Assembly (NCBI GenBank): GCA_022453515.1
Contig: JAJNNY010000047.1
Coordinates: 124,001 to 188,000, forward strand
Source of the DNA: Astrocystis sublimbata
Taxonomy: Eukaryota > Ascomycota > Sordariomycetes > Xylariales > Xylariaceae
DNA length: 64,000 bases
Reading direction: 5' to 3'
The notes under the pieces are model-generated. The model made no database searches. It worked only from the letters and a program-made list of their open reading frames with translations, and was not told where the DNA came from. The position numbers were made by a program, and so were the translations under genes. This document shows positions 1 through 64,000 of the stretch, one piece after another. Numbering within the stretch: the stretch's first letter is position 1; each line of letters begins with the position of its first letter.

Positions 1-19
1 GACGTCTGCAGAAACGGTT

Positions 20-1588
20 ATGCCGGAAAACGCGCCGAACTCCCCAGCCGCAGGAGACGGTCAAGCAGAGGGGGTGCAGCGGACGTACGGCGTCCATGAT
101 TACCTCAAAGTCGTCGGCCTATTCTTCGTCTACTTCATCACCCTAGGCCAGGTATCCTCCTTCAGCACGTACCAAGACTACTATCAAGAGACGCTCCTGC
201 CTGACTACACGGCATCGACCATATCATGGATAGGCACGTCGCAGGTCTTCCTGCTTGGCATCGTCGGAATACTTTCTGGCGCGATGCACGATCGGGGTTA
301 CATTCACGAGGCGCTGTGTCCCGGATTCGTGTTGCTTATTCTGGGGCTGCTGTTACTTAGCTTCTCTACCTTGTACTGGCATATCCTGCTGTCGCAAGGG
401 TTTCTCATTGGAATAGGTCAGTAACTATACATCGAATTACATGTGGTCTCTGTTAAACTTTACTCAGGGGGCGCGATGTTCTACATCCCCGCTATATCTA
501 TTGTGTCGAACAACTTCGCCTCTGGTCCTGCCTTGCCCCTGGGTATAGCTGCGAGTGGCTCAGCCGTTGGGGGTATCATCTGGCCCATCGCTTTCCAGAG
601 ACTACTGCCACAAATCGGGTTCGCGTGGCTCAATCGCGTCTTCACTCTGATAGTACTCGTGCTATCAATTGTGTCGTATTACGCCTTGATCAGCGGCAGC
701 CAGACTACACACGTAAAGTTCTTGCAACAAAAACGGTCTGGCGTTTTCAAATTCATGTCCCGAGGCACCAAAGACGAGTCAACAGACGAAAGTAGTGTTG
801 AAGTACCTGAGACCCAGAAACCCAAGAAGATCGACACGCTTAAGTCTTCGTTCAACGGCCGAGCGTACCAATTGCTATGTGTAGGCGTGTTCTTTGCGCT
901 GTTAGGCTATTGGGTCCCTCTCTTCTACCTCGTCCCCTACGCGTCCCTCTCTCTTGGCACGTCGCAAATGTACGCTTCCTACCTGCAAGCCATTCTGAAC
1001 GCAGGCAGCTTGTTCGGACGTATTCTCCCAGCTGCCGCGGGCCACAAGCTCGGGCCGGCCAACATTCTCCTCGCTGGCGCCACGTTGTTGAGCGTCCTCA
1101 TCTTTGTCTGGATCAGCATAGATTCTATTGCTGGGGTAACAGTCTGGTCGATTTTCTTAGGGTAAGCCTTAACCCTCTCCCAATGTAACTTCTCACTTGC
1201 CCGACAAGAAAATCTGCTGACGAGACTGACATCCCATAGCTTCACCACAGGCAGCGTGATCACGATCCCCAATGCTGTCGCGTCGCGCCTGTCACAGCCT
1301 TCGAATACCGGGCTGCGCATAGGCAACATGTGGGCTGTGGGAGCATTTGCTGAACTTGTTGGCCCGCCTATAGGTGGCGCTCTTCTTATGGAGCGCGATG
1401 GCAAAATCAGCTATCTCGGATGTCAACTGTTTGGTGGATTGAGTGTTATAATAGGCGCCGTGTTCCTTGTATATCCGGCGTTGTCTATCATCAAGGATGA
1501 CAAGGCGAGGAAATCCGCGATAGTTGGTAGTGACCTTGAGCAAAGAGAAACGAAGGCGCAATCATCGGGAAATGATTCGCGTTCATGA
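20..1588 (+). CDS. MFS transporter, monocarboxylate-transporter (MCT) type
   Basis: Three exons give a 479-residue membrane protein: 20-416, 468-1161 and 1240-1588. Introns are GTCAGT...CAG and GTAAGC...TAG, and all phases agree. The protein opens with a short hydrophilic tail and the motif YGVHDYLKVVGLFFVYF, followed by STYQDYYQ, which is usual at the first helix of fungal MCT-like permeases. After the first splice the chain reads GIGGAMFYIP, the small-residue helix of this family. A hydrophilic loop of about 60 residues near the middle separates the two six-helix halves. The family moves monocarboxylates or related small acids across the plasma membrane by proton symport; many fungal members have no known substrate. 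The start lies 20 bases from the window edge, so an upstream exon cannot be excluded. The gene is convergent with the next one. Confidence 0.88.
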
Positions 1589-2043
1589 ACACGTCATGAA
1601 CTGTATATAATGTCAACATTCAAGTAATTTCAAAGCTTTCTCATCTAGAAAGGATCATCAGCTCAACCTTATTTCATCTCGCACTGTCTCGGGCTTGTTC
1701 CAAACGCCAATTCAACGAGCAATGGAGTTCGTTGATGCGGGAGTAGCAAACCGAGTTAAAATTCAACGCGTTAAAGTACATCGAAGGCCATTGATTTGAT
1801 GGAATGAGCGCTCGAGTTTTGAATGACTATGTATATCGGTCAGAAAAGAGTGTGCTGATCGCTAGTCGGCTACACATATTCTCCGTTCCCCAACTTCTTC
1901 AATGTCGGCCGAAATCTTCCTGCACAAAAGAGATAGTAGAAATCCTTATCGTATGTCTCGTTATTGCCATGGTCGTTCCGTTGGTATCCCACACAGGGGC
2001 AGCTCCTGATTGGTTGATCTAATACCAGAAACAAAGAATCTCC
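1589..2043. other. Intergenic, convergent 3' ends
   Basis: Space between the stop of the MFS gene (plus) and the stop of the STAND-like gene (minus). It should hold both 3' UTRs. A 72-codon open frame at 1804-2022 has no recognisable motif and is not called. Confidence 0.5.
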
Positions 2044-4629
2044 CTAACTCATCCCTTGCTTCCCCATCCTTGATAACTTCCACGAATCAGAATCCGCAGG
2101 CTCGACTTCTTCAGCAAGGTCGACTGTCTGGTCGGTAAAGTATTGGGAAATTTCCAATGCACGACCCTCGCACGTGACCAGAAGCTTGAACGTCATCTTA
2201 TCATGGTCCTTTACCAACTGTGTCAACTTCCCCACGATCTCGTGTACATCATTAAAATGCGATCCGATCTCGTATCGTGAAAGGTCGTCAATGATACAAA
2301 GGAGCACACTTTTGGGGGGGATCTGAAACGTCAAGATACGGAAGATCTTGATTAGAACTTTGAGTCGCAGATTCCTCACCCTCTTCCTGTCACGCTCGTT
2401 CAACTCCGATAGATCGATCTCAATTCCTCTTTCTGTCATCTCGTCGAGCAACTGGCCAACTAGGGTAGCCATAATTGTTCTCGTAACTGGTGATGGACTT
2501 CCGCTGCTGTCATAGAAAGGCGGATGCTGGCTGCAAAAGTATTTAACCACGTATGGACGTGCCTGCAGCGACTTCATCTGCTCAGAGACTCTGACCAAGT
2601 TGGCCATCACGAAACTGAGGGGTGAGATTCCTTCGGTAGCGGAGAGATCAGCTCTACCATTGATCAGCAGAGCCGACGACATCAAGTCACCCGACATGAA
2701 TTCCTCAAATTTAGGATGTATCGCCAATGCTGCTGCGCGTGCCTTCTTCATCTCGTCGAGTGCTAAACCCGATTCGAAGCAGGTATCAACATCGGAAGAT
2801 GTTATGCTTGGGTCGTAACACAACAACTGGATCACCAAAGAAACACCATAGGTACTCGCGACGGCACTTTGTTCACGTGTCTCAAGGTTGCCATGAAGCT
2901 TGCTCACGGGCTCAAGTGCATGATCAAATGATGAATCGCTGGTAGTTGCATCAGTTTGTTGTAGGAGAAGGTGAACCACATTGTTGGTTTCTATCCGATA
3001 AATTAGTCCATCAAGTACCCAAAGTGTTGATTATATGACGTAATTTAGAACTCACCTTCGGTTCTGTTGTTGCCTTGGTACAAGCTCAAGCCGGTTCGAA
3101 GCATCTTGTATAACTGTCCAAGCATGTGTACTGTTAGATCGCCGTTTTGGCTAACTTGCTCCAGCAGGCGACCTTGCTGATGTGTACGCCTATGAAGGCA
3201 TTGTAATGCTTCTTCTCGAAGCTTTTCAGCACACTTGGCCACCTCTTTCACACTTGAAGTAATCTCGTCTTTGTACGATTTTTGTTTCAGGAATGACTCC
3301 GAGAGTTTACCTGAAGAGTTGTCAATGGATTGACCTCGTCAAATTGGATAATCAGTTGGTCAAATTGCCCCGAGTCCAGTGGCAGGAAGCACTGAGCATG
3401 TGAAATTGACTAAGAAAGAAAAGGATTCTAAGATCGAACAACCGAGATCTGAGTTGGTAAGAGTGCGAATAATGGAAACTGAGAAATGTTTACAGCGGGA
3501 GAAAACACGTTGCAAGGAAAGTGCTGGCAAGTTGTAACACCCTGGCCAAGTAATGGGGCTTATGTCTTTCTCTTAGACAATTGACTCAAGGTGTTGTCAC
3601 ACTTTGGAAGATGTGACATAAACAATTTACAACTCATAAGAAAAAGACGCAATGTGTGAAGAGATGATGTGAAATACAAAATTCGCACAATGCCACTTAC
3701 GGAAGGCACTATCATTGAAGAATCGCATGATATTAATGAGAGCTCTCAATATGGTTCGGAAGAGTTCGAACGTTCGTTTCTCTAGATAATGATCTTTCGT
3801 ATCTGCGTAAATTTTGACGTATCTTTGCGAGTGTTCAATGATCTCAGGTATATCTGCAAGTGCGACGAATATTTCCTCTTGAACTTTCTTGTACCGGCCA
3901 GCGGCCTGATTAGCAGTAACTGATTAGCAGAAGATGGTAATGGGATTGTTGAGCACTGGGCCAGGGATAGCGCGTTATGCGCTGCTCCCTCGACAGCATA
4001 AAGCGTGAGTTTACCCCAATCATAAGCGTGAACACGCCAGCTATACTACCAGCCAGTTAGATGTGTCCTTATATAACAGTCTGGGTCACTGTGAGCTTAC
4101 CTGGAGCCATAGTCCCCTGCTGGCAGCAGGTCGAGCCAGCTTTGGAACACTTCGGAATTTCTGCCCAACTTGTCGATGCATTGCATAGATTTCGATATTC
4201 GTCGAGGAGAACTCTCCCACGAGACACTTATTTCTCGTACCTGTATCATGACCTGATTCCAGCTGCAACGTCGCAATTCCGAGACGTTCAGCCTGTTATC
4301 TTCTCTGTCAGTGAACTTACACTGCACTTTCTCCATCAAATTGAATAATTCATGTATGTCTGCATCTGCCTCTTTCCACATATTTGCACTAGTGTTGGGT
4401 AAGTCAAGACGTTGCGCGATGTGTTTTACTTAAGAGGGGTGAGTACCTACCTGATCACCTCTTCTTCCTTTCCTTGCTGCAACGAGACAAAGGTGCCACC
4501 CCGCTCGCTAAATACTGCATCACTCTGACATGACGTTATGATTTGAGTCTCGACGAAACGAGCAGCCTCATCAGGCGGTGCTCGAGGTCGCGAACTCAGA
4601 AACTCACTTCTCTCTCCAGTATTATTCAT
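2044..4629 (-). CDS. STAND-like protein with DUF7708-type N-terminus and degenerate NTPase region
   Basis: Six exons on the minus strand: 4629-4451, 4388-4101, 4045-4015 (31 nt), 3905-3701, 3310-3056 and 2990-2044. The frame holds through every junction and gives 634 residues. The N-terminal half carries the hallmark FQSWLDLLPAGDYGSSIAGV, followed by a helical stretch ending FELFRTILRALINIMRFFND, as in the helical domain (DUF7708-like) at the front of many fungal NLR/STAND proteins. The C-terminal half has SALLINGRADLSATEGISPL and a Walker-B-like LLCIIDDLSRYE, but no Walker A motif, so it is probably a non-hydrolysing relative of the NACHT-type core. The function is unknown; fungal relatives are treated as possible self/non-self or signalling proteins. 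The gene is divergent from the AAA ATPase with about 325 bp between start codons. The start is the first in-frame ATG; an upstream exon is possible. Confidence 0.72.
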
Positions 4630-4953
4630 GGCCAATGCTTTTTTGCTTGCATTACGAGGAAAAAGAGACAGCAATCCAGTGATTGCGTGAATGCGCAGCT
4701 CGTGTTGATATCAGGCTGCAAGGCAGAAACCTCCGACTTTATGCAGTAAGAAAGCTTTGACCACTATCGGGTAGCATAACTAGGCAGGTAGTATTGGGGT
4801 CGGAAGTGGCTTGTATGCTAATGATAGGTTTTAATTGAAATTCATGCACCCCCGCCCCTCAGCTGAATTCCCCTCTCCAACTTTCTGTTACCTTTTGCAA
4901 ACCGTAGGTCTCATGGTTCCATCATTCTTGACATCGGTAACAACGTTGTCGAT
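4630..4953. promoter_or_regulatory. Shared divergent promoter region
   Basis: About 324 bp separates the start codons of the STAND-like gene (minus) and the AAA ATPase gene (plus), so both promoters must lie here or overlap. No specific operator or TATA element is convincing. The arrangement would allow co-expression; this is inferred from spacing only. Confidence 0.4.
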
Positions 4954-7900
4954 ATGAGTGTCCCCCCACCTCCAGTCTCGTCAGGAGTCGATGGAAAGGT
5001 GGTAGAGGAAACCGCGACCGATTTGGCGGCGGCTGCAACATCACTAAGCGATGAAAAACCAGCAAGCATGTTGCCAGAGGCAAGTGCCTTAGCAACAGAC
5101 AGCATTGACAACATCAATAAAAAGGACTCTCGCCCTGGGGAAGAGGAGGAAGGGAAGGAAGGGGAAGAATCGAGCGACTCTGAAGACGAAGACGTAGAAG
5201 ACGTTAAAAGCAACCTAAACGGAAGTTATCGCAGCATGTTTGAGTTTGCTAAGAAAGAAAAGACCTTCAGTCAACGCACAGCACAAGCTATTCTTCACAG
5301 CTCCTTCACAGAATTCAGGATTACTGATCTTGAGAAAGAACTACGACGAATGCGAATTCTAGTCGAAGATTTACCAGAAGACTTTGACAAGGATGTACCT
5401 CAGCAATTGGAGGATCCGATATTTGATCACAAATTGAAGCGATCGACTCTAGCTGAGTTCGAAATCAGGCAGGAAATGCTCAAAGTTCCTTGCGCCCTCC
5501 GTCCAGCCCTAGAAACTGCCGTTATCGAACAGATAGTCGACTCCCGGACGCCGTTGGATCTCGTCCAACCCCAGGGGGAACAATCAGCCCAGTTGAATAC
5601 ACATGGTTTCTCAATATCTTCGAGTAAGACCACGACCATTGATTCAGCATCTCAAAAGTGTCACCAGGACAATAATACCACTCCCCCTCTTACCACCCAA
5701 GGAGGAGGAGCTCGGGCAGCGAAGCATTGTCTTTTTGCAACCGTTCAAATTATTCGCCGTGTGCGAACAAGTTATAAGACGAAGTTTGAGTGAGCTAGAA
5801 ACCGAGGTGGATGCATCCCCCTCGCAGCATACGCTGCCACAGTCCAATGATACTCCCACACGTTACAGCAATTCTGATCTTCTCTTGGATCTCAAATTGC
5901 TTGTTAAGTTCATGGACGAGCACATGAAGCCAACTTTTGCTCTCAGAGAAAAGATCAATGGAGGGGTTCCAACAGACATTGAATACAAAGACCTGTGGCA
6001 TTTGTTCAAATGCGGAAGCATTGTTCTGGCTCAGTCGGACAAATCTCATGCTTATCGAGTATTGAGCTTCACAGGTGGGCGCGAACTCTTTACAGACAGA
6101 ATAGATGGACCAAGACCTGGCCAGCCACCGCCTCGAACGCTACAAGGGTTTACGATCAATTGCCTCTACATCAGGTTCGACGGAACCAACTATTTCCCAC
6201 AAATGCATGAGTTTTGTATTCGCCGCTTTTCTGGAAGCCAGCCTGTGACATCATTGCCAGTTTACCCGATCAAATTTGAAAAGGACTACGAAACCAAACT
6301 GATGACTCAAGGAAAACACTATCTTGCCATAACATCAACATCACATTCCCACAAATACTTCTCAGGGAGGACGGTGGACGAACCTTCTCACGATCTTGAT
6401 GCACAAGTAATTATCGACATGAACATGGCGTTAGATAGCAACTCTGGATGGCGCTTATCGACAGGAAGTATCACCAAGGATCAATTGGCCATCCCTGATC
6501 CACGAGAGACGTATATGAGGCACGTCTGCGGCTTCATACCAGACGTTGCACCCTCTGACTTGGACTCATACTGTGGGTGTGACCTAGTCTTTAATGATCA
6601 CCAGATAGACTTGCATAATGTCGACGTGTTCTTCAAGAAACATCAGCACACTTTTGGTCCTCGTGCAGGTAGCCAATTAGATGATGAGGATCTGATGTTG
6701 CTTCCTGGAAACATCCATGGTTTTGTTCTCAGAAACAGACAATGGGTAACTCTACCTGTTTCGGGTTTATCAGAAGTGGTCTTTCAAAGCAATTTCGATG
6801 AGCTCATGATGCCAGATCAATACAAATCCTCAATCCAAGCATTGGTGAATGTTCACGAGAACACGGGAGCAAAAGGAACCCAAGACACCATCACTGTTGG
6901 AAAAAGCATAGATCTGGTAAAAGGCAAAGGGGTCGGGTTGGTTCTCTTGCTTCATGGTGAACCCGGTGAGTTGGCTCTACTATCCTCCAACACTTTATAC
7001 AATTATCCGCTAATGAGGCCAGGGGTTGGTAAAACCTTGACGGCAGAGTGTGTGGCTGATCACGCGAAGAGGCCGCTTTTCCCCATCACTTGTGGTGATA
7101 TTGGAGAGACGGCAACAGAGGTTGATAAGAACCTACACCATAATTTCAACATGGCCACTAAATGGGGCTGCGTGCTTCTGCTCGATGAAGCAGATGTGTT
7201 CCTTGCAAAGCGTAACAAGTCGGACTTGAGACGGAACGCTGTAACAAGCGTCTTCTTACGCAGCCTTGAGTACTATGCCGGAATTCTATTCCTGACCACT
7301 AATCGAGTCGGTAGCATAGACCCCGCATTCAAGTCTCGTATTCATATCAGTTTGTTCTATCCCAAATTCGACCTTGAAGCCACGCTAAGGCTTTATACCA
7401 TGTATATCAATCGCGTCAAAACGGAACAAGCGCGATTGCAGTCTTTCACCTTTAGGGTCAAAGAGAAGGAAGTCCTGAAATTCGCTAAACGTCACTTCCG
7501 ACAAACTGAACGAGATGGCCTTGGGCCATGGAATGGGCGGTAAGAACCAAGTCTGAATTCTGTGGTACCCGAATTACTCACGTTGCTTCTCCGATAGGCA
7601 AATCCGCAATGCTTTCCAAGCAGCTATAGCCCTAGCCGAATATGACAGCCAGCAAAATAAAGACGGCAATCCACGCGCTACTTTAGGGAAATCGCAATTC
7701 CAGATTGTGGCAGATAGCTCAAGAGAGTTTGATAGATACTTGATTTCTACCCTTGGTGCGGCAGAATCAGATATTGCGCGACGGGAAGAATGGCGATTTG
7801 ACCGTTTTGACCGCTATGGCGCATCAGAACCGAGACCGCCAGTCGCCTCCCGGCGCCATGGGTTCTATTCTGAAGGAAACAATCAACCTATGAATGTTCA

Positions 7901-8105
7901 GGACGACGACGACATCAGCAGCAGTAGCGAAGACAGTGACAGTGACAGCGACAACAACAATGACGATGATGGAAATCACAGCAAAATGACAAAGCGACAA
8001 GCAGAGAAGAAACTTGCGGGAGTGGGCAGGAACGATGGCCCTGCTCAAGACGAAGATGAAGAATATCAAGAATATCTTAGGTTCAAAGCATTCTCGAAGA
8101 AGTAA
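4954..8105 (+). CDS. Fungal AAA-family ATPase with large N-terminal region
   Basis: The N-terminal frame runs from 4954 and is acidic and low-complexity (residues about 60-85). A second frame from about 5600 carries the rest. Near-certain introns are 6966-7022 and 7540-7597. With the first removed, the Walker A reads LLHGEPGVGKTLTAECVA; Walker B is CVLLLDEADVFLAKR, sensor 1 is LFLTTNRVG, and the arginine-finger region is FKSRIHISLFYP. The tail is Asp/Ser-rich. This matches the widespread fungal AAA proteins with an N-terminal DUF7025-like region; their cellular role is undefined. The first and second frames (1 and 2) must join near 5580-5625, but I found no good 3n+1 intron there. The conserved stretch VRPRPLIQHLKSV starts only in the second frame, so a one-base frameshift or assembly error is possible. 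The last exon begins at 7598. Confidence 0.82.
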
Positions 8106-9495
8106 CAAGTCTCTACTACACTGAGGACGAGATGCCTCAATTGCGGGGGCTGACATCATGGAGTTTCTGCCGTCTTTTGGTCAATCTCTCTTACACCTGT
8201 TCATTCTTCTTGTTGTCGCGATCTCGCAGCCGCTCTTTCTGAGCGCCACGTTTGGCTTTCATTACCTTTCGCTTCTTAACAATTGCTAGCTTATATTACC
8301 TGACCCAATACATTCTCTATTCCCCACTGACTACACTGTTAATTGATTCACCCCGAGCGAGATGCTAATGTAGCCCCTGAGTGCCTTGTTAAACATGCGC
8401 CCTTCATTTGATAACCAATTATCATCTTATGAATTGCGACTTGCACACAATGGCTGAGCTCACCAACAACAGCTAAAAGTTCAAACATCTATTGATAAAA
8501 GAATATCACTCTTGTATTATCGGAGATGCGGGCAAGAAATCACAATAGCTTCTTCAGGGTTATGCAAACACTTCTCTCCTGAACATGGTATCCTTACTAA
8601 ACAACCTAATCACCACATCGCAATTCATGCGCAAGGTCGATTAGAGTGGATGAGTTGTATGTACATACGTAGCAGTATGAATGATGGGATGGAGTTCCAA
8701 TTGCCCCTCACTTCGGGAGGTCTTGGCGGCACGATGTTAGCTTCCATAAGTGCACATCGTGATCGTCAACTAAACTTAGCAGTAAACAACCATGTTCATC
8801 GAAACTCAAGTTTTATCTTCAATGGAAAAATGAACACTACCGACTACTGTGGTTTCTGTTAGGGATCTGCCATAGGCGGATAAGCTGTCAGTCGCTAGCG
8901 TCTATTGACGCCGATATAGCTGCGATGGGTATCATCGTCAGCCAGCCACAATGGCCTGGCGGGGTAGATATCTGCAGCCCATATGCCGTCTACAGCTAGC
9001 ATCATCGACATCGTTGTTTCGCCTACTCGCGCTTCACGAATTCAGAGTCTAATGCAGATGTAGGCGCCCGGTCGACATTCCGAAATTTTGAATCCTGATT
9101 TGCAATTGGGGATTGCGTGCCTCAGAGGACTTACTCGATTGGTGGAACGGGCCGCCCGACCCGCCAGCCCCTACATACTCTAACCAGGTGTGTATTGAGA
9201 GGCTTGCGGGAGCTTGCTTTTGATGTCCATGATGCTATCATGCAACAGCATCTGCAGTCCCCCTCTGTGGCTCCCTTGGCCTAGGCCGAAGTGCTACAAA
9301 ACTAGTGACGTTCGGGGCTTGAGACTGTCCCAAACATCTGCATTGCATGACAGACTTTGTCTCTATTTGGTCTCTGTAAGCGGTAATGAGTATCAGAGCG
9401 CAGGAGTATGACACCTATAAGTAGGTATATCTCGCGAGCCAGGGACAATTCCTTTCTCTTTTGTTTTGGTTTTTAGCAAGCAGAAAACCTTCACA
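8106..9495. other. Gene-poor interval
   Basis: About 1.4 kb between the AAA gene and the lectin gene. No open frame here shows a recognisable domain or a convincing exon structure; a frame at 8512-8862 lacks an ATG start and any motif. The lectin promoter should lie at the right end; a weak TATA-like CTATAAGT occurs near 9415. Confidence 0.5.
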
Positions 9496-10778
9496 ATGGG
9501 TAGACTAAGCCGAACATCCCTCCTATTCTCCACGGCTGTATGTGTCATCATCTCAAAACAACTTGAATCCCACAGTCCTGCTAACACTTACTCACCCTTC
9601 CCCAGGCGACCGTAGCCTCAGCGAACAGCGCCTGTATCGAGGCCGTCTCATGGGGCGAGCCGCGCATCGACCTCTTCAGCTGGGCGCCCGACCAGTCGAT
9701 CTCCCACAAGTTCTTCACGGGCTGGGACTGGCAGCCAGAAGCCTTCGAGCGCATCCCGTCCAAGGCCACCAGCTGCCCGTCGGCCTCGTCATGGGGCGCC
9801 GACCGTCTCGACCTCGTCTGGGTCAACCGCTCTGACGAAACCGTCCTGCACAAATACATCGCAGGTGGCGCGTGGGGGCCGTCATGGGAGGGCGCCGTTG
9901 ATCTCGGCGGTGGCGGCGATATTGACCTTGTTGATACTTACTCGTGGGGCGAGGGCCGTCTTGATATCGTGGCTAATGCCTTCAATGGCTCCTTCTTGCA
10001 CAAGGCGTGGACGGGCTCCGATTACTACCCCGCTGGGAAGGACTGGGAGGACCTGGGGGGTAACTTCTCGGGCTTGCCGAGTGTTGGGTCGTGGGGCGAG
10101 AACCGCCTTGATGTCGTGGGCATCGCGGCCGAGAATGGCACGCTGCTGCACAAGTACTGGCACGGCACGGACTGGAGCGACTGGATCAACCTGGGCGGCG
10201 GGCCCTTCATTGGCAAGCCTGCCATCTCCTCGTGGGGCTATGGGAGGATCGATATCTGGGCGTTAGATGAGGACAAGGCGCTGCAGCATAAGTTCTGGGA
10301 CGGCTACCAGTGGAACGGGTGGGAGAAGCTCGGTGGCAAGTTCTCGCAGACGCCGAGGGTCGTGCACTGGGATGTGGGCAGGATCGATATCGTGGGCAAG
10401 AATGCCGACGATGATAAGTTCTACCTCAAGAGTTTCGATGGTCATAATTGGAATCCTTCTATCAAGGAGTGGTATGAGCTTTCCGGCCCCTATGGGTCGG
10501 AGCCACGCTTGGTTACGTGGAAGGGAAAGAGTGAGTTGCAATCGTTTACACATGAATTTCTGGTGTCCATTTGCTAATCTGGTTATACAGACCTTCTCTA
10601 CCTCTTCGGTGCCGACAAGACCGGCAGTCTGAGAATGCAGCTTTGGACCGGCTATGAGTGGAAGCCGGCTAGCAATGAGACTTGGCCTCTGGGAAATGTG
10701 TCGGAGCCGTATCCGGAGAAGAAATCCGACAGCTTTGCTCCTGAGGATCAGCACGTCCTACTTGGCAATGAGCTATAG
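9496..10778 (+). CDS. Secreted seven-bladed beta-propeller lectin (PLL-like)
   Basis: Three exons: 9496-9537, 9606-10530 and 10591-10778, giving 384 residues. A short hydrophobic N-terminus (LLFSTAATVASANS) looks like a signal peptide whose coding sequence is split by the first intron. The mature protein has seven repeats of about 45-50 residues. Each has a core like SWGxxRhDhh, a loop with Asp/Asn, then LxHKxWxGxxW and xxWExLGG; the first and last are the most diverged. This is the repeat pattern of seven-bladed propellers of the Photorhabdus PLL lectin family, which bind fucosylated glycans. The likely role is binding foreign or own-wall glycans outside the cell. The carbohydrate specificity is inferred from family only. 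There is no catalytic signature, so a glycoside hydrolase is unlikely. The gene stands alone between two gene-poor stretches. Confidence 0.8.
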
Positions 10779-12520
10779 GAACGTTTTGTTCTCTTTAGGA
10801 GGTGTTGGTTTCGGGTAACTTATGGCTATAGGTACTCATAGCACCTTTACTAGGCTTCACAATGCGACATGCTTGATCAACTTGCCAAGTGCATTCAATT
10901 CTCCATGGGATTGTGCCTATTCTGACAGATCGAGGACCACAATTGGCATCTTGTCAATCCCACGATGTTTACTGTAATGCATGCAGCTCTCAGCTCGATA
11001 CTGCCCGAGCCGCTAGCTCGTAGGTAGATCTCGCTCTGCATTAGTGGGCGATCCCGCAGCACACTATTGCTCTGCGGCGCTCCGCATGCAGGAAGGAGAG
11101 CTGATCCATGCGCTTGTTTCCCGCAGTTAGATGATTGCTTGTTCCGAAGTTCGTTGTGTTGTTGATCTTTGTCTTGGATCCTTGAATCTGTTTGAGTCGG
11201 TGTCTGTTGAGGTGGAACACTTAGTCGATGGTCTTACTGACAATTCGGAGTTTGTAGGATCAACCAACAGTGAAATAAGGGCAATTAAGGTTGCTAGTAA
11301 TAACAGCATTATGGTAGCGGACGAACTGGCCGTGCAGCTGCAGCTGTTTGTGAGTGTTGACGATAAGTGTACTGGCGCCACTGATGTGATTCCTGCAGCC
11401 CCTCATTCAGCTGAATCAGGTGAGCAGACCTGGCTAAATTGTGAGCGAGTCCTCTGTATCTGAGTGTGCTGTTTCATGAGGTAATATTAATGCAGGGAGC
11501 CGTAGCAGACAAAAGAATCTGTCCAATGACTGCCAATGAGCAACCTCGAACTTCCACGCATCTAATGTCGCGGCCCGTGTAGTTCATGGGGTTTGCATCT
11601 TCAAGTTGCCTTACTTACCACTCATTGGCACACAAAGGTACTCTCATGCATTAGGACCATTAAAAGTTTTAGCTGGGTATGCAAAGAGTTGTTTTCAATC
11701 AAGGGAACCTTTTGCGAATATATTATAAGTGTAGGTAGTGAGACTTGGTTGGTTCCCGCTATGCGATAATTAATTGAAGCTTTTGAACTGACTACGCTTT
11801 TAGACAAGGTATACAAGGACCATGGTAATTCCATCATTATATAAAACCTGTTTGAAAGTTATCCAAAAGGTTCTATGTTGGTTACTGCGAGATTATATAG
11901 AATGTTAATAATACTACCAGATATATGTCACAGGTGTAAATGTTGTGTTTAACTCTCATACTACATGTTGCTATTATGTTTGGATCGTGCTGGGGCGGGG
12001 CAGAGCTAGCCTGGATGTACCTCGCTTTTACGAATATCTCGTAGGTACATGCAATGGGAGTTGCTGCATCCTGGACGTGCAATACAGTATGTGAGTACAG
12101 TGCGACCGAGCTGTCACTACGGAGTACTTTTTAGGCAGTCGCAGCTGCCTGGCGCTGGCTGTTTCTTCTAGGCCATTGACTTCAGAGACAAGTACCCCGC
12201 GATGACGTATAGACTGCGTTCCTGACCCCAGAGGTTGAGCCTGCCTCGCCTGCCTCAGATATCTCGTACAAACGCGATGTTTGAGGAAGAGCAATAAACT
12301 CAAACACAATCAAACTTGACCAATTTACCCAATCAATAAACAAAGTGAGCTTGTTCCCTACCTACCTACCTACCTCACCATAAGATTCACATTCTCAACC
12401 CCAGATTGAGATTGAGAGACTTCGACCACCACCGACCACTACCTACTTACACACTGTCAATCTCAATAGATCACAACTACAGAACTTCGCAGCAAGTCAA
12501 CAACAACAACAACACTCGTC
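10779..12520. other. Gene-poor interval with CT/CA-rich leader at right end
   Basis: Roughly 1.7 kb without a supported gene. Overlapping open frames on both strands at 11127-11463 have no motif and are probably chance. The last 200 bases (about 12310-12520) are rich in CTACC and CAA runs, including CCTACCTACCTACC at about 12358, and look like the promoter and 5' leader of the following gene. Confidence 0.5.
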
Positions 12521-13201
12521 ATGTCGATCCCCACTTCCACCTCGGTCGTTGAGTCCACCGTCATCAAGGCTCCTCTGAGCCACGTGTGGCACCAGATCAA
12601 GCGTAAGCCATGCCTTACCTTATCCGTGCTCTGCATCCGCATCGAATGAGTCAGTCTGACCGTGTTTCCCGCATATCTATCTAGTCCAGAACTTCAGCAA
12701 CTTCTGGTCCGCCCTCAAGTCGAGCGAGTTCGTCAAGGGCGCCAGTGACGAGGCCGACATCGTCCATTGGACCTTTAACGACGGCACCGAGCTGGATGTG
12801 AAGCAGGAGGAGCACAGCGTACGTCTCTCTCCCATTCTTTCTATCTGCATCTGAACCTTATCCCTGTATTGACCGCATGCTAACTGCCCTCCCAGACCAT
12901 CAACCACTACATCACCTACAGCGTCATCACCGCCAAGCCCGAGCTCTCGTACACCTCGGTCCTGTCCACCATCCGCTGCTATGCCGTGACCTCTGGCGAG
13001 CTCGAGGGCTCTACTTACATCGAGTGGTCTGGCCACTTCTCCAGCGATGCCGATGCTGGTATGTTTCCTCTCCATGCTATCTCGCTGCTGAATACCGCCC
13101 AGCTTTGATATTCTGACACGAATACAGGAGTCATCGAGGACGCCAAGTTCAAGCGTCGCGACGCCCTGGCCGACCTGGCCAAGACTGCGGCGAAGAAGTA
13201 G
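12521..13201 (+). CDS. SRPBCC (START/Bet v 1-like) superfamily protein
   Basis: Four exons, 12521-12602, 12685-12818, 12896-13058 and 13128-13201, give 150 residues, a normal size for a single SRPBCC domain. The first strand reads VVESTVIKAPLSHVWHQIK, then NFSNFWSALKSSEFVKGA and VHWTFNDGTELDVKQEEHS, with a C-terminal helix rich in Lys/Asp (FKRRDALADLAKTAAKK). This beta-strand plus two-helix start (hxAPhxxVWxxI) is the usual signature of polyketide-cyclase/START-type proteins that bind small hydrophobic ligands. The ligand and pathway are unknown. There is no targeting peptide, so it is probably cytosolic. The leader upstream is long and CT-rich, suggesting strong expression, but this is inference. 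Confidence 0.82.
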
Positions 13202-13787
13202 AGTTGAGCAAGGAAGAAGGCGAGAAAGGGCTGGGAAGGGTAAATTATTGGTCTCTGTGTGATAAATAAAATTCCGAGATAATTAAGGCGAACATATCAT
13301 TACGCCCCAGGGATGGGGATCGCTTTTTATCTTAATATGGCTATGTGGGTTATGCGTAAGCAGCTGCCACTCACAGATCGCCAATTCATCACAATTCATT
13401 CGATCTTTTTTTAAACCTACTTGATATGCAAGTTGTGACTTGAGCAAGTACTGCTTGGAAAGGAAGCAGTAGAAGGTGTTTGAATCGCTCCTTAGCACCG
13501 ACTTATCGACCTTGAGATCACGGATCGAGCCTTAGGTACGGCCAATTTTTTATTATTCCACTCTGTCATTCCAGGGATACATAACTGATACATAACCGAT
13601 ACATAACCGATATATATAACCGATACGTAACCGATATATAACTGATATATAACCCCCCATGACAAAATCAGCCTGCGCGCATGCGCACCTATCTCTCAAC
13701 TCCCCGTGAGTAATTATTCCCCTATCCCCCCAACCCGCACTCCAATTCATCTTCACTTCAGCCCTCGAAACTCCAGGTTTTGCGCCT
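13202..13787. other. Intergenic with AT-rich degenerate tandem repeat
   Basis: Space between the SRPBCC gene and the unknown two-exon gene on the minus strand. It holds a short degenerate tandem array listed separately (13568-13655). Nothing else is recognised. Confidence 0.5.
13568..13655. repeat. Degenerate tandem repeat, unit about ATAACCGATAC
   Basis: Around eight head-to-tail copies of a 10-12 base unit close to CGATACATAAC, with variants in which C and T or A and G swap (CGATATATAAC, TGATACATAAC). It lies in the intergenic space and codes for nothing recognisable. Confidence 0.7.
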
Positions 13788-15049
13788 CTAGGAAGTTTTC
13801 GCAGCGGAAGATGCCGCAAACCTAGGCACGGGAGGTTTTCCGCCACAGGCCACCCAGCATTCCTGACACATGTACTCGACGTGGTCCCACGTCTGCCCGT
13901 CCCAGAACCGCACCGGCTGTATGTCCCGGTCGTGCTCGTTTAAGGGACGCCCGAATTCTAGCTCCTGCCCCGCGCCTTCGTAGATGCATTTTTGGGGCGA
14001 GGAGCGGGAGGGGGGCGGTTCTTTGCCTGGGTTGGGTTAGGGGGTTGGTTTTTCCGGACCGCTTTGATGGGTCCATCTTTGGTTAGGGTGGTGGGCTTAA
14101 CCTTGGGCTTGAGAAGGGGAGGTGGGGTGGTTACGGGTTTTGCTTTGCTTTGGTGTTGGTAGCTTGGGCTTATAAGACTTGAACTTGATACTTGTTGAGA
14201 AGACAGGCAGGCTTGGTTAGAAGATTTAATACATAGTTCATGGTGGGCAGCAGGATCGTGTTATAATTATAGTAATGAGGAGACTATTGTACACGGACGT
14301 TAGGAGTAGTATGATTCAAGGGAGGCTGTCGACAAGCGCTCAGGAACCAGTTCACGTGGAATCGATCAGCAAACTCCTTCTCCCCCTTGGCTTCATCATG
14401 GTTCCCTTACTTCTCTGGACACAAACAAACATCTTGTATGACGAGCTACTTATCTACAGCCCTTCGATCTCCCAGCTTTTCACCTCCTGATACCGTTCGC
14501 CCGCTGCCTAGGCAAGTAGGTAGGAACTAAGAACCCCCTCCGCGGATACCTCGAACACAGGTGGGAGTTCCCGAGAAGGCCAGCCCACCATTCTATGCAG
14601 ATGTACACGGGAATATGGGTCTGCGTGAAAGCATCCCACATGTGGAAAGACGAGTTCTTCCATGCTTGCTTCCTGTCACGCCCATCTACTTCTCGTGTCC
14701 TTCATTTCCGCACTTCGTCTGGGAGACTTGATCATGATCGGATTCTGCTTCTTTTCCAGTTTGGCTTCTTGGTCAGTCACTAATTACGTTCTTAGAGCTT
14801 ATAGTACGCACCTGGCTGCCGATCCGTCTCTGCTCGATCAGACGTAGCAGCGTCTTCCACGGCTACATTCTTGCCTTTGCCGGTGGTATCTGTGTCTGTG
14901 GCGGTCTGGTCGTTTTGTTCTGTGTCTTCGTCCTCTAGCATCCTTTGACGTTCTGTGTCGTAAAAGAGCATAAGATCTAGCATTCTTTGATAGTCCTCCT
15001 CAAACTCGGGGTCTTCGGTGGGGTCGGAAGATCCGCTTGATGAGCTCAT
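13788..15049 (-). CDS. Hypothetical protein, two exons, Cys-containing C-terminus
   Basis: Exon 1 (15049-14812) encodes an acidic start, MSSSSGSSDPTEDPEFEEDY, then QRMLDLMLFYDTERQRMLED. It ends at a clean GTGCGT donor. Exon 2 (14026-13788) begins after a CAG acceptor in exactly the needed phase and encodes KCIYEGAGQELEFGRPLNEH, then PVRFWDGQTWDHVEYMCQEC and a short tail. The joined product is 158 residues. The Cys pairs around CxxC could bind a metal. The family is not recognised. The weak point is the 785-nt intron, long for this genome; an internal exon could be missed. The coding look of both exons (acidic coiled start, WDGQTWDHVEYMC) supports a real gene. Confidence 0.5.
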
Positions 15050-16607
15050 TTTCGAAGTCGAGTTATGCAGCTAACTAGTGATGGCCTTGAGAAGGGAAGG
15101 GAAGGCAAGACCAGACGATTTGCTGCGTGTGGTGTTGTTGGTGACCAAAAGTGAATAATCAGGGAGAAGTGGTTATGACACGAGACGGCACAGGTTTTTT
15201 GGGGGGTGGAAGGGTCGCATTATATGCCAATGGAACAAAGTTGCGGGCTTGCGATTTCGAGGAACACAGTAACTCAGGGAGGCGAAACCCATTGTTTGCG
15301 TGTGACACGATGCGAGAAGTAAAACAGGGGTAGAGGTGTCAAGGGAGGGAATGATTGGGAATCAATGAGTTTCTATGATGGCGATGACGGGTTGTAATTC
15401 GTTTTGTATGTAACATCTGCCTTGAGAATAGATCGAATGAATTCATTATGGCTTTCAGCTGCATCGCTGCATGGCATTGGGAACTCACCTAGGCGTTGGA
15501 TAAGAACAACCATAACTGAAGGGATATGCGAGGATACACCAGGCTGCTAGTTTGGCCAGGTGTCTAGGTATTTGGGTCAATTCTTTTTCTACTAAGATGA
15601 TAACATACATCGTCGGCTTAATCAGAGGCTTAGTTTGATATGTCCACGCAGCCGAAATGTCGCGGCATAAAGGTGCAGGAGTAAGTGGCCAGGTCCACCC
15701 ACACACATACACACACGTAAAGACTGGCCACTCAGGTAACCATTTTCTCCAATCACTGGGGTATTACGTGATCTGGTCATGCCCTGGATAATTGTACTTT
15801 AGCGCGCGGATAGCATATCAAGCAACATATGCGAAGACCAGTGCTTGCGTAAGTGGTTGGTTCTAATGCCAAGAGCAGGTAAGGTACTCGAGCCCATAGG
15901 TACAGGTTTGTTTGATTCGCTTAGATGTAATTATAATACAAGTTAACCGATGGCACATAGGGCGAAAATCAAATAGAAAGTGCCTGTTTAACTAAATATA
16001 AACTATCTATTAAGTAAAAAAAGATCAATTATTACTTAATTATTACTTAATTATATAGTTTATTTCAAAAAAGTTTATAGGTTATGAAATGCTTATTATG
16101 GGATTAAGTAGAAATTAATCAGTAAATAAATATCGAGGCAGTGTGGGTCCAGCGAACCATACGAGCTTAGAGGGTATGACGGCAAATAATTGGGGTGTAC
16201 CCCACAATGGACAGTTAAGCGCGGTGGTTGCCGGGACAACCAGCAGCCACGTTACGGCGCAGGTAAACACCCATCCTTCACCCACACCGCATCATCCTAA
16301 AAGTTGCAGGTGCAGTCTACAGTCCACCTTCCACCGCCGCTATATAGGTACATTCCCAACGGCAGTCGCACGCTACACTGTCACACCCAATTCAGCTCTT
16401 GCCGGTTTCGGGTTTCTTCATCTCCAACCCGAATCAACCAATTAATCCAACTGCGACCCTCCAACCGACACCACACCTCAGGTCTTGGAGTGCTTGTCAA
16501 TTAAACATCAACAACCACACTGCCGCTTCAACTACCTACGCACCGCTGATAAGCCAAGTTTTGCTACATTGCCACTACATTGCCGCGTGGGCAACGACCA
16601 CGCGAGG
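15050..16607. other. Intergenic, includes AT-rich segment
   Basis: About 1.6 kb between the divergent hypothetical gene (minus) and the F-BAR gene (plus). It has an AT-rich block at about 15950-16135, listed separately. From about 16260 the sequence becomes C-rich and looks like promoter and leader for the F-BAR gene. No supported coding sequence was seen. Confidence 0.5.
15950..16135. repeat. AT-rich block, possible mutated repeat relic
   Basis: About 185 bp with few G or C, including two copies of ATTACTTAATT in a row near 16030-16055. It contrasts sharply with the flanks. This could be a repeat relic altered by repeat-induced point mutation (RIP), or simply an AT-rich spacer. Confidence 0.4.
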
Positions 16608-19600
16608 ATGCCTTCTGCTACAGAAGGCCCGGCAGTGACAATGTCATGTACGCCCTCTACCTCCCTCCACATTACACATTGCGAATAGCCTGTGTTTAAC
16701 CTGTGCTTAACCTGTCATTAAACTGTCCTGACTTGTGTCTAGTCGCCAACAATTTCTGGGGCAAAGAAGATGCCGGCGTCGGGCCATTGCTCGATCGCAT
16801 GGCTTCGGCGAAGCAGACGAGCGACGAGCTGAGATCATTCTACAGCGGTGAGTGTCCCTCTCCCAACCAACATCCGTACGTGTTGCTGATTCAAGAGTGC
16901 TACCAGCTCGCGCCTCCATCGAAGACGACTACGCACGCAAGCTTCTCGCTCTTTCGAAAAAAGCACTGGGCTCACACGAAATGGGCTCGCTCAAAGACTC
17001 GCTCGACAGCGTCCGCACCGAGCTGGAATCCATGGGGAAGCAGCACGCCAACACGGCAGCCCATATGAAGTCAGAGCTCGAGGAGCCCTTGGCTGCCTTT
17101 GCCGGCGGAATGAAGGAGCGACGCAAAATCATACAGAACACAGTGGAGAAGCTACTGAAGGTGAAGATACAACAGACACAAACTGTCAACAAGGTGCGCA
17201 TGCCACACCCTCGAGACGCCCCCGACGTCGCAGACTACTGACAAGCCCGATGCTCCAGACGCGCGATAGGTACGAGCAGGACTGCCTCAGAATAAAGGGC
17301 TACCTAGCACAGGGACACATGGTCATGGGCCACGAGGAGCGCAAGAACAAGGCCAAGTTGGAGAAGACCCAGATCAGCCTCGCCAGCACGAATGCCGAGT
17401 ACGAGCAGGCGGTTAAGGCCCTCGAGGACACCACCGCTCGCTGGAACCGCGAGTGGAAGGCCGCCGCGGACAAGTTCCAAGACCTCGAGGAAGAGCGATT
17501 AGACTTCTCCAAGAGCAGTTTGTGGACCTTCGCCAACCTCGCCTCGACCGTCTGCGTCAGCGACGATACGTCGTGCGAAAAGATACGGCTGGCGCTTGAG
17601 AACATGGACGTCGAGAACGACATTATGTACTTCATCAAGGAGAAGGGCACGGGCCAGGAGATTCCGGATGCCCCCAAGTACATCAACTTCTGCAGGGGCG
17701 ACGTCGATGACCACAAGTCTGACGTATCTGATGACGACAACTATTCTGTCGCCCAGTTCCCGCGCAGCATCAACCCAGCCTTCCGGTCCTCGTCTCCACA
17801 ACCCTCGACCTTCGACTCTCATCACGACCCCAACTCTGCCCTCGCGAGGGAAATGGGACACTTCGAGCCCGTGTCGCCCCTGCATCCCGAGCAACCTGCC
17901 AACATTCCCTCGCCCCATAGCCATCCTCACGGCCATCCTCAGACTCACTCTCCAGTGCCTCCACAAAACGTCTATCCACCAACGTCGTCCCATCAGAACA
18001 GTCGTCCTACGGGCACGCCTCGCCGAGACAGTTATCCTCGTAACATGACACCACAGGACATGGCACCTCTGAGTCACCATCACTCTGCCATGGTTCCTCA
18101 GGACCCATACGGTTCCCAAGGCCGACGAGGTGGACATCCCGCACAGCAACAATACGATGCTGCTCAATTCAACGCAGTGCCTCACGATCCCTACCCCATG
18201 GATGGCATGACGATGCTCTGTCGCACGGACGGAACGAACTCGGCGGCCAACCAGAGACCTTCCTCACGCTATGGTGGTGGCATGAAACCCTCAGCGACCA
18301 CATCCAACGTGTCAGCACGGATCGAAGCTCTCAACACCGCCAAGGCGGCCGATTCGCCTGCGCGATATGAGGTAGCTAGCCCGCTGACGGGTTCAAACCG
18401 TTCATCCCGTTTCGACATGATGAAGCCGTCCGCCACTACCTCAAACATACCCGCCCGCATCGACGGATTGAACACAGCAACCAGCTCCAACATCTCGGCA
18501 CCGATCGAAGGCATGAACTCAGCCACGAGCTCCAATATCTCTGCCCCCGACGACAACAGCGAGTACTCGAACCCGACGTCGCTCTCTAGTCAGGAACCGC
18601 CCAGTGGGAAAGTCTCGCCCGTCAAGCAGCAGCAGGAACCCGTCGCGGTGGCCGAAACACCGCCCGCCGAGCAGGAGAAGCGCATGCTGAAGAAGCGCAG
18701 CGGCTTCTTCCAGAACCACAGCCCGTTCCGAAGAAAGAGCACCAAGGACGTGGCGAAGGAGGCAAGGACCTCCGTTCGCAGCACGTGGCCTCCGGCTGCC
18801 TCGCGCGATACGACTGCTGCAGCTGCTGCTTCGCCCCGCCGCCCGACGGTGTATCAGCCGGAGCCGAAGAATAACATGATTGCCGACAGGCCGGCAGAGA
18901 GGACTGCAAGCCCGGACCCAATCGATGCGAATGCTACTCTGGCCTTGAATGTGGGCGGCAACGTCTTCCCTGTCGCAAACACGGATAAGCGCAACCAGTC
19001 ACCAGACAAAGGCTCCGCGAAGCCTGCGGCTGAGATGGATCCTATTGCTCTTGCGCTCGCCGAGCTGAAGGAAGCTGCGGAGGTGAAGCATACGACTAGT
19101 CGGGTGTCGGCCGACCGCTGGCATGGTATTTCGACGCCTGTTCCGGATCGCACGGCGGCGCATGAGCGTAAGCAAAGTGTCGCGCAGGAGAGGCCGGCTA
19201 CGCGCCAGCAGGAGCAGCCACAGGAACAACAGCAGCAGCGCACACCGCTTTTCTCTCGCCCAGTGCCGGCGCCTAGAGCTAGTAATGATTCAGCGTCGAC
19301 CAGAGGCACGCCGCCGCCGCTGTACGATACGCCAACGCCGGTGCAGAGACTCGGCGTGCCGCCGCCCGCTGTCACGAGTAAGGCGATGCAGGAGGCGTCG
19401 AGGAAGTATACGGGGCAGACGAGGCAGATGCTTAGTCAGAGTCGGCCAGGGTCGGTTTATGGTGGTGGCGGAGGTGGTGCTCAGTCGCGTCCGGCTAGTC
19501 GACAAGCTGCTCCTGCTGCTGCTGTCCCGAGAGCAGCGTCGCCCGCTGCGCCCAGGAGTGTCTCGCCTAGACCGACAACGAGGGCGGCTGCGGAACAGGC

Positions 19601-20612
19601 TCAGGCTCATACGCGTGCTCAGAGTCAGAGTCAGAGTCAAACTCGGCCTGCGACTAGAGGTGGAAGTGGAGAGACGAGACCGGACACGAGACACACACAA
19701 GCGCAGGCGCATGCGCGCTCGGCATCGCCGAATCCGCCGTATGCGGCCGCTAGTCACGGCCGTAGTCAGAGCAGAAGCTCCCCGCAGCCGGCGCCCGCTC
19801 AACCGAACCCGGCTTATGCGCGTAGTGAGCATAGGGCTTCGCCGCAGCCGACGCAGTCGCAGAGACGGGGGTCGGAGCAAGGTGGTGGAAGTGGAGGCTA
19901 TTATCAGGGTGCTAGCTCGCCTGGTGGAGGGATGCATTCTCGTTCCGCATCACGCGCCGCCTCGCCCTCGCCTTCGCATTTCCGTGCTGATTCGTATGAC
20001 CAACGGCCGACGAGTAGTCGGAGTACGAGAGGTGGTGGTGGAAGTGGTTCGATGGCTGTGCAGCTTGCGTCCGTGGGCAGTGATTATGGCTCTGTGAGGA
20101 GTAGACCGGGGACTAGCCAGAGTTATCGGGCGATGAGTGTTTATGGTGATGGGGGAAGTGGAGGTGGTGGTGGTATGGGTGGTGTCACGGATCCGTCGAG
20201 GCAGTATACCCCGGAGGGAAGGGCGATTTTGCATTATGGTGAGTTTTCTTTTCTTCTTTCTCTTTTTCTTCTTTTCTTTCTCTCTCTTTCTTTTCCATTC
20301 TACCTACTTACTCCCTTCCTTCCTCGCTTGTCCTTCCTCTCATACCATACTGCATGCAATTCTTATGATGAAGACGAAGACGAGGCAAAGTGAATAATTG
20401 AGTAACTGACTGACTGACTTTGTCCGACAACAACAGCTCGCGCTCTGTACATGTACCAGGCCGCCATCCCCGAGGAGTTGGGCTTCGCCAAGGGCGACGT
20501 CCTCGCGGTTCTTCGGCACCAGGACGACGGCTGGTGGGAGGCGGAGATACATTCCGGAAGTAACCAGGGCGCTGGGGGACTGGTGCCCAGTAATTACTTG
20601 CAGCCTTGCTAA
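16608..20612 (+). CDS. F-BAR and SH3 protein, Cdc15/Imp2/Hof1 type
   Basis: Five exons: 16608-16647, 16743-16847, 16907-17193, 17259-20238 and 20437-20612; 1195 residues. Residues about 14-290 form the F-BAR domain, starting SFANNFWGKEDAGVGPLLDR after the first splice. They include the FYSARASIEDDYARKLLALS helix and a coiled TRDRYEQDCLRIKGYLAQGH segment. The long middle is disordered and rich in Ser, Pro, Gln and Arg. The C-terminal 58 residues are an SH3 domain with ALYMYQA, DDGWWEAE and GLVPSNYL. Relatives bind curved plasma membrane and organise the actomyosin ring and septum; in filamentous fungi they work in septation and hyphal growth. The last intron (20239-20436) is strongly pyrimidine-rich and ends after repeated CTGAC branch-like units. 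Frames on the opposite strand and out of phase here are shadows of the low-complexity middle. Confidence 0.93.
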
Positions 20613-21928
20613 GGTTGGGTTGGGCGGTGATTAAGGAGTTGGTTAAGTAGTTATTTACGCGGCTGCTTACTTACTTACTTAAGGTGATGGGTCCATGGTT
20701 TTGATGTTGAGCTAGCTGGCGAACCAGCAAGGAAGCAAGCAAGCAAGCAAGCAAGACAGAAAGCAAGAAGGACCCGAGCAGGTGGAGGTGGAGGTGGAGG
20801 TGGAGGCGGAACTTGAACTTCTCTTCTCTTCTTCGTTTTGACACGGCTACCTACCTATCTACCTACCGCTTTTTCGAAACTGCTTTTGCTGCTTTTGAAT
20901 CATGATCATAGTACGAGGTTGAAGGTATATGGTACAAACAAGGCATGTTGGAGTTGGAGTTGGAGTTGGTTGGAGTCTGGGCTGGAATTGGAAGTGGAAC
21001 TGCAATTGGGATTGAGTTTGGAATTGAATTTGAGTCGAGGTTGGAATTGAGGTTGAGGTTGGGACTGAGTTGTGTTGGGCTGGGTTCTATACGACTTGTA
21101 CTACCTCCCTCCCTTACCTAACCTCACCTATCTGCATACGGAAGATTGCATCTTGAAATATACTCTTTTTTCTTTGTTACTTACTTGATAGGTGTATTTT
21201 CGGTGTTTGTTCGTAAGTTGATGATTTTCGGGATTTTGGTCGGGATCGTGAAAAACCGGGTGTCGCATGTCTCTGTTCGGCATCAATCCTACGTATTTTA
21301 TTTAAGAGGTACATATACGCATTCAGCCACACCCGACGTCAGGAGTTCTCTGCCTTCCAGATCTTCCCGTCACTACTCGCAGAGAATCTGGTCAAGTGTT
21401 AGGCAACCAACGGAGGGTACTTACTACTGCATGCAGGTGTATTGAACCCCTCACGGCTACTGCAAGCTCAGCCACTCCATCACCTTTACATCTTACTTAC
21501 TCTTCTAGGCTAATTACCAGCATTGAGCAGCCATATGTGCAAATCCAATTAACATATCATCACCACTGTTAGTGCCCTTTCCCGCCATAGCTTCTTAACC
21601 CACTATGCAAGGCGACTCACCCTCTCACCTCTCACTTCTCCACCTTTGGATTTTCAGATCTTGCTCTAATACTTGCTGACTTGATTTAGAGCGCATTTGG
21701 CCCTTCAATCTGACGTTGGAGATACCTGACCTGATTTATTGCTCCGGCAATCGAAAGACCTCCCCTGGTACGAGTAATCAAGGCCGTCTTGCCAAGCAGG
21801 GTGTTGGCGGGGCGGGATCTCCACGGCCCCCAACGGCGTAAGCGAACATTTTCAACACCTAAATCGCCGTGCCTTGAGAGACAGTGAGAGAGAGAGAGAT
21901 TTGAAATTGACGACCCTTCAACTTCGCC
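20613..21928. other. Intergenic with several simple repeats
   Basis: About 1.3 kb. It holds (CAAG)n at about 20731-20757, (GGTGGA)n at about 20780-20808, and a run of TTGGAGT/TTGGAAT-like units at about 20948-21065. No gene was supported. The right end is the promoter and leader of the HET gene; a GAGAGAGAGAGA run sits near 21886. Confidence 0.55.
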
Positions 21929-24114
21929 ATGAACTACAACATACCACCGACTTACCCGGATTATGGCGCGTCGATCCCGCAAAGGGGGGCCGGCATCTTC
22001 GGTGTCAAGTACGGCTACCAGTACTCCCATCTCAGCACTCATCGGAACGAGATCCGCGTGCTGGTCCTCGAGCCTGATCTCGAACCAAGCAGCGTCCTGC
22101 GGTGCCGCCTCGAACATGTGTCGCTGGACCAGGCCGACCATGACTTCGTCGCGCTCTCTTACACGTGGGGCGACGACACGCAGGAGACGAGCATCTTGCT
22201 GCACGATAGCTGGTGTGCCATTAACAAAAACCTCCATCTGGCGCTGCTGGAGTTGAGAGCCCGAGGGTGGTGCAGGGTGTGGGCTGACGGCTTGTGCATC
22301 AACCAGTTCGACCTGGAAGAGCGGAGCCAGATGGTCCTGAAGATGGGCGTCATCTACCGCTCGGCCCAGTTCGTCGTCTCCTATCTCTGCACCGACGACC
22401 AGTCGAGCTTGGGCAAGGCCGTGTTGGCCGCGCATCTCATACGCCGCGCTGTACGGGAGCTGGAGACGTGGAGACCGGCGACGCAGGATAGGGATAGGGA
22501 CAGGAGGAGACCCAAGTTCAACCCTGACGATGACCTCGAGGCCAAAATGGCAACCTGGGCGGACGAGATGTGCCCGGCGGTTGCGGAGAAATTGCAGGTG
22601 GATGCGGAGAGCCGTGCCGCGCTCAATAGGCTTGTGCACCATGCGTACTGGACGCGGATCTGGATCATCCAGGAAATCTCCATGAATCCTCGCCTCGAGA
22701 TCATATGGGCCCAGAGCACCTTCGACATTGGCGAGTTCGCCATGGTTCTGCGGATCCTGTCCCACGACCAAGGCATCGGCTCGCAGTGGCGACGCCAGCA
22801 CATCCAGCAGCTCGCCGACATACGAAACTCGCAACTCCGGCTGAAATCGATATCGCTCGTCCACGCGCTGCGTCGCTGCCGCCTAGCCGAAGCCTCGATC
22901 CCCCGCGACCGCCTGTATGCCTTGCTGGGACTCACCCACGACGGGGCGAAGCTGGTGTCCTTTCCGAGTTACCGGATGAAGAGCGAGGACATATGCCGCG
23001 ACATCACGCAGAAGCTGATCCAGGCCACGGGCAAGATCGACATGGTCGTCTTGCTGCGCAGGAAGGATTTGTCCGCCCCCTGGCACCCCGATTGGTTCGC
23101 CCGCGACACCTGGACCCAGGATTCCGCCCCCCACGGCCCCGCCGCAACGCCGGACTGGACCGGCCTGCGCCCCGACGGCGGAGGCGGACCCGTCTACGCC
23201 GCCGCGGGCAAGGAGAAGGCCTTGGTCGAGACGCATCCCACGCACGCGGTTTTTGCAGGCTTCTCGCTCGGCCGCGTCACGGCGTGCTCACCTACGCTGG
23301 ACGAGGCGAAGGCCAGCGTGCGCCCTGAGCTGCAGATCGTCGTGGACAGGACGTGGCATGCGAAGGACGCGACGGCGATGCCAAAGCTGCCCGCAAAGAG
23401 CGCGAAACGCCTCCTGGCGTCGCTGCGATTCCTACTATGCGAGATTGGTAAGTAGGTTACCTGCCTACCTAAGTAATTAATTATGCCACATTCCGTTTTT
23501 TTTTCCGCGCAAAGTCTCTCCTGAGTAGCGGCGGCAAAAAAATAAAGAAAAAAATTAATCAATCGCCAATAGCAACCCACAAAGGCAAACCCCCGCTCGC
23601 ATCAGAGCAGCGCGACATTGGCCTCTTACAAAAACTGCTGAGCCGCCGCCAGAAGGACGTGTCGAGGCACGCGGCGCACCTGCTGCGCTGGCTCAACTGC
23701 TGCGAGCAGACGGCCTTTGCGATTAGCGGGCTGCCGTTCACGCGGTTTTTCTTCGAGGAGAATAAGCGGAATGTGGCCGCCCCACCGCCGAAGAAATTTA
23801 AGACGGTGTGTGAGAACTTTCAGAGGATTCTTGAGGCTAATATGCGGCTGGCTACTCTTAGTACTGATGATGGTGGTGGTGGTGGTGATGGTGGTGGTGA
23901 GAGGATCGACTTCCTTGCCTGGCTGCCGATGGAGGCGAGGGTTGGGGATGAGGTCTTTGTGCTGCTCGGCGCTAGCATGCCTTGCGTGCTGCGCAGGAAG
24001 GATGATATGTCGGGGTTTCATGGGATTGTGGGGCCGTGTTTTGTTGATGGCGCGATGAATGGCGAGCAAGTGAGGAGGGGATTACGGGAGTTGCAGGATG
24101 TGATGATTACTTGA
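21929..24114 (+). CDS. HET-domain (heterokaryon incompatibility) protein
   Basis: Two exons, 21929-23447 and 23573-24114, give 686 residues. The HET domain is clear: FVALSYTWGDD near residue 75, then NLHLALLELR, and RVWADGLCINQFDLEERSQM with VIYRSAQFVVSYL. Further on, YWTRIWIIQEI and RDRLYALLGL complete the usual pattern. The C-terminal part includes a Gly/Asp-rich insert and the typical GDEVFVLLGASMPCVLRRK, a region commonly found at the end of these proteins. HET domains are TIR-like modules that trigger cell death when incompatible strains fuse; not every member does this. The gene is convergent with seipin. Alternative frames on both strands across 22000-23500 are GC-rich shadows. Confidence 0.92.
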
Positions 24115-24618
24115 CGGACGTTTTGACATTTAGTAGTCCACCGTCGTCTGACACACCGGATCTCAGCTCTTGTATATTGACTATAATTATGGGCGAATTG
24201 GTTTCCGTAGCGCAGATCGGGGAGCGAGGTGAGGCTCGTCATATTACCGAGTTGTTTGGTGGAAGATGTTTACATAATGTGATATTTAATAAAAGATTAT
24301 AAGATTACCCCCCGATGAAAGAGCCTCCCTGGATTTTACTTTTACACAACCGGCAGCACGGCCCTGACGCTGACTCATTGCATACAATGGAAACAAGATG
24401 TAAGGCAAGATGATCGTGGCAACTGAAGGAGACGGAGGTCATCCCAAACTCAAACTCATCCTCGATGAGATGAAATGGGCATTCCTGTCATTTTCATTGT
24501 TACACTATTACATTACCACCTCCACCTCACCCAAATACATCCACCATCCACACCACATCATATCAATCCCTCCACATGTAGGTATATCATCAACGAACTA
24601 GCATATCCATATCCCATC
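24115..24618. other. Intergenic, convergent 3' ends
   Basis: About 500 bp between the HET gene (plus) and seipin (minus), expected to carry both 3' UTRs. No gene was seen. Confidence 0.5.
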
Positions 24619-26272
24619 TCACGACCCCCTCCCCCCCGAAACCCGCCTCCGAACCTGCCCGCTCTTCCTCCCATCCCTACCCTCATCATAAAAGCTCGTC
24701 CCCTTCCCCTTATCCCTACCCCTACCAACATCCTCCTCCGACCCGCCCTCGTCGTCCGCATCGGCCGCCTGGCGATAGCGGCCCACAAGTTCCGGCTCAG
24801 AGTCCGGGTCAGGCGATTCGTATTTGATCTTGACGTCGTCCTTGTTATCTTCATCGTCGTATTCTTCGTCTTTGACGCCCCTTTCCATCTTCACCCTCCG
24901 GTACGGCGGAGGCGACGTGTCACCATCGTCTGCTCCATCAATCTGGCCATAGCGACCTCCCACAACCCCGTCCACCTCATCTTCATCATCTCCATCTCCA
25001 TCCTCTTCCCTTTCCCCTTCCCTCTTAACCACCACCTCCCCCCTCTGAACGCCCCAAAACGCCTTCAAAACCCCCCACGCAACCCCCATCGCAACCATCT
25101 CAAAACCCCAGAACAAACCCGTGCAAGCGACAAAGGCAAAGACACGATGATTGTACATAAACCATCTGAGCCCCGAGAGGCGTGCGACAAGCGTCACAGA
25201 TGATGAATAGACTTGCAATTCCTGCCCGGCCTGCACGTCGACAAGGACAGATAAGGGAAGATTGCCGCGCGCGAACTCGATCAGCTCGCCCATGGCGACG
25301 GTGAGGGTTGTGGTTTCCGCGCTGTGCGGGCGGAGGAGGTGGTAGATGAGAAATAGAGCGCGGGAGGCGGTGGTTACGAGGGGGTCCGAGTAGGGGAGGA
25401 GAACGGGGCGGCGGGAGGCGAAGACGATGTTTGAGGGGGTGATGTGGGCGTATGGGTCTGAGGAGGGGGTGGAGGAGAGGGGGCCTGGGATGTAGGAGGA
25501 GGAAGGGAGGGAGATGAGGGCTGGGTTTAAGGGGAGGGATTTCAGCGCGTAGAGCGCGATCATGAAGTTGCCGCGTCGGAGGTTTGTGGGGGACCGTGGG
25601 AGGGTGAGGGTCACGGTTACGTCGTAGGCTTGCTCTTGCATGAGGGTGGGCGTGAGGGTTAGGATGCCGTAAGGGTTGGGGCCGGCGCTGGATAGGTTGT
25701 TAGCTTGGATCAGCTCTGTGGTGGGTGGTGAGGTATGAGTTGGGAGGGCTTGGTTGGGGTTGAACGGCAATATTCGAAGATAGTATGGACGTATATATGT
25801 TTGTATGTGTAAGATGTATGCGGATGTATGTTCATGTATCCATGTAGAAAGATTGACACTAGTATGTGCACTGAATGAAAAGTGTTAGAAGGACTTACTT
25901 GTATTGCAGATGCAAGGGGACGGATATGAGTTTCTTGGGGACATAGTTGTAGTAGAAGATGGGATAGGCCAGGGCGGCGATGGCGAGCAGCACGACGGAG
26001 GCGAAGACGAAGAGCACGGTGCTGATGTAGGTCCTCTTGGCCGTCGACGAGGTCGCGACGCGGTAGGGTGCTTTTACATATTCCTTAAGAGTTGTGTTAG
26101 TCAGGAGAATTTGAGGTGGGCAAGTTGTGAGAAAAGTGGCATTGTGATAGGGGGTTCATGAGCAGGGCTGCTCGATCGTGAGAGTAAGTAGCAAGAGGCG
26201 AATGGGCGTGAGTGAAGAATGAGTGAGAGCGTCATAGAGTGAGAGAGAGAACGGATTCCTGCTACATACCAT
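24619..26272 (-). CDS. Seipin (lipid droplet biogenesis protein)
   Basis: Three exons on the minus strand: 26272-26270 (the ATG alone), 26083-25899 and 25687-24619; 418 residues. The chain starts M|EYVKAPYRVATSSTAKRTY, then a first membrane helix STVLFVFASVVLLAIAALAY. The junction to exon 3 gives LHLQYNAGPNPYGIL, the typical luminal seipin motif, followed by the beta-rich luminal fold with YDVTVTLTLPRSP. The second helix is near FAFVACTGLFWGFEMVAMG. A long acidic, disordered cytosolic tail follows. Seipin forms ring oligomers in the ER membrane at droplet contact sites and controls lipid droplet assembly. The start codon is separated from the rest by a 186-nt intron; a CCACCATGG context and exact phase support this. 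Without it, exon 2 has no in-frame ATG. Confidence 0.85.
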
Positions 26273-28597
26273 GGTGGCTGTTGATGGCGAGGCGAATGCG
26301 CCATTTGGCACCGGGTGCCCTGGTTGATGAGGCTTCGAAGACTCAGACTCGGGAGATGAAAGAGGTCGACCAAAGTGTAGAGATGGCGTTGCGCAGTTGA
26401 ATCATTATTGTTGACGTCGGTTTGGCATGTGGTCAGGCTTGGCACCAACCACTGCACCAGCTCAGGCGAGGGCACGTCACTTGTTGCGTTACCGGTAACA
26501 TGGCGACAGGTGTGTTACCGCTGCCCCTCTTCAACGTTACCGTTCGGTATTAGCTGGGGCAGTCCACTATAAACAACCTTAAATCTGTCTCACAGTTATC
26601 CATGTAGACAGACAAGATCAGCAACCCTTGAGATGATATAATTGTTTACAAAACATGGAAATTGTAGAAAATCAATATGACGTGCTGCAGGAGATTCGGA
26701 CTTGGCTGTGTAGCTGTGAGCACTGGGCAGATGGATAGACAGCTCGACAGGGAACTGGCTGCAAGATGTCAGCGTTTCATGTGTGGGCGGCGGGCAGACA
26801 CGTTTCGGGGGTGGCTCCGCGGCGCCCCTCCATCCATCCCCCCATCTTCAGCGCTAAGCAGCAGTCGGCGGCGGGGCAGCTTGGCGCACCACTCCAATAA
26901 CTCCCCCGCCATCTGCCCTTAGCTCCTGGCACTGGCCCGAGAGCTTGTCCCCTGCCCATACTGTGCGTACTGTGTGCAGGTCCGCGCACGTGCACAGTGA
27001 CCACGAGGGGTGGAGGTCTGCAGGACCCCCCAGGTACGTACTGTGCAGCCTGGCGGTCGCTGCTGCTTCTGATGTGTTTAATTTCTGCAGCTGCTACAGC
27101 CTCACTGACGAGACCTGACCGTCCCTTCCTTTGATGGCTTGTGTCGCCCTGCTGATGTATCAAGTATATCCATTTCTGGACCAATTGCAAAAGCCGACAA
27201 TCAGTAAATCATCAAGTACCTAAGTATCTTTCTGCAGGTCAAGTGAGGATCAAGCCCCCCAACGTTAGTCGGAGATAGTGCACGAAACCTACCCTTCTTC
27301 AACCTCGCCGCCATTCGCCCGCTTCCCACTTGTCTAACCCCTCTGATCTCGTCAGCGTGGTCTGCGCCGCCAACACTTGCGCCTAAACCTGTCAAGCCTA
27401 GGCGACCTGGACAACTCATACAGTATCTAAGTTACCAAGTGACCGACTGCATCAGCTGTACAGCAGACAACGTCGTTTGATACCGTCGCCCTCAACAATC
27501 CCTAGCGACAGTGTGTCTCTGTGACCTGCACAGTATCAGCAGCCAGACCGACTTTATACTCGACGACCAGCACTCGTACCAACGGCGAAGTTGCACTGTC
27601 CGGAACTGCAGGACAGCGCTGCACGACAGGGCGACAGGAGGACCCGGCGTCCCCTTTCTCATATGCCGCCGGCCAACGCAGCAGCTCAACAACCCCCACC
27701 GCTCTTGTGAATTTCCGCATCCGCAGTCCCACGTCTTGGAGAAAAATCGACGACCACCTCACTGCCTCGCTGCCCGCTGCCCACTGCTCACTGCTTTGTC
27801 CCCAGCATTGTTTAGATCCGGGCGAGTCGACACAATCAAACACGGCCTGCAGCTGACAATCGACAAAGATCCGCTGCCACCACCACCACGGCGGCACGAG
27901 CGAGGCGAGCCACAGGCACGCCGGCATCACGGGACGCCTTCTTGTCCTCCATACCTGCTACTACGTACCTCCCTCCCTCGACCACGCCCTCGGCTTCTCG
28001 AGCTCCAGTCTCACCTTCGCCTCCAAGTCTACGTCCAAGTCCAAGTCTGAGTTCGTGTTGAAGCTCCAGCTCGAGCTGTAGTCCCGCGTCTTTCTGCCAT
28101 ACACTCTGCAACTGTGTACTACATACTGCCGTGTCCTGCTCTTGTCGCTGTGTCCGAGCCAACCTGAGGCGTCCCGGTCAGAAACATCGCTACCGATTAC
28201 CAAGCTAGCAAGCTACCGTCACCTGGTAGTGGAACGAGACAGCCACCAAACCGCCAAACCGCCAAGACCTCCGAGTGTGATACCCTTCGAGGGATCCCGC
28301 ACTTGTTACACCCAGCCCTGTACCGCCTTGTAGAGCTACCTACCTAGAGCTACACAGACCTTGACCACCGTCTTCTACTTTACAACCTGCATCTACAATT
28401 GGCAGACTATCCCTGTCGCTGGTGCCATACTACGCAACCGCCTCTGGGCCGCATCTGCCACTGCACCTGTTACAACTCCAACTTGACCTGCTTCTCGCCC
28501 GCGCGCCCCCGACTCGTCTTGCCCGTTGTCGCACACCTGGCCGTCGCCCGCCCGCGCGCTTGTAGCCTCCTCACGCTACGCCACGCCCATCAGCACG
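26273..28597. other. Long divergent intergenic region
   Basis: About 2.3 kb between the seipin start (minus) and the DUF7918 gene start (plus). Overlapping open frames on both strands at 27500-28200 carry no domain and no codon pattern that favours one of them. The right half is C-rich with many ACC and CTC runs and may be a long 5' leader. Confidence 0.5.
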
Positions 28598-30455
28598 ATG
28601 CCCTGCTTCAAGGGCATCGCCGTGAGCATCCATGCCAACTCGGCTCCCATAGCTGAGCATGGCATGCAGAAGCAGTCCCGCCTCTCACGCATCAGCACCT
28701 ACATACCTGTGCCCCAGCCGCAACTGAACCCCGACACCTCCAAGCATGAGCCCGCCAAGTTCGCCATCTCCATCACTCTGCTCACCCCGGGCCACCCCAT
28801 CCCTTATACGACGCCCAAGTCGACTCCCGAGAACCCGCACCCAAAGCCGCTCTATGCCGGGCCCCGCTCATCCTCGAGCTCCAACTCGGCTCAGCATGCC
28901 AACACCGTCACCCCTTACATACCCATGACCCATTCCGAGAATGAGACCATCGCCGCCTACATATACTTCGACGGCCGAGCCAAGGAAGAGGTCGCCACCC
29001 TGCTGCGCCCCGGCGAGGAGACCTGGGTCAACTCGCGCTGGGTCCAGGTCCCGGACAGCGAAGGCGGCGGTCTGGCCGAGCGAGAGTTCCTGTTCCGTGA
29101 GGTCGGACTGGAGACGTGGCTCAACGGGCTCGACTTGCAGGGTCACGACGCTGCCGCCAAGGTCGAGAAGCGGAGACAAAAGTTTGAGCGTCGTCATCGC
29201 CGCCAAAAGTCCGCTAGCGCAGCTGGCCTCGACTCCAAGACCCATCGCACCCGCGATACCCTCACCTACCGCTCCGACGACCATGTCCCCATAGGGAGCT
29301 CAGACGACGATGACTCTCTGTCGGATGACGACGAGCCGCCCGAGGCCACCGGCCAGATCAAAGTCGCCATGTTCCGTGTCATCGCATCGGGCGAGATAAA
29401 AAAGGGAGAATACTCACCGCAATTCGATGCTCACGATGACGACGATGACAACGAGGAGGGCAAGAAGGATGGTGCGAACGGCGCCATCGACGCTGACGTC
29501 GAGCACACGACAAGTTTTGCTAAGCCCAAGACCCTGGATCCGAAGACTATCAGTACTCAGACAGTGACGGGCATCGACGGCCCCGACAAGCCCTACGCCG
29601 TTTTCACCTTTTTCTACCGTGGCCAGCGTAAGTGATGCTCCACCCTTCTCCGTTACGGGTTGCGCTCCTCGTTGCTAACTCGTCCATAGGCCAGCTGCAG
29701 AAGATGGGTGTGATACAGGACCCCAAAGACGACAAGAAGACCGCGACTAGCAAGCGTCGATCGACTTTGGATTTCTCAGGACTAGGTCCACTGAAATCGA
29801 CGGGTACCGTCGGTTTCTCGGCCTTCCGAGACCAGGAGACGGAAGCCTCGCAACGTCGTAAGGCGCGGCGGAAAAGCAGTGGGGCTGTGCCTGGCAGCAT
29901 GAATGCCGACAGCGATGATGATGATGACGATGACGACGATCACAATCCGCTCGTCAAGATGGAGGATTCCGACGATAAGGTCGTCAAATCCCATCTTGAG
30001 CCCGAGGATGCCAAAGTGACGGGCGAATTACAGGCCGGAATTGATAGGATCAGGGTGAGTAATGTGCCCTCTGGTGGTGCTTTTTTATATGTGGGAAGAT
30101 TCTGACTGTCGACTCGCAGCTCAAGCGTCAACACTCGGCAGAACCCGAATCGGCCGGATCGAACAAGCAGTCGCCAAGTGTTGGTCCGCAGGCAGGGGTT
30201 GCCACCCCTCCCGACGCGTCGCAATCTGACCGGCCCAACCTCGACACTGCGCCCAGCATGCTATCCCAAGAACTTACGACCGAGTCTACCATCGGCAGTC
30301 CTCTGAAGAAGCAGCGGGCCAACGGGGATACTACCGAGGATCGGTCCGCCAATTTTCCGGCAGGTCTAGGTGATGTGCTAGCCAGAGCCACAGCAGGCCA
30401 ACAAAAGAAAGAAAGCATACCGACCGTACAAGTTACCGAGGACGAAGAGTTGTGA
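28598..30455 (+). CDS. DUF7918-type conserved fungal protein
   Basis: Three exons, 28598-29627, 29690-30054 and 30120-30455, give 576 residues. The N-terminal half has the beta-rich pattern of a large fungal family (DUF7918-like): MPCFKGIAVSIHANSAPIAE, a middle AAYIYFDGRAKEEVATLLR, and VFTFFYRGQRQLQKMGVIQ across the first splice junction. Between them are charged, Asp-rich linkers. The C-terminal third is disordered, with an Asp run (about residues 415-425) and a short KKQR basic patch that could be a nuclear signal. No function is established for the family. The start is the ATG just before the conserved PCFKGI; an open frame extends upstream but lacks conservation signs. Confidence 0.78.
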
Positions 30456-32990
30456 GGCAGACAAATCGCCGCGACAGAAGGACCTGATGATCCGTGATGA
30501 AATCACCAACCCACCTTTAACAGGCAGGCCTCTTGTCACCATTGCTAGCAACTCGAGCAATAAATACGACCTCGGTTCCACTCCACTCAACCAACGATGC
30601 ATGGCTCGCTCTACACACATGGCATGACATTTTAACGAGGCATGGTTCGTGGGATCATGAAATCACGGCGACGCAAATCGCAAGGACAGCACTGAAGCCA
30701 TCTAATGGCAGTGAGCCGGGCTCATAAGTCAAGAATTATCACCCCGGGTGTTGCTGCACCATGGGACTTATCAGCACCTTGGTTCTAATAGTGTCCAAAC
30801 ACTATGGAGAGTACACCAACATCAACGCGAGCAATCTCAACCAGGAAAGACGAATGTTTGAACACGTGATGCGGGACCAGGCGGACCCAAGGACTAGCAA
30901 AGCCTCGACCAAAACCGACCGCCTGCATCTCGTGGTCTGACGGGCGTTTTTAAATATGAAGGCATACATGGTATGGTGGTATCTGGGTTGGACATAAGAT
31001 GCGAGGTGGAATATCATGGCATCCATGCGGCTTGCTTGCTTGCTTGACTTGGCCATCAGCTTGAGATACTCAAACAAACTTTTTTTTATTTGTCAAAGGG
31101 GGACGAAATGCGGACGAACTACATGCACCCGTAGGTGCCTAGGCAGGTGGTGGGCGGTTATACCTAGCGCAGTATGCATGACTGAACGCATGCATACAAA
31201 ACGACAGACAGATAGGTAGCGTTGTTAGATGAATGACAAAACTGTTTCTGACATGTTGTATATCACATCCATCACATCCCAGAGGAGATACACATCAAAT
31301 TCACCACGTCTCGGGGGAGATACAGAGGTTGAGAGTATCTGGGTGCATGTTACGATTACAATGGGTACGGAGATAGGTCGAGACTTAATTGGTTGATATT
31401 TCCATCAATTTTGGGTGTCTACCTATTATATCTAACAGAAATGTATGTGACGAACGAGGGCCTATCCCAAGATGACCCGACTACGGTATCTTTTGGAGGT
31501 AGGACGGTCTTACGATGCCCCCCGAGCCCTCCCAGCAATGTTCCCGTGTAGTTAGCTACTCTACGAGATGATGTTCATATCAATTGCCCAACGTGCATCA
31601 TGCATCATGCGCGCAACAAGCTAGATGACTAGGCGTGTGTGTAACCTAGACTGGATTATTAGTCTCCAGACTGTGGTGTGGTGGTGATGTGTATGTTGGT
31701 ATTGGGTAGGAGTGATGGGATGGGAGAGGAAGAAAGGAATCAGACTGTTGAGCTTGATTGATTGGTTTGGTGTCAACATGAAATTTCAGTTGGCTGTTCT
31801 TAGAAGTAGGTAGTCATCATTTGAATTTCGTTTCTTCCTCTCTTTCCCCGCTCTATCTCCATTGAGGATTTTGGGATTGGGGATGGTAGTGTTGTTGTTT
31901 TTATGTGATGTGGGAGACGGGAGATGGAAAGTTGGAAATTGACATACCTTTATTGCGGGATCGCGATGTTGTTATGGCATAGTACCTACCTACTGATGCA
32001 GATAGTGAAAGCTGCTTCAAGTAGCTCTCGGCATTGGGATGAATTCCCAGATTTGCTTGTGGCAGAGAGTGCGGACAGACAGACACGAACTTCAATGAAG
32101 AGTGTCTGTATTGTTATCAATATGGATGGAACAGGAGCAACTGTAGTGGAAATGGATGCAGAATTTTGTACGGGCGGGCGACGAGCAGGTCACGTGCTGC
32201 TGGGATGTCCACTTTCACTTCCAACTTCTGATTAGATAAGGTACTTGTGTACTTAGCAGCGCCCGCAAAAGCTTGGACCAACTGCGGTGCGGGCAACGGG
32301 GAAAGCAAGCAACCACCCAATTCGCCTACACCATACCTCACCTTACCTACATAAGGCGCCGACTTAGTCAGCCCAGCCAAGCCAAGCCGAGTCAAGCCAC
32401 TCCAGTCCAGTCAATCCAGTCACACTCCTCACTCACTTCCAAGGTTACCTTACCTATCACCACCACCACCACTCACCACTCACCTCAACCAGCCAACCTT
32501 ACCGCAGCTGACTGGCTGGACTACCCTGCTGCTCTCCAAACTGCTCAATTCGTCAATTGGGAAACGTTGAGAGAGAGAGATACAAGACAGGACAGGACAA
32601 GCAGGACAAGACAAGCTCGACTCGACACCCGTCCACCCGAGGCAAGGCCAACCAACCAACCAATCTCCACTCTGCACTACAACCGCACGGCACCTCACGC
32701 CATTGACCTCACTGCCATCAGTGGTTGATTGATTGCGATTAAACAAACCGACACTTCGAGCGAGCGCCTTGCAATCTCGCCCGCCACACACACACACACA
32801 CATCCCCCGCCTACGACACGGTACGAGGGACGGACAGTAGAAATTACGAGTCGCACTCACTCGCCCGCTCGCCCATCCGACGACAACACAGTCCGTTCCG
32901 GTACAGAAGGAGGGAAAGGAACATCCAGACAGAAAGGAAGGAAATACCAACCAACAAACAACCCAAAATCCAAACACACTGAAAGCGAAA
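30456..32990. other. Gene-poor interval
   Basis: About 2.5 kb between the DUF7918 gene and the complex I subunit gene, both on plus. No supported gene. From about 32330 the sequence carries repeated CCTTACC, AGCCAAGCC and CA-repeat units ((CA)n near 32787-32805) and is probably the promoter and leader of the NDUFB11 gene. Confidence 0.5.
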
Positions 32991-33642
32991 ATGTCCGCCA
33001 TCCGCTCCACCAACGCCGTGCGCGCCCTCACCACCACCACGGTATCTACAACAACAAGACAGAGCATGAGACAGTTCACGGCCAGCGCACGCACCTCAGC
33101 ATCGCATGGCCCGCAGTACGACCCGCCCACGGGCTGGTTGTTCGGCGTCAAGCCCGGCGAGAAATACCAGAAGGAGGGCTGGGAGAACCCGTTCTTCTAT
33201 GGGTTCTGTGGGAGTCTTGTGCTGGCTGGCGTGGCGTATGGGTTTAAGCCGGATACTTCGTAGGTTTTTTTTTCTCTTTTTTCCTCGTTTTGCTTTGCTT
33301 TGGGGGGTTGGGGGGTTGGTGTTTTGCTGGTTTTGTGTTTGCGGGTGGTATGTTTGGATACCCTGTTTGTTATCCCTGCTGTGGGATGATCTATGGGGAG
33401 GGGTTGAGGGGTTGAGGGGGGATGGGGAGATAGGGAGAATAAGAGGAGGGAGGGAAGAGGGGGAGCAAGGGGACGGTGATGAAGTTGGACATTCCACGAT
33501 TATTGCCTGTTGCATTCTGCTTGAATCCTTTGCTGACTTGACTCTCTCTACTCGCAGCATACAAACTTGGGCCCTCGAGGAGGCGCGCAGGAGGTTAGAA
33601 GCCGAGGGTATCCTCGAGGATCCGGATCACAAGAAGAAGTAA
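32991..33642 (+). CDS. NADH:ubiquinone oxidoreductase subunit NDUFB11/ESSS type
   Basis: Two exons, 32991-33259 and 33558-33642, give 117 residues. An N-terminal Ser/Thr/Arg-rich leader (to about residue 38) is a typical mitochondrial targeting peptide. Then come YDPPTGWLFGVKPGEKYQKE and GWENPFFYGFCGSLVLAGVA, a single membrane helix, ending KPDTSIQTWALEEARRRLEA. This is the pattern of the ESSS (NDUFB11) accessory subunit of the membrane arm of respiratory complex I. The 298-nt intron is long for this window and G-rich. The second exon completes the conserved DTSIQTWA motif exactly at the junction, which fixes the splice sites. Confidence 0.88.
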
Positions 33643-35379
33643 AGGATGGAAAAAGAAAAGAAGAAGACAAAAAACATTGGGTTTCTCTTTGCTTTGCTTT
33701 TTGCGCGGTTGTGGTTGCGGTTTGCGGTTTGCGGTTGCAACCACCTATCTATCAACTATCGCCATGACCTGACCTGACCTCCGGCTTCCTGGATCGATTG
33801 AGGACCAAATTCATGTCCTTGAGAGTGGACGGCGTGTTCCGCTGTTTTGGCTCTAGGAGAGCTGAATACCGCTATCGTCTGTTCCTCTCGCCTTGCGCTG
33901 TTTGTTCATCGATGCTTCTGCTCGTCTGAGGTCTACCTGTTACCGAATCGAATCAATCGACGACGTCTAGCCTGCCCGCCAGCTAGATGTATTTCGACAA
34001 ATGGATAGATGGGACCGACATACTTCCACTCTGCGATCTGTTCATGTCGTTTGGAACACGACCTCGGGCTAGATGGTTGAAAAAAAATACATGATTGCGT
34101 GGAAGGGGGGGTCGAATCAATGGACAAGTGCACAAGTTGCGGGAACAAGTGATCTAGGAAGCATGGCAGGTTGGCAGTAGGTTGGCATGGTGGGTAGGTA
34201 AGTAGGTAGCATTGTGGTGTGGTGTGATATGGAATTTCTTTTTCAAGTTTCTGCCTCTCTTTCTTTCTATCTCTGGTTGTCTGTCTGTTCGTCTGTTTAT
34301 AGAACAGCACATGGCATGGTAAATCGTCATGGCGTGTGCGTGCATACAAATATAGTACCATACAATACAATATAAACAAAATGTGTATAGAAAATTAGGG
34401 TCGCTTTTGATGTGTTGTGGGTAAATGGTTGTTGTTTCTTGTTTTTTCCCCGTGGTTTTTGCTTTGCTGGCTTGGGGTTTGATGTTATGGATGATGGTAT
34501 AGAGGAAGGTTGAGTTGTGGTTGTGTTGTTGTGTTGTTTTGTGTGTGTGATGGTGTTATGTTTGATTGTGGTGGGACGTATAAGGAAAGTATGGTTCTGG
34601 TAGATGGGATAGATTGGGTAGATTGATGGATGGATGGATGGGCCCTGAATAAATAAGATGAATAAAGTAAATCATTATGTCGACGAGCTGTTTCTCTATT
34701 ACCTACCTACGTAGCCGGGCGCGCAGTTGGTGATGACCTCAGTAAGTGAGTGAGTAAGTGAGTGCCCTAGGGCGAGAAAGATGAATGAATCATGGTCTCT
34801 GCATCAGCATCGGCATCGGCATCTAGATCACTGTAGTCTAATTATTCCCAATCTGTGCCTTTACAAATACAAACACTTATATCATTACCTCATCGTGTCA
34901 TTATGTCATATCACGAAATAAAGCCATAAGCTACTGAACATGAGATGGTGCGTGTAGCCGTAAGTGTAAGTGTAAGTGTAAGTGTAAGTGTAGGAGACCT
35001 GATGGTGTAGTAGGTGGTGGTGGTGGTGGTGATGGTTGTGGTATAAAATGCAGCGCAATCCATGATGCTATGCTACGCCGTTGCTACGCTGTGCGATGCT
35101 ACGCTGTGTCATGCTAACCCAAGAGAATTTGGCTATCTTGGACACACATCCTCTCTCTCTTTCTCGCGCTCTCTCTCGTTGTTTTTCCCATCTTCCCCTG
35201 CCACTACCACTGAATCAGACCTCGCGCCCCCCATTCTGCCCAACATGTTCCCATTACAACCCCCCGATATTCATCCAACTCTGATCCTATCCTAACCCCC
35301 ATCTTTCTCCCAGTCCAGATCTCTCCCCCCATTATCCACAAGATAAGACCTGAAAAGATAAATCCTCCACCTACCTCAC
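33643..35379. other. Gene-poor interval, convergent 3' ends
   Basis: About 1.7 kb between the complex I gene (plus) and the aminotransferase gene (minus). It contains (TAAGTG)n at about 34961-34992, a GGTGGT run near 35015, and imperfect GCTACGCTGTG-like copies near 35075-35105. No gene was supported. Confidence 0.5.
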
Positions 35380-36615
35380 CTAGCAAACATAGCTCCACTC
35401 ATGCTCCTCATCGCCATACTGCCTGGCCTCAATCCACTTCTTCATCAGCGCCGCCACCTCGCCGCTCTCCTCATGCTCCTTCAGCCCACAATCAACCGGT
35501 TTTCCCCTCCAACTAATGGTGCGCACGGGGCTCACAATCGCAGCCGTGCCCGCGCCGAAAACTTCCAAAAGTCTCCCCTCGGAACTCGCCTCAGCAAGGT
35601 CCTGCATCGTGATCTTGCGCTCGGAAATCTTCCAGCCTTCAGGCGCCAGCTTCTCTCTCGCTAGCGCCAAAATAGAATCCCGCGTCACGCCTTCGAGAAT
35701 CGTGCCGTCGAGCGGGGCAGTGACGAGTTCCTTTTGTCCGGATTGCGCGTCGCGGAGTGCTACGAAGAGGTTCATCGTCCCGACTTCGGTCACGTATTGC
35801 TCGGGGCCGAAAAGCCACAGGTTCTGCTGGAAGCCGCGCGACGCGGCCTCGAGCTGCGGCAGTACGCAGGGGGCGTAGTTCGCGCCGAGCTTCTTGTCGC
35901 CGACGCCGCCTGGCCACGCGCGCACGGCGTAGTCGGTTGCTTCCAAGGCGATGGCTTTGAAGCCGGTGGGGTAGTAGGGCCCGACAGGGGATGCGATTAC
36001 GAATAAAAGCGCGGACCCCGGCGGGCCGACGCCGAGGGTTGCTTGCGTGCCGATTAGAGTTGGGCGTAAGTACAGAGAATACCCGCGTTCTTTCGGAATG
36101 AACCGCTGCTCTAGAGAGGCGTAGCGCGCGATTAGGTCGGTGAGCGCCGTGGATGAGAATGTGGGCAAAGCGATTCGCGCGGCGGATTTGTTGAAGCGCG
36201 ACATGTTCTTGTCGGGCCGGAAGAGCCGTACACGCCCGCCGGCGTCGCGGTACGCTTTCATGCCTTCGAAACACTCGAAGCCGTAGTGGAAGACGCAGGT
36301 GGCGGGGTCGAGGGAGAGGTTCTGGTAGGGCTGGATGCGGGGCGCGAGCCAGCCGGTGGTTTGTGTCCATTCTATGGTGAGCATGTGGTCTGTGAAGTTG
36401 CGGCCGAATATCAAGGTGCTGGGGTCGTGCAGGTCCTTGGGCTTGGTCGTCTCCTGGATCTCGAGCTTCGTGGCGTCGATGTCGAGCGGCTTGGCTGTCG
36501 ACGCCGTCGGTTGTATGCTGTACCATCTCGATGATCGCTTGGCGATGGCGGTGGCGGGGGCAGAGGCAGAGGCTCGCAGAGCCCGCCCGCACCGAGGTAG
36601 TATAGGGCGAAGCAT
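35380..36615 (-). CDS. Branched-chain amino acid aminotransferase, mitochondrial
   Basis: A single uninterrupted exon of 411 residues. The first 35 or so residues are Arg/Ala/Ser-rich with no acidic residue, a mitochondrial targeting peptide. The class IV PLP aminotransferase core follows: FGRNFTDHMLTIEWT, CVFHYGFECFEGMKAYRD, SLYLRPTLIGTQATLGVGPP, GVGDKKLGANYAPCVLPQL (PLP lysine region), EQYVTEVGTMNLFV, and GTAAIVSPVRTISWRGK. It moves the amino group between leucine, isoleucine or valine and 2-oxoglutarate, in the last step of synthesis or first step of breakdown. The size is normal for fungal mitochondrial forms. The frame is GC-rich and casts long shadow frames on both strands. Confidence 0.95.
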   Translation of the reverse strand: MLRPILPRCGRALRASASAPATAIAKRSSRWYSIQPTASTAKPLDIDATKLEIQETTKPKDLHDPSTLIFGRNFTDHMLTIEWTQTTGWLAPRIQPYQNLSLDPATCVFHYGFECFEGMKAYRDAGGRVRLFRPDKNMSRFNKSAARIALPTFSSTALTDLIARYASLEQRFIPKERGYSLYLRPTLIGTQATLGVGPPGSALLFVIASPVGPYYPTGFKAIALEATDYAVRAWPGGVGDKKLGANYAPCVLPQLEAASRGFQQNLWLFGPEQYVTEVGTMNLFVALRDAQSGQKELVTAPLDGTILEGVTRDSILALAREKLAPEGWKISERKITMQDLAEASSEGRLLEVFGAGTAAIVSPVRTISWRGKPVDCGLKEHEESGEVAALMKKWIEARQYGDEEHEWSYVC

Positions 36616-37963
36616 GGTTTTTGTGAATTGTGGAATATGAGGTTGATGTGTTGGTGTTGTAGAGGGGAGAGGGGAGAGAAGTGGTGTTTCTGTTGGGCCA
36701 ATTGGGCTCGGAAAGTCGGGGGTCGGAGACGGAGGTGTCGCGTGAGACTTAGTTACACCGCGCTTCGGATCCGGAAAGGAGTCGGTAGGTCTCTCTACCT
36801 ATGGTCTGCTGTTTTTTTCTTGTTTTTTGTGTACAGCGACCAATTCATTCGTCAATTGAGTCGCACGACTTTGGTGCTTCACAGACTAAGTATGTTGTGT
36901 GAGCAACCCGACTGCAAGTGAAAGTCTCGGCCGAGGTAGACAGAAGCTCAAAATTCCCCAGACAGACGGCGAAAGCAATGCAAATGCTTGGCCTTTTGGT
37001 CCTTCAGTCCCTTCCTTATTAAGGGTCCTCCTGCTTCCACCTTTCCTTTCTCTTGCTCGGGGGGACTTGGCTGCGGTGTGAGTGGACTGCGATCTCGGAG
37101 CGCAAGAAGGCTTCGGTGGCACGCCGCTCCTCGGCTTAAGTTCATACCTGGCTCTTGGTAGCCAATCAGAGACGGGCTTTCTGTCAGGAACATGGGGGAG
37201 ACGCCACAGCGCCACCGCTTCTGGTTGGGGCTTCATGTACATGCTGTGGCTGGCTCACCCTTGTCAATTGGTTGCATTGCCGACGTTGACAGGCCACGGA
37301 AGCATTCCGCAACTACCTACTGTCGGCTTTGCCATCATGACTGACTGACTGGCTGACTGTCAGCAATTGATGCGGTGCCGGAGTAGCTGACATAGAAAAT
37401 AGACGCAGGAACCAGGCACGAGATGTGCTGGATCGGGCGGCTGAGTCGCATCTAGCAGGTATTAATAAGCACTTAAAGCCTGACCCCTGAGCCTCCTGGC
37501 ACCCTGGATGATTATTGCATCACGACTTCAGAGGCAATAATGGAGATGATCCAAGGAGTACGAGGGCTTTTTTTCACGTTCTGTGTTTGGAAAAATTCAA
37601 TTCTTCTTGCTAACGAGCGACTACGCTCAACGATGTAAGTACTTATATACCTAAACCTTTTGCGCAACAGGGCTCAACGTGATAATACGGCACATGACAC
37701 ATCACCCCGACGAGAAAAATACATGTAACTCAAATGCAACTCATTCATTCATACCTCGTCTACATAGCTCTGTGATTCTTAAGGCTCGCCCGATACTAGG
37801 TATATACATATGTTATATATAGGTTATGAATAGGTTATACAGTTTTATCCACCTTGTTCTCCAGTGTCTCGCTACCCCATAGTCCACATCCTCGCTAACA
37901 GAAACAAAGTTAGTAATTATTTCCATAAAGCCTTCTCCCTCCCTTCAAGGAAATGGAATCAAC
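36616..37963. other. Intergenic region
   Basis: About 1.35 kb upstream of the aminotransferase and downstream of the small minus-strand gene. No supported gene. It includes a GACTGACTGACTGG-like run near 37340. Confidence 0.5.
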
Positions 37964-38161
37964 TTACGCAAGTGTGACCTCCACCACGTTCTTATCAAAG
38001 AACGGCTTCTCCTTGACTGCCCGGAGGAACTCGGCCCCCGCTTCCCGGGTGAAAACCACCCGATTCCAGACATCTGTCTTCGTAGCATAGCTTACTACGA
38101 TTCGCTGGCTTCCCCGCCAGACGATGCCGATAAACTTCTTCGCGAAAATCTTTCGGACCAT
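37964..38161 (-). CDS. Small conserved-looking hypothetical protein
   Basis: A 65-residue frame beginning MVRKIFAKKFIGIVWRGSQR and ending DKNVVEVTLA. It has an alternating hydrophobic and basic pattern that looks like a small folded alpha/beta protein, and no membrane helix. I do not recognise the family. The frame could extend upstream to 38230 without an ATG, so the ATG at 38161 is chosen. The TAA stop is part of a GTAAGT donor consensus. A possible acceptor near 37900 (CTGTTAG) would, in phase, add about 30 residues beginning EDVDYGVARHW. Whether splicing or the stop is used cannot be decided here. Confidence 0.5.
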   Translation of the reverse strand: MVRKIFAKKFIGIVWRGSQRIVVSYATKTDVWNRVVFTREAGAEFLRAVKEKPFFDKNVVEVTLA

Positions 38162-38514
38162 CGTGGTTGGTTCTTTTTTTCTTTTGACCAAAAAAAGAAT
38201 TTGCTGTGGTGTTGGGATCGGTTTCGTCAAAAAGAATATTGATAAATTTGAATTTAGTAATAAATATGGTCCCTTATGAATAGTGGAATAGAATAACTAT
38301 AGGGATGTTGAATTGATATGGGCTAGTAATATCATAAGGATGACGTTTGAAAAGAATAAACGTTCCGAAATAATATGTGATAAGGATGGAATGATCTCGA
38401 GGTTCTGGTCGCCGCCTTGTCCCGAGGCTCCAGAGTGACTAGAGCTAATGAAATCCAGTTAGCAAGGATACAAGGAAAGTCGAAAAGGGGGGTCGTACCA
38501 GCTGCCGCCCGGAT

Positions 38515-38590
38515 AAATTGTTGATGAATAGTTGATGAATAACCGATAAATAATTGATGAGTTGATAAATGATTGATGAATAACGGATAG
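38515..38590. repeat. Degenerate tandem repeat, unit near TTGATGAATA
   Basis: Six or seven imperfect copies of TTGATGAATAG/TTGATGAATAA/GATAAATAAT-like units in a row. It is AT-rich and non-coding, and lies directly beside the AAA ATPase gene fragment. Confidence 0.6.
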
Positions 38591-38604
38591 ACACCAGTCG
38601 GGTC

Positions 38605-38777
38605 CATGCATAGCCCAAGACCATCTCGCTCGGTTTGTCGGAAGTGCTGTTGGAAAATTGAGGACCAAAGGCGAAAGACTGCAATCGCTTTTGTTCCATC
38701 TTGGCACGTTTCATACTTATGGCATGGTATAAAGCCGAAGTGTGGCGTCAGGATCGAAGTGTGGGAAGAACAGACTG
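38605..38777 (-). pseudogene. Degenerate fragment of an AAA ATPase gene
   Basis: Read on the minus strand, this stretch matches the C-terminal part of the AAA ATPase coding sequence at about 7342-7530 of this window. It begins at a shared CATATCAGT and encodes HISLFFPHFDPDATLRLYTM against HISLFYPKFDLEATLRLYTM. Stops and frame changes follow. Shared blocks return at GCGATTGCAGTCTTTC and at CACTTCCGACAAAC...GAGCGAGATGG. About 30 bases are missing between the last two blocks. No Walker motifs or other parts of the gene are seen nearby. It is a broken partial copy, not an expressed ATPase. Confidence 0.75.
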
Positions 38778-38936
38778 ATATGAACATGCACTGCTCTTGT
38801 CTGCAGCAAACCACGGAGGAGGCTTGCGTCGAGGGGGAGAGGAGCCAGGTGGTGTTGTAGCCATACTTTGAAGACTGCAGGCCAAACTTGACATCGACCA
38901 GTGCTGATTGAGTGCGAGACCAACTGCAGCTTGCCT

Positions 38937-39110
38937 TCAACGCCGAGACCTGCGACAGCAATGGAATAAGCAAAAGACGGCAATGATGAAGAGGATGGCG
39001 CCGATTGAGATGGCGAAGTTGATCCCGACGTTCTGGCCATACGTGAGATTGGGAAACCAGACGCAGTCGCAGGACCTATCCACGAGCCTGTTGAGGTGGA
39101 GTGAAGACAT
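38937..39110 (-). CDS. Possible small single-pass membrane peptide
   Basis: A 57-residue frame beginning MSSLHLNRLVDRSCDCVWFP. A strong membrane helix FAISIGAILFIIAVFCLF follows, then a basic Cys-containing end HCCRRSRR, which fits a cytosolic juxtamembrane tail with possible palmitoylation. The layout is what a real small membrane protein would show, but the frame is short and no family is recognised. The CAG/GTCTCG near its end could also be a splice donor leading to more coding sequence. Confidence 0.35.
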   Translation of the reverse strand: MSSLHLNRLVDRSCDCVWFPNLTYGQNVGINFAISIGAILFIIAVFCLFHCCRRSRR

Positions 39111-39889
39111 TTGTAGTGTAGATCCTAGTCGTATGCAGAGCGGTAAGGAACGGGGCTTGCCACGGTTCTGAATGTGTGTAGGTGGCTGCTAGTGTTCAAG
39201 TTCCTGACTTGATGACGATCTGTCCTTCGGTGGTGTCGGGGTGATGGCGCTGCAGTCCTCTTCCGGTAAATGGCTTGCAACAAGGTTTGCTGAGTGATAG
39301 CAGGGAGAAAGATGAGTCGAATGAGGGAAAGGTAACATGAGGTGATGAGTTGAGACGGAACTTTGTGCTCTCAAGCTCTTTCTTATAATGCACATAGGAC
39401 TCAGGCACAGCCGCATTGCTCGCTCCCTTTGTAGGCCTGTGTCAGGAGCTGCAAGCCAGTCGTTGGAGCTGGGCCAAGGGACACAGGACCACAACATCCC
39501 TTGCCTCCAATACTGCCTTGTGTGACGTCTGGGTCTGCTTGGTGTGGATGGAACAACTGTCGAATTCCGCATCTCTGTCGGTAGCACCGAACTCGATTGA
39601 GCAGCGTTTATTCAGCCTGAGATAGGGATGTCAGTAAACGGGGTTGTCATACTGTCTGTTGATGGAGAATAGAATACCTCGAAATCATGGGATGAGTTGT
39701 CGTGATTGATTGCCAGAGCAGAATGACTGTAGGCGGAATGGCATGGGTGCTCGATTGCGTCGGAGCAACGCTGAAACACGATGTCGATGTAGGCTGCTGC
39801 CGCTACAAAGAGAAGACCGCCGTGAGATAGCTCTGGAGTATCAAGCCCACTTGTTGAAGAAACGGAGAGAATGTGAGAATGGGAATGGG

Positions 39890-40010
39890 GATGTTGATGT
39901 TGATGTTGATGTTGATGTTGATGTTGATGTTGATGTTGATGTTGATGTTGATGTTGATGTTGATGTTGATGTTGATGTTGATGTTGATGTTGATGTTGAT
40001 GTTGATGTTG
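39890..40010. repeat. (GATGTT)n hexanucleotide array, about 20 copies
   Basis: An almost perfect array of the 6-base unit GATGTT over about 120 bp. Read on plus it would encode alternating Asp-Val, and on minus Ile-Asn or Ser-Thr. It is a microsatellite; the open frames through it are a consequence of the repeat. Confidence 0.9.
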
Positions 40011-40541
40011 TGTTGGAGAAGATTGAACACTGCTTGGATTGCTCGACTATAAACAATGCACCTGTACCCTTCGCGACTACCTCACAGCATCCTCAAGCAC
40101 TGGCTCTGCGCCTCTCCTCCTTCCACACCTTCTTACAGAACGGCCCCTTCTGGCCACGGATTTGAGACGAAGTCGACTGCGAGGCATGCACAACCCGTTC
40201 GGCTTCCGATTCTGACTTACTGCTTGTAGGCTGTCGCGCCCCTGACCAGGGCATCCACAACCTCACCGACAACCACTGGACTTTCCCTATCTTCGCGTCC
40301 CAACTGGGACAAGGAAAGAATGCTTGATAATTACTATTGCGCCTGAGCAAACTGTTAGTCTAGCACATGCAGTTATTCCCATAAAAGTCATCTTTCACAC
40401 GGCAAGGTAACTGCACTTGCCAAGGGAGCGATTCAATTGGACTGGGAGTGACTTCAGTTTTCCACGACGGATCAATTTACACGGACAAGCTTGCTGTTAT
40501 GGATAATCAGATACGCTACGTCCATATAGCGCTTCAATGGA

Positions 40542-41663
40542 TCAATGCGCAACATCCTGCAAGAGCTTCTCGGCGTCCCAAGTCGAGAACTCGGCCATTG
40601 TTTCTTTCCAGAGCTGCTCCTTGATTGTCCTTCCTTCCTCGGTGTAAATGATAGATGCCATCCTGCGTCAGAGCATCATCAATTTCACTTTCATAATTGC
40701 AACCGCGGTGCTGGTGGGGGTGGAGTGCACTTACTGTATCATCATCTGAAAAGATAGGAACTGGCCATGGGTCTCCTCGCCATGATTCACAACAGCATCG
40801 GTGATCATGTGAGCCCCGACTTCCGGGCTATTAGCGACACATCTCTGAATCCTCTTGGTCATGGCACCTGAGAAAGTTTTTCCAATATCGCGGTTGAACT
40901 CCGTGCTATGGACGGCACCGGGCGAGACGCAGTTGATCAGGGCCACTGATGGCGGCACCACTTCGCATAGCTTGGTGATGAAGAATTGGCAAAATAACTT
41001 GGAAACAAACATCCGATCGGCAGGATCGACCTTGCCAGGTGCATCAAGGCTGGTTAGGAGAGGGACGTTGTTTCGCTCCTTGAAGTTGGTGAAGGCAGCT
41101 ACCTCGGATGACAATAGGGTTATGCGCGTGGGTTGCGGCTGATTCACTCTCTTGGCCTTCACAATGGGTAGCAGGAGAATAAGGAGCAGGGCGTTGGATA
41201 GGTAGTTGACCTGAATGTCTTCATCGTGGCCTGTCTCTTTGTTGAAGGTGCGTTCTAGGGGAGACCACATGCCTGCATTCAGAACTACCATGTCCACGCG
41301 ATCGAGATCGCTCCTTACACGGTTTGTGAAGGCGGTTATGGAGTCATAGGATGATAGATCTAGACTCCATACCTGAACTGTGTCGGGGTCGATATTCAAG
41401 TCTGACGTCAGCTGCGCTGCAGCGGTTTGGCCCTTTCCCTCATCGCGAACAGCGAGGATGAGTCGGCTCAGGCCGAGCTGAAGCAGCTGGCGACTTGTTG
41501 CGAGTCCGAGCCCACAGTTGGCACCGGTGACGATGGCCGTCTTGCCTTGCAGGCTGACATCCTTGACAGGGGCCGGTCTGACTGTGAGCTGGCGGTAGAA
41601 GTAGTGGAGTGCGGTGGCCGGCTTTAATCTGTCGGCGGCGGAATGAATCGCCGTAGAGGACAT
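40542..41663 (-). CDS. Short-chain dehydrogenase/reductase (SDR)
   Basis: Two exons on minus, 41663-40735 and 40662-40542, give 349 residues. The Rossmann start is clear: GKTAIVTGANCGLGLATSRQ (TGxxxGxG), then VWSLDLSSYDSI with the adenine-site Asp and VVLNAGMW (NAG). The usual active-site pair YxxxK is not present in its standard form. The position reads FVSKLFCQFF, so the Tyr appears replaced by Phe while the Lys is kept; the Ser of ITLLSSEV is present. The second exon supplies the usual C-terminal helix EEGRTIKEQLWKETMAEFS. It is an NAD(P)-dependent oxidoreductase family member, perhaps with altered or lost activity. The substrate is unknown. The first exon alone would stop four residues after FLSFQ, so the splice is needed for a full-length protein. 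Confidence 0.85.
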
Positions 41664-42723
41664 GATGGCAGGACCCCCGGCAACGACTAGACGGGAGGGG
41701 CAGAGACAAAGTCCAAGGAGGGAGACAAGCTCGCAGTGGCTTGGAATTGATGTAGAAAATCGCTTAATGAATGCTTCAAATTGGTATGATGATGTAATGA
41801 ATAGACTACTCTTGACAGCTAGGAGGAAGCGATGCGGCAGAATGAAATAACATCGAGAGTTTTGGGTAGTGCTTGCCAGCTTACCCAGACTCCCATCTCA
41901 TAGAGAGGAAACTAATACATTGGAAATTTATACACTGGCTGGCACGAGATCCCGATCTTCAACCAACAGGTTGGCCATGCGATGGTTCATGTTGGAACCA
42001 TATAGTATCAACAAGACATAACAGCTACTACGCACAGTTTTATTATTATTTATTGTTATATGCATGAGGTCGTGTTTACGCAGATGATACCAACAATGAA
42101 GTGACGATTGGCTTTCAATGAAAGAAGCAAGTGGAGACTTATATTTATACACAATAAGACCTGAGAATGACATCATAGCCAAGATGATGTTCACAAGGAC
42201 ATCGCGAGTGAAGGATTGAAGCGAGATCCCTCTCGAGGGAAATCTAAACTAGTATAGACCTGATGACAACAATATGAAAACTGCATCGCAGAGGCAGCAT
42301 TTTTGGTCACCGCAAGTTAGTCATCCCACTTGACCGACATACCCTAACAATGCAGCACTGAATGCGATCAATCAATCTATGAGGCAACCCACCCACAACT
42401 GCTATATGCGCAAGGCGCAGCACAGCATAGCTTCTATTCTGTTTGGAAAAAACCATGAAGGTCTATGTTTTCGTAGATCTGGTTGGTTACTTTCTCTGAT
42501 GCGGGGTATGCAGATAAGCTTGTCTGAGACTGCTTCGCTGCCTTTTGGAAGAAAAAAAACCATGAAGGTCTATGTTTCTATAGATCTGGTTGGTTCTTTC
42601 CACAATGTGGGGTATACAGCTGCGAAGTAGCTTCTCCAAAGGTTTATGAAAATATAGATCTAATTAGTTACTTTCTATAACGTAAAGTATATAATAAGCG
42701 ATGAATAAAGCATTACTATTATT
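41664..42723. other. Intergenic with direct repeats
   Basis: About 1 kb between the start of the SDR gene and the end of the SNF2 gene (both minus). It carries the three-copy direct repeat described separately (42455-42715). No gene was supported. Confidence 0.5.
42455..42715. repeat. Three diverged direct repeats, third copy AT-shifted
   Basis: Three head-to-tail copies share a core AGGTCTATGTTT...TAGATCTGGTTGGTTACTTTC...GGGGTATGCAG. They start near 42458, 42563 and 42640. Copies 1 and 2 share an upstream AAAACCATGAAGG. Copy 3 reads AGATCTAATTAGTTACTTTC and AAAGTATATAA, where G of the others is mostly A and C mostly T. Confidence 0.7.
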
Positions 42724-45700
42724 TTAAATACACGAGAAATGAAAGATTTCTCCGAGTTGCTCCAAGTATTGCATCATTTCTTCATAACTTGGGTTGTCAT
42801 CGGCAAACCCTCCTTTCGCCAACTCTAGCTTTCGAAATTGCCTGGATTGTACCAACTACTTATGTCAATTCCCTTCAACTTGAGGTTGATTGATGACTCA
42901 CCTCTTCAATTGATTTTTGCATTGTATATCGAATCACAGTGACTGGCTTCTCTTGGTCAAGGCGAAGGAGTCGCCCAATCGCCTGTTTCTCTACTGCTGG
43001 ATTCCATTGAGGCTCGATAATGTGCACTCGATTTGCGACAGTCAGGCCATTGAGTCTGTTCCATAGATGAAATTTAACAATGATAAAGCAATCAACTTGA
43101 TATTCATCAAAAACTTACCCGACTGACCCAGTAGAGAAGGTCATTAGTAGAACTCGTAAAGCATTACGGCTCTGGAATTCTATCAACGCGTTACTTCTTT
43201 CTCGCGGTAGCATGTTGCCATCTATACGCGAGCAAGTGATGTGTTGGTCGTTAAGTGCTGCCTGTACAATATCCAAGGTCTTTTTCCAAAAGGCGAAAAT
43301 AACACTGTTTCCCTGTTCAGAATATGAGTTTCAATTAAGATAGTTGATTACTGACCATTTATCTCGGAGATGATACTCTTCGACATCTTGCACCAGAGCT
43401 GAGACTTTCGACGAATACCGAGAAATACGTCGTTGGTCTAAGCTGCAGTCGGGTATTTCGTGCGAAAGGTCGCGATGAGTGTGCTGACTTCTGCATATAG
43501 GACAAGTTGAACCCTGGGATTCATGATACTCTGCCCTATATTGCGACATGCATGCATTGCAAACAAAATTCTGACAAGTTGTTAAATAACCCACATCTGA
43601 ATCAAGAGCCTGACTTATGGACGTGATATCGCAAGAGCAGTACCAACACCTGGCTTGTCCGCATTGTTGATATATACTCAGAACTTCGTCAGGTCTCAAG
43701 TCTGATGACGCGGAGTCTAGCATTTCTGTGCGGGGTGCTGTTTCTAGGCCATTGTTGCAGAACATTCGCAGTTGTAACAGCGCCTCCATGATCTTATGGT
43801 GTGTAGGTTGCAAGCCTTTTCTGGCCCCGGTAAGAGTGATGACCTTGCGGAAGGCGAGTTCGATACCACGGTATTGTTCGCGTTCCTGTGGGGTAAATTC
43901 CAGACGCCGATCTTCAGAAACGATGCCGAGATTCGGAAGAACCGACTTGTTTCTTCGAAGACATATGCAACCCAGAAGGAGTTGAAGGTTTTGGTGCTGC
44001 TCTGATGGATCTTTTGATTGAGACCGAGTCATATATCTCCTGAGAATAGCACCTTCCTCTAATATCGGCACCCTTAGAAACCTAACCAAGGAGGCCATAT
44101 CATCGAGGGAATTCTGAATTGGCGTTCCTGTTAAGCACCATCGAGATCGTGAAGATATCTCCTTGACAGCTTTGAACTGTTTGCTTGACGGATTCCGTAT
44201 CATATGGGCTATCGAAATTCAGCAAGATTCAGTGGAAACGCCAGTGTCCGCGCCACTAGCTACTAACCTTCATCTAGCACTAGACGGAACCACATAATTT
44301 TGTAGAGAGGTCCTTTTCGCTTTCTATGTTCAGCCATGATGGTGCCGAATGTAGTGAGGATGATGTCGTAGCTTGGAAGAATATTCTCCACTTCATGCCT
44401 CGCGGGTCCATGATACTTAGTCAGGCGAACAGTTCCAGGATATATGTGCCTGTAAAGGTGTCAACGAAATCTCTATCTATCTCGGCGATAAATATATACT
44501 TATTAACTTCGTTTGCCCAAGTGTTAAGCAAAACTAGATTTTTCGAACGTCAGAAACAGTATCGATATATAAATAGCAAAAAAACTCACGCTCCGATGGC
44601 ACTACAACAATCGTTGATTTTGCACGGTTTCCTCCTCCACCACAAAATTCGGTTGCTTTCTTTATCGACCCTACTATTGAACTCAGCATTGTCAATGTCT
44701 TCCCCAGCCCCATTTCATCAGCGATGATGCCACCTAAACAGTCAGTTGGCGATCGACTTTTCGCCCCTGTTATTATATGTTGGAAACTAAGCTAGTGTTA
44801 GACTCCTCTCTTCTTTCAAAGAATTGAAATCCTACTATTCATCACCGTTGTCTAAGTAACTCCTTTCCCATAAGGTCCGCTCATAGAGATCAGGTTCTCG
44901 CTCCCTGCGGTTGATGAAATCCACACCGGTCTGCTGGTGGCTATCGTATCTGGTCAGCGAGGCGTAGAGCACGATGCTTTTCTCCATACCTAAGCAACTT
45001 TACGATTATGCTTGCATCTATTTGGGGTTGACAAAGGTAGGTATGGGCGGGTATCATCTCAAGCAGGGAATCCGGATCTTCGATAACAGTCTCTGTGATA
45101 CTTTCAGCGTTGGCTTCATTAGTCCATTGATCTAAACCATCAGTTAGTTCTCTGGGGAAAAGACTTTCTAGTTCCAGACTATCCAATCTGAGCTGATTCG
45201 GCAAGGACAAAGACTGCGGGTTTTCATATGGTCCCCAACAGGCGTCTATCGGATCCTGGAGATATAGTTCTGCAGTAGCAAGAATCTTTGCCACGCTAGT
45301 CCCCACATCCTTTTGTCCCGTCAAGACAACTTGAAACTTTATCAAATCCGTTTTGTTGCTCCTATGCTTCGCCACTGCAAGTCTTCTCGTCGCTTCATTC
45401 CATTCTGCATCCTCGACGATGCAATGGAATTCAAGACCAGACAGAAGTCGAAGAGCTGCGAAACTATTATGTGTACGATAATCGATAACGGCGAACTCCT
45501 GTCCAACTTCGGTTTCCAGTACTCCGTCTGTTTGACGAAATACCAGCCTTAGAGGTATGAAATTGCCGCCTTGCCCTTGTAGACGGAATATGAAAGCTTC
45601 CTGAGAATCCTTTGGGATCCATTTCAGGCGAGCAGGAATGTTGTATAACTATCGAGCCGTTTTACTTAGCAAATTCTTGATGCATTGTTCAGGATGTCTT

Positions 45701-45978
45701 ACCATTCCATAGCAGATTTTTTGTATACCAGGTTCGATCGCGACATCCTGAGTTCCTGTACTTAAAGGCGCCCTTTCCGAAAATTGGGCTTCGGTCTGTT
45801 CTAAGCTGATCCCAAGGCTGGGATAGGATGCGGGGTTTTCACAATAGGTCGGTTCTAGACCAGGCAAGGCCATTCCTAATCTCCTAGACTTCCTTGTGAG
45901 ATTTGAAATCTCAACCTCGCTGCTGTGTTGTCTTTTCTGGCGATTTGAACTTTGCATCGCTTGAGATCTTGCTGTCAT
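42724..45978 (-). CDS. SNF2-family helicase with RING finger, RAD5/HLTF type
   Basis: Ten exons on minus: 45978-45703, 45648-44990, 44949-44846, 44766-44590, 44533-44500, 44449-44268, 44208-43352, 43312-43119, 43055-42902 and 42855-42724; 922 residues, all phases consistent. Motif I is [13 protein letters not shown] (near residue 365), motif II is VLDEAH, and motif III is [20 protein letters not shown]-type Cys cluster (CWYCSC...CNAC...CPIC, about residues 665-716) sits between the two helicase lobes, as in RAD5/HLTF. The C-terminal lobe has [32 protein letters not shown] and [11 protein letters not shown]. Relatives remodel chromatin or act as ubiquitin ligases in post-replication repair. 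This one is short at the N-terminus and lacks a clear HIRAN domain, so it may be an accessory paralogue rather than RAD5. It is divergent from the NACHT gene. Upstream sequence in frame stops before another ATG. Confidence 0.85.
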
Positions 45979-46323
45979 CTGTTGACTAGCGTTCGATGTG
46001 AGACCTGACAAGTGAGGGACGCTTGGTATCTACATAATGGACTAAGGCACCTAGGAATGTCAGCCACTTGGAGTGTCATCTTCGTGCGTGCATGCATGCA
46101 TATGACTGCGCCCCAATCACTGCCACCACTATGGTGGGGTTCCAGTGAGCCTTTTTGAAGCAGGGCTACGTGGGGCTGAGCAATAGCCCTTAATTACATA
46201 TTATCCAGTCTTCGAGCATCTCGGAATAGCGGCATCCGCATTCCAGGCGAGAGGTTAACATCGAGCTAAACGCCCCCCTAGCAAATTCAATCCTCTCAAC
46301 GGCAAGGACCAAAACCACCACCA
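45979..46323. promoter_or_regulatory. Divergent promoter between SNF2 helicase and NACHT genes
   Basis: About 345 bp between the two start codons. It includes a run of alternating GCATGCATGCATATG near 46089, which is palindromic. Control elements for both genes must be here; none is recognised with confidence. Confidence 0.4.
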
Positions 46324-49300
46324 ATGACGACAAGTGTGCCATTCGAAAGTCAATTGCGACAAGCAGTTGAAGACTTCAAAACCGAGGCTAGGCTCAGCAA
46401 AGACGAACTACAGCATTTTTCGCTCAGCAAGTTCGACGATGTTCAAAGAGTAATAGCCGGCATCCAGCAACAACAAGAGAAGAGTAGACGACTTATGTAT
46501 TTGAAACGAATTGAGCCGTTCTTGAAGATGATGACGGAATATGGCAAAGTAGTTGATACTTTTGTCAACGCATCGACACTATTGGCATTCATATGGGTGG
46601 GTAAATCATCCCAACTTCTCATCGAGTCAGATCGTTGATGCATAGTTCAGGGTCCTATGAAATTCATCATCATGGTAAGATTGATCAACCCCTTTGGATT
46701 GAAAGAGATCTAATCTAAGCTTTGGCAGGTTTCCTCGACCCTGCCCGCTGCTTTCGCAAGTCTGTTGAAGATGTATGAGCAGATAGGCGAGCAAGTACCA
46801 TCGCTATCACTGTACAAGGAACTTTTCGCCAACACTCCACATATGCAAGACGTCTTGGTGCTCATCTTTAAAGATATTTTGGCATTTCACCTAGAGGCAT
46901 TCAGATTCTTCAAGCAGAAAGGTCGCCCTCCATTGATAAGTATCTAAGATATATGCTAACATCTGTTTAGTTTGGAGGCAGCTATTCACGTCCACATGGA
47001 AAGGCTTCGAATTGAAGATCATGGATCTCCAAAACAACTTCAAGCGTCACTTTCAGCTCATTGAAAGCAGGGCGAGTTTAGTTGAGTATCAAGAGATCCA
47101 GAGTTTACAGCAAATTAATGCTGCCAAAATTCAGGAAATCCATCGTCAAAGCCTTTCTAGCCGGCGAGAAAGCGTGTTGCGTTGGCTTTCACCCGTTAAT
47201 ACGGAGGCAATTCATGAACGCCATGTGAGAGCTAGGTCTAGAAACCCAGCTGCCGGTAGGTGGCTTGTGGAAGACGGCCGGTTCCAAAAATGGTTTGATC
47301 CAGTGTATTGCTTGTCGCCCCTCATCTGGTTGAACGGGCCACCGGGAGCGGGTAGGTCATCTCAAAGGCATCCACAATCATGAGTATAATTCTAACTAGC
47401 CGAATAGGGAAAACAGTGCTTGCATCCGTGGTAATTGAGGAAGCAAGAAAAGTTTCTGATATTTCTGTGATATTTTTCTATTGTTTCAGGAACGATTCAA
47501 GAGACAGTTTCGTTTCGGTGGCGCGAGGGCTTCTCGCGCAGCTGGTTACCCACCACGACACACTAATTGACTTGCTGTATGGCGAAATGTCAACAAAAAG
47601 TGGTGAGGTTATCTTATCTAGCTCAGACACAGCAAAGCGCTTGCTTCAAGTTGCCCTTGGAATACGGAAGAGATACATCATCATCGACGGTCTGGACGAA
47701 TGTCCTCGAAATGAACGCAAAGACATCTGCGACTGGTTCTGCCAGGTTATCGACTCACTTCCACGAACGGATATGGACCAGATACGCTGCTTATTCATCA
47801 GTCAAGATGACGGTGTTGGACGTAAAGATATGTCCAACATTCCCGCCATCAGTTTTACGTTTCAAGATAATCGACCCGATATTCAAGCATATGCTACGGC
47901 TCGGCAAATTGAGATTGAACAAAAGTTTGGAACGTTTGGAGACAAATTGAACATTGCTGAAACTGTCACAATCAAATCCCAAGGTAATCGAAGATACCGA
48001 ATGTTGCCTACGTTTGGCTAAATTGAGTACAGGAATGTTCATTTTTGCAAGATGTGCGCTTGAGGAACTTTACCAACAGCCTTCACGCAACGACCTTTTA
48101 GCTGAATGGGGGGCTGAGACCTTTCCTACTGAGCTCGATGAACTGTAAGAAACATCGGTTTCGAGATCCTCATACACTCTTCACGAAAATTGACTGTGAC
48201 CTTTAGTTACGAACGTATTCTGAACCGAGTCCTACACAAAACCCCCCAGAGATCACAACAGGTGACGAGGCGATTACTGTCTTGGATCGCATGTGCTCAA
48301 AGACCTTTACGATGGCAAGAAATCCAAGCTGCAATAACTATAGACTTGCATAAAGAGAGTATCAACGATGAAAACTTGCGGCTAATAGATAACGTGAAGG
48401 ACTTTTGTGCTTCTTTAGTGTTCGTTGATGTGGATCATATCGTGGAACTGATTCATCCCACACTAAGACAGTGAGTCCAAACCTTCAACTAACAAGCTGT
48501 AATGTTTTACTAAAGGGCCCTTTTTATTTAGGTACCTCCTGAGATAAGAGCTAGTCAAACAACCTGATGTAGATCGAGAGCTCTGCGATCTAAGCTTAGC
48601 GTACCTCTGTTTTCCAGACATCAACCAAACGAATATTGGAGCCCGAATGGACGAGGCTGTTGAAGCGGGAGTGTTCGTATTCTACGACTACGCGGTGATC
48701 AATTGGTCTCGCCATCTTCTCTCCTGGCTTCCCCACTCGAAGGAGAGTGAAGTTCACGAGATGGGTGAACAACTCGAAGTAATGTTGGATCTTCACTTCG
48801 TGAAATCGACCAAGCTGCATCCGGTATCCCAAAAAATGCAAGAGAACCTTAAAATGTTGGAAGTGCTTGATATCTATGATTCCCTTACACAGATCATAGT
48901 TTGGACGCGTAAATCAAATCTCGCATGGATATCAGAAGACGACACACCCTCTCTCGATTTCCCAACAATCACGAGAAACTTTCGATCAGCTCTAGAACGA
49001 ATCTCAAGCAACGTTTCTTCCCCATCAACACAACACGCTTTGGAAGAATACTGCGGCTGTGAGCCTTTCAAGTGTCCGAAGCAATTTTGCCAGCACTTCT
49101 TTAGGGGATTTCGTAAGCCCGAAGACAGAGACAAACACGTTGCTCGTCACGACCGCGCCTTCACGTGCTTAGTTGAAGGATGTCCGATCACGACTATAGG
49201 ATGCACAAGCGAAGGAGATCTCACAAAGCACATGCGGGAAGCCCACCAAATTTTCGACTGCAACGACTTCCCAGAGCCCCCTGCGAAGGGCCCAAAGCTC

Positions 49301-49492
49301 CCGAAAACGCCTGCGACTTTCAAGTGTCATCAATGCCACAAAAGATTCACCCGTGGCAATAATTTACAATCTCACTTTATAACTCATACAGACGAGCGTC
49401 CCTTCGTATGTACAGTTTGTAGTAGAGCATTTGCCAGGAATGGAGATCGGCGACGGCACGAAAAACGCCACAAGGAAAATGTTCGTCTGTAG
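46324..49492 (+). pseudogene. NACHT (NLR-like STAND) gene with C2H2 zinc fingers, interrupted by an in-frame stop
   Basis: Exons 46324-46596, 46651-46674 (24 nt), 46729-46921, 46971-47351, 47408-47983, 48033-48144, 48207-48470 and 48532-49492 hold one frame. Order: a DUF7708-like helical domain (LAFIWGPMKFIIM, EQIGEQVPSL); Walker A GPPGAGKT near residue 286, its codons split by an intron; Walker B YIIIDGLDEC near 381; a winged-helix-like region LLSWIACAQRPLRWQEIQAA; then Cys/His fingers ending FKCHQCHKRFTRGNNLQSHF and FVCTVCSRAFARNGDRRRHE. A TAA at 48545-48547 stops the frame after codon 612, yet coding resemblance continues directly after it (ELVKQPDVDRELCDLSLAYL). So the full-length protein of about 926 residues is not made unless the stop is bypassed; a 612-residue NACHT protein may be. 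An acceptor at 48594 would also keep frame but drop conserved residues. The family senses non-self and triggers fungal cell death. Confidence 0.75.
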
Positions 49493-50000
49493 AGGAGATC
49501 TGAAGACATGTGGCTCTTGGGGATGCGGGAAGCGATTTCATGGAGCGAACACGATGAATCTTTATTCGCAAACAGATGTTCAAATAACGCGCATTAAACC
49601 TCTCGCAGATAATGGAGCGACGGAGTCCCAGAAGCCACAGGCTGAGAGATAACAACAACAACAACAACCAAGAGTTTCTTTTTGATTTGGAGAAAGCGAA
49701 CACAATAGACATTCGAAATACCTGAGCTATCATCCCTATTAAACCACAGCTTTTTAGATCATACTTACTTTTTCCGATCCTAGGAAAAGAGGCAACCCTT
49801 ATATTTGACGAATTTGCATCATTTTAGGCCCACTCTCATTTGGAACATTGGCTTTATGTAACATCTAGGCACTAACTAGGTATGAAAGTCTCTTATAGAA
49901 CTTGTTCAATTTAGCGATCGATTTACTACAAGGTGGAAATGTATCAAGATTCATAGCGTTGCACCGATACATTTAGCCCAAGAACAAGTTTCTACGAAAT
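49493..50000. other. Intergenic, convergent 3' ends of NACHT and gasdermin genes
   Basis: About 500 bp with a (CAA)n run near 49651. No gene was seen. It should hold the 3' UTRs of both genes. Confidence 0.5.
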
Positions 50001-50945
50001 CTACAAAACCCACCCTATCTCGACTGTTTGTTCATCAACAATGTCAAGCTCATGTTCCGATGTTGGGATGTCAGACTCTCCCAGGTCCAAAACTTCTTCT
50101 CCGTCCCCAGCCCTCCCTACATACTCATCATCGACCATAGTAGCCCCTTTATTGAACTCGTTTGAAGTCAACCCGCCGGGTCTCCGAAGTAGCCAATGCT
50201 TTTTATATACCAGCTTGCGCACTCTTATTCCTGCGATGAAATCTGTGGAACTTTGAAAAGCTACCTCGTCTCTCGTCTCTCTCGCCATGCTGACCTTCGG
50301 GCCAACTTCAAAGGGTACGCCTACAAGGGGGTGTACGCCAACTTCCAAGACGGCCCCCCTTTCCTTGGACTTGGCAGCTTTGGCTCTTGGACCTCGTGCT
50401 ATCTTCAGCCCGGTAACCACTATAAATATTTGTGAGCAGCTATCTTTGGGAGTAAGTGCTACTATCGGAGTATTGTACTTAGTCGATGACCTGACTAGTA
50501 AGAAGCACTCACAGTATACAGGCTCATAGCCAGTCCCTTCGATGTATTCCTTCACATCCCCCATAGCCATGCTTTCCCTCAGGTACTCCGGAGAAGGGGC
50601 GAAGTAAATGGTGTCGAGCTTGCGGACGCTCAATACATCCATATCGCTTTTCCCATGTTTCCCGGACACCTCACCACCAACGCCCCCGAGACCCATAAGC
50701 TTGGCCACGACTCCGTATTCTCCGGACCGCAGACGTGAGCGAGTAGCTTCGAACCCCTCCTGGTGGCTGCAAAAGAGCTGGTTGTGAGGGATCGGTAGTC
50801 GGCATTCTTCGTTGATTGGCGGCTCGTCTGCGTTGGCGATGTCTATGATGAGAGACCCGAGCTCGAGAAGACCACCTGCGTCTGGAGGGTTGATGGAGAA
50901 ATTAGGGGCGCGGTGGTATTTGGGGACGAGAGACGTGCTAGCCAT
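50001..50945 (-). CDS. Fungal gasdermin-like protein (HET-Q1/RCD-1 family)
   Basis: Two exons on minus, 50945-50513 and 50419-50001, give 283 residues. The 93-nt intron (GTGAGT...TATAG) is a multiple of three and has no stop, so it is easy to miss. Removing it yields YEPVYLVTGLKIARG, a core motif of the family. Other marks are a start with LVPKYHRAPNFSI, CRLPIPHNQLFCSHQEGF, LDTIYFAPSPEYL, a pair of beta-strand segments EVGVHPLVGVPFEVGPKVS, and DFIAGIRVRKLVYKK. The last 65 or so residues are acidic and likely form the inhibitory tail. Family members are kept inactive by this tail; a protease removes it and the N-terminal part permeabilises the plasma membrane and kills the cell. The length is close to HET-Q1. 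The neighbouring S8 protease gene supports the call strongly. Pore activity is inferred. Confidence 0.82.
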   Translation of the reverse strand: MASTSLVPKYHRAPNFSINPPDAGGLLELGSLIIDIANADEPPINEECRLPIPHNQLFCSHQEGFEATRSRLRSGEYGVVAKLMGLGGVGGEVSGKHGKSDMDVLSVRKLDTIYFAPSPEYLRESMAMGDVKEYIEGTGYEPVYCECFLLVRSSTKYNTPIVALTPKDSCSQIFIVVTGLKIARGPRAKAAKSKERGAVLEVGVHPLVGVPFEVGPKVSMARETRDEVAFQSSTDFIAGIRVRKLVYKKHWLLRRPGGLTSNEFNKGATMVDDEYVGRAGDGEEVLDLGESDIPTSEHELDIVDEQTVEIGWVL

Positions 50946-51333
50946 GATTCTTCCAAGTTACAAAGTCGTCAATCTCGCATAGAGGATTCTAGCTGCGCGA
51001 AAATAGCGGCTTAGGGAGGAGTTCAAGTCCACTGCGGGGTTCCAGATATCGAGGTAGTATTTTGAGGCTGAGCTTACGCACATTGCAGCCAGGATGATCT
51101 ACAGCCGTCTAATCAGAATGATAGCAAATGGTATTAACTTGAATTGAACTAAAGTCATTCATAAGTTATGCAGCGCTACAAGAGGAAAGTAAAAGAGCTG
51201 AGAGTCAATAAATATATATTTATCTCATCCTAAGACCTTGTTCGTAGAGTACAATGCCATCTATTAATTACATCTATGTTCATTATATATCTCACTGATG
51301 GCACCGGCTGCCTTTCATGTGTTAATGTTTCGT
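50946..51333. promoter_or_regulatory. Spacer between S8 protease and gasdermin
   Basis: About 390 bp between the stop of the protease and the start of the gasdermin, both on minus. It must contain the gasdermin promoter and the protease 3' UTR. It is AT-rich around 51190-51300. No specific element was recognised. Confidence 0.45.
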
Positions 51334-54136
51334 TCATAGCCCCTCAAGAACATCTTGAATGTCCCTGCCGACTTCATCGAGGCTCTTGCCATCAGCAAAC
51401 AGGTTCTGAGGCTGGAGATAGTCATATCCATCCCTCTCGGTACACATGTCTTCAAGAACAGCGCACATGCCCTCGAACCTCTTCAGTCGTTTCATATTCC
51501 CGGGCGATAGTCGACCCCGGCTGCCGGCAAACTCGAGCACGTTCGCGGCAATGCCAGCTGCCACGGGGGTTGCAAAGGATGTGCCTGATTTATATACTGT
51601 TTTGCCCTGCCACTTGGACTCAACAGCCACGCCAAGGGCCGAGAAGTTCAGAGCCTTTTTCAGTGGGCTGGGATTCATCGCCCCTTTATTCCCTTTGCCG
51701 TCGCAAGCGTGCACGCATATCACACCCGAGCCACGCGCGGGCCGCGATCGCCCTCTGTTACCTCCCTCGTTGGAAGCTGCAGCGAAAAGCAACTTGTCTG
51801 CCTTCAGCGCCCGGTCTATGGCGGCATCGATCTCGTCGTTCTTGTCGTAGTACCCGAATGACATGGAGATAATGTCTACGTTCCATTCCGTAACTGCGTA
51901 GTCGATTGCCTGCTAGTCGTTAAAACGGGAAACCCGAGATGGATGTGACATTTGCATGGGTTATAGTAGTCTGCACTTAAAGCTCGTTTGGGGTCTTCGA
52001 CGGTGGGTGGTAGGATGTTTCGAAAAGTCATAATGCTAACTTACCTTCGCAATAGAAGATAGGCGATCGCCATCAAGATGCTTCCCTTCACAGATCTTCG
52101 CAATGAATATTTCAGCCGATGGCGCCATCTTCAGAATCAAGCGAGCTACGTGGGTTCCGTGACTGTATGCGTCGCTGTGATCGGTCGGTCTAGATCCCAC
52201 AAAAGCTCGGCAATCACGTATTCTAGACGAACGGAGTGCACCTTTAATCATCTTATCAGTTGGGTCAACGCCTGTGTCAAGGATGGCGACCCGGATGCGA
52301 GGCGGCGACGGTGTGTTCGAAAGCGTCTCTGCAAACCCAGGTTGCCCCATACGTAATGATCGAATGTCATTGAGAAACGGCTCAAGGTTTTCCAATAGCT
52401 CCTTAGCGTATTGAACTTTGACATCATCACCACTTGTCTCGATATCGTCGAAAAGGTGCAATTTGGTCCGAGAAGATTTCCGTTTCTTCTGTCTTTTCGG
52501 GACCGAAAGAGCAGGGATGTTCTGGAACGCTTGCGCTGCCGCGCCAAAATTGGACACGAGTAGTTGGAACAGCGGGTTAACGACACACTTGTACAGCATG
52601 GCCAGGGATTTCATGTCCGGCTTAAATCCGGAGAGACTTGACCTCTCTACGATAGCCTCGAACTCTAGACACGACTTGGCAACTTGGCGATACCCGTCTG
52701 AGAGCTCTCCGACCCAGTCCTCGTCGTCTAGGATTCTCGCTAGTCGAACGACGTTGGATCTCTCGCCGGTTTCGAAAGATTCATCATCTTCAGTCCAGGG
52801 CACCTGCGCGTTGGCCTCTAGCTCTAGGATGAGGACGCCGAGAGCGGCAACATCTTCCGCTTGAGGTTGTCTCTCGTTGCCCGGTGCATCGCCAATAGTA
52901 CAGGAGATAAGGGGTCGCCGATTGTCGATGCCACTGTTGGGCGAAGGATACGGGAGGATAAATACATCATCTTGCCACTGTTGCTGGAGCCAGGGACTGC
53001 CATACAGCATGAACAAGGACCACGCGAGAAACACGCCGATAAGCTTCCTATCCAACTTCTTAAGTCGGAGAAAATTGCTGCGACTTGGCTCGGGCTGTGG
53101 GGTTACACCTAGAAGTAAGTCTTTAAGTCGGGGTAGCTGGTCACTTGCGCTATCCCAGCTTTGCATAATGGTTTCCCAGACAGCGGATAGACCGAACGAG
53201 ATACTCCGACTAGGAGGGTCAGGCTCTGTGCTGCTTGAGCAGACGCGATAATTATAGATAAGATCCTCACTCGAAAGCATGGCGCTAGTTGAACAAGTTA
53301 GAATACCGTGACAGCTCGCACTTGACTAAGGTGTAGACTTACAGATTGAAAAACGCAGGCTTCCAAGTATGTTCCTTGCACTTGCACAAGAGCATCTCTA
53401 TGAGCCCACTTTGGAATCCAGATAGGTGTAATCGCGCCAAGTGCTCTTCCTGGCATGCCACGGAGGCCGTCAACTGCGCGAAAAGAGTGGAGGATGCGGC
53501 GCAGAACTGATGAGCATCGTTGATCGCCTCAATCTCGGCCGCAGTATAGTCCTCCAAATCAACTTCAATGTTCCATCGGCTTGGCGCGTCATCTACCACG
53601 GATAATAGTACGTTCTCAAGTCTTCTTAGGTGGTCGCGACAGCGGTTCGTTACGGCGTGGGAGAGAGGAAGCATAAGGGACATTGTGTCCTGCGTACCAA
53701 GTTGTCGAAGCATATCAAGTCGGGGGAATGGGTTGATCGATTGCTTAACGTCCTGCTGCACCTGGGTCCTCGTATGTCAATGTATTGTTATAGGAATGAC
53801 TGAATGGGCGCTATTCTGACAAACCTCGGATAGGTTGGCATTATCCATTAACGTTGCCTCGAATATGTGCAGTAACTCGTCGAATGCAGCGACCAGACGA
53901 CTCTGGTCCTGGTCGACGCGATTTAGCTCGGCATGCTGAAGTTTGATGGGTAGGCTCTTGATATCTGATCGAAGAAGGGTTATGCTGTCCCGCATCAGTA
54001 GAGCATCTGCATCTTGTATGACCGGAGACTTCTGATCAGGCAAGTCTAAGTAATGCCGGCTACTGGGCGGAGGGGGGCAAATGACGGGGTGGACGGCCCG
54101 CAAAAGGTCGAGTCTGGCACGAACCACGGCGTTCAT
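51334..54136 (-). CDS. Subtilisin-like (S8) protease with DUF7580-type region, HET-Q2-like partner
   Basis: Four exons on minus, 54136-53825, 53761-53343, 53284-52045 and 51909-51334, give 848 residues. Residues 1 to about 290 are helical and without known motif. About 300-460 match the DUF7580 pattern seen at the front of fungal incompatibility proteins (LIGVFLAWSLFMLYGSPWLQ, DVAALGVLILELEA, LSDGYRQVAKSCLEFE). The protease domain follows, with the full triad: Asp580 in VAILDTGVD, His619 in SHGTHVAR, Ser768 in SGTSFATPVAAG, and oxyanion Asn704 in AAASNEGG. There is no signal peptide or propeptide pattern, so it acts inside the cell. It lies directly upstream of the gasdermin in the same direction, as expected for the protease that cuts it. 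The large N-terminal part probably senses or regulates. A cytosolic S8 protease with this layout is typical of fungal death loci. Confidence 0.85.
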
Positions 54137-54703
54137 TGATAATGATACAATGCATTATCTGTTTAGATGTTGACGAGCTCGGAAAGAGAGGAATTGCATT
54201 AAACTCTTCCTGTCTACTTTGTGAACAAAAGTAGGATTTTGCTTGAAGAGTGTGTAAGCTTGGTAATACCTCAGGCAATGACACTGGAGATGACGGGCTT
54301 CCCCGCTTCGAAGATCTTATCCCTGGCATGTATGGATGTCCAGCTGGCTTACGGCTGCAACGCGCCCCTCTGTAAGCCTCACCTCGACAACCGGTGTTTA
54401 ACCATGAAGATCTGAGCAAGCAGATCAAGGTGACTGCCACCAGATAGGGCAAGCCTAAAGTGTCATGATGTAAACTCCCACTTGTTTCACGATATATTGA
54501 TGGTCATTACATGCGGATCGCTTCAAGAGCTTACTCTTATTTCCTCCAAGCAAGTGTCGGACTTACTATGAACTGGGCTCCGTTGGAGGGAGCCGCATGC
54601 GTCAATAGAAGGCACTGCTCAAGAATCGGAAGCCATCAATTTCCATCCAATGCGCCTATAGTGCTCAGGACTTGACTATTCGCTGACACGGGGAGAGGCC
54701 AGT
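54137..54703. promoter_or_regulatory. Divergent promoter between S8 protease and C2H2 gene
   Basis: About 570 bp between the two start codons. No domain-bearing frame lies here. Shared control of the protease and the zinc-finger gene is possible but only inferred. Confidence 0.4.
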
Positions 54704-57370
54704 ATGGAAGGTCTCACTCTGCACAAGCGGCGCCGCCCAATGGAACTGGAGCCTAATCCGAAGTCTCGATCGCCTTCGTCCACTCCAGGCTCAATAACTT
54801 CGCACCTGAAATCCTGGCGATCCTCTCGCGATGATTACACGCCATATCCCCTATTCCAGAGGGATAAGCGAGCATCTTCAGTGCATTCAGATCTTTCTAA
54901 CCCAGTGCCAAAGATAACAGACACAACTCTGTATGATTTATCGGATAAATGCTATAGCGCGTTTGAGAGGTTGCTGGAAGCTGAAGGTGATATTCAATCA
55001 CCTACTGATGAGCCCGATTGTTCGGTTCGACAAGATCTACCTGGCCTGAAGAACAGCTTTTCGTTCTGGGTAGAATATACTGGTGCCCTCGCTCCTGTCG
55101 GTGCGTCTCTCGACGATCGGCTTGTTGGCTATGTGGAAATCAAAGAGATGATCATTGAGCTCCTTGAAATGGTGGAGAGACATGCTTTTCTGTGTGAGTG
55201 TAAACGTCTTATGACCTGCTGATCACCTTTGTATATTTTCCCTTCCCTTACAGAGACACTGACGCTTATGATCCAGTGGAAAGAATCAGCGCGTCCGAGG
55301 AACCATCCCGATGGGATCAGTCGTTGTCAGGCATTAGCGCTGCGCTTGACAGACTCCATTTCTTAGCAAGCGCTATACGAAAAGCTTCTTCCACGAGGAA
55401 GTTCGGAGAAGAGGTCCTGCTCAACCTCGAAACCGACGAGGAGGTTCTGTTCAAGATCACTGCCATCGCATATGTAAAATGGAAGTTCCCAAAGGCGAGG
55501 AAAGGTCTGAGAGAACATCTCGGATTCACAATCGCGGCTCGACGGAAACTGATGTCAAAGAAGAGTCACCACGCGAATAAACTTGCGACAAGACGTAGAC
55601 ACCCTACATCTGCCGACCTGGAGGGTGAATGGCCGGATCAGTCCGCGGAAATGTCGAACACTGCAGGGTTTCAATACGTGCCACCGCTGATGCCACGAGA
55701 AGAAAACACGTTATCGAAACGTCCTGCAGCTGGCACGGAGGTTACTCAGGCTTCGATACTCAACCCTCACTTGGTGGTCAAATACATCCACCACAGCAAG
55801 CCTACGCTATCCATTCGGAGTCAGGGCACATCACGTCGAGATGAGTCCTTAAAGCAAAGGTATCCTCCATTGCCAAAGGTCGAGGCAGGTGAGCGTCACG
55901 TGCCCTGCCCGTACTGTCGACAGCCGCTTCGAGCCGCTGAGCTCAGGGGCAGCGAAGGAGCCGACTTCTGGGAGTATGAGACCCCCCCCCCCTTATGCTG
56001 TCGGGTGCAACAATGATTCATCGATGCACTAATGACTGACAATATACTAATCATGTGATTATAGGCGCCACATTGACAACGATCTGCAGCCTTATGCCTG
56101 TATTTTTACTCAGTGTGTCGCGCAGTTCTTCGTGCATCGGTCGGACTGGGCTCAGCACATGAACACCGCTCATGGAACCGACTGGCCCCGCAGGGTGCAT
56201 TGCGCGACATGGTTTTGTGATCTAGGACATGCGCACGTGGCGGAGTTTGATAACGAGGCCGATTGGAGATCACACATGCGCGATGCAGCTGAGCATCCAG
56301 GCCGGAAGAAATCGCCGACTGAGGCCCAACTAAAGGCGTTAGAGGTGAAGAAACAGCAGTTTGCCCTCCGCGACGAATATGTCTGTCCTCTTTGTGAGGA
56401 AATTCCTGAAAAAATCAGCGTCGTCGGCGATAAGGGGAATCCAATGGACATGAAGAAGACCCTTGAGGACCACATTGCACGACATATTAAAGACTTATCG
56501 TTTATATCACTTCCAGTTCAAGAGGTTGGGGAGGGACATGAGACAGCAGACGACTCTAATACGTCAGATGATACTAAAACAAAAGTCTCAACTAGTGGAT
56601 CTGCTTTTTATCCACCTACAATATCTGAGTTGATGGCTACTATGTCGCTCCGGTCCGTTGATTGTCTCGACGGCCCTACAAGCACTAACATCCCCGGCGT
56701 TATTAACAAGGAAAATCGCTACACCACCTGGAAAAATCGGAGGAATAACAGCGACGATCACCATCCGTGGCGGGACAATACCTACTCTAGAGAGATGCGG
56801 CGTCGTGATATTGATGAATTCAAATTAGCTCTCAAGGGGCTATCGAGCCAAAGCCGAACGACGCAGAATGATACTGTCGACGCATGGCTGTACGATACCG
56901 ATCCGCTACATACTTCCTTAGACATCCCAATATCACTACAGGTCTCATCAACCGTTGCTACCGCAAGGCCCCAATTTGAGGATAACATCCATCAGCCTGA
57001 GCGCCTTAACACAAAGTTGGAACAAAAGGATCAGATCCAGATTGAACCGCGACCAACTCCAGAGGCACTTCTGAGTATGGAACCGGAAGCTCACTGGATC
57101 CCCGCAGAAATGAAGTGGCGGGACAACGGCGGACGTCGCCAACGAGATACATCCAATCAAGACACCATACTAGCCGACGGGTTTCAGAAAGGGCTTGGGA
57201 CCGTGTTCTCGCGTGCTCAGGTCAGAGATCCAGCCTCTCGCCGTCGTTCGATACACCCGGAAATAACCCAAACGAGACACCCGACTGAATCACTAACGTC
57301 CGGGGTAGATACAGATTACGATCTCACGCCCCTTCCTGGGGTACCCCCTCTACCAGGACAGCTAGAATAG
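54704..57370 (+). CDS. C2H2 zinc-finger protein, AcuF-like fungal family
   Basis: Three exons, 54704-55193, 55277-55973 and 56065-57370, give 830 residues. The N-terminal region (about 85-300) is helical: LSDKCYSAFERLLEAEGDIQ, FWVEYTGALAPVGASLDDRL and SLSGISAALDRLHFLASAIR, the pattern of a common fungal family. A zinc-binding part follows: HVPCPYCRQPL, then across the second junction FWERHIDNDLQPYACIFTQC with WAQHMNTAHG, a CATWFCDLGH segment, and YVCPLCEE with HIARHIKDLSF. This resembles the AcuF-like C2H2 module. The C-terminal 250 residues are disordered. The family function is unknown; members often sit near NLR and other incompatibility genes. A run of about ten C at 55981-55991 lies just inside the second intron. 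Confidence 0.75.
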
Positions 57371-57514
57371 CGTATTATATAAATAATGAACAATCTTATT
57401 AAAATCAAGTTATAAGATCTAGATAAACTTTTAACACAGCGCTACACAAGGGCTACGCTTAATTGATTTTAAATAAATAATATAAAACAACATATATTAC
57501 TAAAGCATCAGTGA
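57371..57514. other. AT-rich spacer
   Basis: About 145 bp of very AT-rich sequence between convergent genes. It probably contains both polyadenylation regions. Confidence 0.4.
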
Positions 57515-59383
57515 TTAAAACGCCCGAACCTGCCATTCATGAGGATCCTGCAGGGCCTCGTCCAGCCGATGCTGCTTTCTCTTCCAGATGCCGTTGTGCT
57601 CGGTATCGCTGAAGGACTGGCGCCGAATCTCCGGCACGCGCTGGCATTTGCTGAGATCCGAGATAGCGGAGCCGTCTCCCGTCTCCAGGATCGCCACTTT
57701 GCCAGTCTGTCGAACATACAAGGGGTTGGCGTTGGGCATCTGTGAGGCACATTGCACGCCGCTCTTGAGCGTAAACTCCACGAGCAGCCCGGAAAGACCC
57801 GCGTACAGCGTGGAGGAGATGTCGGAGGGCTTGGCTAAGGAGTATATGGGCGAGCTGGCGTAGTTGCGGAACGGCAGGTATATGTTGCAGTTGGGACGGT
57901 AGAAGTCGTGGCGCGACAGGGTGTGCCACCGGCAGAGTTGGTCAGACACGTGGTCGCACAGGGGTCGGTTGTCGTGATGCTTCGGTTCGTTGACGATAGT
58001 TGGCGGCTTGGGAGTTGGGTAGGGGCTCGTACTTGTGCAGGGCAGCGAATCGGTGTGGTGATATCCTCTAGTCCAGCGGAAGTCGAAGACCTTCAACATG
58101 TGCGAGTAGGCGCTGCCCGCGACGAACCGTTCCAGGCCGTGGGAGATGAGCGCGTTGATGGGGGTAGCGACTTCAAAGTTGTCCTGATAGATCCGGTCCA
58201 CTGGCGAAGGCGACCGGAGATCTTGAAGGCGGATTGTGCCATCATCCCAGGAACTGAGCAAGACGTTTCCACCTCCACTTGCGACTGAGCTCACGTCTAC
58301 CGGGAGTAATGCTCTTACCGTCCGGACATTATAACCTATGTAGTGATCTTCGCCCATGAACTTCGCAGGCGAAGAAACCTCCAACCCAGTTGGAGTGATA
58401 TCTAACACTCGGAGAGGGTCGAGACTTTTGTTCAAGCCTACAGCAAGGCTATCTTTGCTAAGGTATTTCATCGAGCGAACATAATCGAAGTAGGGCGATT
58501 TCTGTGTTTCTCTGAGGGAAAAAGAGGCGGTCGGTTCAATGTTCGAGGGTTCAGTGCCATTTTCTAAAGGGTTTTGGGTCTGTTCATTATTCCGAAGAGG
58601 ATAGAGTAAGACGCCTTCCCTGCTGCTTGCTGCCATTATACCGGATTCACTGCTGATATCAACAGCCCGTATCTCATTCTGGGCGACGGGTGAAGTTGAC
58701 GACGGTTGAAAATGCGTTAGCGTTTGGCCGGGTTTAGACTCGCCTACTGAGAGCAGTCGTAGGTCGCCATTCGCCCTTCCCACAACAACGTTCATATCAT
58801 CGTCGCAGCCGAGGGAATCTGATTTGATGATGGATATCGCCGTGGTATCGTCCTTCCCCGAGGTAAAGCTGGATTCCGAGCCCTTATGCCACTGCCAGCT
58901 TTCGGTAACGACCTTCTTGCGGTCGCTTTTCCTCATACGGGCAATAACATCTTCACCAGCGCCCCAGACCACTAACTCCTCATCGAAGCGCCCGTTCCTC
59001 GTCAGATGCGCATCCACAATGATGTTGCCAGGGATTGACTGGTCCTCACGACGTCTGCGCCCGTTGGGCCGCCGCGTCTCCGGTGGCGCGAGCGAATGGA
59101 AAACGAAGGCGCGTCTATCCCAGTCTCGGGACTGCGCTGTCAGAACAGATGCGAGCTCCGCCCAGTCTTCGTCACGGTCACTCGGCGGTAGCGTGAGACT
59201 ACTGAAGCGGCTTTTGACGAAGATGCGCCATCCCTCGGACGCGACGAGCTGGTGCAAGCCCTTGGAAGCGGCGGAGAGGTGTGCTATGCTTCGAGCCGTG
59301 TCCATGTATCCCAGGATGATCAGAAGAATGTCGGTAGGGAGCGTGTCGAGCTTCGAGGCATCGATATCCCGTGGTGACGACAT
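57515..59383 (-). CDS. F-box protein with WD40-like repeats
   Basis: A single exon of 622 residues. The F-box lies at about residues 11-50 (LDTLPTDILLIILGYMDTAR, then LSAASKGLHQLV). Beyond it, weak WD-like blades occur, for example MNVVVGRANGDLRLLSVGE, EIRAVDISSESGIMAASSRE, SSVASGGGNVLLSSWDDGT with IRLQDLRSP, and AGSAYSHMLKVFDFRW. These would form a propeller that recruits substrates. F-box proteins link substrates to the SCF ubiquitin ligase through Skp1. The target is unknown. The 3' end overlaps no neighbour. A short out-of-phase frame through the C-terminus is a shadow. Confidence 0.88.
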   Translation of the reverse strand: MSSPRDIDASKLDTLPTDILLIILGYMDTARSIAHLSAASKGLHQLVASEGWRIFVKSRFSSLTLPPSDRDEDWAELASVLTAQSRDWDRRAFVFHSLAPPETRRPNGRRRREDQSIPGNIIVDAHLTRNGRFDEELVVWGAGEDVIARMRKSDRKKVVTESWQWHKGSESSFTSGKDDTTAISIIKSDSLGCDDDMNVVVGRANGDLRLLSVGESKPGQTLTHFQPSSTSPVAQNEIRAVDISSESGIMAASSREGVLLYPLRNNEQTQNPLENGTEPSNIEPTASFSLRETQKSPYFDYVRSMKYLSKDSLAVGLNKSLDPLRVLDITPTGLEVSSPAKFMGEDHYIGYNVRTVRALLPVDVSSVASGGGNVLLSSWDDGTIRLQDLRSPSPVDRIYQDNFEVATPINALISHGLERFVAGSAYSHMLKVFDFRWTRGYHHTDSLPCTSTSPYPTPKPPTIVNEPKHHDNRPLCDHVSDQLCRWHTLSRHDFYRPNCNIYLPFRNYASSPIYSLAKPSDISSTLYAGLSGLLVEFTLKSGVQCASQMPNANPLYVRQTGKVAILETGDGSAISDLSKCQRVPEIRRQSFSDTEHNGIWKRKQHRLDEALQDPHEWQVRAF

Positions 59384-60294
59384 CTCGGGCGTGTCACAGG
59401 GCGCTAGGCTTTCTTCTAATTAGATAGGACTATGTGCAGAACATATACACAAGAAGTGGATGAGAGGCGCAATCGGGAGTCAAGGTAATATGATATGATA
59501 ATGAGCTTGGGGATGAGCAAGTATACATCAGCGTTTAAGAAAGGTTTCAGCTTCGCGTAATGTCCTGGTTGCGAGAAAGGGTCACACTGAAAGCAAGACA
59601 CGCGTAACGCCGTTTGAACTCTTTCCTCGGAGCCTTGAGCAGCTTGATTGGGGCGTTATGGAACTTTTCATGCTAGGTCTATTGCAGATGAGTCAATCAA
59701 AGACAGTCATAATGCCCCAGACGGATTTTTTTTATTTTTTTTTACAAAATGTAACATGGGTCAGCAAACTCACGAGCTTTGGACATGTGCGTCATAGCTC
59801 GCCAAGAAATTACGTATTCGCCCATGTATTGAAGTGGCTTGGCCTGGACAGCTCGGCTCCTCTTTAAATGCATAGCATGGCATACCTAGGTATTCTATGA
59901 ATTAAGCCGTAACAACACCATTCATCTATAATGCCTTAACTTCCAAAGGATTCCCGTTCCTGATGACGTGCCATATTGACGGCGTTACCCTGAGTCTCTG
60001 CTTTTTGACCCCAAATTGCCAGCGCTCTTATCTTCCGCTTCTTACTGTTGGTTGGTCTTGTTCCTCTCTCACGAGTTAAACCCATCAATGAAACTTATGC
60101 GACTGGTCGTACAGTATTGTTGCCATTCATTTAGAATATCGAGAACATTTCCACAGATGTTTTAACCCAACTCCTTGATGATTACTTAGTAATAGACTTT
60201 GAACTTTCCAGTTGCTCTGTGACCTCCCCCTCTCTATCTCGACTGGCTCCCGCGAAATACTGACCCCTCGTTATCCCATCGCTGCCCTATCGTT
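59384..60294. promoter_or_regulatory. Divergent promoter between F-box and P450 genes
   Basis: About 910 bp without a supported gene. The last 100 bases are CT-rich, as is usual for a fungal leader. Confidence 0.45.
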
Positions 60295-62078
60295 ATGGCT
60301 GTGACCTTACTCGACCTCTACTATCCCCTTATCTCGCTGCTGGTGATCTGGTTTCTGTATCATTACTTACTCTATCCAGCTGTCCTTTCACCTTTAGCTC
60401 GGATTCCCACTCCGCATTGGTCATGCTCTATCTCAGATGCATGGATCCTGTCTGCACGATATTACAGTCGAGAAAATAGGACACTCCAAGCGGCGCATAG
60501 AAAATGCGGCCCTGTCGTGAGAGTCGGCCCTCGCGAAATAAGCTTCAACAGTGCAGAAGCCGTCAAGACCATCTACCAGGGTGGGTTTGACAAGCACGCT
60601 TGGTACTCTGTCTTTAACAACTTCGGGTAATTGAAGCCGCCTCATAAACATCTTACAACCGACTCGTCACCCTTAACAAAGCAGGCGGGCTAATGCTGAT
60701 GTCTTCCAACAAGAGTACCCTGCACGTTCTCCTCGCTGCAGTCCAAGACCCATTCCCTCAGGAAACGGATGGTTTCTAACATCTACTCCAAATCGTACAT
60801 CAACGGCTCTCACGCACAGGCTTGCCAGGCCGACGTCATTCTCAACAAATGGCTTATGCCGACGATCGAGGCGTCGGTGGCAAAGACGCCACATCCTCAC
60901 GGCATAGACGTGCACTCCCTCTTCTGCGCCTCAGCGATGGATTTCATCTCCGCGTACTGCTTCGGCATATCTCGCAGCGTGAAATTCATCAAGGACAAGG
61001 CGTATCGCGAGCACTGGCTCAAGCTGTACATGACGCGCAAGGGCTACGGTTTCTTTGCGCAGGAACTCCCTTTTTTATCGAAGATGGGGAGTTATGTAGG
61101 TGTCCGCCTGACACCTGCATGGGTAGATGCGGCGAACGGGGAGCTCGAAGCGTGGTGCCGGGAGCTGAGCGATGCCACAATCCGGGCCATTCGGGAACAT
61201 GGGCCCGAGACGATGATAGACCCGGCCGACGACCCCGTCGTCGTGCGCACGCTATTTGCAGGGTACGAGAAAGAGGCAAAGCTGCGCGGCACGAGTTCCC
61301 CCGTGTACTCTACCACCATCCTCAACCGCGAGCTCTCCGTCGCCTCCGAAGTCTTCGACCACATACTGGCAGGGCAAGAGACCACAGGTGTTGTGCTGAC
61401 CTATCTTTCTCACCATCTCTCGCAGTCCTTGCAACTACAAGAAGAATTGCGGAGCGAACTTTTGGCTCTGCATCCCAACATGGTGTTAATGGAAAATGCC
61501 AATGGGAAAATGCCGATGCCGGACTCGAAACAATTACATAGCTTGCCGAAACTCCACGCCATGATAACAGAGACCGTCAGACGATATGCGCCCGCCGGCG
61601 GACCGGAGCCGCGCGTTGCCCCGTACCCGTCGTGTCGCATAGAAGGCTATGAGGTCCCGGGCGGCACAAGGGTGTCTGCGTCTGTGTACAATGTCCATCG
61701 AGATGAGAAAGCTTACCCCAATCCTGAGAAATGGGATCATACGCGCTGGCTTGAAGGGTCAGATGGTGAACGAGAGGCTGCTGCCAGACAGTTCTGGGGG
61801 TTTTCTAGTGGGGGGAGGATGTGTCTTGGGTCCAACTTTGCCATGCATGGTTTGTAACCTCTGCCTTATCCCGAGATCCTGCCCTGCCATGAAGGTACTC
61901 ATCTACTCTTCGCTAATGGATTTGGCACTACCTGTGCGCAGATATGAAACTCGTTATTGCGGCAATATACTCGAATTATACGAGCCACATCGTGGACGAT
62001 CGAGGGATTGAGCAGACCGACATGTACACTGGCCATCCGAAGGCCAATGCTTTGTACCTCAGGTTTGAAAAGATATAG
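60295..62078 (+). CDS. Cytochrome P450 monooxygenase
   Basis: Three exons, 60295-60626, 60714-61849 and 61942-62078, give 534 residues. An N-terminal anchor (LISLLVIWFLYHYLLYPAVL) and the proline hinge IPTPHW fix it in the ER membrane. The chosen acceptor AACAAG yields FNNFGVPCTFSSLQSKTHSL then RKRMVSNIYSKSY, the normal sequence at this place. The oxygen-binding helix is HILAGQETTGVVLTY, the ExxR motif is ETVRRYAP, and the heme loop is FSSGGRMCLGSNFAMH with its Cys ligand. All key residues are present, so the enzyme should be active. The substrate is unknown; it stands alone, without a polyketide or peptide synthase nearby. Another acceptor nine bases upstream of the hinge region gives no sensible frame. 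Confidence 0.9.
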
Positions 62079-62836
62079 ACGACTTGGGATTAAGCTGAAA
62101 CAGCGATAACAATTGATTGAGAACAATGAGTCAACAGTCGGGAGTGCCTGTCATGACTGCCGAAGGAAACCGGATATCTGGCAACCTAGGAAAAGAGAGC
62201 TGCAACCTCTGGGCGCATCCTATCGGCTCCAATATATCGCAACCTAAATTGACTTCCTGTGTCTAACATCATTTTCTGTAGAGGACATCGTGAGTAGGTA
62301 CGTACTGAGTGATCAAAATATGCCGAAGTTTGCCTGGCCATCTGTGTTTCTGATAACAGGCAGCATAACTCGCGAGCAAACCTTTCCCCGTGCTGGTATC
62401 TTTAGCGAGTAGTAGAACTGTACCCCCAAGCACACAGATCTGGACCTTGCTGTGTCACATGGCCGATATCACTGGCCATTGGCTCATTGCTCACTTTGAG
62501 TCTCGTTCAGATTCAGGCTGCTCCACCTGCGCCTGCAAGCAATCAACCAACTGCATTACCATCAACATGAATGACTCACATTCACTACCTACCAAGTCCA
62601 ACGGTTTTTGCTTGGACATTGAAGTTGCAACCACGACCCAAACTTGGCACTGCAGAATGTAAGGTTGAGACCTACATGTATCTGAAGTTAGGTACTTCAT
62701 GTATAAGTGATCAGACACGCTGCAGCATGTAGTCTCCCGCCGCAACCTTAAGTCATCGTCCACTCTAATTTCTTTTCCATTGCATTTTCATTCTCAATTC
62801 CAATTCAGTCAACTCACTCGACGTATTTCTTCTTCG
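62079..62836. other. Intergenic region
   Basis: About 760 bp between the P450 gene and the kinase-like gene. Frames in it have no domain. The right end (62765-62830) is pyrimidine-rich and looks like a leader. Confidence 0.45.
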
Positions 62837-64000
62837 ATGTTTAAACTGTTGGCGCGACCCGTCCGCGGGCTTGCCTACGCGTACCACACAGGCATCAGAA
62901 CTGCATGCACTGTCCAAGGTGTATCCGGTCGCCAGTACCTCCAAGGCGAAGTGATTTACAGAGACCAAAAGAACAATCCGACCATCTTCAAAGCCACGAC
63001 AGTTCCGATTTCCCTATCCTCGGCTCAACACTTCTTCACATCTCACGATTTTAGCCGCAGAAACGAGTCTGTTGTTGTTTTGAAGCATGAGGGAAAATAT
63101 ATTTATAAACTTTCTCGGGGTTTCGCAGATGAGTTCGCCGGCTCCCGCCGGCTTCGGATCGCCACTGATTTCGCCCCAGAGGACCACATTGTCGTCTATC
63201 CGTATTTCAAGTGTACCCTACTCGACCTGATGCGAACCGACTCCGAGATTTCTACTGAGGAGAAGAAGAAAGTGTTGCGCTACGTGGGCGAGGCCATCCA
63301 AGAATTCCACGCCAATGGCTGGCTCCATCTCGGTAATTACACCCGCTACCACTCGCAAATTTGGAGACATTTTTACCAATTGGGCTCTTAACAGACATCA
63401 AGCCTAGCAACATCTTTATCAACTGGACCTGCGATGAAAACGGGAACAAGACAGTCACCGGCGCAACACTAGGCGATCTCGACATCGCTTTCAAGCTGAG
63501 AGAAGCTGATATGCGACTTCGCACAGGTATTGCGCTGGGCAATTACATGTGGCGGAGCCCGGAACAACAGACGGGGAGCGGCATGACACAGGCGTCTGAC
63601 ATGTTCTCGTATGGGCTGGTGGTAAGTGGACCGATCCATCACTCGGTTTTGAAAAAGTGCTTGTCCGCTGAACTTGGTGTCGCTATTTAGTGCATTTATA
63701 CCCTTGGCGGTGCGGACTTCCTGCTCTTGGAGAGTGAACGAGAGCTGGCGAACCTGGCGAAACACGGTGTGACGCCGGCCGAAGCCATTCTGACGCGTCA
63801 CTTTATGTATTTCGGTCCTGTGGCCGAGAACCTGCTCGAGCTGGTTGATGAAAGCAAGCATGGTCTTCTCAAGAAGGCATCGGAGGAGGCTGCGTGGACG
63901 GTGAGTCGGCAACCGGGCGTGCGATTCCAGGCCTGGGGCCAGGGCTTAGGTGAGGCGGGAATGGAGGTCATCTCGGGAATGACGAGCATAGATCCAAGCG
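62837..64000 (+). CDS. Protein kinase-like protein, cut by window end
   Basis: Exons 62837-63332, 63395-63621 and 63691 to the end. After a basic start (MFKLLARPVRGLAYAYHTG), a kinase fold appears. It has IYKLSRGFADEFAGSRRLRI, hinge-like IVVYPYFKCTLLDLM, catalytic loop GWLHLDIKPSNIFI (formed at the first junction), GDLDIAFKL in the place of DFG, and RSPEQQTGSGMTQASDMFSY for the APE region. The Gly-rich loop is poorly kept, the Arg of HRD is Leu, and DFG is changed, so activity is uncertain. It may be a divergent kinase or a pseudokinase. The C-terminal part is missing because the window stops. The first ATG in frame is at 62837. Confidence 0.75.

What the first reader, a model, noticed from the sequence alone, without database searches (positions are those of the whole stretch)
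50001..54136. Gasdermin plus subtilisin-like protease pair: a candidate fungal regulated cell-death module
Seen: a 283-residue gene with gasdermin family motifs (VTGLKIARG, strand pair, acidic tail) lies 388 bp downstream of, and in the same direction as, an intracellular S8 protease with a full Asp/His/Ser triad and no signal peptide. Known: in Podospora anserina the adjacent het-Q1 (gasdermin) and het-Q2 (S8 protease) genes cause death when the protease removes the gasdermin tail, and many fungal gasdermin genes lie next to protease genes. Inference: this pair works the same way.
Basis: partly seen in the sequence, partly recalled or inferred. Interest (0 to 1): 0.92.

Follow-up and report, generated by a model that had tools for sequence, protein, structure and literature searches.

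The report
Fungal gasdermin, protease and partner gene
A fungus carries a pore-forming death protein beside the protease that probably switches it on, which is a known type of pair, but here the protease also sits head-to-head with a zinc-finger gene in a repeated layout that may show how such death switches are controlled.

Summary
The window (Astrocystis sublimbata) has a spliced 283-aa gasdermin (50945-50001, -) 388 bp downstream of a spliced 848-aa protease gene (54136-51334, -) with a D580/H619/S768 triad. Sequence and fold support gasdermin membership. A 44-aa acidic tail follows a Met/Leu present in 34 of 34 aligned proteins, near where HET-Q1 is cut.

The interpretation needs correcting: het-Q1 and het-Q2 are idiomorphs, not neighbours, and HET-Q2 is a 388-aa S8 protein. 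Here both genes share one contig and the protease has a DUF7580 domain, so a restrained sensor protease is likelier than a copy of the Podospora system.

New here: the protease gene lies head-to-head with a C2H2-type gene. Of five DUF7580 genes over the Pfam cut-off in a genome search, four have such a gene head-to-head within about 0.6 kb and the fifth has one across an AT-rich block. Two DUF7580 genes (C135, C104) show no S8, so C2H2 + DUF7580 may be a control unit with exchangeable outputs. Cleavage and killing are inferred.

The parts
50001..50945 (-). Fungal gasdermin gene, 283 aa; exons 50945-50513 and 50419-50001, intron 50512-50420
   Evidence: Spliced product 100% identical to P0001; RCD-1-2 E 5e-8; HET-Q1 pore chain E 2.1e-5 by profile; fold match to RCD-1
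50136..50138 (-). Candidate P1 residue M239 in NKGATMV (cleavage proposed between M239 and V240)
   Evidence: M or L in 34 of 34 aligned proteins, own included; 44 residues would be removed, against 40 after F238 in HET-Q1. Inference; not tested
50004..50135 (-). Acidic C-terminal tail, residues 240-283, putative inhibitory segment
   Evidence: Net charge -14; median -13 over the 34 aligned proteins
50082..50093 (-). VLDL/VVDL-type motif in the tail (resembles a SUMO-interacting motif; that name is recalled)
   Evidence: Loose pattern in 32 of 34 aligned proteins, pattern chosen after looking, no control
51334..54136 (-). DUF7580-S8 protease gene, 848 aa; exons 54136-53825, 53761-53343, 53284-52045, 51909-51334
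   Evidence: Spliced product 100% identical to P0035
52558..53509 (-). DUF7580 domain, residues 189-486 (span includes an intron)
   Evidence: Pfam PF24476 E 3.7e-23
52444..52455 (-). Linker motif LFDD, residues 521-524, between DUF7580 and S8
   Evidence: Motif of the form hydrophobic-F/Y-D-D in 12 of 13 aligned proteins, own included; role inferred only
51487..52296 (-). Peptidase S8 domain, residues 574-798, triad D580/H619/S768 (span includes an intron)
54137..54703 (.). 567-bp region between two divergent starts, possible shared promoter
   Evidence: comparable gaps of 307-445 bp at C165, C141, C135 and C104, taken between first Met codons of frames assigned partly by eye
54704..57370 (+). 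Divergent C2H2-type gene: N-terminal block (exon 54704-55191) and zinc-finger block (frames 55254-56016 and 56051-57370); last intron not fixed
   Evidence: homologues head-to-head with DUF7580 genes elsewhere in the genome

Best explanation
The locus is a fungal pyroptosis-like death switch. The gasdermin is held off by its short acidic C-terminal tail. When the DUF7580-S8 protein is triggered, its subtilisin-like domain cuts at the end of the pore-forming domain, most likely after M239 in the conserved NKGATM-V segment. The N-terminal domain then oligomerises and perforates the cell's own plasma membrane. Because both genes sit on one contig, the protease must be restrained at rest; the DUF7580 part and the conserved LFDD linker are the likeliest restraint. 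Shown here: gene models, family and fold of the gasdermin, triad, conserved tail and junction, and clustering in this genome and, by contig and locus numbers, in relatives. Inferred: cleavage, site, pore, restraint, trigger. The divergent C2H2-type gene probably belongs to the same module as partner or upstream sensor (about 0.5).
Against: No experiment. The gasdermin model is of low confidence (124 of 283 residues under pLDDT 50), and much of the junction and tail is among the poor parts. The cleavage site rests on conservation and on distance from the C terminus; the HET-Q1 alignments stop before F238. The mirror-tree signal could simply follow species descent. Two of the 11 (Xylaria curta, Fusarium lateritium) show no gasdermin. 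The fifth gasdermin here (C164) has no S8 or DUF7580 match in the 8 kb read at the contig start, and DUF7580-S8 at C141 has no gasdermin found, so neither gene strictly needs the other nearby.
Confidence: 0.8

Rival explanations
1. Heterokaryon-incompatibility locus of the het-Q type: the two genes kill only when different strains fuse, with no internal sensor control.
For: Same protein families as het-Q1/het-Q2.
Against: Both genes are intact on one contig. HET-Q2 is given as 388 aa and S8 type; this protein is 848 aa with DUF7580. The review calls het-Q1/het-Q2 idiomorphs. The pair appears to be kept across genera.
Confidence: 0.1
2. The gasdermin is not activated by its neighbour but by partner mixing, as for RCD-1, or by another protease; the adjacency is historical.
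For: Closest solved relatives are RCD-1-1 and RCD-1-2, which act by mixing of variants. The C164 gasdermin lies beside a C2H2-type gene with no S8 match in the 8 kb read.
Against: 4 of 5 gasdermins in this genome lie beside S8 genes; uniform-placement estimate 2.6e-10 (19 S8 genes assumed) to 2.5e-8 (60 assumed). Tail and junction are conserved in the 34 aligned proteins, as expected of a processed tail.
Confidence: 0.1
3. The C2H2-type gene is an unrelated neighbour (for example an ordinary transcription factor), and the module is the usual two-gene cluster.
For: 3 of 12 C2H2 places have no DUF7580, S8 or gasdermin match in the stretches read (C36, C166, C161) and 2 of 12 were not read (C102, C119). 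No C2H2 match was seen in the stretches read around the C46 gasdermin-S8 pair. A single-sequence search with the window gene's N-terminal block found no other significant place. Clusters in other species could not be read.
Against: Four of five DUF7580 genes found by a family search have it head-to-head within about 0.6 kb. Family members are joined in one frame to NB-ARC (C141) or ankyrin repeats (C2), unlike ordinary transcription factors.
Confidence: 0.45

Closest known systems
HET-Q1 / HET-Q2 of Podospora anserina
   Same: Gasdermin of similar length (283 against 278 aa) with a short C-terminal tail; S8 protease as activator
   Different: het-Q1 and het-Q2 are idiomorphs, here both genes are on one contig; HET-Q2 is 388 aa, too short for the 848-aa architecture seen here (its sequence was not compared)
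Q2L protease-gasdermin two-gene clusters of fungi
   Same: Gasdermin gene beside an S8 multidomain protease gene; reviews describe about 80% clustering, many receptor architectures, and some proteases fused to predicted kinase-like domains
   Different: DUF7580-S8 architecture and a divergent C2H2-type gene that recurs with DUF7580; the main texts of two reviews hold 0 occurrences of 'zinc finger' and 'C2H2'
RCD-1-1 / RCD-1-2 of Neurospora crassa
   Same: Same gasdermin fold, best sequence and structure match
   Different: RCD-1 acts by mixing of two allelic variants; here a protease gene lies beside it
Bacterial gasdermin-protease gene pairs
   Different: Sequence relation at noise level (7n50 E 0.1)

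Membership tests
Fungal gasdermins (fGSDM) | Sequence homology to RCD-1 / HET-Q1 | tested here: met
   RCD-1-2 E 5e-8; profile E 1.3e-12, HET-Q1 chain 2.1e-5
Fungal gasdermins (fGSDM) | Gasdermin N-terminal fold | tested here: met
Fungal gasdermins (fGSDM) | Short C-terminal inhibitory tail | tested here: inconclusive
   44-aa acidic tail, median net charge -13 over 34 aligned proteins; inhibition not testable here
Fungal gasdermins (fGSDM) | Membrane pore formation and cell death | not testable with these tools
   Needs expression
Q2L S8 proteases controlling gasdermins | S8 domain with intact triad | tested here: met
   PF00082 E 2e-24; D580/H619/S768
Q2L S8 proteases controlling gasdermins | Gene within 10 kb of a gasdermin gene | tested here: met
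   388 bp
Q2L S8 proteases controlling gasdermins | Cleaves the neighbouring gasdermin | not testable with these tools
   Inferred
HET-Q2 proper | About 388-aa S8 protein | tested here: not met
   848 aa with DUF7580; HET-Q2 length from a review
het-Q1/het-Q2 allorecognition locus | Gasdermin and protease are idiomorphs | tested here: not met
   Both genes on one contig; one assembly only, no population data
NLR-type sensor proteases | NB-ARC or NACHT domain in the protease protein | tested here: not met
   Pfam lists only S8 and DUF7580 at E up to 1
Kinase-like fold for DUF7580 | Detectable relation to protein kinases | tested here: inconclusive
   hhalign against five own-genome kinases: probability 0.1; domain could not be folded alone; fold search filled by subtilases

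The most novel reading that the evidence does not exclude
C2H2-type protein plus DUF7580 protein, encoded head-to-head from a shared 0.3-0.6 kb promoter region, is a portable fungal sensor/control unit plugged into different death outputs: a fused S8 protease that cuts a gasdermin (window, C165, C2), or a DUF7580 protein that has no S8 match and a hydrophobic, possibly membrane-targeting N-terminus (C135, C104). The C2H2 partner acts as the sensor, with interchangeable NB-ARC or ankyrin modules. This would join pyroptosis-like and necroptosis-like outputs under one control unit.
Probability: 0.35. Interest if true: 0.78.

Novelty: new variant of a known kind. Interest (0 to 1): 0.5.

Why it matters
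A 2025 review calls the nature of the stimuli that activate these putative fungal sensors a major open question (PMC12881547, section 20 read). A recurring partner gene head-to-head with the protease gives a concrete candidate for the sensor and a genetic test. If the same pair also controls DUF7580 proteins without a protease, different fungal death outputs may share one control unit. The gasdermin-protease pair alone is an ordinary new member of a well described class.

Tried and rejected
Kinase reading of DUF7580: helices around residues 320-336 and 386-401 look like a kinase C-lobe by eye, and the 2025 review mentions kinase-like fusions. But hhalign of 18 DUF7580 sequences against five kinases from the same genome gave probability 0.1, no better than the S8 control (0.2). 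Not claimed.

The 284-aa ORF beside the C141 DUF7580-S8 gene (L023:2836-3687) was tried as a divergent gasdermin: hhalign probability 3.1 (the C2 paralogue scores 99.3), and the PDB search gave two chance hits and no gasdermin. Not claimed.

HeLo-like N-terminus of the C135 and C104 DUF7580 proteins: Pfam gave no family for the first and two chance matches (E 0.2 and 0.27) for the second. Visual and recalled only.

SUMO-interacting-motif reading of the VVDL-type tail motif: pattern made after looking, no control; one paper search (gasdermin, SUMO-interacting motif, fungal) found 0. A lead only.

LFDD linker as an inhibitory segment like that of intracellular subtilisins: some matches to such precursors begin at residues 516-518, but residues 505-521 have pLDDT under 50 and 521-530 a mean of about 55. 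A lead only.

Limits of the clustering counts: the estimates assume uniform placement and independent loci, which block duplication would break, so they only speak against coincidence; the 19 and 60 S8 genes and the 60 and 150 C2H2 genes used there are assumptions (one search lists 23 S8 match rows). Genome searches score only the best candidates, so all counts of families are lower bounds: the DUF7580 search missed C104, and the gasdermin search missed C164. The C2H2 profiles were built in part from the window, C165 and C141 genes, and their E-values are for the small set of fetched frames. C104 was found through its C2H2 gene and is left out of the five-gene count. C117 is below the Pfam cut-off and has no C2H2 match in its 9.9 kb. 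Start-to-start gaps use the first Met of the first frame; the 5' exons of the DUF7580 genes at C141, C135, C104 and C2 were assigned by eye. Without them, matched DUF7580 and C2H2 frames still lie within about 1.4 kb at C165, C141, C135 and C104.

Paper searches behind 'not seen in print': DUF7580: 0 papers; acuF-like with C2H2: 0. Several of these were seen as listings only. The 2022 primary paper on HET-Q1/HET-Q2 is not held and was not read; PMC9815663 was seen as a listing only.
Full report
What is there. On the minus strand the window holds two intact, intron-containing genes. Splicing one 93-bp intron gives a 283-aa protein, and splicing three introns gives an 848-aa protein. Each is 100% identical to a public Astrocystis sublimbata protein on a contig of 296,260 bases, the length of the contig that holds the window. 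They run in the same direction with 388 bp between them.

The tail. In all 34 aligned proteins Met or Leu stands at the position of M239 in the NKGATMV segment. What follows is a median 45 residues with median net charge -13, while the part before has a median of +1.5. HET-Q1 loses 40 residues after F238 (PMC10989679, passages seen). Subtilases favour large hydrophobic P1 residues (recalled). I therefore propose cleavage after M239; this is inference, and the HET-Q1 alignments do not reach its own site. A VVDL-type motif lies 11-14 residues into the tail in 32 of 34, by a pattern chosen after looking.

The pair elsewhere. Three of these have neighbouring locus numbers (X. multiplex, F. piperis, and T. 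guizhouense, whose two tags differ by ten). Two of the eight are on one 6.6-Mb F. oxysporum contig, which is weak evidence. A ninth has gasdermin sequence in its own gene model, seen in the alignment. Two (Xylaria curta, Fusarium lateritium) show none. In seven species pairs the identity matrices correlate at r 0.81, reached by 2 of 5040 permutations, the identity included; shared descent could give this too.

The pair in this genome. Five gasdermins were found: four places and a fifth. Four of five lie beside an S8 gene: the window; C165 and C2, convergent; C46, divergent, whose protease has no DUF7580 match. Uniform placement would give this with probability about 2.6e-10 to 2.5e-8, for 19 to 60 S8 genes assumed. 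The fifth, near the start of contig C164, lies upstream of a C2H2-type gene, with no S8 or DUF7580 match in the 8 kb read. A DUF7580-S8 gene at C141 has no gasdermin match in the stretches read.

A third gene. The DUF7580-S8 gene is 567 bp from a divergent gene (54704-57370, +) with an N-terminal block and a C2H2-type zinc-finger block. A genome search with the DUF7580 family found six places, five over the cut-off. Local profiles show a gene of this C2H2 family head-to-head at four of the five, with start-to-start gaps of 567 (window), 307 (C165), 445 (C141) and 417 bp (C135). At the fifth (C2) the C2H2 gene is 9.9 kb away across a block of 30-38% GC. A further DUF7580 gene over the Pfam cut-off (C104), found through its C2H2 neighbour, has a gap of 383 bp. 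C117, below the cut-off, has no C2H2 match in the 9.9 kb read. The single-block searches and the local profiles together give 12 C2H2 places: five head-to-head with DUF7580 within 0.6 kb, one (C2) across the block, one beside a gasdermin (C164), three with neither in the stretches read (C36, C166, C161), two not read (C102, C119); the C119 match is weak. Of the ten places read, eight match the N-terminal profile too; C36 and C161 do not. A single-sequence search with the window gene's N-terminal block found no other significant place. Even with 150 such genes assumed, four of five within 2 kb has probability about 2e-7 under uniform placement. The blocks may descend from one ancestral block, but then the layout has been kept.

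What the third gene may do. Members of the C2H2 family carry different C-terminal parts in the same open frame: an NB-ARC domain at C141 and ankyrin repeats at C2. NLRs and ankyrin repeats are named in the reviews as parts of fungal sensors. Two DUF7580 genes (C135, C104) have no S8 match in the stretches read, and what I take for their first exons start with a hydrophobic stretch. My boldest reading is therefore that C2H2 plus DUF7580 is a control unit with exchangeable outputs, one being S8 plus gasdermin.

A 2025 review states that het-Q1 and het-Q2 are idiomorphs (PMC12881547, section 20 read). A 2024 review gives HET-Q2 as a 388-aa S8 protease (PMC10989679, passages seen). A 2023 review uses het-Q1/het-Q2 as the example of a sensor made constitutively active by rearrangement (PMC10197012, passages seen). 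The window's pair with a large N-terminal region in the protease fits the regulated, presumably ancestral, state and not the allorecognition derivative.

Against known systems. Clustering of gasdermin and S8 genes is well known (about 80% of fungal gasdermins near a protease gene), and fusion of proteases to predicted kinase-like domains is mentioned. I saw no mention of a C2H2-type partner: the main texts of the 2023 and 2025 reviews hold 0 occurrences of 'zinc finger' and of 'C2H2', and DUF7580 occurs in 0 held papers. The primary 2022 paper is not held, so the architecture may be described there under another name.

Verdict. The pair is real and is a new member of a known kind. The C2H2/DUF7580 layout makes the locus a new variant worth a test. 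Cleavage, pore formation, restraint and trigger are all inferred.

Noticed in passing
window 46940-49492 (+): A STAND/NLR-like gene (NPHP3_N E 2.2e-19 in frame 47356-48021, C2H2 fingers in frame 48548-49492) lies convergent to the gasdermin, 508 bp between stops. Its exons were not resolved.
   Followed up: no
L044 (C164:663-1598 and 2078-3981): A fifth gasdermin lies directly upstream of a C2H2-type gene of the same family, with no S8 or DUF7580 match in the 8 kb at the contig start.
   Followed up: partly
L021 (C46:307512-310786): A gasdermin divergent from an S8 gene whose 374-aa S8 frame has no DUF7580 match and with no C2H2 match in the stretches read; nearest in layout to HET-Q2.
   Followed up: partly
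L023:2836-3687: A 284-aa ORF convergent with the C141 DUF7580-S8 gene has an acidic tail and a length like gasdermins but no detectable relation; it may be another effector.
   Followed up: partly
L022/L028/L042 (C2:411000-419200): A block of 30-38% GC about 8 kb long separates the C2H2 gene from the DUF7580-S8 gene at C2, as if inserted between them. Its content was not identified.
   Followed up: partly
P0039, P0040 (Fusarium oxysporum): One F. oxysporum contig length holds two DUF7580-S8 proteins; P0039 is closer to the Xylariales proteins (0.55-0.60) than to F. piperis (0.49), which suggests old paralogues or horizontal transfer, though the partner gasdermin does not show this clearly (0.54-0.62 against 0.59).
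   Followed up: partly
P0045 (Colletotrichum plurivorum): A 1134-aa gene model runs from DUF7580-S8 into gasdermin sequence, and lacks the catalytic Ser; probably two neighbouring genes joined by annotation.
   Followed up: no
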